From NCBI GenBank assembly GCA_029561305.1, contig JAKQJG010000222.1, positions 1 to 64,000 of the forward strand: DNA of 64,000 nt, given 5' to 3'. Below, one piece after another: positions 1-64,000 of this stretch. The stretch is from Bacteroidota bacterium (GTDB lineage Bacteria; Bacteroidota; Bacteroidia; Chitinophagales; Chitinophagaceae). Each line of letters begins with the position of its first letter. Position 1 is the first letter of the stretch. The position numbers and the translations under genes are program-made. The notes beneath the pieces are model-generated. The model searched no databases, was not told where the DNA came from, and worked only from the letters and a program-made list of their open reading frames with translations.

Positions 1-152
1 GAGAGGATGGTTCAGGTCGCTTTGAGCGCCCCGACCCTGAGAGGATGGTTCAGGTCGCTTTGAGCGCCCCGACCCTGAGAGGATGGTTCAGGTCGCTTTG
101 AGCGCCCCGACCCTGAGAGGATGGTTCAGGTCGCTTTGAGCGCCCCGACCCT
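1..152. repeat. 38-bp tandem repeat, four identical copies (cut by window edge)
   Basis: Four head-to-tail identical 38-bp units occupy 1-38, 39-76, 77-114 and 115-152, and the array may continue to the left. The unit is GC-richer than its surroundings. Read on the minus strand it can fold through GGTCG/CGACC or CGCT/AGCG, and CCTGA/TCAGG pair across unit boundaries. The last two bases belong to the dusB stop codon (TAG on the minus strand), so the array starts exactly at the gene end. There are no unique spacers, so it is not a CRISPR array. Its function is unknown. Confidence 0.95.
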
Positions 153-1188
153 ACAACGGACACTTCTCGTGATAATTAATTAACTCTATCGGCGTTTTTT
201 CAAATGTAAAGCCGTTATACTTCGTCACAATTTCATCCAGCACCGCATCTATTTCTTCCACCGTCATTAAGGTCACTAAAATATTGCGGTATTCTTTGAT
301 GCCGGGTAATCCTTTTAAATAATTCGCATAATGGCGGCGCATTTCAAAGATCCCCACTTTAGGCCCCTTCCATTCAAACGATCTGTGCAGGTGTTTTTTA
401 CAAACTGCTACCCGGTCTTCGATAGTAGGAGCAGGTAAATGCGAACCGGTTTTTATAAAGTGTTTGATCTCATCAAATATCCAGGGATAGCCAATTGCAG
501 CACGGCCGATCATGATCCCGTCAATGCCGTAGCGGTTCCGGTATTCCACTGCCTTCTCAGGACTATCGATATCACCATTGCCAAAAATGGGTATGGTGAT
601 ACGGGGATTGCTTTTTACTTTACCGATCAAGGTCCAGTCCGCTTCGCCCTTATACATCTGTGTACGGGTACGGCCATGAATGGCCAATGCTTTGATGCCA
701 ATATCCTGTAAGCGCTCTGCTACTTCCTCGATATTCTTTGTATTATCATCCCAGCCCAATCTTGTTTTAACGGTTACCGGCAGTTTGGTTGATTTAACAA
801 CGGCACTGGTTAAGCGCACCATCAGGTCAATATCTTTCAGCACACCGGCGCCGGCACCTTTCATCGCTACTTTTTTTACCGGGCAGCCAAAATTGATATC
901 CAGCAGATCCGGGTTGGTAACATCCACAATCTGGGCAGCAAGGGCAAGACTTTCTTCATCGCCGCCAAATATTTGCACGCCTACCGGTTTCTCGTAGTCA
1001 AATACATCCAGCTTCTGCCGGCTTTTAATGGCATCCCGTATCAATCCTTCGGATGAAATAAATTCAGTGTACATCAGGTCTGCGCCTTTGTCTTTGCATA
1101 CTGCACGAAAAGGCGGATCGCTCACATCTTCCATGGGTGCCAGTAACAAAGGGAACTCCGGTAATTGTATATTGCCGATTGAGGGCAT
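151..1188 (-). CDS. dusB: tRNA-dihydrouridine synthase (DusB-like)
   Basis: Flavoprotein of 345 aa that reduces uridine to dihydrouridine in tRNA, using FMN and NADPH in the cytoplasm. The TIM-barrel opening LLLAPMEDVSDPPFR is near residues 14-28. The signature DINFGCPVKKV carries the expected catalytic Cys102, followed by the glycine-rich stretch GAGAGVLKD. HGRTRTQMYKG and GNGDI are FMN/tRNA-binding strands typical of the family. Length fits the DusB subgroup. The start ATG lies just outside the dyad at 1197-1290. The stop codon is formed at the junction with the 38-bp repeat array, so the 3' end directly abuts the array. Which tRNA position is modified cannot be read from the sequence. Confidence 0.93.
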   Translation of the reverse strand: MPSIGNIQLPEFPLLLAPMEDVSDPPFRAVCKDKGADLMYTEFISSEGLIRDAIKSRQKLDVFDYEKPVGVQIFGGDEESLALAAQIVDVTNPDLLDINFGCPVKKVAMKGAGAGVLKDIDLMVRLTSAVVKSTKLPVTVKTRLGWDDNTKNIEEVAERLQDIGIKALAIHGRTRTQMYKGEADWTLIGKVKSNPRITIPIFGNGDIDSPEKAVEYRNRYGIDGIMIGRAAIGYPWIFDEIKHFIKTGSHLPAPTIEDRVAVCKKHLHRSFEWKGPKVGIFEMRRHYANYLKGLPGIKEYRNILVTLMTVEEIDAVLDEIVTKYNGFTFEKTPIELINYHEKCPL

Positions 1189-1196
1189 AACGAAAT

Positions 1197-1290
1197 GTTT
1201 AAGGTTTAAGGTTGAATAGTTTAAAGTTGGGTTTATCCAAATTAGAAGTATTCAACATTTTTTGTAAGCTTCTAACCTTAAACCTTAAAC
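1197..1290. repeat. 17-bp perfect inverted repeat between divergent genes
   Basis: Arms 1197-1213 (GTTTAAGGTTTAAGGTT) and 1274-1290 are perfect reverse complements separated by 60 bases. The flanks carry further variants of the same TTTAAAC/GGTTTAA words up to 1305. The element lies in the 159-base divergent interval between dusB and the CPBP protease gene, so it is not a simple terminator. It could form a cruciform or belong to a dispersed intergenic repeat family. Confidence 0.85.
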
Positions 1291-1347
1291 TTTAAACTTT
1301 AAACCTGCAATGAACGCTGTAAATTTACGCCTTTATACGCAACTGAT

Positions 1348-2349
1348 ATGGCGCATTACGCAACAAACCGTTATAGTTACTGGGGACAACTGGGTCTTTT
1401 AGCCGCTTTTGTGGGTGGAGGATTAATATTGGGCATTGTTGCCAGTATGATCCCGATGTTGGGGATAATTGACTTTGCTTCCAAAGAAAGTTTGGCTAAG
1501 CAGATGGAGAATATATTAAAGCCTGAAAATGCAACGGCACTCCGCTGGTCGCAAACGCTGGCTACCCTGTTTATGTTTTTGGTGCCTGTAATTTTATATG
1601 CAAGGGTTTGTCATGTAAAACCAAAGCTGCACCTGGGTTTTAAAAAGACTTTTAACTGGAAACAGGCTGGTCTTGCGATGCTCATTATGATGGCCTGTCT
1701 GCCGGTAGTAGACGGGTTGCAGGAATTGACCAAAATGCTGCCCTGGAGCAAGGCCACCCTGCAAAAGTTCGACGAAACAGAAGCTACCTATTTTAAAACG
1801 GTGGCCGTAATGGCAAGAATGAATGGTGTGTGGGATTTCATTATTTCTATCTTGGTAATTGCCCTGGTACCAGCCGTAGTGGAAGAAGTGATGTTCAGGG
1901 GTGGCATGCAGAATTTGCTGAGCCGCTGGATCAAAATGCCCATCCTGGCAATCGTGATAACTTCCGTAATTTTTAGTGCTGTGCATGGTTCTTACCTGGG
2001 TTTTTTAAGCCGTTTTGCACTCGGTTTTTTATTGGGCTGGATGTATTACCGAACTGGTAATATCTGGCTCAATATCATTGCACACTTTTTTAATAATGCG
2101 GCGGCGGTTACGCAATTGTATCTGATCAGCAAACCGGGACAAAAAATAGACGCCTCCATGATGGACACCCACTCTCCGTGGTGGCTGGGTATTGCTTCCA
2201 CTGCAGTACTCATTGGTCTGCTCATTGCCTTTGACAAAGTGGGACGTAAAGATATTGACCGTCCCGGTGAAGAAGTACTGATACCCGGCTATAGCAGCAA
2301 TCCTTTTGATAATGATATCGCTTTGCAACAAGGCAGCAACCAGCAATAA
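1348..2349 (+). CDS. CPBP-family intramembrane metalloprotease
   Basis: Multi-pass membrane protein of 333 aa in the CAAX protease / bacteriocin-processing (CPBP, Abi) family. The diagnostic motifs are present: EExxxR as EEVMFR (E179, E180, R184), a second-motif His at 213 in FSAVHGSYLGF, and HFFNN with H246. About eight hydrophobic segments span most of the protein, with a short hydrophilic tail after residue 300. Family members cleave within membranes, but the substrate cannot be predicted. The cdsA start codon follows seven bases after the stop, so co-transcription with phospholipid synthesis is likely. The start is the first ATG after the 1197-1290 dyad. Confidence 0.88.
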   Translation: MAHYATNRYSYWGQLGLLAAFVGGGLILGIVASMIPMLGIIDFASKESLAKQMENILKPENATALRWSQTLATLFMFLVPVILYARVCHVKPKLHLGFKKTFNWKQAGLAMLIMMACLPVVDGLQELTKMLPWSKATLQKFDETEATYFKTVAVMARMNGVWDFIISILVIALVPAVVEEVMFRGGMQNLLSRWIKMPILAIVITSVIFSAVHGSYLGFLSRFALGFLLGWMYYRTGNIWLNIIAHFFNNAAAVTQLYLISKPGQKIDASMMDTHSPWWLGIASTAVLIGLLIAFDKVGRKDIDRPGEEVLIPGYSSNPFDNDIALQQGSNQQ

Positions 2350-2356
2350 GTTTTTC

Positions 2357-3073
2357 ATGGCACTTAATAAAGAAGTTTTTAAAACCCGTTCGTTAACCGC
2401 AGTGGTATTTGTGATCGTAATGCTGCTGGGGCTGTTCTGGAATTTCTGGAGTTTTGTGGTATTGTTTACTGTGATACATTTTGGGGCATGGTATGAGTTT
2501 GTGAAACTGATGAAGAAGATTAATGGAGAGAAGTATTTGCCTTATTGTTTGTTGGGGTTGTTTTATATAACGATGCCAGTGTTGATGATGATTGACATGG
2601 GTATTTCGGTTAGAAAAGAAAGTTTTGCTGCTGAATTGGGCAATGGCTATTCCTTAAGCCCAGAATATTCATGCTTTCTTCCATGTTCAATCATCTTCTC
2701 TATTTGGATAAATGATACCATGGCCTATGTTGTAGGGTCACTAATCGGCAAAACACCCTTCTCCAAAATATCTCCCAAAAAAACATGGGAAGGCACGGCA
2801 GGTGGCGCCATACTTTGTGTATTTGTAATTGGGTTACTAGGTACATTTATCCCAGTTGCAAAATCAATAGCGCCCGTTCATTGGTTTGTCATCGCCGCCA
2901 TCTGCGCCATCTTCGGTACCGCCGGTGACCTGCTGGAAAGCAAAATCAAACGCATGGCCGATGTAAAAGACAGCGGCAGCTTTATGCCCGGCCACGGTGG
3001 TTTTTTAGACCGTTTTGATTCGCTGCTGGTAGCTACGCCGTTCGTATGGTTGTATGTATGGTTGTTTGTATAG
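2357..3073 (+). CDS. cdsA: phosphatidate cytidylyltransferase (CDP-diacylglycerol synthase)
   Basis: Integral inner-membrane enzyme that makes CDP-diacylglycerol from phosphatidate and CTP, the branch point of phospholipid synthesis. The C-terminal family signature is clear: KIKRMADVKDSG followed by GHGGFLDRFD, with His213, Gly214, Gly215 and Asp218. The upstream SPKKTWEG motif is also typical. I start at the ATG at 2357 (238 aa, MALNKEVFKTRS), because the longer frame from 2306 overlaps the previous gene. Length is somewhat short but normal for Bacteroidota. It follows the CPBP gene by seven bases and precedes psd, which acts later in the same pathway. Confidence 0.93.
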   Translation: MALNKEVFKTRSLTAVVFVIVMLLGLFWNFWSFVVLFTVIHFGAWYEFVKLMKKINGEKYLPYCLLGLFYITMPVLMMIDMGISVRKESFAAELGNGYSLSPEYSCFLPCSIIFSIWINDTMAYVVGSLIGKTPFSKISPKKTWEGTAGGAILCVFVIGLLGTFIPVAKSIAPVHWFVIAAICAIFGTAGDLLESKIKRMADVKDSGSFMPGHGGFLDRFDSLLVATPFVWLYVWLFV

Positions 3074-3179
3074 GAATTTTAGGAAGATTTATTGGCATGA
3101 TTGCAAGGGATATTCACAATCACAGCCTGTACGCACAAGTTGCGCAATTAATATACTGGTTGCATCGGCTGAGCCATTA

Positions 3180-3256
3180 GCACATCAGCACATCATCAAA
3201 TCATCACATCATCAAATCAGCACATCATCAAATCAGCACATTACCACATTATCCCC
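3180..3256. repeat. short-period degenerate repeat (CACATCATCAAATCA words)
   Basis: The cdsA-psd interval holds about 70 bases of imperfect tandem words such as CATCAAATCA, CATCACATCA and AAATCAGCAC. Similar words recur at 13801-13842. This looks like a decaying intergenic minisatellite. No coding potential is seen. Confidence 0.7.
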
Positions 3257-3264
3257 TACATTTG
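3257..3264 (+). promoter_or_regulatory. candidate -7 box for psd
   Basis: TACATTTG matches the Bacteroidota -7 consensus TAnnTTTG and lies 17 bases before the psd ATG. No convincing TTG -33 box is visible at the usual 19-20 base spacing, so this is a weak prediction. Confidence 0.3.
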
Positions 3265-3281
3265 CCCCTTAAATTTGCCTC

Positions 3282-3938
3282 ATGACCATTCACCGGGAAG
3301 GATATACATCCATTGCAATTGGTACCATTATTTTTATCGTACTCAATGTGATCAGCTTTTATTTTTTAAGTCCTGAATTGCCCTTACTAGGCTGGGTTGT
3401 TTTTGTTGTCACACTTTTCTTATTGTTATTTTTGATATCTTTTTTCAGGGTGCCGAACCGCAAACTCACTATCAGCAATGGACAAATTATCGCTCCTGCA
3501 GATGGTAAAGTGGTGGTGATTGAAGAAGCGGTGGACGATGAATACTTTAAAACAAAGCGCCTGCAGGTATCCATTTTTATGAGCCCGGCTAATGTGCATG
3601 TAAACCGTTGTCCCCTTAGCGGCCAGGTGGTTTACAACCAATATCACAAAGGCAAGTTCCTGGTGGCCTGGCACCCCAAATCTTCTACAGAAAATGAACG
3701 GCACAGCGTAGTGATAAAAAATGGTAATGTGGAGGTATTGGTAAAACAAATAGCTGGTGCCTTAGCCAAGCGCATTGTGAATTACTTAGAGGTTGGAGAA
3801 GAAGTGGAACAAAACGAGGAAATGGGCTTTATCAAATTCGGCAGCCGGGTAGATCTGCTGTTGCCTGTGGGTACCAAAGTAAATGTGCAACTGAACCAGG
3901 CGGTGCAGGGTGGGGTAACGGTGATTGCCACCTTATGA
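3282..3938 (+). CDS. psd: phosphatidylserine decarboxylase family proenzyme
   Basis: Makes phosphatidylethanolamine from phosphatidylserine at the inner membrane, using a pyruvoyl cofactor created by self-cleavage. Two N-terminal membrane helices (about residues 9-30 and 34-55) precede the catalytic domain. The motif SPANVHVNRCPLSG (101-114) is conserved in the family. FIKFGSRVDLLLP carries the Gly187-Ser188 processing site, where Ser188 becomes the pyruvoyl group. At 218 aa it belongs to the short bacterial/archaeal-type PSDs. Its position after cdsA groups two phospholipid steps. The phosphatidylserine synthase gene is not in this window. Confidence 0.92.
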   Translation: MTIHREGYTSIAIGTIIFIVLNVISFYFLSPELPLLGWVVFVVTLFLLLFLISFFRVPNRKLTISNGQIIAPADGKVVVIEEAVDDEYFKTKRLQVSIFMSPANVHVNRCPLSGQVVYNQYHKGKFLVAWHPKSSTENERHSVVIKNGNVEVLVKQIAGALAKRIVNYLEVGEEVEQNEEMGFIKFGSRVDLLLPVGTKVNVQLNQAVQGGVTVIATL

Positions 3939-3980
3939 TGAATATCAGCCTGCCGTTTACGGATTTTTAACAAATGGCTG

Positions 3981-4011
3981 TTGGCTGCAAGCAATTATCC
4001 GCTTACATTTA
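3981..4011 (+). promoter_or_regulatory. candidate Bacteroidota promoter for the Lys/Cys-rich peptide
   Basis: TTG at 3981-3983 and TACATTTA at 4004-4011 are separated by 20 bases, close to the TTG-N19/20-TAnnTTTG layout. The predicted start lies about 25-30 bases before the peptide ATG at 4045. Confidence 0.4.
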
Positions 4012-4044
4012 CGTTGATTAATCACAACAAATAAAAATATACGT

Positions 4045-4221
4045 ATGAAAAAATTGTTCTTATTAGCAACGACTGCTTTAATGATTGGTGGCGTAGCCAT
4101 TGCAGCTGATGGTGGTAAAGGAAAGAAGTGCAAAAAATCTTCTTCTTGCTGCAAAAAAGAAAGTAAAAAATGCTGCAAAAAAGATAAAGGTGAGAAAGAA
4201 AAAGAAACAGCTAAAATCTAA
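4045..4221 (+). CDS. small secreted Lys/Cys-rich peptide (58 aa)
   Basis: A 58-codon gene with a clear signal peptide (MKKLFLLATTALMIGGVAIA, likely cleaved near residue 20-21), followed by a short, highly charged mature chain. The mature part contains five cysteines in Lys-flanked groups: KCKK (Cys29), SCCKK (Cys35, Cys36) and KCCKK (Cys43, Cys44), and it ends in a charged tail. A promoter-like element lies upstream and a strong hairpin plus T-run terminator starts 21 bases after the stop, so it looks like a complete single-gene transcription unit. I do not recognise the family. The spaced CC pairs could bind metal or form disulfides, which is inference only. Confidence 0.75.
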   Translation: MKKLFLLATTALMIGGVAIAADGGKGKKCKKSSSCCKKESKKCCKKDKGEKEKETAKI

Positions 4222-4241
4222 TCAGTTTCGAACTTATGTAA

Positions 4242-4268
4242 GATCCCTTCCAATTGGAGGGGATTTTT
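4242..4268 (+). terminator. rho-independent terminator after the Lys/Cys-rich peptide (copy 1)
   Basis: GATCCCTTCC / GGAGGGGAT pair around an AATT loop and are followed by TTTTT. It lies 21 bases after the peptide stop codon. An identical stem recurs at 4394-4420. Confidence 0.85.
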
Positions 4269-4393
4269 GTTTGCAGACCACTTAATAGAAAAGGGGCCAC
4301 GAATCACACCAATTGACACGAAAAAGATACAGGGAATTAATTCCTGTTCACTTGTGCGATTCGTAGCAAAAATTCTTTCTTAAACTTATTTAA

Positions 4394-4420
4394 GATCCCT
4401 TCCAATTGGAGGGGATTTTT
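4394..4420 (+). terminator. second copy of the terminator hairpin
   Basis: Same GATCCCTTCC-AATT-GGAGGGGATTTTT structure as at 4242-4268, carried by the second 148-bp copy. It may act as a backup terminator for plus-strand transcription toward the convergent YjjG-like gene. Confidence 0.75.
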
Positions 4421-4539
4421 ATTTGTACACATCTTAATAGAAAAGTTGGCCACGAATCAACCTAATTAACACGAAAAAGATACAGTGAATTAATTCGTGT
4501 TCATTTGTGCGATTCGTGGCAAGAACTCTTTGTCTCGAA

Positions 4540-5235
4540 TCAGAAGATATTTTTCAGCTCCCTGAGATTGGTCACTGTGAAAGTAGGTTTTAAGGTAGTG
4601 GACACATTGATATGGTTGATAAAAATATTATCCATTCCCACATTCATAGCGCCCTGAATGTCGGCCTCCAGGTTATCCCCCAACATAATACTTTGATGCA
4701 GTTGAGCACCCGCCTTGTTGAGGGCATAATGAAATATTTCTTTTTGTGGCTTTACGCTGTTGCTGCCTTCTGAAGTAACCACTTCTTTAAAATAGATATC
4801 AAGACCGCTGGTGGTTAATTTAGTATGTTGTGTTTTTTCAAAACCGTTGGTGATCAGGTGCAGGTCGTAGTTTTTTTCTTTTAAATAATCCAGCACTTCC
4901 GTTGTGTGGGGAAACAGCAATTTTTTTGAGGGCAGTATCTCCAAAAACTTTGCACTCATTTCTTTCGCCAGTTCTTCATCTGCAATTTTAAAATCCAGCA
5001 ATGTGCGCCACATTCGCTTCCATTTTAGTTCTTCGCCGGTGATAAAACCTTTATGATAACGGTCCCACAAAATTTCGTTGTGGATCTTATACAACTTATG
5101 AAAATCCTCAAAAGGTATTACACCTTTATTCTCCAATTGAAAAATGGTATACACTTCTACCAGCGTTTCTTTAGCGTTGGCGTCAAAATCCCACAGTGTA
5201 TGGTCAAGGTCGAAAAAGAGGTGTTTGTACTTCAT
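4540..5235 (-). CDS. YjjG-like HAD-superfamily noncanonical pyrimidine nucleotidase
   Basis: Cytoplasmic HAD phosphatase of 231 aa. Motif I is FFDLDHTLWDF with the nucleophile Asp9 and acid/base Asp11. Motif II is the threonine in LITNGFEKTQ. Motif III is the lysine in VKPQKEIF. Motif IV is MLGDNLEADIQGA. The LDHTLWDFD opening is characteristic of the YjjG group, which hydrolyses nucleoside 5'-monophosphates and helps exclude abnormal pyrimidines. Substrate assignment rests on similarity only. The gene is monocistronic, divergent from the SDR gene and convergent with the peptide gene across the duplicated terminator cassette. Confidence 0.85.
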   Translation of the reverse strand: MKYKHLFFDLDHTLWDFDANAKETLVEVYTIFQLENKGVIPFEDFHKLYKIHNEILWDRYHKGFITGEELKWKRMWRTLLDFKIADEELAKEMSAKFLEILPSKKLLFPHTTEVLDYLKEKNYDLHLITNGFEKTQHTKLTTSGLDIYFKEVVTSEGSNSVKPQKEIFHYALNKAGAQLHQSIMLGDNLEADIQGAMNVGMDNIFINHINVSTTLKPTFTVTNLRELKNIF

Positions 5236-5315
5236 GTTAGTATTAACAGCAAAATTGCCGGTTTTATTATTCTAAAAACACTAAACTTGTGTAATTGTTA
5301 TGCTAAACTGAGCTT

Positions 5316-6035
5316 ATGAACAGTAATAAAGGTAAAAATGTGGTTATAACGGGTGCATCCCGTGGAATTGGACTTGCAGTGGCAGAGGCGTTTGCGGCAG
5401 AAGGTGCCACCCTTTTGCTGAGTTCCCGGAATGAAGTGGCTTTGTATAATACAGTGGCGGCATTGCAAACAAAATATCCGGAAGCACTTATAAAAGCCAA
5501 AGCATTTGATCTATCGGTCAAAGAGCAGTCCATTCAATTGGGCAAGTGGGTAAATGACAACTGTAAAGCGGTGGATGTGCTGGTAAATAACGCAGGCAAC
5601 TTTGTGCCGGGCAGTGTACACAATGAACCGGATGGGTCGCTGGAGACCATGATCAACACCAATTTATACAGCGCCTATCATCTCACAAGAGCTATTGTTC
5701 CAAACATGATGGCCGCAAAAAGCGGATCTGTCTTTAACATCTGTTCCATTGCCTCGCTGCAGGCTTATGCTAACGGCGGCGCTTACAGTATAAGCAAATT
5801 TGCCCTGCTGGGTTTTAGCAAAAACCTGCGGGAAGAAATGAAACCGCACAATGTAAAAGTGTGTGCTATTATGCCGGGTGCAGTGTTGACGGATTCCTGG
5901 GGCGACTATGACAATAGTAAGAACCGGATCATGGAAGCGAAAGATGTGGCGGATATCATTATTACAGCAACCAAACTGTCCGCTGCAGCAGTAATAGAGG
6001 ATATTGTATTAAGGCCGCAGCTGGGAGATCTGTGA
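5316..6035 (+). CDS. short-chain dehydrogenase/reductase (SDR)
   Basis: Classical SDR of 239 aa with an N-terminal Rossmann fold. The cofactor motif TGASRGIG is at 12-19, NNAG at 91-94, and the catalytic residues are Ser144, Tyr157 and Lys161 (YSISK). SSRN at the end of the second strand suggests NADP(H). It resembles the 3-oxoacyl-ACP reductase group, but it stands apart from fatty-acid genes, so the substrate is open. It lies 80 bases from the divergent YjjG-like gene and 28 bases before the GldM-C-like lipoprotein gene. Confidence 0.88.
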   Translation: MNSNKGKNVVITGASRGIGLAVAEAFAAEGATLLLSSRNEVALYNTVAALQTKYPEALIKAKAFDLSVKEQSIQLGKWVNDNCKAVDVLVNNAGNFVPGSVHNEPDGSLETMINTNLYSAYHLTRAIVPNMMAAKSGSVFNICSIASLQAYANGGAYSISKFALLGFSKNLREEMKPHNVKVCAIMPGAVLTDSWGDYDNSKNRIMEAKDVADIIITATKLSAAAVIEDIVLRPQLGDL

Positions 6036-6063
6036 TTCGATAATCCACTGTTAAAATATACTT

Positions 6064-6702
6064 ATGAAGTATTTTCTTTTATTTTTCGGCTTGTTTATAC
6101 TGTCTTGTTCTGGTCTTCCAAAGGCCAGTTTCAATTGCAGTATTTCACTTCAAAGAATGAATGTGATTTATACAACCGTTGATAATCCTTTACAGGTCTT
6201 CAGCAATGTTCCTGCATCTGACATAGAATGTTCAATTGACAACGATGCTGTCTTGAGACCGATGGGTGGAAATTATTATCAAATTTATGCTGCAAAGGAG
6301 GGGGAATATATATTTACCATAATACAGAAGTCAACGGGTTTAAAAGTTAGCCACACATTGAGGGCAAAAAAATTACCTGTTCCTGTTGCACAAATCGGGC
6401 AAGTATCTGGTGATTCAGTTTTTGCTTTACAGCTGGCAGCGGCCCAAAGGCTGGAGCTAACCTATATTCCTGCTTTTGATATTAATATTTCAGCTGAAGT
6501 TATTGAATTCTCTATCCTCAAAATTTCAAAAGATAATGTAAGAAGCGAAGTGAACAACCAGGCAGCCGGATTTTCCGAAGAAGCCAGAAGGATCATAGCT
6601 GGGTCCGGCTCTGGCGATATCCTCATCTTTAGAAATATTAAAGCCAGGGGTGCAGATCCAGGGGTAATGGATGTCCGTGATTTGTTACTTTATGTGAAGT
6701 AG
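6064..6702 (+). CDS. lipoprotein resembling the GldM C-terminal periplasmic domains
   Basis: Lipoprotein of 212 aa. MKYFLLFFGLFILSCSG ends in a lipobox with Cys15. The mature region matches the GldM C-terminal pattern as I know it: RMNVIYTTVDNPL near residue 31, a plain beta-rich segment, then KLPVPVAQIG at about 100-109, and near the C-terminus FRNIKARGADPGVMDVRDL. GldM is the periplasmic shaft of the type IX secretion/gliding motor, and its last domains contact the GldK/N ring. Here the domains occur alone on a lipid anchor, without the transmembrane motor helix. Whether it binds the T9SS machinery is inference. It precedes batD by 81 bases. Confidence 0.65.
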   Translation: MKYFLLFFGLFILSCSGLPKASFNCSISLQRMNVIYTTVDNPLQVFSNVPASDIECSIDNDAVLRPMGGNYYQIYAAKEGEYIFTIIQKSTGLKVSHTLRAKKLPVPVAQIGQVSGDSVFALQLAAAQRLELTYIPAFDINISAEVIEFSILKISKDNVRSEVNNQAAGFSEEARRIIAGSGSGDILIFRNIKARGADPGVMDVRDLLLYVK

Positions 6703-6746
6703 CGTCACTTTTTATTTAACTTTCTCAAACCATTCACAATATTCTT

Positions 6747-6778
6747 TTGTACTGCATGGCCAGTGTAAATTACTTTTA
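6747..6778 (+). promoter_or_regulatory. candidate promoter for batD
   Basis: TTG at 6747-6749 and TACTTTTA at 6771-6778 are 21 bases apart, and the batD ATG follows at 6784. The gap from the -7 box is only five bases, so the transcript would be nearly leaderless if this is used. Confidence 0.3.
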
Positions 6779-6783
6779 CAGCC

Positions 6784-8253
6784 ATGCAACAACGGTACAT
6801 AACGCTTTTACTGCTGATGCTCTCTTTTGCGGCAGGTGCCGTATTGTTTGCTCAAGGCACCAATTTCAAAGACTATATTTTAAGAAAGGGGGAGAATCTG
6901 CAACAGAAGACCAACAGGAATATTTTCATCAGGGTATCTGCTGACAAAAAATCCTGTTATGTGGGAGAGCCGGTGGTGGTTACTTATAAATTATACACCC
7001 GGCTGGGCAACATCAGCAACATTGCAAAGAGCCCCGCCTTCAACGGCTTTTCTGTTATTGATTTGGCAGAGCCGGAAATGGGTACCAGCACCAAAATAGA
7101 AGTTGTAGATGGGAGAGAATATTATGCTTCCATTATAAGGAAGGCGCAACTCTACCCGCTGCAGCCAGGCATATCGCAGCTGGGAAAGGCTTTAATTGAA
7201 AGCAAACTCCGTTTTACCAGGGAAGAATACATTGCACAGTTTGATGAGAACGGAAGGCCCGAATTTATTCCCGGTGCCACCCAGGCCACAGCCTGCTTTG
7301 ATACCACGGCTATGATCGGGAATGAACCGCTTTCAATAGATGTAAAGGCCTTACCTGCCAATGCCCAGCCTGTTTCATTTCATGGAGCTGTGGGCACTTA
7401 TGTGATAGAAGCGCTGCTGGAGAAAGAAAATATTACCACTGATGAAACCGGTAAGCTCCGGGTATTGCTCACAGGTGAAGGTAATATGACCCTGGTGCCT
7501 GCACCAGAAGTGGGGTTTCCCGCCGGGCTCGAGTCCTATGAGCCTTCTGTGAAAGACGGTTTAAACAGGTTAGTGGTACCCGTTAGCGGCAGTAAAATAT
7601 TTGACTACAATTTTACAGCAGCTAAAGAAGGAGACTACTCCATTCCATCCATTGTATTCAGTTATTTCGATATTGATTCCGGCAAATACAAAACGATCAG
7701 CACAAAACCGGTTGTTGTTCATATTAAAAAAGGAACAGGAAAATCACCCGCTATCGCTGCAGATAAACTGAACCCAACAGGGAGTTATGCTGAAACAATG
7801 TTTACGCACCGCTGGATGATCGTGTTGCCGGTGGCATTGCTGATCATCCTGGGGTTGATTGTATGGTTGTGGTTTGATAAGAAAAAGCAAAAGGCAAAAT
7901 TAACAGCAACGGATAATGCTTCAAAGGAAGCTGAGGAAGCTGGCAGCATTCCATTAAATCCATTGCTGCAATCAGAACTGATGTTGGTAAGAAACGAACC
8001 CAGGTTATTTTATGAGATCCTGGATAAAGAATTGCACGTTTTCCTTGCAAAGAAATTAAAATTACCAGTAGAAACGATCAGTAAAAAGAGCATTGCAGCA
8101 GCGCTTGATGGGCAGGGTATACCAATAGCAGAAAGTCTTGCCATTCAAAAACTGCTTGACGATATTGCCTTGCAGTTATACACTCCCTCTGCCGATGAAA
8201 CGAATATGCAGGAGTATTTTGTGGAAGCAGTAAGGCTGGTAAGAAACCTGTAA
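6784..8253 (+). CDS. batD: BatD-like membrane protein
   Basis: Exported membrane protein of 489 aa: signal peptide (to about residue 24, FAQG), a large extracytoplasmic beta-rich region, one membrane helix (WMIVLPVALLIILGLIVWLW, near residues 338-357) and a cytoplasmic C-terminal domain. The segment beginning FIRVSADKKSCYVGEPVVVTY is the typical BatD module. Bat proteins are linked to oxygen tolerance in Bacteroides and often form a complex with MoxR and VWA proteins. The first Ig-like domain usual in BatD seems absent, as the protein starts near the second module. It sits 38 kb from the moxR-DUF58-batA operon at 44866-48848. Confidence 0.8.
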   Translation: MQQRYITLLLLMLSFAAGAVLFAQGTNFKDYILRKGENLQQKTNRNIFIRVSADKKSCYVGEPVVVTYKLYTRLGNISNIAKSPAFNGFSVIDLAEPEMGTSTKIEVVDGREYYASIIRKAQLYPLQPGISQLGKALIESKLRFTREEYIAQFDENGRPEFIPGATQATACFDTTAMIGNEPLSIDVKALPANAQPVSFHGAVGTYVIEALLEKENITTDETGKLRVLLTGEGNMTLVPAPEVGFPAGLESYEPSVKDGLNRLVVPVSGSKIFDYNFTAAKEGDYSIPSIVFSYFDIDSGKYKTISTKPVVVHIKKGTGKSPAIAADKLNPTGSYAETMFTHRWMIVLPVALLIILGLIVWLWFDKKKQKAKLTATDNASKEAEEAGSIPLNPLLQSELMLVRNEPRLFYEILDKELHVFLAKKLKLPVETISKKSIAAALDGQGIPIAESLAIQKLLDDIALQLYTPSADETNMQEYFVEAVRLVRNL

Positions 8254-8296
8254 GGTTTCCAGCACAGAAGGAAGCACAGCAAACAAAATAGGTTTG

Positions 8297-8995
8297 CTAT
8301 TCCGTAAACTTATACCCAATGCCCCTTACCGAATGAAAATATTTTGGACTACGGCTGTCTTCTTCAAAATATTTTCGAAAATTGAGGATGAAATTATCAA
8401 TCGTTCTTGTAGTAGGATATACATTATAGCCCCATACTGCCTGTAAAATCTTTTCCCTTGTCACCACTTCGTTTTTATTTTCTATCAGCAGTTTTAGCAG
8501 CATGATTTCTTTTTTGGTAAGCGTTATCACTTCCCCGGAACGGGTACTGCATTGCAAACTTGAGAAGTCGATGCTATTCCTGCCAAATTTGTATACCTGT
8601 TCAACTGGTTTTCTTTCGGCCAATTGCCTGCTCTTTTGCAATAGCTTGCTCACACGGAGTAATAATTCCTCCAGGTTAAATGGTTTGGTAAGATAATCAT
8701 CAGCACCTTTTTTTAAACCCAGCACCCTGTCTGCACTGCTGTTTTTGGCACTTAATATCAGTACAGGAATATCATTGTTTTGTAGTCGTATCGTCTCCAC
8801 CACGCTGATGCCGTCCAATTCAGGCAGCATTACGTCAAGTATTAACAGGTCAAAATGTTCTTTTTGTATCAGTTCCAGTGCTTCAATACCATTCCAGGCA
8901 CTGGTTACATCGTAGTCTTCCAGCTCCAGGTTCAGCTTTAATGCTTCCTGCAGGTTTTCTTCATCTTCTACAAGCAGTATGGATGGTTTTTTCAT
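8297..8995 (-). CDS. OmpR-family response regulator
   Basis: Two-domain DNA-binding regulator of 232 aa. The receiver domain has the acidic pocket VEDEE (residues 9-13), phospho-acceptor Asp54 in LILDVMLPELDG and conserved Lys104 in YLTKPF. The C-terminal winged helix includes KEIMLLKLL and ends with the OmpR-type RTIDNFILNFRKYFEEDSR and VRGIGYKF. I start at the ATG at 8995. A longer frame to 9025 only adds ten residues (MTTHHPPPHT) translated from intergenic repeat. It is cotranscribed behind the sensor kinase. Its targets are unknown. Confidence 0.92.
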   Translation of the reverse strand: MKKPSILLVEDEENLQEALKLNLELEDYDVTSAWNGIEALELIQKEHFDLLILDVMLPELDGISVVETIRLQNNDIPVLILSAKNSSADRVLGLKKGADDYLTKPFNLEELLLRVSKLLQKSRQLAERKPVEQVYKFGRNSIDFSSLQCSTRSGEVITLTKKEIMLLKLLIENKNEVVTREKILQAVWGYNVYPTTRTIDNFILNFRKYFEEDSRSPKYFHSVRGIGYKFTE

Positions 8996-9002
8996 CGTGT
9001 GT

Positions 9003-9108
9003 GGTGGTGGGTGGTGAGTGGTCAATTGTGAATGGTGAATTGTGAATGAGGCATGATTATCATAAGATCATATTGACTATTGCCTATTCACAATATCACA
9101 TCAAAACT
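9003..9108. repeat. word-like dyad (CAATTGTGAATGG family)
   Basis: The 105-base space between kinase and regulator carries GTGGTCAATTGTGAATGGTGAATTGTGAATGAGGCA-type words on the left, and TGCCTATTCACAAT on the right, giving an imperfect inverted repeat. The same words appear at 18288-18415 upstream of fabH. It sits inside an otherwise compact operon and could attenuate or separate expression of the two proteins. Confidence 0.7.
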
Positions 9109-10075
9109 CAATTGTAAAAATACTTCCTCCTGGCGAATTGTCCTCTGTATAAATAACTGCCTTATGCTGCTGCGCAATTTTTTTTGTAAGATATAATCCC
9201 AGGCCTGTTCCTTTTGCTTCCTTGGTGGCTTTGTTGCCAATACGATAAAACTTGTCAAATATTTTTCTCTTATCCTCCGGCGGTATACCATTGCCTTCGT
9301 CTTTCACCGACAATTTTATTTTTGCTGCTTCTTTAATCAAAATAATGGTAACAGGCTTTTCTTTTGGAGAATATTTAGAAGCGTTCTCAATTAAGTTATT
9401 TGTTGCGATCTGCAACAATAGGCGGTCTCCCTTAACAAAGATATCGCTGTCAATACCAGTATGGTAAGTTCTTAAAGGAAAGCGGCTAATGAAATCCTTC
9501 ACACATTCATTTACCAGTTCACTCATGTTGATTTCTTCTGTAGTCACATTATACCGGTTCTCTTCAATTTGCGACACCAGCAATATATTATTACAAAGCG
9601 CATTCAGCCTGTTGGCTTCCTGTATTGTATTTTGTATCAGTCTTTGCTGCTGTGATTCATCCAGTTTTCTTTTCTGCAATGTTTCCAGGTTGAGTTTTGT
9701 AACTGCAATGGGTGTTTTTAATTCATGCGTAATGGCCATCATAAAATGCTGCTGCTGCAATCCCAATTTCAATTGCCGCCTTACAGCCCTGAAAATAAAA
9801 ATAGCACCAGCCATGATCACCAAAAAGAAAACAATACCTTCTCCAATATACTGCGAAGTCTTTCTTTTTTCTTTTGAAAGGATGGCAGCTGTTTCAGTGT
9901 AGTAAGCGGTACTGTCTTTTTTTAGTTGTTCAATATCATGCAGTGCCACCTGGTGATTTTGGTTGTTGAGTGCAATGAACCACCATACCAATGCAGCAAT
10001 AATGTATGCCAGCAGGAACCAATACACGATAAAAACCAATCGTAATCGCTTTGTTTTGTAAGATGACAGCGGCAT
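9101..10075 (-). CDS. sensor histidine kinase
   Basis: Membrane kinase of 324 aa. Two helices (about 12-36 and 80-97) flank a small periplasmic loop of about 40 residues. The HisKA motif MMAITHELKTPIAV places the phospho-acceptor at His117. ATPase boxes follow: NLIENASKYSP (N box), DEGNGIPPEDKRKIFDKFYR (G1/F boxes) and GTGLGLYLTKKI (G2 box). The short sensor loop suggests sensing within or near the membrane. It follows gldH by 29 bases and precedes the response regulator, its likely partner. Confidence 0.92.
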   Translation of the reverse strand: MPLSSYKTKRLRLVFIVYWFLLAYIIAALVWWFIALNNQNHQVALHDIEQLKKDSTAYYTETAAILSKEKRKTSQYIGEGIVFFLVIMAGAIFIFRAVRRQLKLGLQQQHFMMAITHELKTPIAVTKLNLETLQKRKLDESQQQRLIQNTIQEANRLNALCNNILLVSQIEENRYNVTTEEINMSELVNECVKDFISRFPLRTYHTGIDSDIFVKGDRLLLQIATNNLIENASKYSPKEKPVTIILIKEAAKIKLSVKDEGNGIPPEDKRKIFDKFYRIGNKATKEAKGTGLGLYLTKKIAQQHKAVIYTEDNSPGGSIFTIEF

Positions 10076-10104
10076 TGATCGCCTTTAATTTTTGTTGGAG
10101 AATC

Positions 10105-10599
10105 TTATCTGACCTTTTCCACCCTCAGTCCAATACTCATCACATTTGACAACGGGTCTTCCCGCATTACCTGTGCAATAGTAAAATGATACAAACCTGC
10201 TTTCTTAAATTGAACCGGCCCCTTTGTGATCGCTTTCCGTACTTCCCAAATGTCATTCATGCCTGTTCCCTCCCAGCCTTTTTCATCATTACCTAAAGGC
10301 AATTCGATATGTGGTATCTTAACAAGCGTATCCTTTTGCAGGGTACCATTAATATTCAGCCATATGTTATTGTAGCGGTACGCATCCGTGTGGCGAAGCA
10401 CAACATGCAGGTTGTACTGAGCAGCCGTATCTGTAATTTCAAAATCAAAGCCGGGTACAAAGTTGTATTTCCATTGGTAGCCGGGTATAGAAACATTTTT
10501 TTCATAAACCTCCAGTTTTTTACAGGATGTACATGAAAAAATCATTCCTGCCAGCAACAGCATGAATAACATAAATCTTTTGTAAGAAGCTTTGATCAT
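10105..10599 (-). CDS. gldH: gliding motility lipoprotein GldH
   Basis: Lipoprotein of 164 aa. A long N-terminal hydrophobic segment ends at MIFSCTSC, giving two possible lipobox cysteines. The mature domain contains the GldH-type stretches YEKNVSIPGYQWKY and LHVVLRHTDAYRYNNIWLN. GldH is required for gliding and chitin use in Flavobacterium johnsoniae. Its molecular role is unknown. It lies 39 bases after yicC and 29 before the histidine kinase, in a minus-strand unit yicC-gldH-kinase-regulator. Confidence 0.88.
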   Translation of the reverse strand: MIKASYKRFMLFMLLLAGMIFSCTSCKKLEVYEKNVSIPGYQWKYNFVPGFDFEITDTAAQYNLHVVLRHTDAYRYNNIWLNINGTLQKDTLVKIPHIELPLGNDEKGWEGTGMNDIWEVRKAITKGPVQFKKAGLYHFTIAQVMREDPLSNVMSIGLRVEKVR

Positions 10600-10638
10600 C
10601 AGGTAAAAGTTATTTCATTGCAAATAATCGCAAACGGG

Positions 10639-11514
10639 CTACAGCACATTCAGCACCTGTTCTTTTGCTTTCTCCAGTTCATCTTTCATATCCACCACAC
10701 ATTTTTGTATATCGGCGTTGTAAGCCTTACTGCCGGTGGTATTTATTTCCCTGCCAATTTCCTGCAAAATAAAAGAAAGCTTTTTGCCTTTTGAATCATC
10801 TTTATTGGCAAGCAGTTCTTTAAAGTAAATGCAATGCTGCTTTAGCCTCACCTGCTCTTCATGTATGTCTATCTTTTCCATATAAAAGATCAGTTCCTGT
10901 TCCAGCCTGTTGCTGTCGTAATTTTCCTTGCCTACATATTGTTCCAGCAGTTGGGTGATCTCTTCCCTGATCTTTTTTATACGAACCGGTTCCAGTTGTA
11001 CAATGGCTTCTTCCTGTGCATTAATATTGCTGATGCGTTTGTACAGGTCTTTTTCCAGCGTTGCCCCTTCCTCTTCCCGGTGTTTGTTCAGCTCATCCAG
11101 GGCAGCCAGTAATACTTTTTTAAATTCTGCAAAATCGGTTTCATTTAAAAAGTCGTTGGCAGGGGTTACAACTTCCGGCAGGCGGAGTAAAGCGCTTAAT
11201 ACAGAATTGGTGTCAATATTTAATTCTGTCGCCAATGTATCAATTTGCTGGTAATAGGCTTTTATCAAATCGGTGTTTATGACAACTGGCCTGCTGGCAC
11301 CGTTTTGTTTGATGTTGATCATGCAGTCGACCGTGCCACGTACCAGTTGCTCCTGTAAAATATTCCGGATGTCAAACTCATAAGGCTTTAATAAAGGCGG
11401 CAGGCGAAGCTGCATTTCAAACTGTTTGCCGTTCAAAGATTTCACCTCTACTAAAAAGGTTTTGTCGTTTACTGTCTGTTCGGCCCTTCCAAAACCGGTC
11501 ATTGATTTAAGCAT
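10639..11514 (-). CDS. yicC: YicC-family endoribonuclease
   Basis: Protein of 291 aa opening with MLKSMTGFGRAE, the hallmark of the YicC family. The C-terminal half matches the conserved domain, with EQELIFYMEKIDIHEEQVRL and the near-terminal KKLSFILQEIGREINTTGSK, whose EIGREINT motif is highly conserved. YicC proteins have metal-dependent RNase activity and cleave some small RNAs in enterobacteria. It is the promoter-proximal gene of the yicC-gldH-kinase-regulator unit. Confidence 0.93.
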   Translation of the reverse strand: MLKSMTGFGRAEQTVNDKTFLVEVKSLNGKQFEMQLRLPPLLKPYEFDIRNILQEQLVRGTVDCMINIKQNGASRPVVINTDLIKAYYQQIDTLATELNIDTNSVLSALLRLPEVVTPANDFLNETDFAEFKKVLLAALDELNKHREEEGATLEKDLYKRISNINAQEEAIVQLEPVRIKKIREEITQLLEQYVGKENYDSNRLEQELIFYMEKIDIHEEQVRLKQHCIYFKELLANKDDSKGKKLSFILQEIGREINTTGSKAYNADIQKCVVDMKDELEKAKEQVLNVL

Positions 11515-11542
11515 TGTACTTATTTAGATTCGCAATTTAAGC

Positions 11543-11693
11543 CACTAAAGTTTGTTTGCCACAGATTAAGCGGATTTACACAGATTATTTTTGTTTTGGT
11601 GCGCCTTTGTACAATTAACTGGCTGGAATCGTATTGATGAGCCTATTTAGATCCATTCGTGCCCGATCATGTTTTTCGTGGCTGATTTTTCTT
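11543..11693. repeat. degenerate intergenic repeat words (CACAGATTA, ATTCGTG/TTCGTGGC)
   Basis: The yicC-rluE gap has CCACAGATTAAGCGGATTT and ACACAGATTA words (11550-11590), and ATTCGTGCC/TTTCGTGGC near 11655-11685, the latter related to the dyad words at 4295-4520. It runs into the last codons of the rluE-like gene (stop at 11667). No gene is seen here. Confidence 0.5.
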
Positions 11694-12275
11694 TATCAAA
11701 AGTAGTTGATAGATTTCTTTTTCGGTGAACAGTCTCATTTCGCCAGGTTGCAATCCGTCGAGTTTGCAGTCTTCAATGCTTTGTCTTATCAATCGTAAAG
11801 TTGGAAAACCAACAACCGCTGTCATTTTTCTTACCTGCCTGTTCTTTCCTTCTGTTAGCCTGATTTTTATCCAGCTGGTAGGAATATTTTTTCTGAATCT
11901 TACGGGTGGGTTTCTTTCCGGAACCTGCGGCGCATCGTGAAAAATTGATACGCTGCATCTTTTTGACAGGTGCTTTTTTCCATCTATTGAAATGCTGACA
12001 CCTTGTTGTAATTGTTCCGCTGCTTCGATAGTGATAAGGCCATCCACCTGTACCCAGTATTCTCGTATGTGTTCATGCGCCGGGTTCAGTAAAGCCTGGT
12101 TCAGTTTTTTGTCATTGGTGAGAATTAATAATCCTTCGCTGTCATGATCCAGCCTTCCTACAGGATATACATCAACAGGTACATCAAAAAAATCCTTCAA
12201 TGTTTGTTTGCCATCCTGTGAAGTGAACTGGCTGAGTACATTGAAAGGTTTATAAACGGCGCAATAAAAATTCAA
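11667..12275 (-). CDS. RluE/RsuA-family rRNA pseudouridine synthase
   Basis: Cytoplasmic enzyme of 202 aa that isomerises uridine to pseudouridine in rRNA. The opening FYCAVYKPFNVLSQF and the catalytic motif VGRLDHDSEGLLILTND (catalytic Asp43 in GRLD) are family hallmarks. GKNRQVRKMTAVVGFPTLRLIR is the conserved C-terminal strand. It has no N-terminal S4 domain, which favours the RluE subgroup (23S rRNA) over RsuA/RluB. The exact target is not certain. Its 3' end reads into an intergenic repeat zone. Confidence 0.85.
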   Translation of the reverse strand: MNFYCAVYKPFNVLSQFTSQDGKQTLKDFFDVPVDVYPVGRLDHDSEGLLILTNDKKLNQALLNPAHEHIREYWVQVDGLITIEAAEQLQQGVSISIDGKKHLSKRCSVSIFHDAPQVPERNPPVRFRKNIPTSWIKIRLTEGKNRQVRKMTAVVGFPTLRLIRQSIEDCKLDGLQPGEMRLFTEKEIYQLLLIKKNQPRKT

Positions 12276-12332
12276 AAGAGAAAAAATTTATGGGTGAGCA
12301 AAGTGCTGGTTTCATCACTTTATTAAAATAAG

Positions 12333-12360
12333 AAAGCCCGGAAGTAAGCCGGGCTTTATT
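12333..12360. terminator. orphan bidirectional terminator-like hairpin
   Basis: AAAGCCCGG (12333-12341) and CCGGGCTTT (12349-12357) pair around a seven-base loop, with T-rich tails on both strands. It lies between two divergent genes, so it ends neither of them. Confidence 0.65.
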
Positions 12361-12779
12361 ATATGAATGGGTTAGTAAGTACCAGGAAATAAATTTCCTT
12401 ACACAATATTAGAAATAATTTTTTCTATACAAAAAAAATATTACCACTATTTTATTCACATTTTCTTTTTGTTTGTGGATAATGACAACAGGAAAATGAT
12501 GTGTTATCATGCCTCTTTTGATTTCAAAATGAAATTTCATTGAAAATGTTTTTCAAATTATTTTTTTCTCATCCCTTTGAAACTATCGTCAGCACTGCAT
12601 TGTATCGAATTTGTTTTTTTGCTTTAATAAAAATTTTCTTGTCATCCTGGTGTAAAGTAACTTACTGAATGTGCCCTGTTGTTTCAATTCTGCGCCTTGT
12701 TTACCCCCAAAAAAAATATCAAAAAAAATCTCTAATGTGGACAGCAAAAGCATTTTTACCTTCAAAAATGAAAGCCCAT

Positions 12780-12787
12780 TACCTTTG
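12780..12787 (+). promoter_or_regulatory. candidate -7 box for lpxD
   Basis: TACCTTTG fits TAnnTTTG and lies 14 bases before the lpxD ATG. No clear TTG -33 box is seen at the expected spacing. Confidence 0.35.
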
Positions 12788-12801
12788 CCAAAACTTTTTA
12801 C

Positions 12802-13746
12802 ATGCAGTTTCCAACTCCTGTTTCTATAAAATGGATCGCTGAATTTATCAATGCAGAACTGTTAGGCGATAGCAGTATGCAAACCACAGGCATCAATGAA
12901 ATACACCGTGTTGAAAAAGGCGACCTGGTTTTTGTGGATCATCCAAAGTACTATGACAAATGCATTAACAGCGCTGCAACATTTATCATCATCAATAAAA
13001 AAACAGATTTTCCAGAGGGGAAAGCCCTGCTTGTTACCGACAATCCGTTTGAAGCCTATTGTAAAATTGTGAATCACTTCAACCCATTTACTCCTTCATC
13101 AAAAATGATCAGCGATACAGCTGTTGTTGGTGAAGGAACGTTTATTTATCCCAATGCATTTGTTGGCAATAATGTAACTATCGGTACAAACTGCATTATA
13201 CATCCCGCTGTTACAATACTGGATAATTGCATCATCGGTGATAATGTTATCATACAGGCCGGCACCGTTATTGGCAGCGATGCTTTTTATTACAATGGGA
13301 AAAAAGACCGGCAGCTATGGTATAAAAAAATGCCCAGCGGCGGAAGGGTCATCATTAAAGATAATGCAGAGATCGGCGCCAACTGTACTATTGACCGGGG
13401 TGTAAGTCATGATACCATTATTGGAGAAGGTACCAAGTTTGACAATATGGTTCATATTGGACATGATACGGTAATAGGAAAGAATTGTTTGTTTGCAGCA
13501 CAGGTGGTTGTAGGTGGATGTGCAGAGATAAAAGATGGCGTTACATTATGGGGCCAGGTTGCTATCAATAAAACTTTAACCGTTGGCGAAAATGCAACCT
13601 TACTCGGCCGGAGTGCTATTGCCTCCTCCATCGAGGGCAATAAAACTTATCTCGGTGCACCAGCGCAGGAGGTTGGTATTGCAAGAAGGGAATTTGTCTG
13701 GATAAAAAGAATCCCGGAATTGTGGGAGAAGGTGATGGGGAAATGA
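12802..13746 (+). CDS. lpxD: LpxD-like UDP-3-O-acylglucosamine N-acyltransferase
   Basis: Acyltransferase of 314 aa for the third step of lipid A synthesis. An N-terminal uridine-binding domain (about 1-95) precedes a left-handed beta-helix of hexapeptide repeats (about 100-280), with a short helical tail. [11 protein letters not shown] carries His218 and His221, the latter aligning with the catalytic base of LpxD. It is monocistronic and away from other lpx genes. Bacteroidota often have a second LpxD-like paralogue, so this may be an accessory copy acting on a different acceptor. Confidence 0.82.
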
Positions 13747-13842
13747 TTTGGTGATTTGCAGATTTGAAAATTAGTTGATGAGCAGATGGGGCATTGTACT
13801 GTTAAACATCATCAAATCTCCAAATTACTAAATCATCAAATC
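13745..13842. repeat. stop-to-stop inverted repeat (GATTTGATGATTT words)
   Basis: The convergent lpxD / regulatory-like-protein gap is almost entirely an imperfect dyad. The left arm starts GATTTGGTGATTTGCAGATTTG (given here as its start at 13745) and the right arm reads CATCAAATCTCC...AAATCATCAAATC. It spans from one stop codon to the other and may act as a two-way terminator. The words resemble those at 3180-3256. Confidence 0.7.
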
Positions 13843-13844
13843 AA

Positions 13845-14945
13845 TTATTCAATCTTAAAATCATACGGCACCATATCTGCCACTTTCTCCCAGCTCCAGT
13901 AACCCGACATGGTAATATCATTCTGGTCAAAATAATATCCATTTTGTTCAATGCCGATGGCCTGTGCAGGTAGAAAAGTTACAAATGACAACTCATACTT
14001 TGCGGGTGCATCTTCGTTTGCATCAGTATAGGTTTTATCCGGCAATTCGTTTTTGTAAATGATGGCAACTTCTGTCTGGTTAGGATTTATTTCAATGATC
14101 TGTGTACTGTCATTCCTGTCATAATTTAATGCACCATAAAAATCAAGACCCTTAATGGCAGTATCCACACCATTTGCTTTTACAATGAATTGTATTTCGA
14201 AACCTTCTTCTTTTAATTGTTTGTTGTAGGTGCTTCTCATAAAATGAAGGATAGAACCTTTATACGCTCTTGCCCTGTTTGCTTTCCACATATCCTGTTG
14301 TGCCGCATCAAGGGGCTGCATTTCTTCAAACAGGGGATAGCCTGCATAAATACTTGATGAGGTATTGTAATCGTGGGTAAAAGAATCTAATGAATATTTG
14401 ATCCTGAAACCCAAGGCTGCGTTTTCTATCAATAAGGGTTCATCTGCCCTTACTTTGAGACGGTTTCTTTTTTTAGAAAAATAAAATTTCAGCGCTTCTT
14501 TGTTTTTAATGTCACATTGTTTGCTGTTAGTGGTTTTGCCAATGAAATTTTCCATAAAGAAACTGCCAAACCGCTCCAGCCCGTCTTTTAATTCATTACT
14601 CGTTTTTATCGCTACTTCATCCATAGACTTTACCTGCTGTTTCATCACGATCACCATGTTGCTGTCACTTGCATCCGCAGTGGTGATCCTTTTTACAGAA
14701 GTTTCATAACCGGCAAATGTTATCACAAGGTCATAGCCGCCATTGGGCAACCACAAAGTAAAAGTTCCATCAGTACCAGTGGCGGTACCCATGGTGGTGT
14801 TTTGAGCAAACACGCTGGCTGCCTGCATAGGTGCTTTGCTGTTTATGTCAACCACCTTGCCGGTTATTTTAAAATAGGTGGAGGATTGTGCAAATGCCGC
14901 GGCCGCAACAAAAAGTGATACTGCAAGCGAGGTAAATTTTTTCAT
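13845..14945 (-). CDS. secreted protein with carboxypeptidase-regulatory-like (CarboxypepD_reg) domain
   Basis: Exported protein of 366 aa from the ATG at 14945 (MKKFTSLAVSLFVAAAAFAQ signal peptide). A longer frame adds eight unlikely residues. Residues about 26-110 form a beta-sandwich with the typical ITGKVVDINSKAPMQAASVF, GTDGTFTLWLPNGGYDLVITFAGYE pattern, as found at the N-terminus of TonB-dependent receptors. The remainder is a beta-rich domain of unknown function. No barrel or CTD sorting signal is obvious. It is the last gene of a minus-strand unit behind the epimerase and dehydrogenase. Confidence 0.75.
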   Translation of the reverse strand: MKKFTSLAVSLFVAAAAFAQSSTYFKITGKVVDINSKAPMQAASVFAQNTTMGTATGTDGTFTLWLPNGGYDLVITFAGYETSVKRITTADASDSNMVIVMKQQVKSMDEVAIKTSNELKDGLERFGSFFMENFIGKTTNSKQCDIKNKEALKFYFSKKRNRLKVRADEPLLIENAALGFRIKYSLDSFTHDYNTSSSIYAGYPLFEEMQPLDAAQQDMWKANRARAYKGSILHFMRSTYNKQLKEEGFEIQFIVKANGVDTAIKGLDFYGALNYDRNDSTQIIEINPNQTEVAIIYKNELPDKTYTDANEDAPAKYELSFVTFLPAQAIGIEQNGYYFDQNDITMSGYWSWEKVADMVPYDFKIE

Positions 14946-14978
14946 GTGGGATTGAATTTTAGTGACCACAAAAATACA

Positions 14979-15962
14979 TTATGACTTGTTAAGTTTTTGT
15001 TGGAACAAACTGCAGGTATAATGGATGGTTTCTTCGATTGTTCTGTAAGTAAAGCCGGGCAAAAACTTTTTTAATTTGCTGTTGTCGAAATGCACTGTTG
15101 CCAGGGCTGTTTTAGCTGTTTCCTTTGTAACCAACGGATCCTTTCCAGAGAACAGGCTTTTAATGGCCTCCAGCCGCCAAACTACTTTAGCAATAAAGGG
15201 TGTAACTTTTTTGTGTGGTGCTTTTTTGCCAAAGGCGCTGGCCATTAAAGTAAACACCTCTTTAAAGCTCCTGTCTTCTGCACTGATAATAAAACGTTCT
15301 GCGTTGATATTACTTTCCATCAAAGCAATCATCGCCTTTACAACATCCCGTACATCCACATAACCCGTTACCCCTTCGGCGTACCAGGGAAATTCATTGT
15401 ATACGCTTTTAAACATTTGAGAACTGCCGGTATTCCAGTCGCCGTATCCGAGTATCATGGTTGGGTTTACCATCACTGCTTCCAGTCCTTCTGCAATGCC
15501 CCGCCAAACTTCCAGCTCAGCCATGTATTTACTTTTGCCATAATTGCTGTTGCTGGTTTCTTCGGTCCAATTCATTTTTTCTGTGATAGCTTCGTTTTCT
15601 CTTATCCTTCCCAATGCTGCTACCGAGCTCACATGTACCAGTTTCTTTACGCCGGTATTCAACGCAGCATTCACCACATTGGCAGTGCCTTCAATATTTA
15701 TTTTAAACAACTCGTATTTACGGGAAGGGTTAAACGTAACGATAGCAGCGCAATGATACACTTGTTCAATGCGATGTTGCAGCATAATTTCTTCCAGTCC
15801 CTGCACATCAAGTATATTACATTTTACCTGTTGTAATAAGTCAGTATTAAATGAGGGAAGTGCAGTTTTATTAAAGATGGCTGTTACAGGATTGCCTTTG
15901 TTCAGCAGCTGTTGTATCAGTTCCTTGCCAACCAGTCCGGCGCCGCCTGTTACTAATATCAT
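14979..15962 (-). CDS. NAD-dependent epimerase/dehydratase (extended SDR)
   Basis: Extended SDR of 327 aa. The Rossmann motif TGGAGLVG is at residues 5-12, and the catalytic YGKSK (Tyr141, Lys145) lies in the usual place after HVSSVAALG. The C-terminal substrate domain is typical of the family that includes dihydroflavonol reductase-like and sugar-nucleotide enzymes. The substrate is unknown. The stop-to-start spacing to the downstream gene is 33 bases and to the upstream 3-hydroxyacyl-CoA dehydrogenase 29 bases, which suggests one transcript. Confidence 0.85.
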   Translation of the reverse strand: MILVTGGAGLVGKELIQQLLNKGNPVTAIFNKTALPSFNTDLLQQVKCNILDVQGLEEIMLQHRIEQVYHCAAIVTFNPSRKYELFKINIEGTANVVNAALNTGVKKLVHVSSVAALGRIRENEAITEKMNWTEETSNSNYGKSKYMAELEVWRGIAEGLEAVMVNPTMILGYGDWNTGSSQMFKSVYNEFPWYAEGVTGYVDVRDVVKAMIALMESNINAERFIISAEDRSFKEVFTLMASAFGKKAPHKKVTPFIAKVVWRLEAIKSLFSGKDPLVTKETAKTALATVHFDNSKLKKFLPGFTYRTIEETIHYTCSLFQQKLNKS

Positions 15963-15991
15963 CTAGCAAATTTATATTGAAGAAGTAAAAA

Positions 15992-16867
15992 TTAATATTG
16001 ATAAAAGCCTTTTCCTGTCTTCCTTCCCAATTCAGTTTTCGCCACTTTGTCTATTTGCAATTGCGATGGCATAAATCTTTCTTCTTTATCAAACGCTTCG
16101 TAAATGCTGTTGGATACTGCCAGGTTGATATCCATTCCAATCAGGTCCATTAATTTAAAAGGCCCCATCTTAAAACCACTTGCTTCCATGATGGCATCTA
16201 TGTTTTCAAAACTGGCAACACCCTCTTCCACCATTTTCATTGCTTCCAGGTAATAATGTCTTGCCACCCTGTTCACGATAAAGCCTGGTGCATCTTTGCA
16301 CATCACAGGAACCTTATTCATTTGCTGGCACAATATATAAATGTTTTGTGCAACCGCTTCATCGGTTTGTTTGCCCTTAACCACTTCTACTAATTTCATG
16401 ATAGGGGCAGGGTTAAAAAAGTGCATGCCAACCACCCTTGACGGATTTACTACGGATTGCTGAATGTCGCTAATGGAAAGGGAGGATGTGTTGCTGGCAA
16501 AAATCACCCCCTCATCATTTATAGCTGCCAACTGATTGAAGATATCCACTTTGGCTTCCGTTTTTTCAATGATCGCTTCAATAAAAACATTGGCCTTACA
16601 TAGGTTGATATCATTCACATATTGAAGTCTTTCTGTAATGGCATTACTTTCTTCCGTGTTGATTTTTTGCTTTTCAACAAGGGATTGTAAACTTTTCTGA
16701 ATGCTGCTTTGTGCATTATTCAAAACAGCTGTATTAATATCAAACAGCAATGTCTTAAAACCACTTTGGGCCGCTACCTGTGCAATGCCGCTGCCCATGG
16801 TGCCTGCGCCAATGATGCAGATGATATCCCTGTCCACTAAAGGGGAACGTAGATTTGATGAGTTCAA
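15992..16867 (-). CDS. 3-hydroxyacyl-CoA (3-hydroxybutyryl-CoA) dehydrogenase
   Basis: NAD-dependent enzyme of 291 aa oxidising (3S)-hydroxyacyl-CoA. The N-terminal NAD motif is IGAGTMGSGIAQVAAQSG (about 19-36). The catalytic region contains FASNTSSLSI and the conserved HFFNPAPIMKLVEV with the active His. The C-terminal domain has the expected APGFIVNRVARHYYLEAM and ends in GRKTGKGFYQY. Length matches PaaH/HBD enzymes. The 289 bases upstream, toward pheS, show no gene. They include the CCCCTTTAGGGG element next to the pheS stop. Confidence 0.92.
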   Translation of the reverse strand: MNSSNLRSPLVDRDIICIIGAGTMGSGIAQVAAQSGFKTLLFDINTAVLNNAQSSIQKSLQSLVEKQKINTEESNAITERLQYVNDINLCKANVFIEAIIEKTEAKVDIFNQLAAINDEGVIFASNTSSLSISDIQQSVVNPSRVVGMHFFNPAPIMKLVEVVKGKQTDEAVAQNIYILCQQMNKVPVMCKDAPGFIVNRVARHYYLEAMKMVEEGVASFENIDAIMEASGFKMGPFKLMDLIGMDINLAVSNSIYEAFDKEERFMPSQLQIDKVAKTELGRKTGKGFYQY

Positions 16868-17133
16868 TTTATTTTGTAAGGTTTTTGCTCGGTCTCATTT
16901 AAAAACACTTTTAAACGCTTGCTTTTTATTTTTCCTTTGAAAGCAATTATAGTTTGCAACATCCTTTTTTCAATCGCTTAAAGCTGTTTTGTTTTGAAGA
17001 GTTTTTGTTATTAATAAATTGCAGGTAAAATAATTAAACGAAGATCCCTGGTAAAATTGACCATATAGAAAATATTAGAACATCTTCTTTATTTAAGCTT
17101 ATAATATAACAAACAGCTCAAAGTATTTTACTC

Positions 17134-17157
17134 TGAAGCCCCTTTAGGGGTTGGGGT
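17134..17157. repeat. CCCCTAAAGGGG element at the pheS stop codon
   Basis: On the minus strand the pheS TAA is directly followed by CCCCAACCCCTAAAGGGGCTT, a short G/C hairpin (GCCCC/GGGGT around TTTA on the plus strand). The same element overlaps the stop codon of the gamma-carbonic-anhydrase-like gene at 50612-50636. Confidence 0.8.
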
Positions 17158-18215
17158 TATACTGCCCCGGTAAACTGCCTCAAAAACCGCACATCATTTT
17201 CACTGAAAAGGCGCAAATCTTTTATCTGGTATTTCAACATTGTGATACGTTCTACACCCATACCAAATGCAAAGCCGGTGTACTTGTTGCTGTCAATGCC
17301 ACAATTGTCTAATAAATTCGGATGCACCATGCCACAGCCTAATATCTCCACCCATCCGGTATGTTTACAAACATTGCAACCCTTGCCGCCGCAGATCAAA
17401 CAACTAATGTCCATTTCGGCACTGGGTTCGGTAAAAGGAAAATAACTTGGACGGAAACGCACTTTCACATTCTCTCCTTGTCCGCCCGGGCTTGACAGGC
17501 GACCAAACATTTCTTTTACGAAAAAGTACAATGTCTGTTTAAGATCAGCGAATGAAACATTATCTGCAATGTACAAGCCTTCCACCTGGTGAAAAAAGCA
17601 ATGCGCCCTTGCGCTGATGGTTTCATTCCTGTAAACTCTTCCGGGGCAAACAATGCGGATGGGTAATTTACCTTTTTCCATTTCCCTTACCTGCACGCTG
17701 GAAGTATGCGTACGCAATATCCAGTCTGGGTTTTGAGAAATATAAAAGGTATCCTGCATATCCCTTGCCGTATGATTCTCCGGCATGTTGAGTGCAGTAA
17801 AGTTGTGCCAGTCATCTTCTACTTCAGGTCCTTCTGCCACAGCAAAACCAAGGCGCTGAAAAATGGAAACGATCTGGTTACGTACCAGGCTGATCGGGTG
17901 CCTGGTACCCAGGGGCAAAGGATCTCCAGGGAGTGTAAGATCCATATCGCTTGCAGCGGCTTCCTGCCCGCCAGCAGTAGCAGATTTAAGTTCTTCGTAC
18001 TTAGCTTCCGTAAATAATTTGAATTCATTCAGTAACAGGCCAAACTCTTTTCTTTTTTCGGCAGCCACATTTTTCATTTCACCCATCACATCTTTCACCA
18101 ACCCTTTACTCCCTAAATATTTTATCCTGAAAGCTTCTGCCTCTTCGCTTTTTTGGGCGATGTAATTTTTTATTTCAGCTTTGTATTCCTCTATCTTTTG
18201 TACCAGTGTGTCCAT
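17157..18215 (-). CDS. pheS: phenylalanine--tRNA ligase, alpha subunit
   Basis: Class II aminoacyl-tRNA synthetase subunit of 352 aa that charges tRNA-Phe as an alpha2beta2 enzyme. The N-terminal coiled-coil (about 1-90) binds tRNA. The catalytic core has LGTRHPISL, motif 2 RTHTSSVQVREM with CPGRVYRNETISARAHCFFHQVEG, and motif 3 FAFGMGVERITMLKY. A cysteine cluster at CLICGGKGCNVCKHTG is notable and could bind zinc, as in some Bacteroidota PheS. The beta subunit pheT is not adjacent. The stop codon abuts a CCCCTAAAGGGG repeat element. Confidence 0.96.
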   Translation of the reverse strand: MDTLVQKIEEYKAEIKNYIAQKSEEAEAFRIKYLGSKGLVKDVMGEMKNVAAEKRKEFGLLLNEFKLFTEAKYEELKSATAGGQEAAASDMDLTLPGDPLPLGTRHPISLVRNQIVSIFQRLGFAVAEGPEVEDDWHNFTALNMPENHTARDMQDTFYISQNPDWILRTHTSSVQVREMEKGKLPIRIVCPGRVYRNETISARAHCFFHQVEGLYIADNVSFADLKQTLYFFVKEMFGRLSSPGGQGENVKVRFRPSYFPFTEPSAEMDISCLICGGKGCNVCKHTGWVEILGCGMVHPNLLDNCGIDSNKYTGFAFGMGVERITMLKYQIKDLRLFSENDVRFLRQFTGAV

Positions 18216-18287
18216 GCCGCAAAAATAAGGAAATAACCCCGTCAGCGGCTATCAGCCCCGACGGCGGTTTTTAAACAGGCAAATGTG

Positions 18288-18415
18288 TGGTGAATGGTCA
18301 ATTGTGAATGGCTGCCTCCTGGTTCAGTTTCTTCGGGGATTCTTATCGACCCTGATCTCACCTGTTCTTCTATTCACCATTGACCATTCACTATTCACAA
18401 TTCACCATTCACCTG
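18288..18415. repeat. word-like inverted repeat (CAATTGTGAATGG family) before fabH
   Basis: The left arm (18288-18311) reads GGTGAATGGTCAATTGTGAATGG-like words (18289 onward) and the right arm (18372-18415) has ATTCACCATTGACCATTCAC and further CACAATTCACCATTCACC words. A 13-base core (ATTGACCATTCAC) is perfectly inverted. A related dyad lies at 9003-9108. The region translates as the tell-tale FTIDHSLFTIHHS, which creates false N-terminal extensions. Confidence 0.8.
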
Positions 18416-18444
18416 ATTTTACTATCTTTCCCAAAACGATTGCT

Positions 18445-19494
18445 ATGTTCAGCTCAAAAATCGCCGGTATAGGCATGTATGTTCCCTCTAATGTAGTTAC
18501 CAATAACGACCTCACCAGGTATATGGATACCAATGATGCCTGGATACAGGAACGTACGGGGATAAAGGAACGCCGCTATGCCCACCGCACAAAGGAAACC
18601 ACTACCACAATGGGAGTGGAAGCTGCTGCTATAGCTATTGAAAGAGCCGGCATCACGCCACAGGATATCGACTTTATCGTTTTTGCCACGCTAAGTCCCG
18701 ACTATTATTTTCCTGGTTGTGGCGTGTTGTTGCAAAGAGCGCTGAAGATGAGAGAGATCGGTGCATTGGATGTGCGTAACCAATGCAGCGGTTTTGTATA
18801 TGCTTTGTCTGTAGCCGACCAGTTTATTAAAACAGGGATGTATAAAAATATATTGGTCGTTGGGAGTGAGAAACATTCTTTTGGTCTCGACTTTAGCACA
18901 AGGGGAAGAAATGTTTCCGTGATCTTTGGTGATGGAGCAGGCGCCGTTGTGTTGCAACCCGCTGCCAATGAAGCACAAGGAATTCTTAGTACTCATTTGC
19001 ATAGTGATGGAGAGAGCGCTGAAATTCTGGCTATGTACAATCCGGGTACACATGCCAACTACTGGACAGCAAATAAAGTGGCCGATTTTACAGAAGCCGA
19101 AGTAGGGGAGATGTTTATGAGCAAGGAGATGATCGACAATGCACAGAACTTTCCTTACATGGATGGTCCGGCTGTATTTAAAAAAGCCGTGGTAAAATTT
19201 CCTGAAGTGATCATGGAAGCATTGACGGCAAATAATTTAACGCCTGCTGATATAAAAATATTGATACCACACCAGGCCAACCTGCGCATTGCACAATTTG
19301 TACAACAAAAGTTAGGATTGAGGGATGACCAGGTGCATAACAATATTCAGCACTATGGTAACACTACTGCGGCTTCCGTACCCATTGCATTGTGCGAAGC
19401 GTGGCAGGATGGAAAAATAAAGGAAGGTGATTTGGTTTGCCTGGCAGCTTTTGGAAGCGGGTTTACCTGGGCGAGTGCATTGTTAAGATGGTAG
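18445..19494 (+). CDS. fabH: beta-ketoacyl-ACP synthase III
   Basis: Condensing enzyme of 349 aa that starts fatty-acid synthesis from acyl-CoA and malonyl-ACP. The catalytic triad is visible: Cys114 in VRNQCSGF, His276 in LIPHQANLRIAQ and Asn306 in HYGNTTAASVP. I start at the ATG at 18445 (MFSSKIAGIGMYVPSNVV), because a 54-residue longer frame is made of the CAATTGTGAATGG repeat. It is not next to other fab genes. The family also includes enzymes for branched or specialised chains, so the starter unit is open. A strong palindromic hairpin follows at 19506. Confidence 0.92.
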   Translation: MFSSKIAGIGMYVPSNVVTNNDLTRYMDTNDAWIQERTGIKERRYAHRTKETTTTMGVEAAAIAIERAGITPQDIDFIVFATLSPDYYFPGCGVLLQRALKMREIGALDVRNQCSGFVYALSVADQFIKTGMYKNILVVGSEKHSFGLDFSTRGRNVSVIFGDGAGAVVLQPAANEAQGILSTHLHSDGESAEILAMYNPGTHANYWTANKVADFTEAEVGEMFMSKEMIDNAQNFPYMDGPAVFKKAVVKFPEVIMEALTANNLTPADIKILIPHQANLRIAQFVQQKLGLRDDQVHNNIQHYGNTTAASVPIALCEAWQDGKIKEGDLVCLAAFGSGFTWASALLRW

Positions 19495-19505
19495 TTTCAT
19501 TGGAT

Positions 19506-19538
19506 AAACTTCCGAAGTTTTTAAAACTTCGGAAGTTT
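19506..19538. terminator. 33-bp perfect palindrome after fabH
   Basis: Arms 19506-19521 (AAACTTCCGAAGTTTT) and 19523-19538 are perfectly complementary around a single central T. It sits 12 bases after the fabH stop and is followed by GATAAAAAAACG. The stem is strong, but there is no clean T-run on the plus strand. It could be a terminator or a member of a dispersed palindrome family. Confidence 0.7.
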
Positions 19539-19595
19539 GATAAAAAAACGATAGGCATAAGTATCGGACTTATTTTTTTTGAAAGGTCAGGCAGA

Positions 19596-19730
19596 ATGCA
19601 AATACAATACCTTTTTTATATTATGGTATTTTTTTCTTGTAAAAAAGAACCCGCTGATTTTAAATCCCATTACTTCTTATTATCCTGTCAACGTATCTTT
19701 AACCCTTCAACCTCATGGCAAGAAAAATAA
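19596..19730 (+). pseudogene. possible lipoprotein remnant (44 codons)
   Basis: An ATG frame of 44 codons begins MQIQYLFYIMVFFSCKKEPA, which looks like a Bacteroidota lipoprotein N-terminus with a lipobox at FFSC. The rest (FLLSCQRIFNPSTSWQEK) does not look like a mature domain, and the frame overlaps the start of the lipid kinase gene by 16 bases. It is best read as a decayed lipoprotein gene or chance. Confidence 0.25.
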
Positions 19731-20623
19731 TTTACTTTATCAATCCGGTTTCCGGCACCAAAGGAAAAGCAGAAGTAATTAAACTCATTGAAAAAAGAAC
19801 AAAGGAGCAAAATATTCCTTTTGAAATATTGCACACCAATGCGCAGGGTGATTATTTTTTCCTGAAACAAAAAATTGAAGAAGAAAATATTACAGATATT
19901 GTTGTTTGTGGTGGTGATGGCACCGTAAGCCAGGTAACCGCCAGCTTGTTAGAAGAGGCTGTCAACGTTGGTATCATCCCGATGGGTTCAGGAAATGGTT
20001 TGGCACTGGCTGCAAAAATTCCCACCAACCCCTCCAAAGCGCTGGATATCATTTTTAATGGTAAAGCAAAATACATTGACTCTTTCTACATCAACCAAAC
20101 CTTTAGCTGCATGCTATGCGGTCTTGGTTTTGATGCACAGGTGGCTCATGATTTTGCTAAACAAGGCAGCCGTGGATTGTTGACCTATGTAAAACAAACC
20201 ATCAATAATTTTTTTACTGCCAGGCCTTATTCTTTTGACATTGTAAACCAGGGAAAATCTTTTAATACGGAAGCATTTTTTATCAGTATCGCCAACAGCA
20301 ACCAGTTTGGCAATAATTTTACCATTGCTCCATTGGCAAGCCTGGATGATGGCCTGCTGGATATCGTGATCGTTAAAAAGATGAGCAAATTCCGCTTTCT
20401 CTGGCAGGTAATTAAGCAGCTCCGCCGGGGGCAAGTGGATGAATACAATGAACTGACGGTACAGCACAGGGAAGTATTGTATTTTCAAACACCCAGGCTC
20501 ATGATCAGCAACCTGGAAAATGCCCCATTGCATATTGACGGCGACCCGGTGGAAACAACCCGGAAGTTTTCTATACAGGTAATTCCACAGGCATTTAAAT
20601 TGATACAGCCTGTAAAAAAATGA
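19715..20623 (+). CDS. diacylglycerol kinase catalytic-domain lipid kinase (YegS/DgkB-like)
   Basis: Cytoplasmic or membrane-associated kinase of 302 aa that phosphorylates lipids such as diacylglycerol. The nucleotide-binding motif is VVCGGDGTVSQV (GGDGT 66-70), with GSGNGLA at 91-97, and the first strand ends FINPVSGTKGKAE. The C-terminal beta-sandwich includes NLENAPLHIDGDP. It is distinct from the small integral DgkA-type kinase at 56640. The exact lipid substrate (diacylglycerol, sphingoid or other) cannot be told. Confidence 0.88.
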   Translation: MARKIIYFINPVSGTKGKAEVIKLIEKRTKEQNIPFEILHTNAQGDYFFLKQKIEEENITDIVVCGGDGTVSQVTASLLEEAVNVGIIPMGSGNGLALAAKIPTNPSKALDIIFNGKAKYIDSFYINQTFSCMLCGLGFDAQVAHDFAKQGSRGLLTYVKQTINNFFTARPYSFDIVNQGKSFNTEAFFISIANSNQFGNNFTIAPLASLDDGLLDIVIVKKMSKFRFLWQVIKQLRRGQVDEYNELTVQHREVLYFQTPRLMISNLENAPLHIDGDPVETTRKFSIQVIPQAFKLIQPVKK

Positions 20624-20732
20624 ACCACGTTTGCATAATTATTTCTGACCTTTGCACTACAACCGGTTGCCAGGGATCATTTACACTTTATCTTACACCC
20701 GGTATTTTTAGAGCATACTAAAATATAATACA

Positions 20733-21176
20733 ATGAGAACAGTAGCAGACATTTTGGAACACAAGCCACCCGTATTTAATATAATCTCTCCCAAGGCAAA
20801 AGTAATAGAAGGGCTGCAGTTGATGAACTCCGTTAACCTGAGTTATCTTGTTGTAATGGACAACGGTATCTTCCAGGGCATTTTTTCTGAAAGGGATTAT
20901 AGCCGTAATGTAATTTTAAAAGGCTTACATAGCGACAGCACCAGTGTAGAAGAAGTGATGAGTACCTCTCTTCCGGTTGTAGGCCTGCGCACCACAGTTG
21001 AAGATTGTATGCACCTGCTCAACAGCCATAAAACGCGTTACTTAATTGTATTCCTCGAAAAAGAATTTAAAGGCGTGGTCACTATTAATGATGTACTGAG
21101 GGATGCGATAGAGAATAAAGAACTGGTGTTTGACCAATTGAAAGCAGCCATTGAACAGGACCAAAAGATATTTTAG
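20733..21176 (+). CDS. CBS-domain-pair protein
   Basis: Protein of 147 aa consisting of two CBS motifs. The first spans about residues 10-70 (VIEGLQLMNSVNLSYLVVMDNGIFQGIFSERD) and the second about 75-135 (TTVEDCMHLLNSHKTRYLIVFLEKEFKGVVTINDVL). Such stand-alone CBS pairs bind adenosyl nucleotides and regulate other proteins. No catalytic domain is attached. A weak TGACCTTTG box lies about 80 bases upstream. The convergent patatin gene ends nine bases away. Confidence 0.9.
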   Translation: MRTVADILEHKPPVFNIISPKAKVIEGLQLMNSVNLSYLVVMDNGIFQGIFSERDYSRNVILKGLHSDSTSVEEVMSTSLPVVGLRTTVEDCMHLLNSHKTRYLIVFLEKEFKGVVTINDVLRDAIENKELVFDQLKAAIEQDQKIF

Positions 21177-21184
21177 AACAGTTA

Positions 21185-23407
21185 TTATTTCTTCAATGCC
21201 TTCTCCAGTTCCTGCAGCACTTGCTGGTTGTAGCTGGTGGAAAAAGAAGCAATCACATCTTTCTTTTCGGCGGCAGTCAGGTGAAAACTTAAAGAAGCCC
21301 TGCTGTCTTCACTAAAAGGAACATACATAAACGTGAGGCGCTGCAGTTTGCAGGTTGAATCATTTACTAAATATCCAAACTGGTCACCCTGGAAAAAATC
21401 CTGCAGTTTGTACCAATTGTGCTGCAGCATACTGGCAGGCTTCACCAGCACATCTGTCACCGAACCGGTTTCTAAAGGAAATTGCCAGTTGTCCTTCAAC
21501 CTGTCGCGGAACTGAACCAACACCACGCCACTGGTATTTTCAGCTATCCATTCTTTAAAGTTATCTATAAAACGCAACGCTGTTTCCTGTCCAAAATTAT
21601 CCCTGATTCCTGCGTCCATCACTTCAATGATGGGTTCGCTGGGCAGCCATACATTGGGCAGCACATAGGGAAAGGTAGCATTCATCCGCAGGGCAGTAAG
21701 CAGTCTTATATTCGTAGGATCTTGTTTTTTGAACAAGGCAGTAAAGTCAACCGCATCCGGACTGTATAATGTATCCTGCTCAAATGCGGCGGGCTTCATC
21801 ATAAAACTCAGTGGTTGTGTGCAGGCCATCATCTTACGGCCATCCCTGGTAATGGCGGAATTGAAGATCATTAGAGGAATATTTGCTGCATGTTCATCGG
21901 CAGAATAATCGTTAAGCTGTTTATTTAAAATACCGCCAGTATTCTCATTTAGTTTTTGTTCAAAAGCATAACCCCTGTCTTTAATATACCGGTAAGGGCC
22001 AACCGAAAATTTTTGTGCCGGCGAAAATATATCCCGGCTTACCAGTGAAGTAAAAACCGGGTTCAGGAGGTCCTGGGTTATATTAGAAAGGTATTTTGGG
22101 TTTTGCAGATCTATCTTCCGGCCCTGCTGTTTTTCGAGGTAGAGTTCCCTGAAATAAGAAGCAGAGAGCATACCACCACTGGCACCAGTGATCAAAAATG
22201 TTTTCTTCAGCAACTGGCTGTTGCTTGCACTGTCAAGTTTTTGAAACATATTCATCACAAATGCAGCGCTGCGTAATCCACCCCCGCTGACATTTATAAT
22301 AACCATCATTGGTTTTTCTGCCGCTTGTTTCTTCTTCCAGTTTTCCAGCAGAAGTATCATGCTGTCTTTATCAGCTTTAATCTGCCGGGGATTGCAGATT
22401 TGCTGTAACGATTCCTTTGTATAGGGCGGCCTTTCTTCCTTGTTATTATAGTTGACACCATAGGCTTTATTCCGGGGATCGATTATCTCGTTTTTGTATA
22501 AAGCGTTAAGTGCAATAAACAGTACAATTACAAAAAGAACACTCCAGCTTTGCAGGAAATAGGTGAGGGCGCCAATGATGGAAACCATCAATGCAAAAAA
22601 GATGGTGATACTAACGGCAGCCGGTACCTGGAAAAATTTAAAGTCGAGAAAAAAACCGGCGAGAATAAGAAAGGCAAATGCAAAAAGTATTCCTTTGATA
22701 GCGGTAAAATTGTGCCGCTTAAAAATACTGTCAAGAAAATTTTCGCTGTAGTGACTCACATTTCTTGCTTTGCGCAGGCTGAAACGTACACTTAGATAAT
22801 AACCCACTTTCATCCCAAAGCCATCCTGTTGCGGTTTTTTGTGTGGATCATAGGCAGTTCTGAAATGTTGCCTGTTAGCAATTACATGCGCCATAGAGCG
22901 GAGTATCCTCCTGTCTGCACTAAAAAAGAAGATAAATGAAAATGCCAGCAGCAGCATAAAACCCAGCGCAAATCCGCCCACCAGTACAAGGTGCTCGCCA
23001 ACGCTCATCAGTTCTTTGCTCATGTTGAACTGGAAAGAACGTACCAGGTAAAAAAGGAGGAACAGCAGCGGCAATAAGGCATTGTTGATACAGTATTTTA
23101 AAAAGGGCTTGGAGGCGGCGGCTAAAAATTTAAAACGTTTTGTATGGAGGATAAAAGTGGTGATATTCCAGCTCATGAAGAAAACACCCATGGCCACACC
23201 CACCAGGCCGGCACTAAGTGCATTCACTTTGTTCATATACTCAGGCGCAAAAAAAAGGGCATCTGCTCCAAAGCCTTTCATCAATTCACTATCGATAATA
23301 CTACCCAGCAGGAGCCAGAAAATAAGCAGCACCTGGTACTTTCGAAAATGCAAAATGAACAGTTGCACGGGGAAAGAAAAGTATATATCGTTGAGAATGC
23401 GGCGCAT
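21185..23407 (-). CDS. membrane-anchored patatin-like phospholipase
   Basis: Protein of 740 aa. The N-terminal half has about seven hydrophobic segments (roughly 25-42, 62-85, 108-125, 137-163, 238-255, 262-282 and 287-303), so it is an integral membrane protein. The C-terminal half carries the patatin-like hydrolase: oxyanion motif SGGGLRSA (374-381), nucleophile Ser410 in GASGG, and the catalytic Asp598 in VMDAG. This Ser-Asp dyad would hydrolyse acyl esters of phospholipids. A patatin fused to a polytopic membrane module is less usual than the T9SS-type or cytoplasmic forms. No regulator or partner is adjacent. Confidence 0.8.
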   Translation of the reverse strand: MRRILNDIYFSFPVQLFILHFRKYQVLLIFWLLLGSIIDSELMKGFGADALFFAPEYMNKVNALSAGLVGVAMGVFFMSWNITTFILHTKRFKFLAAASKPFLKYCINNALLPLLFLLFYLVRSFQFNMSKELMSVGEHLVLVGGFALGFMLLLAFSFIFFFSADRRILRSMAHVIANRQHFRTAYDPHKKPQQDGFGMKVGYYLSVRFSLRKARNVSHYSENFLDSIFKRHNFTAIKGILFAFAFLILAGFFLDFKFFQVPAAVSITIFFALMVSIIGALTYFLQSWSVLFVIVLFIALNALYKNEIIDPRNKAYGVNYNNKEERPPYTKESLQQICNPRQIKADKDSMILLLENWKKKQAAEKPMMVIINVSGGGLRSAAFVMNMFQKLDSASNSQLLKKTFLITGASGGMLSASYFRELYLEKQQGRKIDLQNPKYLSNITQDLLNPVFTSLVSRDIFSPAQKFSVGPYRYIKDRGYAFEQKLNENTGGILNKQLNDYSADEHAANIPLMIFNSAITRDGRKMMACTQPLSFMMKPAAFEQDTLYSPDAVDFTALFKKQDPTNIRLLTALRMNATFPYVLPNVWLPSEPIIEVMDAGIRDNFGQETALRFIDNFKEWIAENTSGVVLVQFRDRLKDNWQFPLETGSVTDVLVKPASMLQHNWYKLQDFFQGDQFGYLVNDSTCKLQRLTFMYVPFSEDSRASLSFHLTAAEKKDVIASFSTSYNQQVLQELEKALKK

Positions 23408-23473
23408 ATGGTTTGTTCACTAAATGTACAACGAAATACAACATACCCTTAGTACCGCAACTTTTTTTATATT

Positions 23474-24529
23474 TTACTTTGCTGCCGGATTTTTTCTAAC
23501 AACAAATAATAAACCGGTTAGTACCATCAGCAGCACCATGGCTACAAACTGGTGACTTACACCCAGCCATACTAAACGGTTTGTATAAGTGGCATTCATT
23601 ACCGTTAGAATGCCCAGTACCACCTGCAATGCAATCAATACTGCAAAACCGGTACGCAGCCTGTTAAAAAGTGTATTGCCTTCAACAGCTTTTGATTTGA
23701 AATACCAACAGGCTGCTAAAATAAACAGCAGGTAAGCTATTGCCCGGTGAATGAACTGGATCATAAAAGGATTGTAAAAAATATTTTTTATGGCAGGCTG
23801 CATGTCACTTAATCCGGAGGGTATCATCTTACCGTTCATGTGTGGCCAGGTAGGAGCAACAATAGCTGCCTTCATGCCTGCCATAAAACCTCCGTAGATA
23901 AGTTGTATGATGAAAATGATCAGTATCGTAGTAAGTAAACTTTTCAAGGATTCGTTTTGCACAAGCTGTTGTGGTTTTACCAGCATGCCCATTGCAAACC
24001 ACAGTGTATAACAAAGCAAACCCATGGCTGCAATAAAGTGTGTGGTGAGTTCGATATGCCCTACGAAATATTTTTCCGGCACCAGTCCGCTCTTCACCAT
24101 TATCCAGCCAATGGCTCCCTGCAATGCACCAAGGATGAATAATATTATCATTGGTGTTATCATGCTTCTCTTAAACTTTCCCCTAATAATAAAATATACA
24201 AAGCCCACCAGGAATACAATACCCATCAGCCTTGCCCAGGCCCTGTGAAACCATTCCCAAAAAAAGATGAATTTGAATTCGCTTAACGAAAAGCTTTGGT
24301 GTACATATTTAAACTGGTCTGTAGTTTTGTATTTGTCAAACTCAATTTGCCAGGATGCATCATTAAGGGGAGGGAGCATTCCTGTAATCGGTTTCCACTC
24401 GGTGATAGAAAGGCCGGATTCTGTAAGTCGTGTGATACCACCCAATAATACCTGTATTATTATCATGCCCACACCTGTCAGCAACCATGTTGCCACTTGT
24501 TTGGAAGAACGTTCTGTCATTTCTGTCAT
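23474..24529 (-). CDS. ctaA: haem A synthase (COX15/CtaA family)
   Basis: Integral membrane protein of 351 aa that converts haem O to haem A for cytochrome oxidase. Eight membrane helices are visible. Conserved family features are GGITRLTESGLSITEWKPITGMLPP near residues 26-50, EWFHRAWARLMG with a haem-ligand His, GHIELTTHFIAA, QFIHRAIAYLLF and SHQFVAMVLL, giving the expected paired histidines. The gene starts with two close methionines (residues 1 and 4). It stands alone, away from oxidase subunit genes. It implies an aerobic aa3-type oxidase. Confidence 0.93.
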   Translation of the reverse strand: MTEMTERSSKQVATWLLTGVGMIIIQVLLGGITRLTESGLSITEWKPITGMLPPLNDASWQIEFDKYKTTDQFKYVHQSFSLSEFKFIFFWEWFHRAWARLMGIVFLVGFVYFIIRGKFKRSMITPMIILFILGALQGAIGWIMVKSGLVPEKYFVGHIELTTHFIAAMGLLCYTLWFAMGMLVKPQQLVQNESLKSLLTTILIIFIIQLIYGGFMAGMKAAIVAPTWPHMNGKMIPSGLSDMQPAIKNIFYNPFMIQFIHRAIAYLLFILAACWYFKSKAVEGNTLFNRLRTGFAVLIALQVVLGILTVMNATYTNRLVWLGVSHQFVAMVLLMVLTGLLFVVRKNPAAK

Positions 24530-24615
24530 AGCGATGGCAAAATTAAAGGGGCAATGGCTTTTAAAAATGAAGTAAAATATTTTAGACAGGTTTTACGGAT
24601 ATTTGTTCCACAGAA

Positions 24616-25203
24616 ATGCTATATCCTTATTTTGATATCAATTTTATGGAAGCTGGTCTTGATGAAGCCGGCCGGGGTTGCTATGCCGGGCCGGTATATG
24701 CAGCAGCAGTGATACTGCCCAAAGACTTTCACCACCCTTTATTAAACGACAGTAAAAAATTAACAGAGCAGCAAAGGGATCTGTTGCGGCCCATCATTGA
24801 AAAAGAAAGCATCGCTTTTGCAGTTACAGCAGTAGATAACCGGGAGATTGACAGGATCAATATCCTGCAGGCTTCCTATGCAGCCATGCATCGAAGTCTT
24901 GATAAACTGGTTACGTCACCGGAATTATTATTGGTTGATGGCAACCGATTCAAGCCCTACAAAACCATCCGGCATGAGTGTATTGTAAAAGGAGATGGAA
25001 AATATGCAGCTATAGCAGCGGCCAGCGTGCTGGCAAAAACCTACCGCGATGAATATATGTTGCAGTTGCACGAGGAATTTCCATTTTATGGATGGAACAG
25101 CAACAAGGGCTATGGCACAGAAACACACAGGAAAGCTATTTTTTCTAACGGACTATGTAAATATCACCGGATGAGTTTCAGCATACAGCCCACGTTGTTT
25201 TAG
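24616..25203 (+). CDS. rnhB: ribonuclease HII
   Basis: Removes RNA from RNA-DNA hybrids and excises single ribonucleotides from DNA. The 195-aa protein carries the signature LDEAGRGCYAGPVYAAAVIL with Asp16 and Glu17, LLLVDGN with Asp108, and GDGKYAAIAAASVLAKTYRD with Asp127 as further metal ligands. The C-terminal GYGTETHRKAI motif is also typical. The start is the ATG at 24616. A later ATG (FMEAGLDEAG) would be too close to the active site. Confidence 0.95.
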   Translation: MLYPYFDINFMEAGLDEAGRGCYAGPVYAAAVILPKDFHHPLLNDSKKLTEQQRDLLRPIIEKESIAFAVTAVDNREIDRINILQASYAAMHRSLDKLVTSPELLLVDGNRFKPYKTIRHECIVKGDGKYAAIAAASVLAKTYRDEYMLQLHEEFPFYGWNSNKGYGTETHRKAIFSNGLCKYHRMSFSIQPTLF

Positions 25204-25326
25204 CCAATATTTAAATTTATTTTTCGTTCATTAAACCTGCAGTACCATATAATGTCTGAAGAGTACACCGGTTAGCAAAACACGATATTTTAAACCAACT
25301 TCACCAAAATCATTAAAAATTAAGAT

Positions 25327-25629
25327 ATGAAAACAAAACTTTTATTTTCAGCCATTATTTTAGCCCTGGCAGTAAACACAGCAGAAGCACAAACCGGCAA
25401 ACAGGTAAGGCAGCACAAACGTATTAAGCAGGGTGTAAAAAGCGGTGAGCTAACCAAGGCCGAAGCCATCAACCTGCGCAAAGGACAGCAGGAAATACGC
25501 CAGGACAAAAGAGAAGCAAGGGCAGATGGTGTGGTAACAACGGAAGAGAAAAAAGAAATACGCCAGGATCAAAGACAGGAAAGCCGTAAGATCTACCGTA
25601 AGAAAAATAACCGCCGCACGAGGAATTAA
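25327..25629 (+). CDS. small secreted charged protein with two EF-hand-like half repeats
   Basis: Protein of 100 aa with a signal peptide (MKTKLLFSAIILALAVNTAEAQ). The mature chain is rich in Lys, Arg, Gln and Glu and holds two related repeats: KSGELTKAEAINLRKGQQEI and ADGVVTTEEKKEIRQDQRQE. Both resemble half an EF-hand (small turn, then TxxEA/E helix). I recognise the type as a conserved but uncharacterised family in Chitinophagaceae. Calcium binding is possible, but the first loop lacks an obvious DxDG. The chain ends in a basic tail (YRKKNNRRTRN). A terminator follows at 25659. Confidence 0.75.
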   Translation: MKTKLLFSAIILALAVNTAEAQTGKQVRQHKRIKQGVKSGELTKAEAINLRKGQQEIRQDKREARADGVVTTEEKKEIRQDQRQESRKIYRKKNNRRTRN

Positions 25630-25658
25630 TTAAAAATCCGTATCGTTTCATACAAAGT

Positions 25659-25695
25659 AAAAGCGCAGATTTGTTACCAGGTCTGCGCTTTTTTA
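25659..25695 (+). terminator. rho-independent terminator
   Basis: AAAAGCGCAGA (25659-25669) and TCTGCGCTTTT (25682-25692) pair around a 12-base loop and run into a T-run. It ends the small secreted protein gene. The convergent lutB stops at 25728. Confidence 0.9.
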
Positions 25696-25702
25696 TTCAT
25701 AT

Positions 25703-25723
25703 TAAACCCTAAACCCTAAACCC
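25703..25723. repeat. three TAAACCC units
   Basis: Three tandem TAAACCC words lie between the terminator and the lutB stop. This resembles telomeric sequence only by chance. It is another short intergenic word repeat. Confidence 0.7.
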
Positions 25724-25727
25724 GTAA

Positions 25728-27104
25728 TTACCCCTTATACCTTTCCTTCCACATCTCATTAAATGTTTTCTGGCTGAAATTAAGATCGGTTCTGTTTTGT
25801 GTCCATGCCTTAAAAAGGCTGTTGACCAGTTTGTTTTTGATGGGGCCATTTCCCAGGTTCATCAGGCTTCTTCTCAAGCTCGCCGTCTTCCACAATTTCC
25901 AACCCATCTTTTCTGAAAAAGTACCTGTTCCACCTTCAACAGCCTGTTTACGGTTGTCTAATAATAATTCGTGGAGGTTGATCTTTACTGAGCAAACTTC
26001 TGTGCAGGCACCGCATAACGAGGACGCATAACTTAAATGCTTAAAAGATTCAACTCCCTTAAGGTTAGGCGTGATCACACTGCCGATGGGGCCACTGTAC
26101 GTAACGCCGTATGCATGGCCACCAATGTTTTTGTAAACCGGACATACATTTAAGCAGGCGCCACAGCGGATACAATACAAACTTTCCCTTTGTACAGGAC
26201 TTTGTAAAATATTGGTACGTCCGTTATCGAGCAAAATCACATACATTTCTTCAGGGCCGTCGTTTTCATTTTTTTGTTTTGGTCCGGTGATGATGCTATT
26301 ATATACCGTCATTTTTTGCCCGGTACCATAGGTAGCCAGCAGCGGCCAGAATAAACCCAAATCCGTTAATGATGGTATTACTTTTTCAATACCCACCACC
26401 ACAATATGCACTTTTGGAAATGCACAGCTCAGCCTGGCATTGCCTTCATTCTCTGTTACTGCCACGGCCCCGATATCGCTGATGATAAAGTTGGCACCTG
26501 TAACACCTACTTCTGCAGCTGTATACTTTTTACGCAGTATATCCCGTGCAACCAAAGTGAGCTGTTGTGGGGTAAGGTGGGGCAGCGTACCTAATTTTGA
26601 TGCAAACAGTTTGGCTACATCTTCCTTGCTTTTGTGCATGGCCGGCGTTACGATATGGTAAGGCGGTTCCCCGTCTAACTGTTGTATGTATTCACCCAGG
26701 TCAGTTTCAATACTCTCAATGCCATTTTTCTCCAGTTCAGCATTCAGGTGAATTTCTTCTGTCACCATACTCTTGCTTTTTACCAGTGTTTTACACTGAA
26801 CCTTTTTGCATATTTCTACTATGGATCCGATCGCCTGTGCCGCATCTTCTGCCCAGATCACTTTTCCGCCCCGTTTGCTAAACTGCTGTTCAAATATTTC
26901 TAATTGCGTATCTAAATTTTCAATGGCTTTCCATTTGAGGTTCTTTGCTTTTTCTCTTGCCAGGTTCACATTGGCAAACTGCTCTTTTCCTTCCGGAACT
27001 TTGGCGTTGTATTGGCTGATATTAAAATTGATCTTCCGCCGGTGTTCCAGGTCGGCAGCTTTGATGGTGCTTTTGGCGATGAAGTGTTGAGATGTTTCTG
27101 ACAT
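25728..27104 (-). CDS. lutB: LutB-like iron-sulfur protein
   Basis: Protein of 458 aa with an N-terminal LUD domain (about 60-290) and a C-terminal ferredoxin-like region. CIRCGACLNVCPVYKNIGG gives a 4Fe-4S cluster motif, and SLCGACTEVCSVKI a second cysteine group. LutB works with LutA and LutC in L-lactate oxidation in Bacillus and other bacteria. Neither partner is in this window, so linkage to lactate use is by family only. The gene is convergent with the small secreted protein gene. Confidence 0.9.
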   Translation of the reverse strand: MSETSQHFIAKSTIKAADLEHRRKINFNISQYNAKVPEGKEQFANVNLAREKAKNLKWKAIENLDTQLEIFEQQFSKRGGKVIWAEDAAQAIGSIVEICKKVQCKTLVKSKSMVTEEIHLNAELEKNGIESIETDLGEYIQQLDGEPPYHIVTPAMHKSKEDVAKLFASKLGTLPHLTPQQLTLVARDILRKKYTAAEVGVTGANFIISDIGAVAVTENEGNARLSCAFPKVHIVVVGIEKVIPSLTDLGLFWPLLATYGTGQKMTVYNSIITGPKQKNENDGPEEMYVILLDNGRTNILQSPVQRESLYCIRCGACLNVCPVYKNIGGHAYGVTYSGPIGSVITPNLKGVESFKHLSYASSLCGACTEVCSVKINLHELLLDNRKQAVEGGTGTFSEKMGWKLWKTASLRRSLMNLGNGPIKNKLVNSLFKAWTQNRTDLNFSQKTFNEMWKERYKG

Positions 27105-27248
27105 GAATTATTTTTGTTGAGTCAGCCGGTTGCATGAAGCAACTTGAGTGGCCACACTCTGTTCAACAGTTGTAAAACCAAAATTACAGTTTAAAGTTTA
27201 CGGTAAGGCCGGCTACCTTTTAAAAGGTGGGCCAACCTTTAACCTGTA

Positions 27249-28390
27249 TTACAATCCAAATGCTTTATAAAATGCCTGCAAAATATCTGTCCGTACATTC
27301 ATCTTTATCAATTGGCTGTTTGTGCCATCCGGCGTTAAGCGGTTGCTGAGAAAAACATACACTAAATTATGTTTCGGGTCAGCCCATACACAAGTACCGG
27401 TAAAACCACTATGACCAAAAGCGGCAGGTGAGGCAGATAAAGCAGGGTAAGGTTCATCTCTTTTGTAGTTATCTTTTTCGGGTTTATCAAACCCCAACCC
27501 ACGCCGGCTGTTTTTATTGTGATAAGCTGTGAACAGGTCAATGGTTTCTTTTTGCAGATATCTTTTGCCATTATAAGTACCGCCGTTCAACAGCAGCTGC
27601 ATGATGGCAGCCATATCATACGCATCACTAAACAAACCGGCATGTCCTGCCACCCCACCAAACATCGCAGCACCGGGATCATGCACGTTCCCACGTATCA
27701 ATTGTTTCCTGAAAACAGGTTCTTTTTCAGAAGGTGCAATTTTTTTTACCGGCATATAGTTTGTTGGCTTAAAGCCTGCCGTAGCTAAATTCATTGGCCT
27801 GTAGAAAGTGGTTTGTATGTATTTATCCAGCGTGGTTCCTGTGATGGCTTCCACCACTTTTGCTAAAAAAATAAAATCATTATCACTGTACACATACTTG
27901 CCAAGGATACCAAGGGGGCTTTGCAATATGCGACTGAACATGGTATCTGTCCAATCGCTCTTCATATAAAAACTATCAGCCACTTTTATAGAAAAAGTAT
28001 CAGACTCCATAGGAGAAAAAAGATCTGCCCGTGCAGTTCCCGATGAATCAATAATTTCTTTGTAAAAAGGAATAAAAGCAACCAGGCCTGCCTGGTGCAG
28101 CAGGATATCTTTTATCAGCAGTTTCTCTTTATTGGTTCCTTTTACTGCTGGCAGATAGTCACCCAGTTTTTTATTTAAAGAGATCTTTCCCTGGTCATAA
28201 AGTTTCATAATGGCCAGCGTAGTGGCACAAACTTTTGTAACTGAAGCCATATCATAAACTGACTGAACAGATACGGGTGCAGCAGTATCATAATTAAAAT
28301 TGCCAAATGCTTTATGATAGGCAATACGGCCGTCTTTTACAGCCAGTATCACACAACCGGGCGTAGCTTTTTTTGCAATGGCATTTTCGG
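27249..28390 (-). CDS. serine beta-lactamase-like hydrolase, C-terminal half of a frameshifted GH3 fusion
   Basis: This frame encodes about 380 residues of a beta-lactamase-related serine hydrolase. SVTK in YDMASVTKVCATT is the SxxK nucleophile motif, YSDNDF fits the YxN motif, and GHSGFTGT the HxG/KTG-like motif. It has no ATG before the SVTK region. The only near start is GTG at 28352. The open frame continues upstream through NPFRIIDSLAENAIAKK, exactly the linker expected after a GH3 domain, up to the poly-T run near 28434-28442. I take it as the second half of the gene at 28391-30145. One added T there restores a single frame of 965 codons. Confidence 0.85.
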
Positions 28391-30145
28391 CTAGCGAGTC
28401 AATAATACGGAAGGGGTTATTTGTTTTTGGGGCAAAAAAAAACCGGTGCTGATGCCGCTGCCAAATTTATATTGATCACAAACCGTTACAGGCAATTTTC
28501 CTTTGGCCAAGAATTTACCTTCCAGCAAATTGGCTGCTGCCTGCTGCACGATGGGATCATCTTCATAACAGGCAATTAAGTTGCCGGCACCGCAAAAGTT
28601 TTTAATAGCATAAGGATTGCCAAACACCAGCGTGGCACTGTTGGTTTCTTCCTGTAGCTTTTTTGCCAGGCTCACTGCCGGTACACTGATGCCAAAATTA
28701 TTCTCTGGCTTGCGGTTGTAATTGTGGATACCGATGATGACTTTATTATATTCTTTTAATTGTGCTACCAATGAAGCAATACGGGCATTGTTTTGTTTGT
28801 AGTCAAAATAATAGACGTCAGCGCCATAACTTTCTTTCAGCTTTTTTGCAAAAAGATTCTCTTCATTAATCCCAATAGCGATATAGGCGATCTTATTACT
28901 TTCAGGTGCTGTTAACGGGAAAAATCTGTCGTCTTTTTTTTGCAATACCGTAAGGGCATTTTCAGCGATCAGTTTTTTCATTTCCGGTACACCCTTGTTG
29001 AGGTCTTCAGTAATATTTGTCAGTGAAATGGCTGGTATTTTTTCTCCGCCATACTGGTATTTTGCCAGCAATACTTTTTTGCAGTGGTAATTAATGTCAT
29101 CCCAGCTTAATTGTTTTTTATTGATGGCTTCTTTAATTTTTTTTATTGTTTGCTCTACATCCGGTGGCAGGCAAAGCATATCATTACCTGCAATGATGGA
29201 TTGAACGGACGCTTCCCCACCGGGAAAAAATTTTTGTACGCCCTGCATTTCAATTGCATCTGTAAATGTGAGTCCCTGGTAGCCGAGCCCGTTCCTCAAT
29301 AAACCGGTTACATTTTTTTTTGAGATAGACGTAGCCCTGTTGGCGCTGCTGTCAATAGCCGGTATATACAAATGTGCCACCATCACACTGCCTACTCCTG
29401 CTTTAAATATTTCTTTAAATGGGTACAGTTCCAGGGAATCCAGTTGTTCCATTGATTTGTTTATCACCGGCAGATCAAGGTGTGAATCCACTGCTACATC
29501 CCCATGCCCGGGAAAATGTTTGGCACAGGCCATCACGCCTGCATCCTGCATTCCTTTCATGTATTCAATGCCGTAAGCAGCCACTTTATATTTGTCTTCT
29601 CCAAAACTGCGGTCGTTTATTACCGGGTTGTTGGGATTGTTATTGATATCAACAACGGGTGCATAGTTAACGGTAATACCGAGCCGCTTACATTGCTCGG
29701 CAACTAATTTGCCGTAATCATACACAATATTTTTATCTTCCACAGCACCCAGCATCATCTGCCTTGGCAGTGCCTGCACGCTGTCAAATAACCGCATGCC
29801 CACTCCCCATTCACCATCAATGCACACCATCAGGGGTGTTTGTGCCATGGCCTGCAGTTCATTTACAATGCCGCCCAGTTTTACCGCACTGCCCTGGAAA
29901 AGACATATACCGCCAACATTAAAACGTTTAACTTTTTCTTTTACCAGCGAATCGAAATATAAGGCTGTCTTTGTTTTAAAATCATAAGATGAAAGACGCA
30001 GCACCATCAGTTGTGCAATGCGTTGATCCGGCGTAAGAGAGTTCAGCACACTATCTGCCCACAGCGCTGCTTTTGGATGGATGGTCTGTGCTTTTGCAAC
30101 AATACTGATGGTTACAAGAAAAAGTAAAATGCCTTTTTTTATCAT
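28391..30145 (-). CDS. glycoside hydrolase family 3 (NagZ-like), N-terminal half of a frameshifted fusion
   Basis: Exported protein of 584 aa: signal peptide (MIKKGILLFLVTISIVAKAQ), then a GH3 domain. The NagZ-type motif KHFPGHGDVAVDSH (209-222) supplies the general acid/base His-Asp pair, and FTDAIEMQG places the nucleophile at Asp296. A C-terminal alpha/beta sandwich follows (to about 565). The frame ends soon after GSGISTGF in a short odd tail (FLPQKQITPSVLLTR). In related bacteria this protein is about 960-1000 aa and continues into a beta-lactamase domain, which here lies in the next frame. It probably acts on peptidoglycan or its fragments in the periplasm. Either a sequencing error, a real mutation or slippage explains the split. 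Confidence 0.88.
   Translation of the reverse strand: MIKKGILLFLVTISIVAKAQTIHPKAALWADSVLNSLTPDQRIAQLMVLRLSSYDFKTKTALYFDSLVKEKVKRFNVGGICLFQGSAVKLGGIVNELQAMAQTPLMVCIDGEWGVGMRLFDSVQALPRQMMLGAVEDKNIVYDYGKLVAEQCKRLGITVNYAPVVDINNNPNNPVINDRSFGEDKYKVAAYGIEYMKGMQDAGVMACAKHFPGHGDVAVDSHLDLPVINKSMEQLDSLELYPFKEIFKAGVGSVMVAHLYIPAIDSSANRATSISKKNVTGLLRNGLGYQGLTFTDAIEMQGVQKFFPGGEASVQSIIAGNDMLCLPPDVEQTIKKIKEAINKKQLSWDDINYHCKKVLLAKYQYGGEKIPAISLTNITEDLNKGVPEMKKLIAENALTVLQKKDDRFFPLTAPESNKIAYIAIGINEENLFAKKLKESYGADVYYFDYKQNNARIASLVAQLKEYNKVIIGIHNYNRKPENNFGISVPAVSLAKKLQEETNSATLVFGNPYAIKNFCGAGNLIACYEDDPIVQQAAANLLEGKFLAKGKLPVTVCDQYKFGSGISTGFFLPQKQITPSVLLTR
28434..28442 (-). other. nine-T homopolymer at the GH3/beta-lactamase frame break
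   Basis: On the minus strand the GH3 frame reads GGT TTT TTT TTG CCC. With ten Ts it would read GGT TTT TTT TTT GCC CCA and continue into NPFRIIDSLAEN and the hydrolase. The break thus coincides with a slippage-prone run of nine identical bases. Confidence 0.85.
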
Positions 30146-30264
30146 GCAATAAATATATTCACTCGCAAAATAAGCTATTTGATTTTTATATTATCACAGT
30201 TCATCTCCCCTGACATTGCAGGGCGGCTTTTTAACTTTACATTCATTCCAGCAAAATTTGATGT

Positions 30265-30996
30265 ATGAAAAAATATTTACCCATTTTTCTTTTTGTATTA
30301 TGTCCTTGTTTCGTTTTTTCACAGCAAAATGATCAGGCAAAAACCACCCATCATTTTGATGTAATGCTGGCTGCTAACCTGGCCATGCCGTTTCCCGAAA
30401 TGAAAAAAGCCATCAGGAACAATATGGGGGATGCAGGATTCGGGATTTCATTTCTCTGTTTGAGCAATCCATTGTCCTGGGGCAAAGTGAAAAAAGCATC
30501 ACCTTTTCGCCTGGGCGCAGAGATCGGCTATACTTATTATGGCCGGTTCAAATCCCAGGTATTTGCCAATGGTTTTGGTGGCGATTATAAAACCAGTTAT
30601 GGTATTGCAAAGCTCAATGCTGTTTTGCGGTTTCGCCCCCCGCACACCAATACCTTTACGCCATTTGCAGATGTATTTGCCGGGGGTAATTTTTATTTGT
30701 CAAGCGTCAGGGAGAACCTGGGTTTGCTGGAAAGTTCTTTGGGATTGCAGTCAGTGGATTTTGGCGGAACGGCCAGTGCCAGTTTTGCAAAAGGGATTGC
30801 AGTAGGTTTTTCGCTGGGTTCTGTTAAGCCAGACAAAGGAAGGTTTGTTTTCAGGTTGAGCTATACCGATGGATCTGCTATCCGGTATATTGTGAGAAAC
30901 TCATTGCGCTACGACCCCAACTACAATCAATTGATTTATGATGAGGGCAGGGCGCCTCTGCGGTATATGATGATTGAAATTGGTATTGGTATTTAA
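30265..30996 (+). CDS. exported outer-membrane-barrel-like protein
   Basis: Protein of 243 aa with a signal peptide (MKKYLPIFLFVLCPCFVFSQ). The mature region alternates amphipathic strands with aromatic and glycine residues (FRLGAEIGYTYYGRF, FTPFADVFAGGNFYL, IAVGFSLGS, MMIEIGIGI), which fits a small outer-membrane beta-barrel of about 8-10 strands. I do not recognise a named family. It stands alone between the divergent GH3 gene and the convergent uvrC. A weak hairpin with T-run follows at 31112. Confidence 0.65.
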   Translation: MKKYLPIFLFVLCPCFVFSQQNDQAKTTHHFDVMLAANLAMPFPEMKKAIRNNMGDAGFGISFLCLSNPLSWGKVKKASPFRLGAEIGYTYYGRFKSQVFANGFGGDYKTSYGIAKLNAVLRFRPPHTNTFTPFADVFAGGNFYLSSVRENLGLLESSLGLQSVDFGGTASASFAKGIAVGFSLGSVKPDKGRFVFRLSYTDGSAIRYIVRNSLRYDPNYNQLIYDEGRAPLRYMMIEIGIGI

Positions 30997-31111
30997 CCGG
31001 GAAAGATTAAAAAGCTATTAAAATTTGTTAATCAGCCATCCAGTTCATTGTTCAGCAACAGATAGCATATATATTTACAACGGTTTTTCATAGGATATTG
31101 GATTTTAAAAC

Positions 31112-31145
31112 GGGGCTGGATATTCATCCTGGCCCTTTTTTTATG
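31112..31145 (+). terminator. weak terminator after the barrel-like protein
   Basis: GGGGCTGGAT and ATCCTGGCCC can pair with two mismatches and are followed by TTTTTTT. It overlaps the 3' end of uvrC. Confidence 0.45.
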
Positions 31146-32958
31146 TTTCAGGCTGCGTTTTCTGCAGGCCTTCCAGTAAAATGCTGGTTTTAGATTTTCC
31201 AATCGTTGCTTCCAGTTCTTCCACAGGCGCCTCTTTTATCTTTTTTACCGACCTGAATTTTTTTAACAGGGTATCAATAGTTGACTTACCAATGCCCGGT
31301 ATATCTTCCAGTTCGTTTTTAAAACTTCCTTTGCTTCGCTGGTTGCGGTGAAAAGTAATACCAAACCTGTGTACCTCATCTCTTATCCGCCGGATGAGTT
31401 TCAGGCTTTCACTGTCCCAGGGTAGCTTAATGGATTCACTATCTCCGTAAAAAAATAATTCTTCTTCATTTTTTGCAAGGCCTACCAGTGTTACCCTTCC
31501 TGTTAGTTCCAGCTCTATAATGCTCTCCATGGCTGCACTTAGTTGCCCTTTGCCGCCATCAATAATGATAAGTTGTGGAAAGGTTTGCTGTTCTTCTATC
31601 AGGCGTTTATAGCGGCGGTATACCACTTCTTTCATGGTGGCAAAGTCGTTGGCACCAACAACTGTTTTTACATTGAACCTGCGGTAATCATTTTTGCTGG
31701 GCATACCGTTTTTAAAACATACCATCGCCGATACGGGGTAACTGCCCTGGAAATTGGAATTATCAAAGCACTCAATATGCCGGGGAATATCGGTAAGATG
31801 AAGATCGTCCTGCATTTGGACGAGCACATTTTTTATTTCATCGGCAGGTTTGTCTTCCAGGTGCAGCAGTTTTTTTCTCTTCAGGTCTTCTTTAAAATAG
31901 TCCACATTTTTTTCTGACAACTCCAGCAGCTTTTTCTTATCGCCCGCCCTGGGTATGGTCAGTACCACATCAGGCGAGGCCGTTTCAATTGGAATCGGTG
32001 TAATGATCTCCTTCGCTTCGCTGTTAAATGTTTCTCTTAACTGTGCCACAGCAAGCGTAAGCACTTCTCCGGGCGTTTCGTCTAACTTTTTCGTGAGGAT
32101 AACAGTTTTTGTAAGTACAATGGCACCGTTATTAACGGATAGATAATTTACATAAGCTGTTTCTCCTTCTTCAATAATGCTGAATACATCCACGGTGCCC
32201 ATTCGTTCGTTTACGATGGCCGATTTCGATTTGTACTCCTGCAGGTATTCGAGCTTCTTTTTTATTATTTCGGCTTTTTCAAATTCCATATTCTGTACCA
32301 ATACCTGCATTTCTGTTTTAAAATGCTGGATAACAGGAGAGAGGTTACCCTTCAAAATACTTCTTACTCTCTCAAGGCCTTCGTCATAATCTTCTAAAGA
32401 CTGCAGCCCTTCACAAGGTCCTTTACAATTACCCAGGTGATATTCCAGGCATACCTTAAATTTCTTTTTATCAATATTATTTTGAGTGAGATTAAGTTTG
32501 CAGGTACGTAAGGGGATATTTTGTTTTATAAAATCCAGCAGTTCTCTCACTTTGCCTACAGAGGTAAAAGGCCCCAGGTATTGCGAACCGTCATTGATCT
32601 TCCTTCGGGTGAAAAATACCCTGGGAAAAGCTTCTTTTTTTAAAACGATAAAAGGATAGGTTTTGTCATCTTTAAGATTGATATTAAAGATGGGCTGAAA
32701 ATTTTTAATGAGCGAATTCTCCAGTAAAAAAGCATCCTGTTCATTATTTACGATAGTAAATTCTATTTTACTGATCCGCTGTACCAGTTCATGAGTTTTA
32801 TAACTGGTATAACTTTTGGAAAAGTAAGAACTAACTCTTTTACGGAGGCTTTTGGCTTTTCCTACATATAGCAATCCTCCAGCTGTATCATAGTATTTAT
32901 AAATACCAGGCTGCAGGGGTATGGTATGGGCGATTTTTGAAAATTCCTGTTGTGTCAT
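31141..32958 (-). CDS. uvrC: excinuclease ABC subunit C
   Basis: Dual-incision nuclease of nucleotide excision repair, 605 aa. The N-terminal GIY-YIG domain has PGIYKYYDTAGGLLYVGKAKSLRKR. The middle carries the UvrB-binding UVR region around residues 200-240. The C-terminal RNase-H-like nuclease includes IECFDNSNFQGSYPVSAMV and DGGKGQLSAAME, and a helix-hairpin-helix ends the protein (LEDIPGIGKSTIDTLLKKF). Full length. It follows the lipoprotein gene by 25 bases and could share its transcript. Confidence 0.96.
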   Translation of the reverse strand: MTQQEFSKIAHTIPLQPGIYKYYDTAGGLLYVGKAKSLRKRVSSYFSKSYTSYKTHELVQRISKIEFTIVNNEQDAFLLENSLIKNFQPIFNINLKDDKTYPFIVLKKEAFPRVFFTRRKINDGSQYLGPFTSVGKVRELLDFIKQNIPLRTCKLNLTQNNIDKKKFKVCLEYHLGNCKGPCEGLQSLEDYDEGLERVRSILKGNLSPVIQHFKTEMQVLVQNMEFEKAEIIKKKLEYLQEYKSKSAIVNERMGTVDVFSIIEEGETAYVNYLSVNNGAIVLTKTVILTKKLDETPGEVLTLAVAQLRETFNSEAKEIITPIPIETASPDVVLTIPRAGDKKKLLELSEKNVDYFKEDLKRKKLLHLEDKPADEIKNVLVQMQDDLHLTDIPRHIECFDNSNFQGSYPVSAMVCFKNGMPSKNDYRRFNVKTVVGANDFATMKEVVYRRYKRLIEEQQTFPQLIIIDGGKGQLSAAMESIIELELTGRVTLVGLAKNEEELFFYGDSESIKLPWDSESLKLIRRIRDEVHRFGITFHRNQRSKGSFKNELEDIPGIGKSTIDTLLKKFRSVKKIKEAPVEELEATIGKSKTSILLEGLQKTQPET

Positions 32959-32983
32959 TTAAAATATATATACATACTGCTGC

Positions 32984-33595
32984 TTACTCATTCAAATCCC
33001 ACACCCATTTTATCTCAGTTACCACAGGTGTTGTACTGTTTGCATCATTCCGGATCGTAACAATTTTAGCCCATTTATTCACCTGCCAGGTGAGCTGCTG
33101 TGTTACTGGTATATTGTTTTCTTTTACTGTTTTTAGCAGGTAGATGCGCCTGATTGCATTTAGCTCGGGGTCAAAATAAACATCCCAATGGCGAAGGTTT
33201 AGGCTGTCGGGTAAAGTAGTTGCTGGATCATACGTAAATGTGATTGCTGCAGTGCTTTGGTCATCAAACCTGGACTCTTTAAATAGGTTGATCAGGTTTG
33301 TTTTATCGATCACGGGAGATAGAAACGGTGCAAGTAATGGTTTTACTTTTTCAGCCGGCAACCAGGTTGAGTCCTCTTTTTTGTTTACAGTGATTACCTG
33401 TAGTATGGTAACTTGTAACGAATCAAGTGCTGCCATCTGGTTTTGCAGAATGGAAGTAACGGGTATAAAAGAGATATCTTTCTTTTCGGATGTTGTATCA
33501 GCCGGATTACTGTTACCGTCACCGCTGCCGTTTTTATCCTGGCCGCAACTCAATAAAAATAACAACGCAAGTGAGAGGATGGGGTGTTTTTTCAT
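32984..33595 (-). CDS. lipoprotein of unknown function
   Basis: Protein of 203 aa with a short signal and lipobox (MKKHPILSLALLFLLSCGQ, Cys17), followed by a Gly/Asn/Ser-rich linker and a beta-rich globular part. ALDSLQVTILQVITVN, HWDVYFDPELNAIRRIYLLK and WQVNKWAKIVTIRND are the strongest stretches. I do not recognise the family. It lies just before uvrC on the same strand and after the terminator at 33622-33660 of the upstream unit. Confidence 0.7.
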   Translation of the reverse strand: MKKHPILSLALLFLLSCGQDKNGSGDGNSNPADTTSEKKDISFIPVTSILQNQMAALDSLQVTILQVITVNKKEDSTWLPAEKVKPLLAPFLSPVIDKTNLINLFKESRFDDQSTAAITFTYDPATTLPDSLNLRHWDVYFDPELNAIRRIYLLKTVKENNIPVTQQLTWQVNKWAKIVTIRNDANSTTPVVTEIKWVWDLNE

Positions 33596-33621
33596 TTCCC
33601 AAAAGTAACCCTACCTTATAT

Positions 33622-33660
33622 AAAAACAAAAACCACTGCGGGTACGGCGCAGTGGCTTTT
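33622..33660 (-). terminator. rho-independent terminator of the sigma/anti-sigma unit
   Basis: On the minus strand CCACTGC / GCAGTGG pair around a loop (33633-33655) and run into TTTTTGTTTTT. It lies about 90 bases after the stop of the barrel/anti-sigma-like gene. Confidence 0.85.
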
Positions 33661-33747
33661 AGTTAAAATTTGTTCCTTGGGAACAGTACTATAAACGACC
33701 CCTGCTAAAAAAAATTGTTTTGGCCGGGATGGAAAATTACGATCTGG

Positions 33748-35418
33748 TTAAAGTTTTTTTGTTAAACCAAGTTTAACTCCAAAGTTCTGCAGTCTCTCTT
33801 CGAGGGAATACATTTTGGTGTTGGTTGAAAAAAGCTGCATGCGGTATTGCGGACCCAACTGTAGCGAGTAGCCGCCTTTGTCAAAGGAGAAATATGTTTC
33901 AAAACCGGCGTTCATATTAAGGCGGTTCAGCAGTGTGGGATCCTGAATATAGCTGCGCCTGTCTGTGGATAAAACGAACGATTTGGCAAACAATACAATG
34001 GTTGGCTGTATAGTAGCCCCAGCATACCACGATACATTATCGGAAATGTTAGCCAGTTTGTAATCGGCCCCCACTGGTATCGACAGCTGGTATGTTTCGT
34101 TGTGGAGTTTAGTGGAATAATTCCCGTAAATATTTGTATAGTTACTCGTTCTGAATGCTTCGTAGGTCATGATATTGTCATCTGCATTCATCGTGAGTGT
34201 AGCAGCAACGGGATGGTTGGTTTCGTAAGCAAATGCATTATAACGGGTGTAGTTGAACTGGGCGCCCGCTTTGATCCTTATTCTTCTCGAAATATCATAC
34301 TGAATTGACAAACCGGTTTCTATACCAAATGAAGGCTTGTGTTTTACAAAATCGTTGGCATTGAAATTATTAAAATTGCTGTTGGTACCTGCCAGTTGTT
34401 TATCTATGGCATTATTCGTGATTCTTCTATAAACTACAGAAGGTGTAATATAGGCTTGCAGCCCTGCCCTACCTGCCCATTTTCTTGCAACAGGTTTATT
34501 GTGCAGCACAAAATCATCCATCCAGGCTTTCTCCTTCCATGTTATTTGATTCTTATTTTTTACAGATTCTGCTGCTGCTAACTGCTTGTCAGTATTGGGT
34601 GTACCGGTATTTGTTGCATTTACTTCTTTTTCTGCATTCAAACCACCAGGAATATCTGTACCTGCGGTTGCCCCCAGGTCAATTGACTGCACGTTCACGG
34701 CTGCTATCGAAGAAGATTTTTCGGCCAATATATTTTCGTCGTTGAAATTTGAAGTAGTAACTGTTATGTCGTTACCGGCAGGCGAAAGAGCAGCGCCTGA
34801 ATTATTGAAGGATGGATTTCCAGTTGTTGGCTCAAAAGCAGCAGTATTATTCTCTTTATTGATTACAACAGTATTATCCGTTGTTATTTCAGCAACTGGG
34901 TTATTGGTTGCATCTTCTGCTATGGCATTTGTAATAGTTAAGGAAGTTCTACCAGCTATGGCTGTTGTAGAAGTACCGGAGGCCGCTGTTTTTGGTTGGG
35001 TAGTGCGGTGTAGACCTTCACTACTGTTTCCTGCTACTGTTGGATTGCTTTCGCTGGAGCTGTTTACCAAATTAGCACGGTTGTTTGAAGACAGTTGACT
35101 GCCCGTTTCAGTCGTTGAATAACCAGCGGTGTTTTTTTCTGGTAATGTATTGGAAGCAACCACCACGTTACCGGAGCTTGCGATGTCCTGCTTAGGAATA
35201 TTGTTTTCTTTTGCAGTTTCGGTTGTATTCAAAAAGCCAATCAGGAAAAGAAACCCGATCAATACTACTGTCATCGAAATGGACGGCAGCCTGTTGCCCG
35301 GGTGAATGTCATTATAAATACTGTACCATACTCTTTTAGAAGGGTACATCCTGAATTCGTCGGTCTTTTCTCTCAGGAATTTCTCGAAATTCTCAATATT
35401 GTTATTTTTAGTTTCCAT
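33748..35418 (-). CDS. sigma-linked protein: cytoplasmic segment, membrane helix, Ser/Thr/Asn linker and C-terminal barrel-like domain
   Basis: Protein of 556 aa. Residues 1-45 are soluble (FEKFLREKTDEFRMYPSKRVW and YNDIHPG), a helix spans about 47-65 (ISMTVVLIGFLFLIGFLN), residues about 66-290 are a low-complexity Ser/Thr/Asn/Ala-rich linker, and the rest is rich in amphipathic strands (LQAYITPSVVYRRI onward) like an outer-membrane barrel. It directly follows the ECF sigma gene and is likely its membrane-bound regulator. The mix of an inner-membrane helix and a barrel-like domain in one chain is odd and suggests a cross-envelope sensor. The function is inferred from context. Confidence 0.65.
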   Translation of the reverse strand: METKNNNIENFEKFLREKTDEFRMYPSKRVWYSIYNDIHPGNRLPSISMTVVLIGFLFLIGFLNTTETAKENNIPKQDIASSGNVVVASNTLPEKNTAGYSTTETGSQLSSNNRANLVNSSSESNPTVAGNSSEGLHRTTQPKTAASGTSTTAIAGRTSLTITNAIAEDATNNPVAEITTDNTVVINKENNTAAFEPTTGNPSFNNSGAALSPAGNDITVTTSNFNDENILAEKSSSIAAVNVQSIDLGATAGTDIPGGLNAEKEVNATNTGTPNTDKQLAAAESVKNKNQITWKEKAWMDDFVLHNKPVARKWAGRAGLQAYITPSVVYRRITNNAIDKQLAGTNSNFNNFNANDFVKHKPSFGIETGLSIQYDISRRIRIKAGAQFNYTRYNAFAYETNHPVAATLTMNADDNIMTYEAFRTSNYTNIYGNYSTKLHNETYQLSIPVGADYKLANISDNVSWYAGATIQPTIVLFAKSFVLSTDRRSYIQDPTLLNRLNMNAGFETYFSFDKGGYSLQLGPQYRMQLFSTNTKMYSLEERLQNFGVKLGLTKKL

Positions 35419-35468
35419 TTGTCACAAGCATCTCCATTTGCGGTTTAAGTCAGTTCGGTAGTTTGGTT

Positions 35469-36044
35469 TTACATGGCCGCAGAAATGTGCGTAATCTTTT
35501 CTTTTGGCCGCTGCAGTATCTTTTTCTTTATTAAAATATCTTCAAGCATTGATTTTGCCCTTGTATACTGTGACCGGCTGGTGCTTTCTTCAATATCCAG
35601 CATGTAGCCGATCTCTTTGTGGGAAAAACCTTCAATTGCGTACAGGTTAAGCACAGTGCGGTATCCTAATGGCAATGACCGGATACATTCCACTACTTCT
35701 TTTGCCTGCATTATCGAGGGAATTGACTCTTCCCTGATGCCTACATTTCCGGCATAAGCAATGTCCACACAGTCAGAAAACTTCTTGTTTTTTTTAAGTG
35801 CATTGATGCAGGTATGAACCATTATTCTCCTTATCCACCCTTCGAGGGCTCCTTCGCTACGATACTGATGAATCTGGGAAAACACTTTTATGAAACCTTC
35901 CTGCAACATATCCTCCGCATCTTCCCTGTTTTTGGCGAAGCGGTAGCAAACCCCAAGCATTCGGGGGCTGAACCGGGAGTATAATGAATCCTGCGAGGCG
36001 GCATCATTTTGAAGGCAGCCTGCAAGCATTTGCTCTTCTGTCAT
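35469..36044 (-). CDS. ECF-type RNA polymerase sigma factor
   Basis: Sigma-70 family factor of 191 aa with region 2 (CYRFAKNREDAEDMLQEGFIKVFSQIHQYR) and region 4 (LPLGYRTVLNLYAIEGFSHKEIGYMLDIEESTSRSQYTRAK). It directs RNA polymerase to a dedicated promoter set. The next gene, 50 bases away, encodes the likely membrane regulator. It follows the haem-binding protein gene by 83 bases, within a unit that starts at gpmI. Confidence 0.93.
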   Translation of the reverse strand: MTEEQMLAGCLQNDAASQDSLYSRFSPRMLGVCYRFAKNREDAEDMLQEGFIKVFSQIHQYRSEGALEGWIRRIMVHTCINALKKNKKFSDCVDIAYAGNVGIREESIPSIMQAKEVVECIRSLPLGYRTVLNLYAIEGFSHKEIGYMLDIEESTSRSQYTRAKSMLEDILIKKKILQRPKEKITHISAAM

Positions 36045-36127
36045 ATTGTGCTTGGTTTACTGACCATAAATATAGGCAAATAATGCAGCTTTTACGCTGC
36101 ATGTGGAATATTATAATCCTGTAGAGG

Positions 36128-36619
36128 TTATTTTTTCCTTAAAAGACTATCAGCAGGATAATGCGCTTTCATACTGTCCATAGAAGCACTGGCCCAGGAA
36201 TGGAGGCTTGCCTTTTGTTCAGTTGATAGTTTAGCGTCCTTATGTATGATAGTATAAGACGACAGGGGCATCTCGCCTTCTTTTACCTGCTCAATGATCT
36301 CTTCTAATTTGTGGTATTGACGGCGAAGGCTATATGTAGAAAATTCATTGAAGTTTAGTTCACCCTTGCCTTCTACAATGTGGTCATTTAACCACCAGGC
36401 TACAGGCTGCAGTTCTGCATACCAGGGATAGTTCGTATTGTTGCTGTGGCAATCATAACAGCTTGTTTGCAATATGTTCTGCACAGTCTCCGGCACATTC
36501 AGCACTTTGCTGATATCATTTGCCTCAGCTTCAGTGCTTTCGTCAGTATTTTTATCAGGGTGAAAAAACTGGATGATGACAAGTGCTATAGCCAGCACCA
36601 AAAGGATTTTTCTGAACAT
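36128..36619 (-). CDS. haem-binding domain protein (membrane-anchored)
   Basis: Protein of 163 aa with an N-terminal membrane anchor (LLVLAIALVIIQFF). A c-type haem attachment motif CYDCH (Cys54, Cys57, His58) is followed by SNNTNYPWYAELQPVAWWLNDHI, the hallmark of the Haem_bd family in Bacteroidota. A Met near EGEMPLSSY may be the second haem ligand. It probably carries electrons in the periplasm. It is 27 bases after gpmI and precedes the sigma gene. Confidence 0.88.
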   Translation of the reverse strand: MFRKILLVLAIALVIIQFFHPDKNTDESTEAEANDISKVLNVPETVQNILQTSCYDCHSNNTNYPWYAELQPVAWWLNDHIVEGKGELNFNEFSTYSLRRQYHKLEEIIEQVKEGEMPLSSYTIIHKDAKLSTEQKASLHSWASASMDSMKAHYPADSLLRKK

Positions 36620-36646
36620 GGATTGGAAATTTTTCTAAAGATAATA

Positions 36647-38167
36647 TTAGTTTTTCAGTAAAATATTGCCTGTCATTTCTTTGGGTATGGGTAATCCCAT
36701 TACGGTTAATATGCTGGGCGCAATATCACCCAGCTTTCCCGGTACCAATTCTCCTTTCCAATTGTTATCAATTACAAAAAGTGGAACAGGATTTACCGTA
36801 TGAGCGGTATTGGGTGTGCCGTCTTCATTTATTTCATAATCGGCATTGCCATGGTCTGCTGTAAGAAAAATGGTATAATCTTGCTGTAATGCCGCCGTTA
36901 CCACTTTTTCCACGCAGGCGTCCACGGTTTCCACGGCTTTTATAACTGCTTCCCATACACCAGTATGTCCCACCATATCTGCGTTAGCAAAGTTGAGACA
37001 AATAAAATCGGCCGGGTTATCTTCAATTTCCTTTACAATGGCCGCTGTTATTTCATGGGCGCTCATTTCGGGCTGCAGATCGTAGGTAGCTACTTTTGGC
37101 GAAGGCACCATAATTCTTCTTTCACCCTGGAACGGCACTTCCCGGCCCCCGCTGAAGAAGAAGGACACATGTGGATATTTTTCTGTTTCTGCAATGCGTA
37201 TCTGGGTCTTGCCATGCTGCTCAATTATTTCTCCCAGCGTGTTTTTCAGGTCGTCGTTCTCATACATCACCTGCACGCCTGTAAAGCTTTGGTCATACTG
37301 CGTTATCGTAGTATAATGCAGCGGGATAGTTTTCATACCAAAATCCGGCATATCGGCTTGTGTGAGTACCTGTGTAATTTCCCTGCACCTGTCGGTACGG
37401 AAATTAAAACAGATCACCGCATCCCCTTCCTCAATTTTTGTATTGGCTATATTGGCATTGATAATAGGTTTTATAAACTCATCGGTAATATCATTGTTAT
37501 AAGAATCTTTGATGGATTGCAATAAGTTGGTCGACTGCTCGCCGGCAGCGTGTACCAATGTATCATAAGCCAGTTTCACTCTTTCCCATCTTTTATCCCT
37601 GTCCATCGCATAATAACGGCCGGTAATAGTAGCAATATTACCGGTTGACGTTGCAAGCCCTTCTAATAATTCAGTTATAAAACCAAGTCCGCTTTTGGGA
37701 TCGGTATCCCTGCCATCGGTAAAAGCATGCACCAGCACATTGTCCAAACCTTCTTCTTTACAAACAGCGCATATAGCCTTTACATGGTTGATATGTGAAT
37801 GCACGCCGCCATCGCTTATGAGACCAAGCAGGTGCAATTTTTTATTATTTGTTTTGGCATAACGGATGGCAGCCAGCATCGTTTCATTTTTTTGAAAACT
37901 GCCCTCCCTGATGGCCACATTGATTCGTTGCAGTTCCTGGTACACAATGCGGCCGGCGCCCAGGTTCAGGTGACCAACTTCACTATTACCCATCTGGCCT
38001 TCAGGTAATCCTACCATTTCGCCACAGGTTATCAATGTTGTATTAGGATATTTTTTATACAAGGAACTTACAAAGGGAACATTCGCATTCTGGATAGCAT
38101 CGCTGCTTTTTACCTTTCCCAGTCCCCATCCGTCCATTATCAGCAGTATTGCTTTCTTATTTTCCAT
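36647..38167 (-). CDS. gpmI: 2,3-bisphosphoglycerate-independent phosphoglycerate mutase
   Basis: Glycolytic enzyme of 506 aa interconverting 3- and 2-phosphoglycerate with a Mn-bound phosphoserine intermediate. The N-terminus LLIMDGWGLG (Asp12) and GQMGNSEVGHLNLGAGR with nucleophile Ser62 are diagnostic. NFANADMVGHTG and TADHGNADYE supply further metal ligands. Full length. It is the first gene of the unit with the haem-binding protein and sigma pair. Confidence 0.96.
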   Translation of the reverse strand: MENKKAILLIMDGWGLGKVKSSDAIQNANVPFVSSLYKKYPNTTLITCGEMVGLPEGQMGNSEVGHLNLGAGRIVYQELQRINVAIREGSFQKNETMLAAIRYAKTNNKKLHLLGLISDGGVHSHINHVKAICAVCKEEGLDNVLVHAFTDGRDTDPKSGLGFITELLEGLATSTGNIATITGRYYAMDRDKRWERVKLAYDTLVHAAGEQSTNLLQSIKDSYNNDITDEFIKPIINANIANTKIEEGDAVICFNFRTDRCREITQVLTQADMPDFGMKTIPLHYTTITQYDQSFTGVQVMYENDDLKNTLGEIIEQHGKTQIRIAETEKYPHVSFFFSGGREVPFQGERRIMVPSPKVATYDLQPEMSAHEITAAIVKEIEDNPADFICLNFANADMVGHTGVWEAVIKAVETVDACVEKVVTAALQQDYTIFLTADHGNADYEINEDGTPNTAHTVNPVPLFVIDNNWKGELVPGKLGDIAPSILTVMGLPIPKEMTGNILLKN

Positions 38168-38329
38168 GATTATTTCTTTTTTTAATTGAGTATCAGGGCA
38201 CCAAAGCTAAATTATTTGCAACGTTTTTGGGCAGCTCCCTGTCTATTTTAATATTAAAACCTAATATTGATACTAATACAGGCCGCTGGCACGTTTTTAG
38301 TAAAGTATACACCGTTAAGTCAAACACAA

Positions 38330-38710
38330 ATGAAACGAATTATACCCCTCATCTTTTCACTTTTCCTGTTCAGCTCCTTCAAAACTGTTGTGAGCATAGA
38401 TGAAATGGTGAATGCAATGAAGACTGGTAATGTTCCCGCTATGTCAATTTACTTTGATAATACGGTAGAAATTACACTGCCTGATAAGGGTAATAGTTAT
38501 AGTAAAAGCCAGGCTGAAATGGTGCTGAAAGATTTTTTTAACAACAATCCTGTAAAAGGTTTTACGGTAATACATAAAGGACAGAATGCAGGCTACCAGT
38601 ATTGCATCGGTACATTGCTTACCAAAAACGGTAATTTCCGTACTACGATACAAATGAAGCAAAAGAAGGATGTGCAGGTATTGCAGGAAATAAGGTTTGA
38701 AAGTATGTAG
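38330..38710 (+). CDS. DUF4783-type exported protein
   Basis: Small protein of 126 aa from the ATG at 38330. The longer frame from 38267 adds 21 residues without a signal sequence. The signal peptide is MKRIIPLIFSLFLFSSFKT. The mature domain, with VSIDEMVNAMKTGNVPAMSIYFDNTVEITLPDK and AEMVLKDFFNNNPVKGF, matches the NTF2-like DUF4783 family of Bacteroidota. The role is unknown. A terminator follows at 38731. Confidence 0.85.
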   Translation: MKRIIPLIFSLFLFSSFKTVVSIDEMVNAMKTGNVPAMSIYFDNTVEITLPDKGNSYSKSQAEMVLKDFFNNNPVKGFTVIHKGQNAGYQYCIGTLLTKNGNFRTTIQMKQKKDVQVLQEIRFESM

Positions 38711-38730
38711 AAAATTATCATAAAAGAATT

Positions 38731-38763
38731 AGCCTCAACTGTTAAGGTTGGGGCTTTTTTATT
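38731..38763 (+). terminator. rho-independent terminator
   Basis: AGCCTCAAC (38731-38739) and GTTGGGGCT (38747-38755) pair with one wobble and are followed by TTTTTT. It ends the DUF4783 gene and overlaps the candidate nadC promoter. Confidence 0.88.
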
Positions 38764-38774
38764 ATTTAGATTTG
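38748..38774 (+). promoter_or_regulatory. candidate nadC promoter overlapping the terminator
   Basis: TTG at 38748-38750 and TAGATTTG at 38767-38774 are 16 bases apart, slightly short of the usual spacing. The nadC ATG begins only five bases after the -7 box, implying a leaderless or near-leaderless transcript. Confidence 0.35.
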
Positions 38775-38779
38775 CCCCG

Positions 38780-39637
38780 ATGATCTACGAAGAACAATTA
38801 CAACTTTTGATAAAAAATGCCCTTGCAGAAGATATCGGCGATGGCGATCATTCAACTTTATCAAGTATTGATAGCGCTGCAACAGGCAAGGCCGTTTTAA
38901 AAATTAAAGAGGATGGAATACTGGCCGGTGTGAGTGTAGCGCAAAAGATATTTCATTATATGCAGCCGGATGCAGTGATCAACATCATTAAGCATGACGG
39001 TGAAGTGATGAGATTTGGTGAAGTGGCTTTTGAAGTATTTGCAAAAGTGCATACCATTTTACAGTGCGAACGGTTGGTGTTGAACAGTATGCAGCGCATG
39101 AGCGGTATTGCCACCCTCACCAAACAATACACAGATAAACTGAAACCGTACAAAACAAAACTGTTAGATACGAGGAAAACAACGCCCAATTTTCGCCTGC
39201 TTGAAAAAGAAGCGGTGAGAATTGGTGGTGGTGTTAATCATCGCTTTGGACTGTATGATATGATCATGCTGAAGGATAATCACATCGATTATTGCGGAGG
39301 TATTGAAAAAGCAATTGAAAAAGCATACCAGTATGTGCAGGAAAAAAAGCCGGGTTTGAGAATAGAAGTTGAGACAAGAAATGTGGAAGATGTAAAAAAA
39401 GTAATGGCAATTGGTAAAGTGGATGTGATCATGCTGGATAATTTTAAACCGGATCAAATAACAGAGGCTTTAAAAATTATTGATGGTACCTATCAAACAG
39501 AAGCTAGTGGGGGTATTAATCTTACCAACATAGAAGCCTATGCCGCTACCGGGGTTGATTTTATCTCCAGCGGCGCAGTGATACACCAGGCCAAAAGCCT
39601 CGACCTGAGCCTGAAAGCAGTTATACATAAACAGTAA
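38780..39637 (+). CDS. nadC: nicotinate-nucleotide pyrophosphorylase (carboxylating)
   Basis: Quinolinate phosphoribosyltransferase of 285 aa, making nicotinate mononucleotide in de novo NAD synthesis. Conserved parts are EDIGDGDHST (residues 16-25), ERLVLNSMQRMSGIATLT, LDTRKTTPNFR and KDNHIDYCGG, followed by EVETRN, IMLDNF and the glycine-rich EASGGINLTNI. It lies four bases before yciH. NAD synthesis is completed by nadE at 43024. The other pathway genes (nadA, nadB) are not here. Confidence 0.95.
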   Translation: MIYEEQLQLLIKNALAEDIGDGDHSTLSSIDSAATGKAVLKIKEDGILAGVSVAQKIFHYMQPDAVINIIKHDGEVMRFGEVAFEVFAKVHTILQCERLVLNSMQRMSGIATLTKQYTDKLKPYKTKLLDTRKTTPNFRLLEKEAVRIGGGVNHRFGLYDMIMLKDNHIDYCGGIEKAIEKAYQYVQEKKPGLRIEVETRNVEDVKKVMAIGKVDVIMLDNFKPDQITEALKIIDGTYQTEASGGINLTNIEAYAATGVDFISSGAVIHQAKSLDLSLKAVIHKQ

Positions 39638-39641
39638 AGCG

Positions 39642-39986
39642 ATGCAAAAGAAAAAACTACATAGTTTCAGCGGGTTGGTTTATTCAACCGATCCCAATTT
39701 TAAAATGGCAGACGAAACTGTGGAAGAAAAAGAAACCATGCCTGCCGCCAACCAAAAGCTCCGTATTCTGTTAGATAGAAAGCAACGGGCAGGAAAATCA
39801 GTAACCCTGATTGAAGGTTTTATAGGTAAGGAGGCAGACAGGGTGGAATTAGGGAAAAAATTGAAGGCTTTTTGTGGAACCGGCGGCTCAGTAAAAGATA
39901 ATGAAATATTGATACAGGGTGACAACAGGGATAAGATATTGCAGTGGCTTCAGAAGAATGGCTATACAGCTGCTAAAAAAGTTTAA
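39642..39986 (+). CDS. yciH: SUI1/eIF1-family translation factor (YciH-like)
   Basis: Protein of 114 aa with a variable N-terminal third and a SUI1 domain from about residue 45. LDRKQRAGKSVTLIEGF, KKLKAFCGTGGSVKDNEILIQGD and KILQWLQKNGY are conserved eIF1-like strands. Such bacterial factors may influence start-codon choice, though their role is not settled. It follows nadC directly and is probably cotranscribed. Confidence 0.9.
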   Translation: MQKKKLHSFSGLVYSTDPNFKMADETVEEKETMPAANQKLRILLDRKQRAGKSVTLIEGFIGKEADRVELGKKLKAFCGTGGSVKDNEILIQGDNRDKILQWLQKNGYTAAKKV

Positions 39987-40081
39987 TATCAGTACTTTAT
40001 TACCATTTTAGCAATTTCAAAATCCATTTTACAAGAAAAATGACCTCTTTGCACTATATTTACAATCATTAATTTCAATTC

Positions 40082-40468
40082 ATGGTGTCAAAAATTTCAG
40101 GTGGTGTTACTGTGTCGGTAGAAACTTTCTACCAGCCGGATTATAGCAATCCATCTAACCATGAATTTATGTTTGCATACCGCATTACCATCGAAAATAA
40201 CAATGCATTTCCTATCCGGCTGCTTCGCAGGCACTGGCATATATTTGATGCCACCGGCAGTGTAAGGGAAGTTGAAGGCGAAGGTGTAATTGGTGTGCAG
40301 CCGATGATCAATCCAGGTACAAATTACCAGTATATCAGTGGTTGTAATTTAAAAACAGAAATGGGAAAAATGTACGGCACCTATAAAATGGAGAATGCCA
40401 ATAACAAAAAATTATTTGAAGTGGCCATACCAGCATTTGAAATGATGGTACCCTTTAAATTGAATTAA
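40082..40468 (+). CDS. apaG: ApaG domain protein
   Basis: Protein of 128 aa that forms a single fibronectin-III-like ApaG domain. The family core is evident: FAYRITIENNNAFPIRLLRRHWHI, GEGVIGVQPMINPGTNYQYISGC and MGKMYGTYKM. ApaG is linked to Co/Mg homeostasis by phenotype in enterobacteria, and the domain binds pyrophosphate or other proteins in some systems. It is 95 bases after yciH and 42 before the desaturase. Confidence 0.92.
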   Translation: MVSKISGGVTVSVETFYQPDYSNPSNHEFMFAYRITIENNNAFPIRLLRRHWHIFDATGSVREVEGEGVIGVQPMINPGTNYQYISGCNLKTEMGKMYGTYKMENANNKKLFEVAIPAFEMMVPFKLN

Positions 40469-40510
40469 ACCTCTACTGTATCGATCCAATTTTTTCCTCA
40501 AAAAAATCAG

Positions 40511-41620
40511 ATGGCTAAACTTACTTTCAACAACAGCAATAATCTTTTTTACCAGAGTTTAAAAGAAGCAGTTGATAACTATTTTGAAAAAAATCAACTT
40601 CGGAAAACAGGCAACTGGCGGTTGTATATCAAAACAGTTATCCTGGTGGGTAGTGCCATTGCCTTTTATTGCAGTCTTATTTTCCTGCATCCGCCTGCGT
40701 TAGTTGCGGTACTGCTCTGTGCCTTGCTTGGGTATACACTTGCCAGTATCGGTTTTAGCGTTATGCATGATGCCAATCACGGCAGTTACAGTACCAATGC
40801 CAAATTAAATGACCTGTTGGGGTTAAGTATGAATGCAATGGGTGCCAGCGCCTATTTCTGGAAACAAAAACATAATATCATTCATCATACTTACACCAAT
40901 GTTGACGGGCTGGATGATGATATCGCTAAAAGCCCCATCATCCGCCATTGCGAAAGCCAGCGCTGGGTGCCGGCGCATAAAGTTCAGCATATCTACCTTG
41001 TTCCTGTGTATGCACTCAGTACGCTGTTCTGGATTTTCATTATGGACTTTACCAAGTATTTTACTGGCAGGATATATACTACCACCGCATGGAAGATGAG
41101 TATCCAAAACCATATCATTTTTTGGGCTACCAAAATTTTATACGTGGCATTTTATATGGTCATACCTGCAATGGTTTGGGGTGTGGGTCCCTGGTTAGCA
41201 GGGTTTTTTATAGTAAATGCTGCAATGGGACTTACGATGTCAATTGTATTTCAACTGGCGCACGTGGTGGAGAATACAGAATTTGAAACCATCGCTATAG
41301 ATGAAACAAAACATATAGAAACCGCCTGGGCTGAGCACCAGTTAAGAACCACTTCTAATTTCGCCATGAACAACCCTGTTATTTCCTGGTTCGTTGGCGG
41401 ATTGAATTTTCAAATTGAACACCATTTGTTTCCTAAAGTAAGCCATATACACTATCCCGCCATTAGTAAAATTGTAATGGAAAAATGCAAAGAGTATAAT
41501 ATGCCTTACAATAAGTATGATACCATGTCAGAAGCTGTCGCTTCACATTTCAGGGTGATGAAAGAATTGGGAAAAGCGCAGGTGGTGGTGAAGAAGAAAA
41601 CACAGTTGCAGGCGGCTTAA
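40511..41620 (+). CDS. membrane fatty acid desaturase
   Basis: Di-iron desaturase of 369 aa with three His boxes: HDANH (86-90), HNIIHH (121-126) and QIEHH near residue 309. About four membrane helices surround them, which fits the acyl-lipid/acyl-CoA desaturases. The QxxHH third box resembles front-end (delta-6-type) enzymes, but no cytochrome b5 domain is attached. Exact position of the double bond is unknown. It ends before the 117-bp repeats. Confidence 0.88.
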   Translation: MAKLTFNNSNNLFYQSLKEAVDNYFEKNQLRKTGNWRLYIKTVILVGSAIAFYCSLIFLHPPALVAVLLCALLGYTLASIGFSVMHDANHGSYSTNAKLNDLLGLSMNAMGASAYFWKQKHNIIHHTYTNVDGLDDDIAKSPIIRHCESQRWVPAHKVQHIYLVPVYALSTLFWIFIMDFTKYFTGRIYTTTAWKMSIQNHIIFWATKILYVAFYMVIPAMVWGVGPWLAGFFIVNAAMGLTMSIVFQLAHVVENTEFETIAIDETKHIETAWAEHQLRTTSNFAMNNPVISWFVGGLNFQIEHHLFPKVSHIHYPAISKIVMEKCKEYNMPYNKYDTMSEAVASHFRVMKELGKAQVVVKKKTQLQAA

Positions 41621-41628
41621 TGTGTGTA

Positions 41629-41968
41629 GAAGTTTAGTGGGTTTAGAGGTTTAGAAGCTTATACTTTTGTAAGAATCTCTGCTAAACATCTAAACTCCTC
41701 AACCACTGTATCAAATAGGGTTTATACTTCGCTTTAGTGAGATTAGAAGTGTAGTGGGTTTAGAGGTTTAGCATAACCTTTATATCTGAGGCTCTCTACT
41801 AAACATCTAAACTCCTCAACCACTGTATCATATAAGGTTTATACTTCGCTTTAGTGAGATTAGAAGTGTAGTGGGTTTAGGGGTTTAGCATAACCTTTAT
41901 ATCTGAGGCTCTCTGCTAAACATCTAAACTCCTCAACTCTAAACCCAATCAGGGTTTATACTTCGCTT
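41629..41968. repeat. 117-bp tandem repeat, nearly three units, overlapping the 3' end of gldB
   Basis: Units begin near 41636, 41753 and 41870, an exact 117-base period. Units 2 and 3 differ at few bases, and unit 1 is more diverged. Each unit holds an inner inverted repeat: AGTGGGTTTAGAGGTTTA-type words pair with TAAACATCTAAACTCCTCAACCACT. Each also carries TTTATACTTCGCTT, which is the reverse complement of the last codons of gldB. The last copy of that word (41951-41968) is the real gldB end, so the gene tail is part of the repeat. The 328-base gap contains nothing else. Confidence 0.9.
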
Positions 41969-42962
41969 CCTGGAAGATCATCTCTTCATCCAGTTTTATT
42001 AATTGCTCTGCGGTAGTTTCCGGTTTTTTTTCCATGTATTTTTTTACAATTTGCCAGCCGGTATAGGAACCAATATTACCTGGGGCACCTTCGCCCAGTT
42101 CATCAGTTTTAGGTCCCTCTTCAATATATCGTTTTAGAATATTTTTATCAATAGCCTGCAGCAGGTTGGCCTTTACAAACATATCCCATATGCGGCTTTC
42201 ATTTTTATCACAGTCTTTCATTTGTTGTTCCGTATAACCAATCAGCCGGTAGTCTGCAGTTCCAGGTAAAAACTTTTTTAAAATGTACAGGCGTTTTCCT
42301 TTAGCCACCATCTGGTTTACCAATGTTTTATCGCTTTCTGTTTCGGGATAAATATCATTCAATGCCTGCTTTGCGATATTGACAGGAATATGATCCGGTT
42401 CAAAAGTTCTGCTGATATATTCAGGATAAATAGCCTGTACCAGCGCCGTTTTATAAACAGGGTTGTCTTTACCCAAATGATAATGCAAACCGACGATAAC
42501 AGCACTGTCACCAATGCCATCGCCTTCTCCGTCTGCAGGGCCAATATAGGTCACGATCTTTCCTGGTACTTTATATTTTGGGAAATAATACTTCACATAC
42601 TGCATGGTCTTTTCTATATCTTTCTCGTAGGTAGAAAAATCGTTGAAGATCTTTTGGGCATCGGCATAAACGCTGCGGTAACTGTTCACAAACAAGTTCA
42701 CATAAGCCGCCGTGGTATCTGCCGGCCATTTAGGATCTGCGCCCAAAACCTGGTAAATAAAAATATTGGTAAAGGCAGGGTCGGTGCTTTGCAGCTGCTG
42801 CAGGTAACTGGTAAGGGATGTGGTGGTGGTATCAAATAATTTTTTATCAAAACGCTCTGTTACCAGGTCAATTTTTATATGAGAAACATCGGGCGCTTTA
42901 TCCGCATCGCAGGAAAATAAAAACAGGCTGACAATGCTGGCAACAATAAATAGCTTCCTCAT
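41949..42962 (-). CDS. gldB: gliding motility lipoprotein GldB
   Basis: Lipoprotein of 337 aa. MRKLFIVASIVSLFLFSCD is a signal with lipobox Cys18. The body matches GldB: KIDLVTERFDKKLF, IFIYQVLGADP, AVIVGLHYHLGKDNP, and near the end GAPGNIGSYTGWQIVKKYM. GldB is needed for gliding and, in F. johnsoniae, for T9SS function. It is divergent from nadE, a neighbourhood also known in flavobacteria. Its last codons (EAKYKP) are duplicated in the 117-bp repeat downstream. The partner gldC is not visible here. Confidence 0.9.
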   Translation of the reverse strand: MRKLFIVASIVSLFLFSCDADKAPDVSHIKIDLVTERFDKKLFDTTTTSLTSYLQQLQSTDPAFTNIFIYQVLGADPKWPADTTAAYVNLFVNSYRSVYADAQKIFNDFSTYEKDIEKTMQYVKYYFPKYKVPGKIVTYIGPADGEGDGIGDSAVIVGLHYHLGKDNPVYKTALVQAIYPEYISRTFEPDHIPVNIAKQALNDIYPETESDKTLVNQMVAKGKRLYILKKFLPGTADYRLIGYTEQQMKDCDKNESRIWDMFVKANLLQAIDKNILKRYIEEGPKTDELGEGAPGNIGSYTGWQIVKKYMEKKPETTAEQLIKLDEEMIFQEAKYKP

Positions 42963-43023
42963 TAAATATGCTTTTTTAATTTTTACCTTTACAAATAATC
43001 CTGCAAATATACAGGCACAGTTT

Positions 43024-44706
43024 ATGAAAATATTTTTAGCGCAGCAGAACTATCATATCGGCAACTTTGAAAGTAATACAGAAAAGATCATTCATGCCAT
43101 AAACCTTGCCAAAGCAGAAGCGGCCGACATCGTTGTCTTCAGCGAACTGAGCGTTTGTGGTTATCCACCAAGAGATTTTTTGGAGTTCAATGATTTTATC
43201 GAGAAGAGCTATGCTGCCATTGATACAATAAAGGAACATGCTGCAGATATTGCGGTGATCGTGGGTGGGCCAGACAGGAACCATATCAAGGAAGGAAAGG
43301 ATCTTTTTAATGCAGCCTTCTTCTTATACAACAAAGAAATAAAAGCGGTGGCACATAAAACGCTGTTACCTACTTATGATGTGTTTGATGAGTACCGCTA
43401 TTTTGAGCCGGCTTATGAATGGAACGTGATTGAACACAAAGGAAAAAGAATTGCATTAACTGTTTGTGAAGATATCTGGAACCTCGGTGATAATCCCATT
43501 TACAGGGTGTGCCCTATGGACAAACTGATGGAGCAGCATCCCGATATGATGATCAATATTTCTGCTTCACCCTTTGATTATACACACGATGAAGACAGGA
43601 AGGCAACGATAAAAGCCAATGTATTGAAGTACAAGTTGCCGATGTTCTATTGTAATTGTGTTGGTAGCCAAACGGAGATTGTTTTTGATGGTGCTTCATT
43701 GGTGTTTGATAAGGACGCCAATCTCTGTGGTCAATTGCCCTCCTTTGAAACCGGGTACAAAAGTTTTGTTTTGAATGATAACGGTACCATTGACGGACCT
43801 GTGATTGAACCTGCCGGCAGGGTGCCAGGAAAAGAACTGGTTCCGGCCGGGCTGGAACAAAATTTAAATATTCACCAGGTGCATGATGCATTGGTAATGG
43901 GGATTAGAGATTATTTTACCAAGATGGGTTTTAGCAAAGCCATCATTGGCAGCAGTGGTGGGATAGACAGCGCCGTTACCATTGCTTTAGCCAGCCGTGC
44001 GCTGGGTGCAGAAAATGTAAGGGCTGTTTTAATGCCATCACAATATTCCACCGGTCATAGTGTAAGCGATGCAGAACAGCTGAGTAAAAACATGGGCAAT
44101 CCGTATGACATCATCCCAATTAAAAACATCTACGATCGTTTTTTACAGGAACTGCAACCCATTTTCAACAACCTGCCCTTTAGTGTGGCTGAAGAAAATA
44201 TTCAAAGCCGTACAAGAGGGAATTTATTAATGGCCATAGCCAATAAATTTGGATATATTCTATTAAATACTTCTAATAAAAGTGAACTGGCAACTGGCTA
44301 CGGAACACTGTATGGTGATATGGCCGGCGGAATTGGGGTATTGGGAGATTGTTACAAACTGCAGGTGTATGCCCTGGCAAATTATATCAACAGGCAGGGG
44401 GAAATCATCCCAAACAATATCATTACCAAAGCACCTTCGGCAGAATTAAGACCCGGTCAGAAAGATTCTGATTCATTGCCCGATTATGATGTTCTTGATA
44501 AAATATTGTATCAATACATTGAAAGAAGACAGGGTCCGGGTGAAATAAAGATGCAGGGATTTGATGCAGCACTGGTAGACAGGGTATTAAAGATGGTGAA
44601 TGTAAATGAGTACAAACGAAACCAGTTTTGTCCAATCATCCGCATTTCTCCCAAAGCATTTGGTGTAGGACGGAGGGTTCCGATTGTCGGGAAATACCTT
44701 AGCTGA
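43024..44706 (+). CDS. nadE: NAD synthase, glutamine-hydrolysing
   Basis: Two-domain enzyme of 560 aa. The N-terminal nitrilase-type glutaminase has the triad Glu41 (FSELSVCG), Lys112 (HKTLLP) and Cys148 (LTVCEDIW). The C-terminal synthetase has the ATP pyrophosphatase loop GSSGGIDSAVTIALASRALG and later STGHSVSDAEQL, KSELATGYGTLYGDMAGG. It forms NAD from deamido-NAD using glutamine nitrogen. I start at the ATG at 43024 (MKIFLAQQNYHIG). A 30-residue longer frame overlaps the gldB 5' end and is unlikely. Together with nadC it covers two late steps of NAD synthesis. Confidence 0.95.
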   Translation: MKIFLAQQNYHIGNFESNTEKIIHAINLAKAEAADIVVFSELSVCGYPPRDFLEFNDFIEKSYAAIDTIKEHAADIAVIVGGPDRNHIKEGKDLFNAAFFLYNKEIKAVAHKTLLPTYDVFDEYRYFEPAYEWNVIEHKGKRIALTVCEDIWNLGDNPIYRVCPMDKLMEQHPDMMINISASPFDYTHDEDRKATIKANVLKYKLPMFYCNCVGSQTEIVFDGASLVFDKDANLCGQLPSFETGYKSFVLNDNGTIDGPVIEPAGRVPGKELVPAGLEQNLNIHQVHDALVMGIRDYFTKMGFSKAIIGSSGGIDSAVTIALASRALGAENVRAVLMPSQYSTGHSVSDAEQLSKNMGNPYDIIPIKNIYDRFLQELQPIFNNLPFSVAEENIQSRTRGNLLMAIANKFGYILLNTSNKSELATGYGTLYGDMAGGIGVLGDCYKLQVYALANYINRQGEIIPNNIITKAPSAELRPGQKDSDSLPDYDVLDKILYQYIERRQGPGEIKMQGFDAALVDRVLKMVNVNEYKRNQFCPIIRISPKAFGVGRRVPIVGKYLS

Positions 44707-44865
44707 TTGAATATCATCTTAAAAAATTCAGGAATATCCATTTAACACAATTTTTTACTGCATACACAATGCGGCAGCGTTTTTGTAAAGGCATTGTTTG
44801 TATTTTGTGAGCAATGGAATTTATTAGCCACGCTTATTTCCTTTAGAAAAGAATAAATTGAGAGT

Positions 44866-45867
44866 ATGTTACAAACAGCCGAAGATATACGCCTGCTGAA
44901 CGAAAAGATCAATAACGCCACAGGGTTTGTTACAAGGATCAATGATGAGTTAAGTAAAGTAATTGTTGGTCAGCATGGCATGATCGAAAGACTGCTGATC
45001 GGTTTGCTTAGCAACGGGCATGTATTACTGGAAGGTGTACCCGGATTGGCAAAAACACTGGCAATAAAATCGCTTTCACAGTCCATTCATGCCGGCTTTA
45101 GCAGGATACAGTTTACACCCGATCTTTTGCCTGCAGATGTGATTGGTACAATGATCTACAACCAGGCAAAGAATGAATTTTATGTTCGTAAAGGCCCCAT
45201 CTTTTCCAATTTTATTTTAGCAGATGAAATAAACAGGGCGCCGGCAAAAGTACAGAGTGCCCTGCTGGAGGCAATGCAGGAAAGACAGGTGACTATTGGT
45301 GATACAACTTATAAATTAGAAGAACCCTTCCTGGTATTGGCAACACAAAACCCCATTGAGCAGGAAGGCACTTACCCGTTACCGGAAGCACAGGTTGACA
45401 GGTTTATGCTGAAAGTAGTAATTGATTATCCCTCCAAAAGCGAAGAACAGCTCATCATCAGGCAAAATACGTTGGGACTATCTGCACCAACAATCAATCC
45501 TGTTGCATCCAGGAGTGAAATACTTACAGCAAAAGAACTGGTAAGACAGGTGTACATGGATGAAAAAGTAGAGAACTATATTCTCGACATTGTTTTTGCC
45601 ACCCGGTTTCCGGACAGGTATAATTTACAAAAACTAAAAGCGGTAATAGGCTTTGGAGGTTCGCCCAGGGCAAGTATCAATTTAGCACTGGCATCAAAAG
45701 CATATGCGTTTTTAAATAATCGTGGCTATGTAATTCCTGAAGATGTGAGAAGTATTTGTAAAGATGTTTTACGCCACCGCATTGGGTTAACCTATGAAGC
45801 AGAAGCAGAGAACATCAATGCGGAGCAGGTGATCAATGAAATTCTTCGGGTGGTGAATGTGCCTTAA
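44866..45867 (+). CDS. MoxR-family AAA+ ATPase
   Basis: ATPase of 333 aa, first gene of the Bat operon. Walker A is GVPGLAKT (57-64), Walker B FILADEINRAP (Asp120, Glu121), and sensor 1 lies in VLATQNPIEQEGTYPLPEAQVDRF. MoxR proteins act as chaperone-like ATPases for VWA-domain partners, which fits the downstream DUF58 and batA genes. The C-terminal lid is complete. Confidence 0.94.
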   Translation: MLQTAEDIRLLNEKINNATGFVTRINDELSKVIVGQHGMIERLLIGLLSNGHVLLEGVPGLAKTLAIKSLSQSIHAGFSRIQFTPDLLPADVIGTMIYNQAKNEFYVRKGPIFSNFILADEINRAPAKVQSALLEAMQERQVTIGDTTYKLEEPFLVLATQNPIEQEGTYPLPEAQVDRFMLKVVIDYPSKSEEQLIIRQNTLGLSAPTINPVASRSEILTAKELVRQVYMDEKVENYILDIVFATRFPDRYNLQKLKAVIGFGGSPRASINLALASKAYAFLNNRGYVIPEDVRSICKDVLRHRIGLTYEAEAENINAEQVINEILRVVNVP

Positions 45868-45888
45868 GAAAATGTTACTTAAAATAAT

Positions 45889-46070
45889 GTTTCTTGTTTC
45901 TGGTTGCTCGTTTTTTTTAATGCAGTCAGTGGATTAATTCACTACCAGCTTAAATGTAAAAAGAAAAACAAAGCTCACTTCATCAGACACTTGAAAACGA
46001 GAAACAAGTAACGAGAAACGGTTCAACAAGAAACAAGCAACGAGAAACAGTTCAACGGGAAACGTGGAAT
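45889..46070. repeat. word-like dyad and direct repeats (GAGAAACAAGTAACGAGAAAC)
   Basis: The 211-base moxR-DUF58 gap has GTTTCTTGTTTCTGGTTGC...CGTTTT on the left (45889-45914) and AAAACGAGAAACAAGTAACGAGAAAC-type words on the right (from 45995), so the two sides are inverted. The right side repeats GAAACAAG(C/T)AACGAGAAAC and GTTCAAC words two to three times. It interrupts an operon that is otherwise tight. Confidence 0.75.
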
Positions 46071-46078
46071 AAAAAAGA

Positions 46079-46948
46079 ATGCTAACAACAGAAACGATAT
46101 TAAAAAAAGTTCGTGAGCTCGAAATAAAAAGCAAAAGGCTTACTACACACTTGTTTACGGGTGAATATCATTCTGCATTCAAAGGAAAGGGAATGAGCTT
46201 CAGGGAAGTGAGGGAATACTACCCGGGAGATGATGTACGGTTTATTGACTGGAATGTGAGTGCAAGATTCAGTCATCCATTTAGCAAAGTGTTTGAAGAA
46301 GAAAGAGAGTTGTGTGTTTTTTTATTGATCGATATCAGCAACAGCAATTTGTTTGGCACCACGCTCAACCGCAAGAAAGACCTGATCACGGAAATTGGTG
46401 CAGTTCTTACTTTCAGTGCCATCAATAACAATGATAAAGTGGGCGTGATATTTTTTAGTGATAAAATGGAAAAATACATCGCTCCTAAAAAAGGCAGGCA
46501 GCATGCATTGTATATTGTAAGGGAATTACTGAGCATGGAGCCAAAGGGCAAAGGCACAAAGATGGAAGATGCCGTTAAGTTTTTTAACAAAACATCCCAC
46601 CAAAAGAGCATTGCGTTTTTGCTAAGCGATTTTACTGATTTTGAATATCAAAGTGATTTGAAAGTTATCGGTGGAAGACATGATGTAATCGGTCTCCGTA
46701 TCTATGATAAAATGGACATGTATTTGCCAGACGCAGGTTTAATGCAGGTGGAAGACCTTGAAACCGGTCAGAAGAAATGGATCGACAGCAGTGATAAACT
46801 GGCGCAGTATAATTATCACCAGCGTTTTTTACAACAAAGCGAATTGTCTAAAAATTATTTCAGGAAAGCGGGTGCCGACCTGCTGCATATACGGACCGAT
46901 GAAGATTATGTAAAAGTGCTGCAACAATTTTTTATTAAACGAAGCTGA
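46079..46948 (+). CDS. DUF58 domain protein of the Bat operon
   Basis: Soluble protein of 289 aa with the DUF58 core FREVREYYPGDDVRFIDWNVSARF near residues 41-64, followed by a VWA-like fold (FLLIDISNSNLFG with a partial MIDAS-like DISNS). It normally works with MoxR ATPase in this conserved operon. It lies 211 bases after moxR, with an intergenic repeat between, and 18 bases before the next gene. Confidence 0.92.
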   Translation: MLTTETILKKVRELEIKSKRLTTHLFTGEYHSAFKGKGMSFREVREYYPGDDVRFIDWNVSARFSHPFSKVFEEERELCVFLLIDISNSNLFGTTLNRKKDLITEIGAVLTFSAINNNDKVGVIFFSDKMEKYIAPKKGRQHALYIVRELLSMEPKGKGTKMEDAVKFFNKTSHQKSIAFLLSDFTDFEYQSDLKVIGGRHDVIGLRIYDKMDMYLPDAGLMQVEDLETGQKKWIDSSDKLAQYNYHQRFLQQSELSKNYFRKAGADLLHIRTDEDYVKVLQQFFIKRS

Positions 46949-46966
46949 AGCAAAGGTTAACAGGCG

Positions 46967-47920
46967 ATGGGAATAACAATCCGGAAAATAGCGTTGGCAT
47001 TTGTATTTTGCTTCAGCAGTTTCGTTGCACTCCTGGCACAGCCAACCGTTAAAACAACTGTTGATAAGAAAGGTATTTTAATCGGGCAGCAGGTAAACCT
47101 GCAGGTAGTTGCCGATATTCCCCGCCAGGATTTTTTTGTAAAATGGCTGACGGTTCCCGAAACAATGCCGCATTTTGACCTGGTGGGAAAAACAAAGATC
47201 GATTCTGTTTTCGACAATCAAAAACTGGTAAAGCTTTCCCAAACCTTTACATTCACCAGTTTTGATTCGGGCAAATGGACGCTGCCTTCTTTTGAAATTC
47301 ATTTCAACCCATCTACTGGCGGTGAACCCTTTAATTTTTTAACGGATACCTTTTCAATTGATGTTTCATACCGGGCCGACAGCACAATGCTGTTGAAGGA
47401 TATAAAAGATATCCGGGAAGCAGCTTCCCTTTCAACCTTACAGTTTTGGCTGGTATTGGTAATTGGAATGATCCTATTGGCACTTTTGGCATGGCTGATC
47501 TATGGCCTTATTAAAAAGAATCAAAAGAAGAACGCTGTTGCACAAAAATCCTTGTCGCCTTATCAGTATGCAATCATAGAGCTCGATAAATTAAAACAGC
47601 TGAATCTTGCGGAGACAACGGCTGTAAAAATGTTTCATACAAGGCTCACGGAAATTTTAAAAACCTACCTTTCTTCCATTCATGGTGAGTATTGTATCAG
47701 CAGCACCACGGCTGAAGTATTGATCTTGCTTAATCAGAAGTCACTGGACAGGATAATGATTTCAAAAACTGCAGAAGCCCTGCGCCGCAGCGACGCAGCC
47801 AAATTTGCAAAGTATATTCCCTTGCAGGAAGAGAATGACCAAAGCTGGCTCACAGTAAAACAGGTAATAGAATTGACAGAACAACTACAAATTAAAAAGG
47901 AAGAAAAAAGTGGTACTTGA
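46967..47920 (+). CDS. Bat-operon membrane protein (BatD/DUF4381-like)
   Basis: Protein of 317 aa: signal-like N-terminus (to AQPTVK, about residue 26), a short extracytoplasmic beta domain that resembles one BatD module (TVDKKGILIGQQVNLQVVAD), a membrane helix near 155-176 (FWLVLVIGMILLALLAWLIYG), and a cytoplasmic helical domain. This is the usual third member of Bacteroidota moxR-DUF58 operons. It overlaps batA by 11 bases, so translation is likely coupled. Confidence 0.75.
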   Translation: MGITIRKIALAFVFCFSSFVALLAQPTVKTTVDKKGILIGQQVNLQVVADIPRQDFFVKWLTVPETMPHFDLVGKTKIDSVFDNQKLVKLSQTFTFTSFDSGKWTLPSFEIHFNPSTGGEPFNFLTDTFSIDVSYRADSTMLLKDIKDIREAASLSTLQFWLVLVIGMILLALLAWLIYGLIKKNQKKNAVAQKSLSPYQYAIIELDKLKQLNLAETTAVKMFHTRLTEILKTYLSSIHGEYCISSTTAEVLILLNQKSLDRIMISKTAEALRRSDAAKFAKYIPLQEENDQSWLTVKQVIELTEQLQIKKEEKSGT

Positions 47921-48848
47921 TTATTTTAATAATATTGACTTTGGGCAGCCGCTGTTTTTCTTCCTGGGTTTGCTTTTGCCCTTAATGATCTTTTGGTATT
48001 TGAAAAATAGCAACAGGCAGAGTGCGGCTGTAAAAGTGTCTTCTTCCAAAAGTTTTTTTAAGCTGAATAACTGGAAGACCTCGTTTAGGCACCTGCCCTT
48101 TATCCTGAGGTTGCTGGCAGTTGCATTTATTATTACAGCACTTGCCAGGCCGCAAACAAAAACCGAACAACAGCAAACAGAAGGGGAGGGAATTGATATA
48201 GTACTGTGCATTGACGTTAGTGGAAGTATGACGGCACAGGATTTAATTCCCAACCGTATGGAAGCGGCAAAAAAAGTGGCGTCCGATTTTATTGACCGGA
48301 GAGCAGCAGACAGGATTGCGATCGTTATTTTTTCGGGAGAAAGTTTTACTCAATGTCCGCTTACAACAGATAAGGTTGTGTTGCATGCGGCTGTTTCAAC
48401 TATACGAAACGGTTTATTGCAGGACGGGACTGCCATAGGAGACGGCCTTGCTACCAGTGTAGACCGGCTTCGCAGCAGCAAATCAAAAAGCAGGGTTGTG
48501 ATACTATTAACCGATGGGGAAAATAACGGAGGATTGATAGGTCCTGATAATGCAAAAGAAATCGCCAAGGCCTTTGGAATAAAAGTTTATACTATCGGCG
48601 TGGGCGCCATAGATGAAATACTCCTGACGGCTATTGCCAGTGAAACAGGCGGTAAATATTTCAGAGCAAAAGACAATAGCAGCCTGGAGAATATTTATAA
48701 AGAAATTGACGGACTGGAGAAATCAAAAGTAGAGATAGCCACGCTTACAAGATATGGCGAAAAATTTTTCCCTTTGGTATTGATAGCCCTTGGTTTGATC
48801 TTGCTGGAAATGTTGCTGAGGTTTACAGTGTTAAAGAAATTTCCGTAA
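47910..48848 (+). CDS. batA: BatA-like VWA-domain membrane protein
   Basis: Protein of 312 aa. Two N-terminal helices (about 14-31 and 62-79) precede a von Willebrand factor A domain with the MIDAS motif CIDVSGSM (Asp102, Ser104, Ser106) and LLTDGENNGG. A C-terminal helix lies near 289-306. BatA binds metal through the MIDAS and is part of the aerotolerance complex. The expected batB and batC genes do not follow. Next comes rsgA. A batD-like gene is found at 6784. Confidence 0.9.
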   Translation: MVLDYFNNIDFGQPLFFFLGLLLPLMIFWYLKNSNRQSAAVKVSSSKSFFKLNNWKTSFRHLPFILRLLAVAFIITALARPQTKTEQQQTEGEGIDIVLCIDVSGSMTAQDLIPNRMEAAKKVASDFIDRRAADRIAIVIFSGESFTQCPLTTDKVVLHAAVSTIRNGLLQDGTAIGDGLATSVDRLRSSKSKSRVVILLTDGENNGGLIGPDNAKEIAKAFGIKVYTIGVGAIDEILLTAIASETGGKYFRAKDNSSLENIYKEIDGLEKSKVEIATLTRYGEKFFPLVLIALGLILLEMLLRFTVLKKFP

Positions 48849-48965
48849 GTAAGTCAAACTTTTTTTTACATCTTTCCATCCCGCATTCGGGCTTGCTCAG
48901 TAATTTTTGCAGTACGTTCTTTGGCTTAGCCCAGGGCGATAATAAACTTCACTATCTTGCATCCA

Positions 48966-49892
48966 ATGAAAGCAACAGTGTATAAAAGTACGGGCAGCTG
49001 GTATATCCTGCAGAATGATGCAGGTGAAATTTTTAATGCCCGTATAAAAGGAAAGTTGAAAATTGATGGCATCACTTCCACCAACCCTGTTGCTGTTGGA
49101 GATGTAGTGATGGTAGAAATGGAGAATGAACTGGAAAGCACACTGACTATTACAGCTGTAGAGCCCAGGAGGAATTATATCACCCGAACTTCACCGCACA
49201 ATAAAAACCAGCACCATATCATTGCTTCCAATCTTGATCAGTCTTTGTTATTTGCAACGCTCAAAGATCCAAAAACTTCTACGGGTTTTATTGACCGCTT
49301 TTTAATTACTTCCGAAGCATATCATATTCCTTCAATCATTGTATTTAATAAAATTGATCTCTATAAAAAGAAAGAGCAGGAAAAGTTTGATGAAGTAAAG
49401 GACACTTATGAAGCGGCGGGTTACAAAGTAATGGGTATGAGCATTACTACAAATGAAGGTGTGGAAGAAGTAAAGGCTTTGCTAAAAGACAGAACGACTT
49501 TATTAAGTGGTCATTCTGGTGTTGGTAAATCTTCTTTTATCAATACTATTTTCCCGGAATTGGCTTTGCGTACGCAGGATGTAAGCGGATGGAGCGGCAA
49601 AGGTTTACATACTACCACATTTGCCGAAATGTTTAACCTGGATTTTGGCGGAAGGGTAATAGATACGCCAGGTATAAGAGAGCTGGGTTTGGTTGATATT
49701 TCCAAACAGGAACTAAGTCATTACTTTCCCGAAATGCGGTTAATAATAAATGATTGCCAGTTCAACAATTGCCTGCACATGAATGAACCGGACTGTGCTG
49801 TAAAAAAAGCGGTTGAAGAGGGCAATATTCACCTGGAACGCTACATTAGTTATTGTAACATCCTCGACAAGATTGAAGAAAAAAAATGGTAG
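48966..49892 (+). CDS. rsgA: ribosome small subunit-dependent GTPase A
   Basis: Circularly permuted GTPase of 308 aa that aids late 30S subunit maturation. An N-terminal OB fold (about 1-65) precedes the GTPase domain with G4 FNKIDLY, G1 GHSGVGKSSFINT and G3 DTPGIRE in permuted order. A zinc knuckle C-x4-C-x-H-x5-C (CQFNNCLHMNEPDC) follows. I start at the ATG at 48966. A TTG three codons upstream is also open but less likely. It follows batA by 117 bases. Confidence 0.94.
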   Translation: MKATVYKSTGSWYILQNDAGEIFNARIKGKLKIDGITSTNPVAVGDVVMVEMENELESTLTITAVEPRRNYITRTSPHNKNQHHIIASNLDQSLLFATLKDPKTSTGFIDRFLITSEAYHIPSIIVFNKIDLYKKKEQEKFDEVKDTYEAAGYKVMGMSITTNEGVEEVKALLKDRTTLLSGHSGVGKSSFINTIFPELALRTQDVSGWSGKGLHTTTFAEMFNLDFGGRVIDTPGIRELGLVDISKQELSHYFPEMRLIINDCQFNNCLHMNEPDCAVKKAVEEGNIHLERYISYCNILDKIEEKKW

Positions 49893-49956
49893 TGCTGCCT
49901 TATTTTTCTGCCATTGAAATCAGGATTTCAATTCGAGTTCAGTCGTGGCGAAAAAA

Positions 49957-50259
49957 TTAATAGGCTCTTTTCTCCAGAAAGTGAGCCAATTCAAGCACTG
50001 CATTATTTTCCTGCTGTACATTCTTTTTATGTTGCGGAAAAATAGATACGCCATTAAAAATATTATACTGAAGCGTCAGTAGCTGATTCTTGTAGTGAAA
50101 GTCCCAATCGAGGCTTTCAGCATCATCCACCTGGTTTAAAAATCTCACCTGCAGTTCAACTGAAAGGGTGTCTGCAATAGCGTAAAATTTAGAGATACCG
50201 CAGTTATCGTCGATAACTGCTACGGTGTTGCCGTGGGGAGTTTTCAAGTGGTAGCACAT
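49957..50259 (-). CDS. conserved hypothetical protein (100 aa)
   Basis: Small soluble protein without signal or membrane segment. VIDDNCGISKFYAIADTL and VRFLNQVDDAESLDWDFHYKN suggest a compact alpha/beta domain, and LQYNIFNGVSIFP a beta hairpin. I recall similar short proteins in Chitinophagaceae but know no function. It is the downstream member of a minus-strand pair with the 60-aa lipoprotein, 100 bases apart. Confidence 0.65.
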   Translation of the reverse strand: MCYHLKTPHGNTVAVIDDNCGISKFYAIADTLSVELQVRFLNQVDDAESLDWDFHYKNQLLTLQYNIFNGVSIFPQHKKNVQQENNAVLELAHFLEKRAY

Positions 50260-50359
50260 AGTATTAGGGATTTAATAATTTCGGATTAAAACTTTTATCG
50301 GTAAAAGTTTGAAAAACTTTCTTATCCCACAATGCTGCACTACAACCTTACGCACGTTA

Positions 50360-50542
50360 TTACCTGTCGCCTTTGAACTTCGCTTTCTTGCTGGCTTTAC
50401 TGGCTTTTTCATCACCAGAAATTAATTTTTCTGCACCTACATTTCTGCCGTCAGTACCGCAACCCATTTTCTGGCTCTTTTTAAATAAAGAACAGGCGCT
50501 TAAAAAATACAGGCAGGTAACTGCTACAATTATTTTTTTCAT
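50360..50542 (-). CDS. small lipoprotein (60 aa)
   Basis: Sixty-residue lipoprotein with MKKIIVAVTCLYFLSAC as signal and lipobox (Cys17). The short mature part includes KMGCGTDGRNVGAEKLISGD and a Lys/Ala-rich basic end (KASKASKKAKFKGD). The MGC.TDGRNVGAEK word seems conserved in similar small lipoproteins of Bacteroidota. Function unknown. Confidence 0.7.
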   Translation of the reverse strand: MKKIIVAVTCLYFLSACSLFKKSQKMGCGTDGRNVGAEKLISGDEKASKASKKAKFKGDR

Positions 50543-50611
50543 GTATCGAAAATACTAAAAATTTCTAACGTTTTACTATACTAGTGCAGTTTAAAATTCT
50601 AAGGCACTTTC

Positions 50612-50636
50612 AAAGCCCCTTTAGGGGTTTTGGGGG
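50612..50636. repeat. CCCCTAAAGGGG element overlapping a stop codon
   Basis: Minus-strand reading ACCCCCAAAACCCCTAAAGGGGCTTTG. The stop TAA of the gamma-carbonic-anhydrase-like gene is the TAA inside CCCCTAAAGGGG, and the last residues (HPQNP) are coded by the element. The second copy is at 17134-17157, beside the pheS stop. Confidence 0.85.
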
Positions 50637-51148
50637 TGACTAAACCAACTACTGTACATCAAGTAGTTATCTGCAATCCGGTTGATCTCTCCTTTGATCA
50701 TTTCCTGGCTGATGGTTTTTACCTTTTTGGCCGGTACACCTGCATAAATGCTGCCTGGCTCCACCACTGTACCTTCCAGTACTACCGCCCCTGCAGCAAT
50801 GATCGAATTGCTGCCCACACGGGCATTATCCATTACGATAGCACCCATACCAATCAGCACATTATCGTCTATAACGCATCCATGTACAATTGCATTGTGT
50901 CCGATGCTCACATTATTTCCAATAATGGCTTTTGTTTTTTCGTAGGTACAATGGATCACGGCACCGTCCTGTACATTTACCTTATTGCCAATGCGGATGC
51001 TGTTAACGTCGCCCCGGATCACTGCATTGAACCACACACTGCATTCATTACCCATAACCACATCACCCACGATAGTGGCATTGGGAGCAATAAAGCAATT
51101 GTCGCCCATTTGAGGGGAAATACCTTTTACGGGAAGAATTACTGGCAT
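50621..51148 (-). CDS. gamma-class carbonic-anhydrase-like hexapeptide protein
   Basis: Left-handed beta-helix trimer protein of 175 aa, family of gamma carbonic anhydrases and PaaY/YrdA-like proteins. Hexapeptide turns run from about 20 to 140. The candidate zinc ligands are His71 (VIHCTYE), His88 (SIGHNAIVHG) and His93. The catalytic activity of many such proteins is unproven. The last residues (SHPQNP) are translated from the CCCCTAAAGGGG repeat, so the original C-terminus may have been altered. Confidence 0.85.
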   Translation of the reverse strand: MPVILPVKGISPQMGDNCFIAPNATIVGDVVMGNECSVWFNAVIRGDVNSIRIGNKVNVQDGAVIHCTYEKTKAIIGNNVSIGHNAIVHGCVIDDNVLIGMGAIVMDNARVGSNSIIAAGAVVLEGTVVEPGSIYAGVPAKKVKTISQEMIKGEINRIADNYLMYSSWFSHPQNP

Positions 51149-51418
51149 GGGAGGAAGTTTAATGTTTGATGTTTAATTGTTTAAAGTTATGCCAGCGGCA
51201 CCTGTTGTAAAACAGTTTTTTAATTTAGGTGCTAAGCTTTTGAATAAATATTTAGTCCCGAAAGCTTTCGTGATTGCGTTGCACACGTATACTTTGTTAT
51301 CTTTATTCAGCTATGGCACAAGAATTTTTCATGATTTTTATTTGTTGATTGTTGCCGGTCTGACCTTCGGTGCCGACCGGTGTTCAAATATCCACCTTTC
51401 TCTCCGAAATTTGCAACC

Positions 51419-52603
51419 ATGAATCAACGGCAGTTATTTTTAAACCATGTGGGCCAAACCTCTCCAGCACCTTTAGCATTGGAAATTGTAAAAGCCACCG
51501 GCAGTAAACTGATTGATGTTAATGGAAAAGAATACATTGATCTCATTGGCGGCATCAGCGTTTGCAATGTGGGCCATTGTCATCCCCAAGTGGTGGAAGC
51601 TGTAAAACAGCAGGCGGAGCAGTACATGCACATTATGGTGTATGGCGAATTGGTGGAAACACCCCAGGTGGCCTATGCAAAAAAATTGACAGAACACCTG
51701 CCTGTATCGCTCAATGCTGTTTTCTATACCGCCAGTGGCAGCGAAGCAACAGAAGGCGCTATGAAACTGGCCAAGCGATTTACCGGCCGCACAAAAATTG
51801 TTTCTTTTAAAAACAGTTATCACGGCAGTACCCAGGGTGCATTAAGCATAATGGGAGATGAATACTGGCGCAATGCTTTCCGGCCGTTGTTGCCCGGTAT
51901 TATTCAACTGAAGTATAATTCTTTTGATGACTTACAACAGATCACTAATGAGGTTGCCTGTGTGATTGCAGAAACCGTACAGGCAGAAGCCGGCGTACTG
52001 GTTCCTCAAAACGGCTGGCTGAAAGCTTTGCGTAAAAGATGTACTGAAACGGGAACCTTAATGGTGCTGGACGAAATACAGTGTGCCTTTGGCCGCAACG
52101 GAAGCCTGTTTGCTTTTGAACAGTTTGATGTGGTGCCGGATATTTTATTATTGGGAAAGGCATTGGGTGGTGGAATGCCATTGGGTGCTTTTGTTGCGGA
52201 TAAACAAATAATGGACAGCCTTACACATGATCCTGTGTTGGGCCATATCAATACTTTTGGCGGACATCCTGTTTGTTGTGCTGCCGGTTTAGCAGCATTG
52301 AATGTACTACAGGATGAAAAATTGATAGATGGAGTAAAAGAAAAAGAACAACTGTTTCTTACGTTATTAAAACATCCGGCTATCAAGGCTGTAAGAAGCT
52401 GCGGCCTGATGATGGCGGTGGAGTTTGATAGTTTTGAAACCAATAAAAAGATCATTGATCTGCTGATAGACCGGGGCGTTTTTACCGATTGGTTTTTGTT
52501 TGCATCCAATTGCCTGAGAATTGTTCCTCCATTAACTATCCGTAAAGACGACATACAAACCGCCTGCAACCAACTCATTGCCATACTTAACAGTCAATCG
52601 TGA
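51419..52603 (+). CDS. class III PLP-dependent aminotransferase (acetylornithine/GABA type)
   Basis: Enzyme of 394 aa. The PLP-binding lysine is in LLLGKALGGGMPLGAF, and VLDEIQCAFGRNGSLFAFE is the conserved cofactor Asp region. YHGSTQGALSIMG is also family-typical. It may act on acetylornithine, ornithine, GABA or another omega-amine. The context gives no help. I start at the ATG at 51419. A 13-residue longer GTG-start frame is less likely. It lies 65 bases before the winged-helix-linked membrane protein gene. Confidence 0.88.
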   Translation: MNQRQLFLNHVGQTSPAPLALEIVKATGSKLIDVNGKEYIDLIGGISVCNVGHCHPQVVEAVKQQAEQYMHIMVYGELVETPQVAYAKKLTEHLPVSLNAVFYTASGSEATEGAMKLAKRFTGRTKIVSFKNSYHGSTQGALSIMGDEYWRNAFRPLLPGIIQLKYNSFDDLQQITNEVACVIAETVQAEAGVLVPQNGWLKALRKRCTETGTLMVLDEIQCAFGRNGSLFAFEQFDVVPDILLLGKALGGGMPLGAFVADKQIMDSLTHDPVLGHINTFGGHPVCCAAGLAALNVLQDEKLIDGVKEKEQLFLTLLKHPAIKAVRSCGLMMAVEFDSFETNKKIIDLLIDRGVFTDWFLFASNCLRIVPPLTIRKDDIQTACNQLIAILNSQS

Positions 52604-52620
52604 TTTTCTTAAAATAAATT

Positions 52621-52650
52621 TTGATATATGAGTTCAACTCATTTACTTTG
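52621..52650 (+). promoter_or_regulatory. candidate promoter for the regulator cluster
   Basis: TTG at 52621-52623 and TACTTTG at 52644-52650 are 20 bases apart, close to TTG-N19/20-TAnnTTTG. The -7 box is the left arm of the palindrome at 52645-52661, so a repressor there would block it. Confidence 0.45.
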
Positions 52651-52661
52651 TATTTCAAAGT
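52645..52661. promoter_or_regulatory. 17-bp palindrome, candidate operator 1
   Basis: ACTTTGTATTTCAAAGT lies seven bases before the first ATG of the cluster. A near-identical palindrome is at 53646-53662. The conserved block extends to TACTTTGWAWTTCAAAGTGCTTTT in both places. I found no third copy in the window. Confidence 0.7.
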
Positions 52662-52668
52662 GCTTTTT

Positions 52669-53307
52669 ATGAGTGAGCAACAACAGTCTCTCGAAGACCT
52701 GCAGCATATTAAAAAAATGATGGAAAGAAGCAGCCGCTTCATTAGTCTGAGCGGGCTAAGTGGTATTGCTGCGGGGATATGTGCCTTAATAGGTGCCTGG
52801 TTTGCATGGAACCGGCTGCACCGCACACAGAGCGAAACGTATGACCTGGTAAGGATCATAACAACCAATGGTGCAGAAATACTGGATGAGCTTTTCTGGA
52901 TCGCCACATATACATTTATCGGAGCTTTTATTTCGGCTTTTTTCTTTACCTATCTCCGCAGCAGGAAAGACAGAGTGCCCATGTTTGGTAAAACCACCAT
53001 GCGACTGCTCTGGAATGTAGTGATACCGATGGCAGTGGGCGGCATCTTTCTAATAAGGATGATGTACAATGGAGAGTTTGAACTGGTAGCTCCCGGATGC
53101 CTGATTTTTTATGGACTGGCATTGGTAAACGGAAGTAAGTATACCCTTGGAGAAATTAGGTATTTGGGATATGGAATGCTGGCCCTGGGTATCATGAACC
53201 TGTTTTATGTTGGCTATGGCCTGTATTTTTGGGCCATGGGTTTTGGGATACTGCATATTGCATATGGCATTACCATGTGGATGAAATATGAGCGCAATAG
53301 TAATTGA
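52669..53307 (+). CDS. membrane protein, first gene of the winged-helix cluster
   Basis: Protein of 212 aa with about six membrane helices after a soluble 25-residue start (MSEQQQSLEDLQHIKKMMERSS). ISLSGLSGIAAGICALIGAW is the first helix. I start at the ATG at 52669. A longer frame crosses the operator. The family occurs next to small winged-helix regulators in related genomes as far as I recall, but the function is unknown. The regulator gene begins 25 bases after its stop, so they are cotranscribed. Confidence 0.75.
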   Translation: MSEQQQSLEDLQHIKKMMERSSRFISLSGLSGIAAGICALIGAWFAWNRLHRTQSETYDLVRIITTNGAEILDELFWIATYTFIGAFISAFFFTYLRSRKDRVPMFGKTTMRLLWNVVIPMAVGGIFLIRMMYNGEFELVAPGCLIFYGLALVNGSKYTLGEIRYLGYGMLALGIMNLFYVGYGLYFWAMGFGILHIAYGITMWMKYERNSN

Positions 53308-53332
53308 TTAACGGAGTTAGCATACAGGGAGC

Positions 53333-53629
53333 ATGAGTTTAATAGAAGGCCTCAATAAAATATTTGATAACCGCATCCGCCTGGGCATCATGAGTGCCCT
53401 GATGGTGAATGAGGAAGTAAATTTTAATGAATTGAAAGAACTGCTGGACATAACAGATGGAAACCTTGCCAGTCACCTGAAATCACTGGAAGAAAGCGGG
53501 AGCATAAAAGTGCAGAAAGGTTTTATTGGAAGAAAAACCAATACTACTTACTCTGTTACCAAGGCAGGGGAAAAAGCTTTCAAAGCTCATATTGCCGCTT
53601 TGGAACAAATGATCAAATCAACGAAATAA
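53333..53629 (+). CDS. winged-helix transcriptional regulator (HTH_34 type)
   Basis: Stand-alone DNA-binding protein of 98 aa. MSLIEGLNKIFDNRIRLGIMSALMV is the dimerising/leading helix region. FNELKELLDITDGNLASHLKSLEE is the helix-turn-helix, and the wing is VQKGFIGRKTNTTYSVTKAGE. It resembles MarR/ArsR-like winged-helix proteins of the PF13601 type without a separate sensor domain. Small size, autoregulatory position and the paired palindromes suggest that it binds ACTTTGWAWTTCAAAGT. Confidence 0.88.
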   Translation: MSLIEGLNKIFDNRIRLGIMSALMVNEEVNFNELKELLDITDGNLASHLKSLEESGSIKVQKGFIGRKTNTTYSVTKAGEKAFKAHIAALEQMIKSTK

Positions 53630-53645
53630 TTTTTTTTGTACTTAT

Positions 53646-53662
53646 ACTTTGAAATTCAAAGT
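53646..53662. promoter_or_regulatory. 17-bp palindrome, candidate operator 2
   Basis: ACTTTGAAATTCAAAGT has eight-base perfect arms around a central A and lies ten bases before the ATG at 53673. It shares the flank GTGCTTTT with operator 1, so the regulator may control a second internal promoter. Confidence 0.72.
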
Positions 53663-53672
53663 GCTTTTAGGA

Positions 53673-54095
53673 ATGATAAATTTTATTAAGACATCCTTTT
53701 TCACTTTCACTATCTGGATAGCGACAGCATTGGTAAACAGTTTACTCTATGCTGTTATTTTCTACCTGGGTAATATTGTGAAAGACAATATTGTTGAAAC
53801 AGCCGGTATGGTATTTTTCTTTTCCTTATTATTTTCTGTGCCGGCGGTTTTCATCTTATGGATCGTTTTTCTTGCCAGTTGTGAAAATGCGCAGCTTTCC
53901 AGGATATTGTTAAAGACGGTTTTAATTTTATCCTTCCTCACTTGTATAGTTATTGCCTTGGTTCCATATGGTGCACAAAAAGGACAATGGTTTTTACAGG
54001 CTTCCATTATCATGGTCTCTCCTGTTATATCCGTAATGCTTCACCACCGTTTTTTAAGATCGTTCGCTCAACCTAAACTTAATACCTATGTATAA
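53673..54095 (+). CDS. four-helix membrane protein (paralogue 1)
   Basis: Protein of 140 aa with four membrane helices: roughly 7-30, 42-62, 74-94 and 106-123. It starts after operator 2. A TTG frame beginning inside the operator is rejected. IWIATALVNSLLYAVIFYL and LLFSVPAVFILWIVFL align with helices of the product at 56192, so the two are paralogues within one cluster. The function is unknown. Its end overlaps the Coq4-like gene by eight bases. Confidence 0.72.
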   Translation: MINFIKTSFFTFTIWIATALVNSLLYAVIFYLGNIVKDNIVETAGMVFFFSLLFSVPAVFILWIVFLASCENAQLSRILLKTVLILSFLTCIVIALVPYGAQKGQWFLQASIIMVSPVISVMLHHRFLRSFAQPKLNTYV

Positions 54096-54570
54096 AGTAT
54101 TATCCGCCTCCAGGGCCTTTATATTAGTATGGCTTACGCATAAACTGGCATTGCCTTTATTAAAATGTATCCGCAAGCCACAAAAGTTTTCTTATGCAAA
54201 AGAAGATCTATACAAGATGAATGACGGTACGCTCGGAAAAGATCTTGTACAGATGCTCGATAAAAATAAACTCGAATTATTGCCATACTATGTTAAGCAT
54301 GACCTTAAACATATTTTGCTCGGTTATGATACTACCGGCGAAGGGGAAGTATGCCTCCAGTGTTTTATGCTGGGCAACGGGCATATTTCTTTTCCTGTGG
54401 CAGCAACAGTTGGCTTTGGCTTTTTTACCATGCCCGAATACTGGGGTCTTTTTGTAAAAGCATTTAAAAGAGGAAGGAAGTCGGCATCTATGAAACATTG
54501 GCAATGGCATTCATTACTTGAATTATCCACGCAATCGCTAAAGGAAAAAATTAACGGCCCTGTTGTGTAG
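54088..54570 (+). CDS. Coq4-like protein
   Basis: Protein of 160 aa with the Coq4 metal motif HDxxH-x11-E: His71, Asp72, His75 and Glu87 in HDLKHILLGYDTTGEGE. Coq4 binds zinc or another divalent metal and acts in ubiquinone biosynthesis in eukaryotes and some bacteria. Bacteroidota make menaquinone, so the homologue here must do something else or act on a different substrate. The N-terminus (AFILVWLTHKLALPLL) is hydrophobic and may touch the membrane. Translation is coupled to the previous gene by overlap. Confidence 0.72.
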   Translation: MYKVLSASRAFILVWLTHKLALPLLKCIRKPQKFSYAKEDLYKMNDGTLGKDLVQMLDKNKLELLPYYVKHDLKHILLGYDTTGEGEVCLQCFMLGNGHISFPVAATVGFGFFTMPEYWGLFVKAFKRGRKSASMKHWQWHSLLELSTQSLKEKINGPVV

Positions 54571-54606
54571 AATAGAATAATAAACCACCACCAAACAATA
54601 TATAGT

Positions 54607-56220
54607 ATGAAATCAGCTTCAATTAAAACTTCTCTTGTAATGACAGGGGCAGTTTTGTTCAACATTATTTTCTGGCAGGAAAAACTCGCCGTTAACACAT
54701 TACTTTTTGATGTGTTTATTTTGGCGGCCGTTTTTTATTTGTACCAACCCTCGTTTAAAAGACCAGTGATGCGATGGCTGCTGCTGGCCCACCTGGTTAC
54801 TGTTGTCACGGTTATCATTCACAATACCTTATTGAGCAAACTCGCCTTTAGTTCCACCTTGCTGATGGTAATGGTGTTTACGCAATTTGAACATCGTTCC
54901 TTATGGTATGCCGGCGCTTCCGCAGTAATGAATTATATCCTGGTGATACCCAGTTTTTCTTCCAGCATCGGGCAAATGAAAAAAGGGAAACACAATTTTT
55001 ACAATACAAAAAAAGTATTGCGCTTTGTTGTGATACCCATTTTTATATTGATCGTTTTTTCTATGCTTTACAGTTTCTCCAACGCCGTTTTCAACGAAAT
55101 ACTGAATACGGTCGGTCTTGCTTTAGAGCAGTTTTTCAGTAAGTTTTTTGATTGGTTTAATATAAGCCGGCTTGGTTTCTTATTGCTTGGAATATTCGTC
55201 ACCGGCGGACTATTATTAAAAAGCAATGCAGGTTATTTTTCAAAAAGGGATATTGAAAAGCAGGACAAGCTTAACAGGAAAAAAAATGACCTGGCAAAAT
55301 GGAAACAAACTCCCTTTTACGATTTACTTAGTTTGATCATGGGGAGGTTTGCCAATGGCATATTGGCTTTGAGGAACGAAAACACAGTTGGTATTATCAG
55401 CCTTGTTTTACTCAACCTGCTGTTGTTTTTTATCAACTGGCTCGATGTGGTATATGTATGGTTTGGCTTTACCTATACGCAGGGCATCAACCTCACAGAG
55501 TATGTGCATGAAGGAGCAGGCCTGCTTATTTTCTCCATTGTGCTGGCTATGCTGGTGCTGTTGTTTTTCTTTCGTGGGAATTTGAATTTTTACAAAAAGA
55601 ATAAATGGCTGAAGATAGGAGCGTATGTATGGATCATTCAAAATATTATCCTGGTGATCTCTGTTTTCTTCCGGGATTATTATTACATACATGAATACGG
55701 GCTGGCTTACAAAAGAATTGGCGTTCTGGTTTTTTTGACATTGGTACTGGCAGGTCTGTTAACCATGTACATAAAGATCAGCCGTGTAAAAACAAGTTAT
55801 TATTTGCTGAAAATAAATGCCTGGGTGGTATTGGCCGTGTTGGTGATCTCCTCCTGCGTTCACTGGGATGAAACCATTGCCAACTATAACCTGTCAAGAA
55901 AATCAGCATTGCCACTGGATGTAAAATTTCTATTATCGCTTTCCGATAAAACATTGCCCTTGCTCGAAAAAAACCAGGATGTACTGACCAAAACATTTAT
56001 CAATAGCCCTCACAATGATGAAGGTGAAATGTATTACCGTGGACAGTTATCTGCCAAGGAATATTTTGAACAGCGTAAATCTGCTTTTTTCATTGAACAG
56101 AAGAATTACACCTGGCTATCCTGGAATGCAGCAGATAATTATGTAAAACAAAATTTGAAGGAACCCTCACTAATCACCTCAAAACAACAATATGCAGAAC
56201 CGGCTTCTCAAAACAAATAA
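54607..56220 (+). CDS. DUF4173/DUF4153-like membrane protein
   Basis: Large membrane protein of 537 aa with about twelve hydrophobic helices over residues 10-430, ended by a soluble C-terminal part of about 100 residues (LSRKSALPLDVKFLLSLSDKT onward). FLTLVLAGLLTMYIKISRVKTSYYLLKINAWV fits the DUF4173 pattern as I recall it. No catalytic motif is evident. It overlaps the next gene by 29 bases. Confidence 0.7.
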   Translation: MKSASIKTSLVMTGAVLFNIIFWQEKLAVNTLLFDVFILAAVFYLYQPSFKRPVMRWLLLAHLVTVVTVIIHNTLLSKLAFSSTLLMVMVFTQFEHRSLWYAGASAVMNYILVIPSFSSSIGQMKKGKHNFYNTKKVLRFVVIPIFILIVFSMLYSFSNAVFNEILNTVGLALEQFFSKFFDWFNISRLGFLLLGIFVTGGLLLKSNAGYFSKRDIEKQDKLNRKKNDLAKWKQTPFYDLLSLIMGRFANGILALRNENTVGIISLVLLNLLLFFINWLDVVYVWFGFTYTQGINLTEYVHEGAGLLIFSIVLAMLVLLFFFRGNLNFYKKNKWLKIGAYVWIIQNIILVISVFFRDYYYIHEYGLAYKRIGVLVFLTLVLAGLLTMYIKISRVKTSYYLLKINAWVVLAVLVISSCVHWDETIANYNLSRKSALPLDVKFLLSLSDKTLPLLEKNQDVLTKTFINSPHNDEGEMYYRGQLSAKEYFEQRKSAFFIEQKNYTWLSWNAADNYVKQNLKEPSLITSKQQYAEPASQNK

Positions 56221-56668
56221 CAGGTATTTAAAGACAGCGCTTATCAGTTTTTCTGTCTGGTTTACAGCTATCCTGGTCAATGTGATTGTAATTGCAGTAT
56301 TAGAATTTTTGCAAGGGAGCAGGGGCTATTTTTGGGAGGGCGTGGGTTTGGTTTTACTGGTGTCTGCCGTCTTTTCGTTCCCGGGCGTCGTTATTTTCTG
56401 GTTGGTATTTCTATTTAACTTCTGTCACCACAAGATATTTAAGATACTGGTGATCACGGCCATTGTTACCTCTTCTTTACCAGTGTTGTGTATGCTGCTG
56501 GTATATAACGACGGGCACATTCACTTCCAGTCAGTTTCTTTAATTGCATTGGCTATTCTGTCTGCAGTTATTGCGGTAGTGTTGCATCGTCCAGGTATTA
56601 AATACGGCACTTCTCTCGTAATAAATGAAACAGAAGCGAATGAAAAAATTGATTCCCTTGAAACATAA
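56192..56668 (+). CDS. four-helix membrane protein (paralogue 2)
   Basis: Protein of 158 aa with four helices (about 14-38, 47-72, 79-98 and 108-126) and a hydrophilic tail. LKTALISFSVWFTAILVN and VFSFPGVVIFWLVFLFN align with the gene product at 53673. The start lies inside the end of the DUF4173 gene, and its own end overlaps the dgkA-like gene by 29 bases, so the cluster is tightly coupled. Confidence 0.7.
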   Translation: MQNRLLKTNNRYLKTALISFSVWFTAILVNVIVIAVLEFLQGSRGYFWEGVGLVLLVSAVFSFPGVVIFWLVFLFNFCHHKIFKILVITAIVTSSLPVLCMLLVYNDGHIHFQSVSLIALAILSAVIAVVLHRPGIKYGTSLVINETEANEKIDSLET

Positions 56669-57023
56669 AAATACTTTCATACATGCAGCTGGTGGCATCG
56701 GTCATGCGTTTCGCAACGAAACGAATTTCAGGATACATGTGGCAGCATTGGCGCTGATCGTTGGCCTGGGGGTGGTGTTACAGATCAGCGCCATAGAGTG
56801 GCTGTTTGTTGCCGGCTGCAGTATGTTGGTATTGTCAATGGAGTTGGTAAATACCGCCATTGAAAATGTTTGTGATCTGATCTCCACAGAATTTAATCCA
56901 CTCATTAAAGTTATAAAGGATGTGGCGGCTGCAGCTGTACTGGTAAGCGCTGCAGGAAGTGCCGTTATAGGCTGCATCATCTTTTTCCCAAAAATCATTC
57001 ATATAATAAAATACACATTATGA
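56640..57023 (+). CDS. dgkA: DgkA-family integral membrane kinase (diacylglycerol/undecaprenol kinase)
   Basis: Protein of 127 aa with an amphipathic start and three membrane helices. The family motif ELVNTAIENVCDLI carries the conserved Glu/Asn residues. FIHAAGGIGHAFRNETNFRIH is the typical N-terminal amphipathic helix. In Gram-positive bacteria this type phosphorylates undecaprenol. In Gram-negatives it is diacylglycerol. I start at the ATG at 56640 rather than five codons upstream. It shares ATGA with the next gene. Confidence 0.88.
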   Translation: MKKLIPLKHKNTFIHAAGGIGHAFRNETNFRIHVAALALIVGLGVVLQISAIEWLFVAGCSMLVLSMELVNTAIENVCDLISTEFNPLIKVIKDVAAAAVLVSAAGSAVIGCIIFFPKIIHIIKYTL

Positions 57024-57682
57024 TAAAAATATCGACGGCAGAAAAGATCATTTTTTCTTTCTTGCTTTTTACGGGTGCCATGCTGATCATGCGTATCCTC
57101 TATGCCAATAACCTGCGGTATATTTTTTTAATGTGGAATCTGTTTTTGGCATGGATACCCTTTCAATTAGGCGTAGTGATCACCTCCAACCCGCAGTACA
57201 ATAAGTGGGTGAAATACGGGCTGGTAGCCGGCTGGCTCCTCTTCTTCCCCAATGCGCTGTATATTATAACCGACCTGGTTCACCTAAAGCATTCTGGCGA
57301 TGATGCTCCTGTATGGTTTGATGCACTGCTGTTATTCACTTCTTCCATTACTGGCCTGATGATGGCATTTATTTCACTCTACCAAATAGAAACGTTTATC
57401 CGCAGAGCAATTACAGCTAAGCATGCAGACAAGATCATCATCGCTTCCATCTTTCTTGGCTCATTTGGCGTGTACCTGGGCAGGTTCCTGCGTTGGAATA
57501 GCTGGGATATACTGGCAAACCCTTTTTCATTACTCATTGAAGTGACTGGCCGTTTTACAAATCCGGTGGTTCATTACCGCACGTGGATGATAACGGTATT
57601 GCTTACCTGCTTATTTTCTCTTTTGTATTATGCTGCTAAAAAGCTGCCGCTGTTGCTTAGTACTGAGGAGTATAACAGCTGA
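57020..57682 (+). CDS. DUF1361 membrane protein
   Basis: Protein of 220 aa with about six membrane helices. FFPNALYIITDLVHLK is the hallmark of DUF1361. Function unknown. It overlaps dgkA by four bases and is the last gene of the cluster. A strong terminator follows at 57693. Confidence 0.85.
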   Translation: MIKISTAEKIIFSFLLFTGAMLIMRILYANNLRYIFLMWNLFLAWIPFQLGVVITSNPQYNKWVKYGLVAGWLLFFPNALYIITDLVHLKHSGDDAPVWFDALLLFTSSITGLMMAFISLYQIETFIRRAITAKHADKIIIASIFLGSFGVYLGRFLRWNSWDILANPFSLLIEVTGRFTNPVVHYRTWMITVLLTCLFSLLYYAAKKLPLLLSTEEYNS

Positions 57683-57692
57683 TAATTACTGC

Positions 57693-57727
57693 AAAAAAAA
57701 ATCCTTCTCATAGAGAAGGATCTTTTA
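57693..57727. terminator. bidirectional terminator
   Basis: ATCCTTCTC (57701-57709) and GAGAAGGAT (57713-57721) pair around a three-base loop, with A-run before and T-rich tail after. It ends the plus-strand cluster and the minus-strand porin gene. Confidence 0.9.
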
Positions 57728-57742
57728 TATAGGGTTGATATT

Positions 57743-58378
57743 TTAAAACCTGATTCCTAAACCAAGAGAAATCACCTGGTTTTTATACGTAGGGGTAGTG
57801 CTTGTGCCATCACCGTTATTATTTTGAAAATCCATATTGTAACGAAGAGACGCTACAAAGTTTTTTACGCCGGCTTCAATACCAATTACACCTCCCAAAA
57901 CATTTTTTCTCAAATTGTCACTGTCTTCCTTCACAATTGTTTCCCTTGTTGCATTTGCAACGGTAAACTGGGTTTTTGTAGAAGCAAGGAAGGAAAATTG
58001 CGGTCCCACAACAATTCCAAATCCAGGTACGGGGCTTATCTTGGCCAAGAGCGGCACTTCTATAAAATTCGTGGTGCGTTTGTACTCATAAGGCGTACCC
58101 AATGCTGTACCACTTTCTTTATACCCTTTTTGTGAAAACTGAATTTCAGGCTGCACACTAAAAATGCTTGCTACGGGTATTTCAAGAAATGCACCTGCAT
58201 TAAAACCTGTTTTTGAACCTGTGGTAATATCATTATCAGAAGATTTCACCATATTGGAGAGATTTACACCAGCCCTTAAGCCAAAGCGGATAGGATTAGA
58301 TGTAGCAGTTGTCTGGGCTTGCAGGCCTGCCGCAACAGCAAACATAGTAGCCGTGGTAAGCAAGATCATTTTTTTCAT
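57743..58378 (-). CDS. small outer-membrane beta-barrel protein (porin/PorT-like)
   Basis: Protein of 211 aa with a signal peptide (MKKMILLTTATMFAVAAGLQ) and about eight strands. RFGLRAGVNLSNMV, TGFNAGAFLEIPV, FSVQPEIQFSQKGYKE and the final VISLGLGIRF are typical of the OMP_b-brl_2 fold. It probably forms a small outer-membrane barrel. No substrate can be named. It stands alone, between the cluster terminator and the large propeller/barrel gene. Confidence 0.82.
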   Translation of the reverse strand: MKKMILLTTATMFAVAAGLQAQTTATSNPIRFGLRAGVNLSNMVKSSDNDITTGSKTGFNAGAFLEIPVASIFSVQPEIQFSQKGYKESGTALGTPYEYKRTTNFIEVPLLAKISPVPGFGIVVGPQFSFLASTKTQFTVANATRETIVKEDSDNLRKNVLGGVIGIEAGVKNFVASLRYNMDFQNNNGDGTSTTPTYKNQVISLGLGIRF

Positions 58379-58516
58379 AGTAGTATCTGTTTTTTGTTTG
58401 GCTATAACATTGAAAATGCTGTGCCAGACAATTCTTAACGGGCCAGGATGGTTTTATGTGGCATCTAAGGCAACTCCTTCTACAAATTGAGTATCGGCCG
58501 ATACAATGTCCCAATA

Positions 58517-58546
58517 AAAAACCCGGTTTGTGTAAACCGGGCTTTT
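58517..58546 (-). terminator. terminator of the propeller/barrel gene
   Basis: CCCGGTTT (58522-58529) and AAACCGGG (58534-58541) pair around a short loop. The minus-strand tail is TTTTTTATTGG. It lies 20-40 bases after the stop of the large minus-strand gene. Confidence 0.88.
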
Positions 58547-58565
58547 TATTCTGTCTATATCGAAT

Positions 58566-61500
58566 TTAAAAATCTAATCCGAGGCTTAAATACCACAACG
58601 GTTTGCCCTTGAATAACCCATTCATTTCCCAGGCTACATCTACTTTTAAGAAATAACCCAGCAACATACTCCGGGCACCAAATCCATAACCACCGGCAAA
58701 AGGACCAACACCACCTACAACTTTTTGTATCTGCACAGGCGGAACTCCGTAAATACTGGAAGGCCTTGCTATTCCCTTGTAAGCACCATTCCATGCAGTT
58801 CCAAGATCAATGAACTGTGTGAGCTGGAAGTTTCTTACAAATGCATTGTTGATAGGACGGTTGAAAAAGGTTGTCCAAACCGGAAGCCTGAACTCACTGT
58901 TGAGGATAACCGCATTGTTGCCGTTGGCCACATTTTGAACAAACCCACGCATATTACCAAGCAATGTCTGAAATGCATAATCGTCATTGGAAGGTACATT
59001 GTTAGGATTGAAAAACCTGTAAGTACCATCACTCTTTGTATTGTTTCCAAACATCAGCCAGCCATCAGCACCGCCGAGATAGTAAATAGTTTTTTGGCTG
59101 CCCCAACTAAATTCTGCTGCTGCCCTGCCTGCCCAAATAAAGTTTCGGTAGATGGGATAGTAATAACGAACATCAAAACCCCAGTTAAAATTATACTTGC
59201 CGGGTTTGGGATTGTTAGAATCAGCCTTGGTAATATCTGTGTTCCAGTCAAAATAAACTTTATACCGCAGACCTGTCCAGATATTCTGGGTAGGATTTAA
59301 ACTATTGTCGTATACATATTCCGCATGAGTAAGTGCAAAGCGGCGTTGAGTATTCGGCAGTTTTAGCGTCTGGTCTGTCCTGATATCTGTGTGAATAACG
59401 TTACGGTCATTTCTTACACCAAAAGATAAGCCCACACGTTTCGTACGGTCGAAAGGATACGAAATGTTTCCCATGTAAATATTAGAAAATACTTTGCCCG
59501 TAAATTCATCTCCGTCAAATTGAGGATCGGGATCAAATACAACCGCTTCGTACGCATTGCGATAATAGGTAAGCCCCCAATCAAATCTTTTCTTGTAATT
59601 CTCATATCCAAAGAGCCACTCATTATCTTTTAGGTTAGTAGAAAGCCTGAAGCCACCAAAGATCCGCTGGTCTTCCATCAGTTCAGATGTACCAAGGCGT
59701 ATCAGTCCATTGAGGGAGGTATTAGAGCCCAGCATGATCGGTCCGGCACCTCCTCCATATTGCTGGTAACGGTTGAAGAGGATGGCATTGCTGAAAGATA
59801 TACCACCATAATCGGCACCAAATTTTACAGGCTTATAAGGATACAGTTTTGCTTTACTCAGCGGATCATATTTGTTTTCTGTTGCAGGCACTGTGGTGCC
59901 GAGCAAACTGCCACTGCTGTCTTTTGGGTCTTCTTCAAACGTATTCTGAAACAGGTCATCAGTTTTTGTGCTGTCCGTGGGTAAAGGCTTGTCAAATCTC
60001 TCTGCGTCCTCCGTTTCAATTTTGTCGTTCATAATCACCCTTCTCATGTACGAGGTAGGCGGTACCGTTATATTCCTGCGGCGCAGGGTGTTTTCATCAA
60101 TTTTAAGTTTGTACAGCACTTTCTCATCACTCTGCCGGGTTACCTCACTCACTTGCTGGTTGTCGCCGGCAACCCTAGTTTCGGCAAGATTGCTTTCGTA
60201 GTTGCTCAATGGAAACGTATAGGTAGAATCCGTGGATACTGCCACCACAGCAACAGAATCAATGTCCGTTTTCTTCCATGCTTTTAAAGTGCTGTCCACT
60301 TCTTTTTGAGAAGGGTTGCGTAGAAATTCGTCGCCGATGATCACCAATGTATCAAGTCCCTCTGCCCTTGTGGTAAAGAATCCGGCATACCTGTTTGCTA
60401 CACCATTTTCATCACTCACAAAAGTAAAGTGGTTGATGTTGTAAGGCATAGGATAACGGGCATTACCATATTTTAAATTACTTAATTGTGTTATCTGGTT
60501 TAGCTCCGCTTTTGCATTGGCATTGTTTACAAAAAATATGTTGTAGCGGTAATGACTTGGTATGGAACTATCGCCACCCCTTGCATCACCCGATGGCCTG
60601 TTACTTGCAAACATGATCCCGTTTTTGCCCGGCAGCGCAACATACGATGGATCAATATCAGAATACACGTCGTTGGTTATTTGCTGAACCTTTTCATTCT
60701 CCAGGTTCAACGTAAAAATATCTGAATGACCATTTTTTGTGGCACTCAATAATAAAGTACGGCTGTCAAGCATATACTTCACGTCCTGTACCTGCTGAAA
60801 CTGGTCGGTGAGGTCGAGTTTGGGATTTCTGATTCTTGTCACCAGGTCGTACACAAATAATTTCAGCCTGCCTTCGTGGCTATACATCACAGTTATCCTT
60901 GTACCCTTGGGGTCCCAGGCCAATAAAGGATAATCCGGGTTTACTTCATTGCGGTAACTACGGGTACCGTATTTTAACAGCACCACTTCTTCAAAGTCTT
61001 CGTACAATTTCACTTTTACAAATCCTTTTTTAAACTCTACCAGTACAAATGAATTGTTCTTCTTATTGGGATTTACATTGATGCGGTAATAATCCTGCCG
61101 CTGGTTCACATCAAAGCTTTCTATCTGCTGCCCTTTAGGATAAGGTTTGCGCTTCCTGATATCGGTATCGTATTTTTCTTCCTCGTATTCCATGAACTCG
61201 GCAAGCAGGTCTTTAAACTTCAGCTTGCATACCTGCATACTGGCCCTGTTCAGGTTTTTGTATAGCCTTGCCAGGTACAGGAAATAGGTTACGTTTTCCT
61301 TTTTGTATTTTTCCTCTATAAAATACCAGAACGCATGGCCGGCCAGGCGGGGATTGGCAAAAGAAAATTTATAGAACTTATTGTATTTACCACTGAGGAT
61401 CTCACTTTTTAATTCATCATCCAGTTGGGTGTTCCAGTTTTCCGCGGTAAAGTCAACATACCCGTTGATCAGCCATTCCGGAAGATCTAGCAGTGCCTGG

Positions 61501-61991
61501 TTACCGGCAAATTCTCCCAGGTCTTCTCCAAACAATACATTGTCGGTAATGATCCTTGCAATTCCCTGGCGTATTTGCCTGCGAAGATGGGCATGGTCAC
61601 CATTAAAGTACACCACCATCTTATTGTTCACCAGTTTGGTGGTGCCACTGGTATTTTGCCAGTCAATATCCATCCCGATATTGCTTTGCTGCATATCCGC
61701 ATACTCATTATACACCACAATATTGGCCCTGCGTTGCAGGCTGTATTCCGTAAATTCTTCTATCTGCGGTAATTCCTCTTCTGCTACCTGCATCACAAAC
61801 TTGGCTATTTCCTGCCCGTTTTGATTAAAAAAGGTATTGAAATTCCGGCTTTGATAATATTGCCATTTGAATTTTTTAAACTGCAACCTGTTCTTTCCAA
61901 ACTTTACTGTTTCTACAACCTGTGCATATAGGGGAACGGTACAGATAAACCCGAGAGCGGTGATAAAAAGTAGCCTGCTAAACTTAACCAT
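58566..61991 (-). CDS. large exported protein: gluzincin-like domain, TolB-like propeller and C-terminal barrel
   Basis: Protein of 1141 aa. After a signal peptide (to YAQ, residue 24) comes a peptidase-MA-like region (about 90-270) with LPEWLINGYVDF, the usual downstream strand of HExxH proteases, yet the expected HExxH site reads HLRRQIRQG, so it is probably inactive. Residues about 350-560 form WD/TolB-like beta-propeller blades (LLAWDPKGTRITVMYSHEGRL, IMFASNRPSGDARGG). The last third (about 760-1141) ends in amphipathic strands and a terminal LWYLSLGLDF, as in BamA/surface-antigen barrels. It looks like a single-chain outer-membrane machine component. Its role is unknown. Confidence 0.72.
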   Translation of the reverse strand: MVKFSRLLFITALGFICTVPLYAQVVETVKFGKNRLQFKKFKWQYYQSRNFNTFFNQNGQEIAKFVMQVAEEELPQIEEFTEYSLQRRANIVVYNEYADMQQSNIGMDIDWQNTSGTTKLVNNKMVVYFNGDHAHLRRQIRQGIARIITDNVLFGEDLGEFAGNQALLDLPEWLINGYVDFTAENWNTQLDDELKSEILSGKYNKFYKFSFANPRLAGHAFWYFIEEKYKKENVTYFLYLARLYKNLNRASMQVCKLKFKDLLAEFMEYEEEKYDTDIRKRKPYPKGQQIESFDVNQRQDYYRINVNPNKKNNSFVLVEFKKGFVKVKLYEDFEEVVLLKYGTRSYRNEVNPDYPLLAWDPKGTRITVMYSHEGRLKLFVYDLVTRIRNPKLDLTDQFQQVQDVKYMLDSRTLLLSATKNGHSDIFTLNLENEKVQQITNDVYSDIDPSYVALPGKNGIMFASNRPSGDARGGDSSIPSHYRYNIFFVNNANAKAELNQITQLSNLKYGNARYPMPYNINHFTFVSDENGVANRYAGFFTTRAEGLDTLVIIGDEFLRNPSQKEVDSTLKAWKKTDIDSVAVVAVSTDSTYTFPLSNYESNLAETRVAGDNQQVSEVTRQSDEKVLYKLKIDENTLRRRNITVPPTSYMRRVIMNDKIETEDAERFDKPLPTDSTKTDDLFQNTFEEDPKDSSGSLLGTTVPATENKYDPLSKAKLYPYKPVKFGADYGGISFSNAILFNRYQQYGGGAGPIMLGSNTSLNGLIRLGTSELMEDQRIFGGFRLSTNLKDNEWLFGYENYKKRFDWGLTYYRNAYEAVVFDPDPQFDGDEFTGKVFSNIYMGNISYPFDRTKRVGLSFGVRNDRNVIHTDIRTDQTLKLPNTQRRFALTHAEYVYDNSLNPTQNIWTGLRYKVYFDWNTDITKADSNNPKPGKYNFNWGFDVRYYYPIYRNFIWAGRAAAEFSWGSQKTIYYLGGADGWLMFGNNTKSDGTYRFFNPNNVPSNDDYAFQTLLGNMRGFVQNVANGNNAVILNSEFRLPVWTTFFNRPINNAFVRNFQLTQFIDLGTAWNGAYKGIARPSSIYGVPPVQIQKVVGGVGPFAGGYGFGARSMLLGYFLKVDVAWEMNGLFKGKPLWYLSLGLDF

Positions 61992-62075
61992 ACTAATTTT
62001 GCCTTTTGTAATATTAAAATTAGGCTATTAACGCCAGCCGTAAAAATATCCCTTTATTGTTAAAAAATTTGTTAC

Positions 62076-62714
62076 ATGTGGAATATCAAGAGCTTTGTGT
62101 TCAGTCCCATACAGGAAAATACATACATACTGTACAATGAGACCAAGGGTTGCTTAATCATTGATCCCGGTTGTTACTTTGATGGTGAAAAGGACCTGTT
62201 GAAGGGTTTTATTGACAAAAGCGGTCTGCAACCCGAAAAGCTGTTGAATACCCATTGCCATCTTGATCATGTGTTTGGCAACAAATTCATTCACGAAACC
62301 TATGGGTTAACGCTTCATTTGCATGAAAATGAAAAAAAAGTACTGGAGTTTGCGCCCACTTCCGGGCTCATGTGGAATATGCCTTTCGATAACTACCAGG
62401 GGGATTTTATCCTGCTGAAAGAGGGTGATATCATCAAATTAGGGGATGATGAACTGACAGTGATCGAAGCACCGGGACATTCGCCGGGGCATGTTTGTTT
62501 TTATTGCGAAAAGCAGCAGTTTATCATTGGCGGCGATGTGCTGTTTCAAAGAAGTATTGGCAGAACGGATCTGCCGGGAGGTAACCATCAAACCTTGCTC
62601 AAAAGCATCCGGACTAAGTTATTGGTGTTGCCGGATGAAACAATTGTTTACAGCGGGCATGGAGAACCGACAACGATTGGGGAGGAGAAGCGGGGCAATC
62701 CGTATTTGAAATAG
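62076..62714 (+). CDS. metallo-beta-lactamase-fold hydrolase (glyoxalase II-like)
   Basis: Hydrolase of 212 aa. The di-metal motif is THCHLDHVFG (HxHxDH), with GHSPGHVCFY, GGDVLFQRSIGRTDLPGG and YSGHGEPTTIG supplying further ligands. Family members include glyoxalase II and persulfide dioxygenases. Substrate is unresolved. It is divergent from the large propeller/barrel gene. A TAATTTTG word at 61994 may be a -7 box with a long leader. Confidence 0.88.
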   Translation: MWNIKSFVFSPIQENTYILYNETKGCLIIDPGCYFDGEKDLLKGFIDKSGLQPEKLLNTHCHLDHVFGNKFIHETYGLTLHLHENEKKVLEFAPTSGLMWNMPFDNYQGDFILLKEGDIIKLGDDELTVIEAPGHSPGHVCFYCEKQQFIIGGDVLFQRSIGRTDLPGGNHQTLLKSIRTKLLVLPDETIVYSGHGEPTTIGEEKRGNPYLK

Positions 62715-62817
62715 GACCTATAAGGTTTTCATAAGTCGTGGGCCCGCTGAAGCTGTGGCAAACAATTGACATTGTAACCTAAACGTTCTGAAAAGAAAAT
62801 AGCCTGTTTGGTTGTGG

Positions 62818-63222
62818 TCATTTCTTCTTCTCCATACACAACTCCACCAACACCCCATTCGTACCCTTGGGATGCAGAAAACAAACCAGTTTATTATCAG
62901 CACCGTCTTTGGGTTTTTCATTCAGCAAAACAAAACCTTCGTTTTTCAGCCTTTCCATTTCTGCATAGATATCTTCCACATCAAAGGCAATGTGGTGGAT
63001 GCCTTCCCCCTTTTTTTCTATGAACCTGGCAATGACGCCGTCGGGGGTGCTGCTTTCCAGTAATTCTATCTTGGTTTGGCCTTGTTGAAAAAAAGCGGTG
63101 TTGACTTTCTCGCTTTCCACCGTTTCTGTTTTATAACAGGGGCTATTCAGCAGTTTTTCAAATAGCGGAACGGATATTGCCAGTTCCTTTACAGCGATGC
63201 CGATGTGCTCAATTTTTACCAT
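62818..63222 (-). CDS. mce: methylmalonyl-CoA epimerase
   Basis: VOC-fold enzyme of 134 aa that interconverts R- and S-methylmalonyl-CoA. VKIEHIGIAVKEL holds the first metal-ligand His, FFQQGQTKIELLES the second-half strand, GEGIHHIAFDVEDI another His, and VLVELCMEKKK the final ligand Glu. Full length. It suggests propionate/methylmalonyl-CoA metabolism, but the mutase is not here. It is divergent from iscS. Confidence 0.92.
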   Translation of the reverse strand: MVKIEHIGIAVKELAISVPLFEKLLNSPCYKTETVESEKVNTAFFQQGQTKIELLESSTPDGVIARFIEKKGEGIHHIAFDVEDIYAEMERLKNEGFVLLNEKPKDGADNKLVCFLHPKGTNGVLVELCMEKKK

Positions 63223-63343
63223 GTTGCCAAATTTGCCCCAGCCGGTTTACGAAATCCGCAAAATGACTCCGGAGGGTGGTTATAGCAGCTAAAATAGAAC
63301 CTTTTGTAGTAATTTCGTGTTAGTATAATTAAACGAAAGTCAA

Positions 63344-64000
63344 ATGTTGAAACTACCGATTTATTTGGATAATAATGCCACTACCCCAATGGACCCTAGG
63401 GTGCTGGAGGCGATGACCCCGTACTTTTTAGAGCATTTTGGAAATGCCGCCAGCCGCAACCATCCTTTTGGCTGGCAGGCGGAAGAAGCGGTGGACTATG
63501 CCCGTGAACAAGTGGCCAAACTGATTGGTGCCGATCCTAAAGAGATCATTTTTACCAGCGGTGCTACCGAAGGTGATAACCTGGGGATCAAAGGGGTGTA
63601 TGAAATGTATGCCAGCAAGGGCAACCATATCATCACTGCCACCACCGAGCATAAAGCCGTGCTGGATACCTGCAAACACATTGAAAAAATAGGAGGTGAA
63701 GTAACCTACCTGAAAGTAAAAGCTGACGGGCTGATTGACCTGAAGGAACTGGAAGCTGCTATCAAGCCAACCACCATTTTGATCTCTATCATGTATGCCA
63801 ATAACGAAATCGGTACGGTACAACCGGTGAAAGAGATTGGCATCATCGCAAAAAAGCATGGTGTATTGTTCTTTACCGATGGTACGCAGGCGGTGGGCAA
63901 AATACCCGTGGATGTAATAAAAGATGGTATCGACCTGATGGCTTTTACTGCTCATAAAATGTACGGACCAAAAGGTGTAGGCGCCCTGTATGTTCGCCGT
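63344..64000 (+). CDS. iscS: cysteine desulfurase (IscS/NifS-like), 5' part only
   Basis: The first 219 codons are present and the gene runs off the window. PLP enzyme that takes sulfur from cysteine for Fe-S clusters and tRNA thiolation. [18 protein letters not shown] is the conserved opening, with TSGATEGDN near 71, His103 in [10 protein letters not shown], Asp179, and PLP lysine Lys205 in [10 protein letters not shown]. The active-site cysteine lies beyond the edge. The start ATG follows a plain leader of 121 bases from the mce start. It probably heads an isc gene set to the right. Confidence 0.93.

Follow-up and report, generated by a model that had tools for sequence, protein, structure and literature searches.

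A run of nine Ts between the GH3 and serine hydrolase frames of a Chitinophagaceae gene is a candidate slippage site that recurs in relatives

The window, by which is meant the whole 64,000-nucleotide stretch of Bacteroidota DNA analysed here, carries on its minus strand a gene in which a GH3 frame and a serine hydrolase frame overlap across a run of nine Ts (Table 1). PF00933 and PF00144 are both matched in this gene, but in different frames. The run lies close to the end of the GH3 frame, in the codons GGT TTT TTT TTG; past it, the zero frame closes on the residues PQKQITPSVLLTR and stops after about 40–42 nt, and with one extra base the next stop is found 1182 nt on. The −1 frame opens 24 nt upstream of the run and reads NPFRIIDSLAENAIAKKATPGC..., with no stop until 27249, and the joint frame obtained with one added base has 966 codons including the stop, i.e. 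965 aa. Checking the frames and the position of the run verified the original prediction that the GH3 frame is broken just past nine Ts and that one extra T would join it to the hydrolase. The same prediction had put the stop 15 residues past the run, where 13 residues after the Leu codon holding the last T were counted.

No start codon was found upstream of the run in the hydrolase frame. An ATG ahead of the SxxK motif had been claimed to be missing altogether; one does exist, two codons before it (YDMASVTK), and is the first ATG of this frame. A start there would leave the protein without an export signal or its N-terminal part, and, with signal peptides judged by eye, neither this ATG nor the GTG in Table 1 would yield an exported protein.

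Table 1. Features of the GH3–hydrolase gene, in window coordinates
Feature	Coordinates	Strand	Evidence or remark
GH3 (NagZ-type beta-N-acetylglucosaminidase-like) frame, 584 aa, ATG at 30145	28391–30145	−	PF00933, E 6.3e-74
T9 run (U9 in mRNA) in the interdomain linker, candidate slippage site	28434–28442	−	Recurs in relatives
Zero-frame tail past T9 (remainder of Leu codon, 13 residues, TAG), end of the short product	28391–28433	−	
Class C beta-lactamase-like serine hydrolase, −1 frame, stop at 27249	27249–28466	−	PF00144, E 5.8e-43
SVTK (SxxK motif), with YSD and HSG motifs downstream	28233–28244	−	Hydrolase frame
GTG, first start codon of the hydrolase frame, downstream of T9	28350–28352	−	No signal peptide behind it (by eye)
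In-frame A9 within the GH3 domain, second run of nine in this gene	29313–29321	−	

The N terminus of the GH3 frame is signal-peptide-like as judged by eye. Further along, the frame contains CAKHFPGHGDVAVDSH, a KHFPGHG...DSH motif that we take to be the NagZ-type catalytic motif and whose K, H, and D columns are invariant across 19 aligned sequences. The closest solved structures to the GH3 part are GH3 beta-N-acetylglucosaminidases, and its match to NCBIfam PRK05337 falls below the cut-off (163 vs 207 bits). For the hydrolase part the closest solved structures are a carboxylesterase and a PBP-related protein, and the NCBIfam entry matched is PBP4B, under its cut-off.

A/T runs of nine are rare in this DNA. 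The window holds only 3, against 11.06 expected from shuffles; the third, besides the two in Table 1, is at 57693–57701. Five were found in 244,156 sampled bases of the source genome, and the window gene is the single case in those bases of a frame broken at a run of nine by the criteria used here. The junction of the two domains is the place where runs of nine recur in relatives.

The GH3 protein was searched against 93 genomes of the window's genus, many of the genomes compared throughout being fragmented assemblies, and 89 of these matched at E ≤ 1e-60. Of the 92 loci reaching the junction, 66 are fused, 11 are broken by a −1 shift, and 13 have no hydrolase nearby. The other two are a single-frame gene with an in-frame TAG in its GH3 part (L163), which was counted as unbroken, and a locus with an apparent +1 shift arising from scaffold Ns (L064), which was dropped. 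Also dropped, before any of the counts given here, were the 13 loci without a nearby hydrolase (nine GH3-only, four at contig ends), L061, in which the GH3 part is cut off ahead of the junction, L220, at a contig end, and second copies of a locus (L002, L205–L207, L215, L227–L231, L233, and L234); L062 was kept for its junction despite an N join within GH3. For the genus, 78 two-domain loci remained usable: 11 are broken and 67 are in one frame, L163 with its internal stop among them. The earlier statement that relatives carry both domains as one protein of about 960–1000 aa proved right.

All 11 breaks lie at the junction, are −1 shifts, and fall on an A/T run of 9 or 10. Such a junction run is present in 22 of the 78 loci, 11 broken (T9 in seven, A10 in two, and A9 in two) and 11 unbroken (T9 in three, A9 in five, and A10 in three); in one broken A9 locus, L057, the run sits at the start of the hydrolase domain. 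Junction runs of Ts are exactly 9 long in all 10 loci that have one, whatever the frame state, and T7, T8, and T10 do not occur. In every broken locus one extra base links the frames across more than 1,100 nt, and the unslipped frame stops within 12–177 nt. Inserting one base into the 11 unbroken run loci leads to a stop within 3–51 nt, and removing one leads to a stop within 6–174 nt. Early stops of this kind are ordinary and nothing special to run-bearing loci, the median distance to a stop after a slip being 33 / 27 nt in the 55 fused loci without a run.

The SxxK, YS[ND], and H[ST]G motifs of the hydrolase are present in all 11 broken loci. A separate hydrolase gene with its own start was considered and rejected, because in each of them the hydrolase frame begins no more than 30 nt upstream of the run, and in L052 and L058 inside the run itself; by eye, none of the 11 has a signal peptide ahead of the hydrolase domain. 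Two separate genes with normal starts in relatives, which the original prediction had named as speaking against it, were not what was found for the ortholog. Nine genomes of the genus have a GH3-only gene, evidence that the short form can stand alone, and eight of them lack a homologue of the hydrolase at E ≤ 1e-15.

Runs of nine elsewhere in the same 78 genes served as a control. There are 27 of them, 22 in the hydrolase and 5 in the GH3 part, and none is broken, whereas 11 of the 22 junction runs are (Fisher p 2.4e-5, with related loci counted separately). All but 1 of the 22 in-frame A9 runs of the hydrolase fall at one Lys-Lys-Lys motif, about 300 nt past the junction start and usually before Leu-Gly (e.g. 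L017 and L035). This A9 occurs in 21 loci, is never broken, and is missing from all 11 broken loci. As a second control, codons were swapped among equal amino acids in the 67 unbroken genus genes, leaving the proteins unchanged (200 shuffles). At the junction 11 runs are observed against 6.1 ± 1.4 expected, a number reached in none of the 200 shuffles, whereas the GH3 part has 3 against 12.2 expected, and no shuffle gave as few. The hydrolase part of the genus shows no avoidance of runs (22 observed vs 19.6–19.7 expected from the codon shuffles). Because A9 is not avoided there, and because one A9 lies in frame in the GH3 part of the window gene, runs of nine As may slip little or harmlessly in this genus. 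Relaxed selection in the linker may account for part of the excess at the junction, and no more than 22 of the 78 genus loci have a run there at all.

A quick maximum likelihood tree of the 78 proteins, built with the junction excluded and carrying a long-branch warning at L058 and L052, requires frame state to change at least 6 times and run state at least 12 times. The window gene forms one clade with L007 and L008 (SH-aLRT 99), whose GH3 parts are 70–72% identical to that of the window, and all three are broken at T9. Purifying selection acts on the hydrolase within this clade, where its pN is 0.16–0.23 against a pS of 0.74–0.76, and pS between the three members spans 0.69–0.78, these measures being used because saturation caused dN/dS to be printed as 0.000. 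Synonymous sites are therefore about saturated in the clade, while T9 stayed and the hydrolase was constrained. In these genes Phe is encoded by TTT in 76% of cases and Leu by TTG in 22%; given this codon use and the saturation, TTT TTT TTG would not be expected to persist by chance in all three genes. The run of L024 and L027 stands in a different codon register from that of the window, so their break seems to be a separate event at a run of equal length.

A set of 80 named loci, which also covers genus members, contains 73 fused loci, 2 broken ones, and 5 without a nearby hydrolase, two of the five ending with their contig. Both broken loci (L067 and L078) belong to genus members, G050 and G012. 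One named Chitinophagaceae metagenome genome has an in-frame A10 at the GH3–hydrolase junction (L124). A metagenome record titled Streptomyces griseus (L109) encodes a Chitinophagaceae-like GH3 protein at 58% identity and is probably mislabelled or from a mixed bin. In the window's own family 394 genomes were searched and 381 matched, and no junction break was seen in the six short frames outside the genus that were taken from the matches listed: L179 is GH3 only, and L180, L181, L182, and L184 are in frame at the junction and reach contig ends. The sixth, L183 (genome G359, incomplete), is in frame at the junction and has a frameshift later, at an A8 in the hydrolase, which could be error or decay.

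A draw across the class comprised 149 genomes, from which six short frames were examined, with six further short ones (G477:C38, G529, G537, G553, G554, and G569:C3) left out. Five of the six (L210–L214) are GH3 only without a hydrolase match, and the sixth, L209 from genome G609, is broken on A11. In the family of G609, referred to here as the second family, 78 of 87 genomes had matches. Of the 39 distinct loci examined, nearly all of them best hits to two run-bearing members, 26 carry A9–A12 at the junction (23 fused and 3 broken), a frequency that may be overstated because the loci were chosen by similarity to run-bearing members. The three breaks are on A10 twice, in the −1 direction, and on A11 once, in the other direction (L209). 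The residues encoded by the run vary (QKKN, KKKK, QKKK, EKKR, and IKKK) while the A run persists, and in L225, L232, L290, L300, and L301 an A run is found elsewhere in the linker. The 36 fused genes of this family have 24 junction runs against 15.1 ± 2.4 expected, with none of 200 shuffles giving as many; their GH3 parts have 1 run against 3.5 expected, and their hydrolase parts have none against 6.4, with none of 200 giving as few. No junction run was found in 40 fused loci, one each from 40 other families; these controls were picked among long open frames and are fused by choice, so that only the absence of the run is a result. GH3 identity between the genus and the second family is about 44%, and it is from this distance and the absence of runs in the 40 other families that the cases in the two families are taken to be probably independent. 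Across both families all 14 broken loci have runs of 9–11.

A run of at least nine at the boundary of two useful products is the pattern of programmed slippage. We regard it as probable, short of firmly established, that the T9 of the window is such a site, most likely transcriptional and of the dnaX/mxiE/tssM type, yielding GH3 alone and the fusion; one gene probably makes both the short and the long protein. The original prediction had offered three options, an assembly error, a true frameshift, and a slippage site with two products. The last is the best supported, because the run recurs, all junction breaks fall on such runs, and the hydrolase is kept. RNA polymerase would make, on T9, some mRNAs with a changed number of Us. 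The templated U9 mRNA would be read to the TAG 40 nt on, giving an exported 584-aa GH3 protein alone, and an mRNA with one extra U would enter the hydrolase frame and give an exported 965-aa GH3–serine hydrolase fusion. Relatives would use the opposite layout, with the fusion in frame and a slip at T9 or A9–A12 soon stopping translation to leave GH3 alone. In either layout one gene would supply both forms, in a ratio set by the run, and both would probably be useful in peptidoglycan turnover. The run, the frames, the recurrence of runs and breaks at the junction, and the selection on the hydrolase are observed here, and from them we infer slippage, its transcriptional nature, its rate, and the usefulness of both forms. 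A broader proposal is advanced more tentatively, as quite possible: that the switch in this putative peptidoglycan-turnover enzyme evolved at least twice, independently, in different families of one class, on T and A runs and in both layouts, to set the GH3:fusion ratio, with selection keeping the run while the frame drifts around it.

The same two products would come from programmed −1 ribosomal frameshifting on U_UUU_UUU or U_UUU_UUG (or A_AAA_AAA) into the hydrolase frame, acting at a different level. The heptamers U_UUU_UUU and U_UUU_UUG stand in the required register in the window, and all 11 broken genus loci, like 13 of the 14 broken loci overall, shift by −1. The 75 nt of RNA downstream of the T-run broken loci fold with a mean z of −1.78 (7 loci), against −0.28 for 56 loci without a run (p 0.0025, the group having been defined post hoc); the corresponding 75 nt of the window have a z of −1.32. 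However, runs of at least 9 are present in all 14 broken genes though a heptamer would suffice, and the four A-run broken loci of the genus have no downstream structure (mean z +0.54). Moreover, the hairpins predicted at T-run loci differ and none is shared, the 90 nt of the window folded together with the run are ordinary (z 0.42), a Shine-Dalgarno-like match within 18 nt upstream of the run is lacking in 11 of 11 broken loci, and L209 requires the opposite direction. The polymerase is favoured over the ribosome because of the run length in all 14 broken genes and the lack of downstream structure at the A-run loci, and ribosomal frameshifting is considered unlikely. Folding in search of a conserved RNA stimulator gave a weak and unshared signal in the T-run broken loci, which is retained as evidence for ribosomal frameshifting. 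Stable hairpins are predicted just after T9 in L024, L027, and L032; those of L024 and L027 are alike and lie over the codons for Gly-Leu-Asp-Pro-Val-Lys-Leu, a likeness that may only reflect the protein sequence.

The breaks could instead be tolerated frameshifts, in which a leaky run rescues nearby indels and breaks become fixed by drift, the short product serving no purpose. The breaks are scattered, with the six or more changes in the genus tree, GH3-only genes show that some lineages live without the hydrolase, and a largely similar pattern would be expected if frameshifts at a leaky run were neutrally tolerated. We nevertheless judge this explanation improbable: the excess of junction runs is seen also in fused genes, where no rescue is needed, and T9 was kept in the window clade despite its saturated synonymous sites. 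Homopolymers are hypermutable, and a third possibility is phase variation at the level of DNA, in which the genomic run changes length and the hydrolase is switched on or off. L209 (A11, broken) and the 95%-identical L216 (A10, fused), one A apart in the run, are a pair of the kind expected. It is given only a slim chance here, as the junction T runs of the genus keep to nine in both frame states (10 of 10), and the A11/A12 differences among the closest relatives in the second family (L226 and L275–L280) are AAG/AAA substitutions, not indels. An assembly or sequencing error at the homopolymer is very unlikely and was rejected as the main reading, even with a fragmented source genome (4.83 Mb in 443 contigs), the L183 frameshift as proof that such breaks occur, and the possibility that L209 alone is an error, because T9 and the break are common to three species of one clade and breaks recur in other lineages and the second family, besides which none of the 27 further runs of nine in these genes is broken and the window gene is, by the criteria used, the sole break at such a run in the sampled bases.

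Runs of at least nine fit the slippage reported on 9A/9T, which gives a shortened product of Thermus thermophilus dnaX and a lengthened product of Shigella mxiE (PMC1088944 and PMC5009743). In dnaX nine As shorten the product of a full frame, the outcome predicted for the fused relatives, and in mxiE a run of Us joins two frames into a longer product, the outcome predicted for the window. Transcriptional slippage is also described for tssM in Citrobacter rodentium and Yersinia pseudotuberculosis, with opposite layouts in the two species, and in C. rodentium it was followed on A11 by blot, GFP, and mass spectrometry, at 20–25% frameshifting (PMC4256274). The likeness lies in a poly-A near the end of a frame, where insertion gives the long form, and in a relative with the reverse layout, where a slip gives the short form. 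The window's counterparts would be mxiE and C. rodentium tssM1, and those of the fused relatives dnaX and Yersinia tssM3. The dnaX and mxiE genes are unrelated to this one and tssM encodes a type VI secretion protein; slippage was demonstrated for them, in tssM by experiment, whereas here it is predicted from sequence, on T9 or A9–A12, for a putative cell-wall enzyme.

The domain architecture itself is known from RmNag3 of Rhodothermus marinus, a GH3 beta-N-acetylglucosaminidase with a beta-lactamase domain, which according to the 2020 paper is the sole characterised enzyme of this kind and which its authors suggest is associated with peptidoglycan turnover (PMC6987092). The domain order is identical and a signal peptide is predicted there too, but neither slippage nor two products are described in the accessible sections of that paper, and a count of the word "frameshift" in it gave none. 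GeneTack clusters resemble the present comparison in using conserved frame transitions across genomes as evidence, and the words glycosidase, beta-lactamase, and glycosyl hydrolase are absent from the available main text (PMC3711429). Among the matches listed in a search of the open-access literature, with supplements and closed journals outside its scope, no report of slippage or frameshifting in the GH3–beta-lactamase family was found.

To our knowledge, few chromosomal housekeeping genes are known to make two proteins by slippage. In this enzyme family, dozens of natural variants (T9 and A9–A12, fused and split, run present and absent) are available in related species, so that the use, rate, and evolution of slippage are directly testable. 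Annotation would probably label such genes as broken or as two genes, and the fusion would be lost.

The ninth GH3-only genome of the genus, G075, differs from the other eight in having a hydrolase homologue, 42% identical, that possesses a start of its own and, as judged by eye, a signal peptide. The GH3-only gene (L148) coexists there with this separate 605-aa protein (L208:1480–3297), which has a signal-like N terminus followed by a stretch resembling the second GH3 domain (by eye) and then the hydrolase. The arrangement looks like a split of two functions after duplication.
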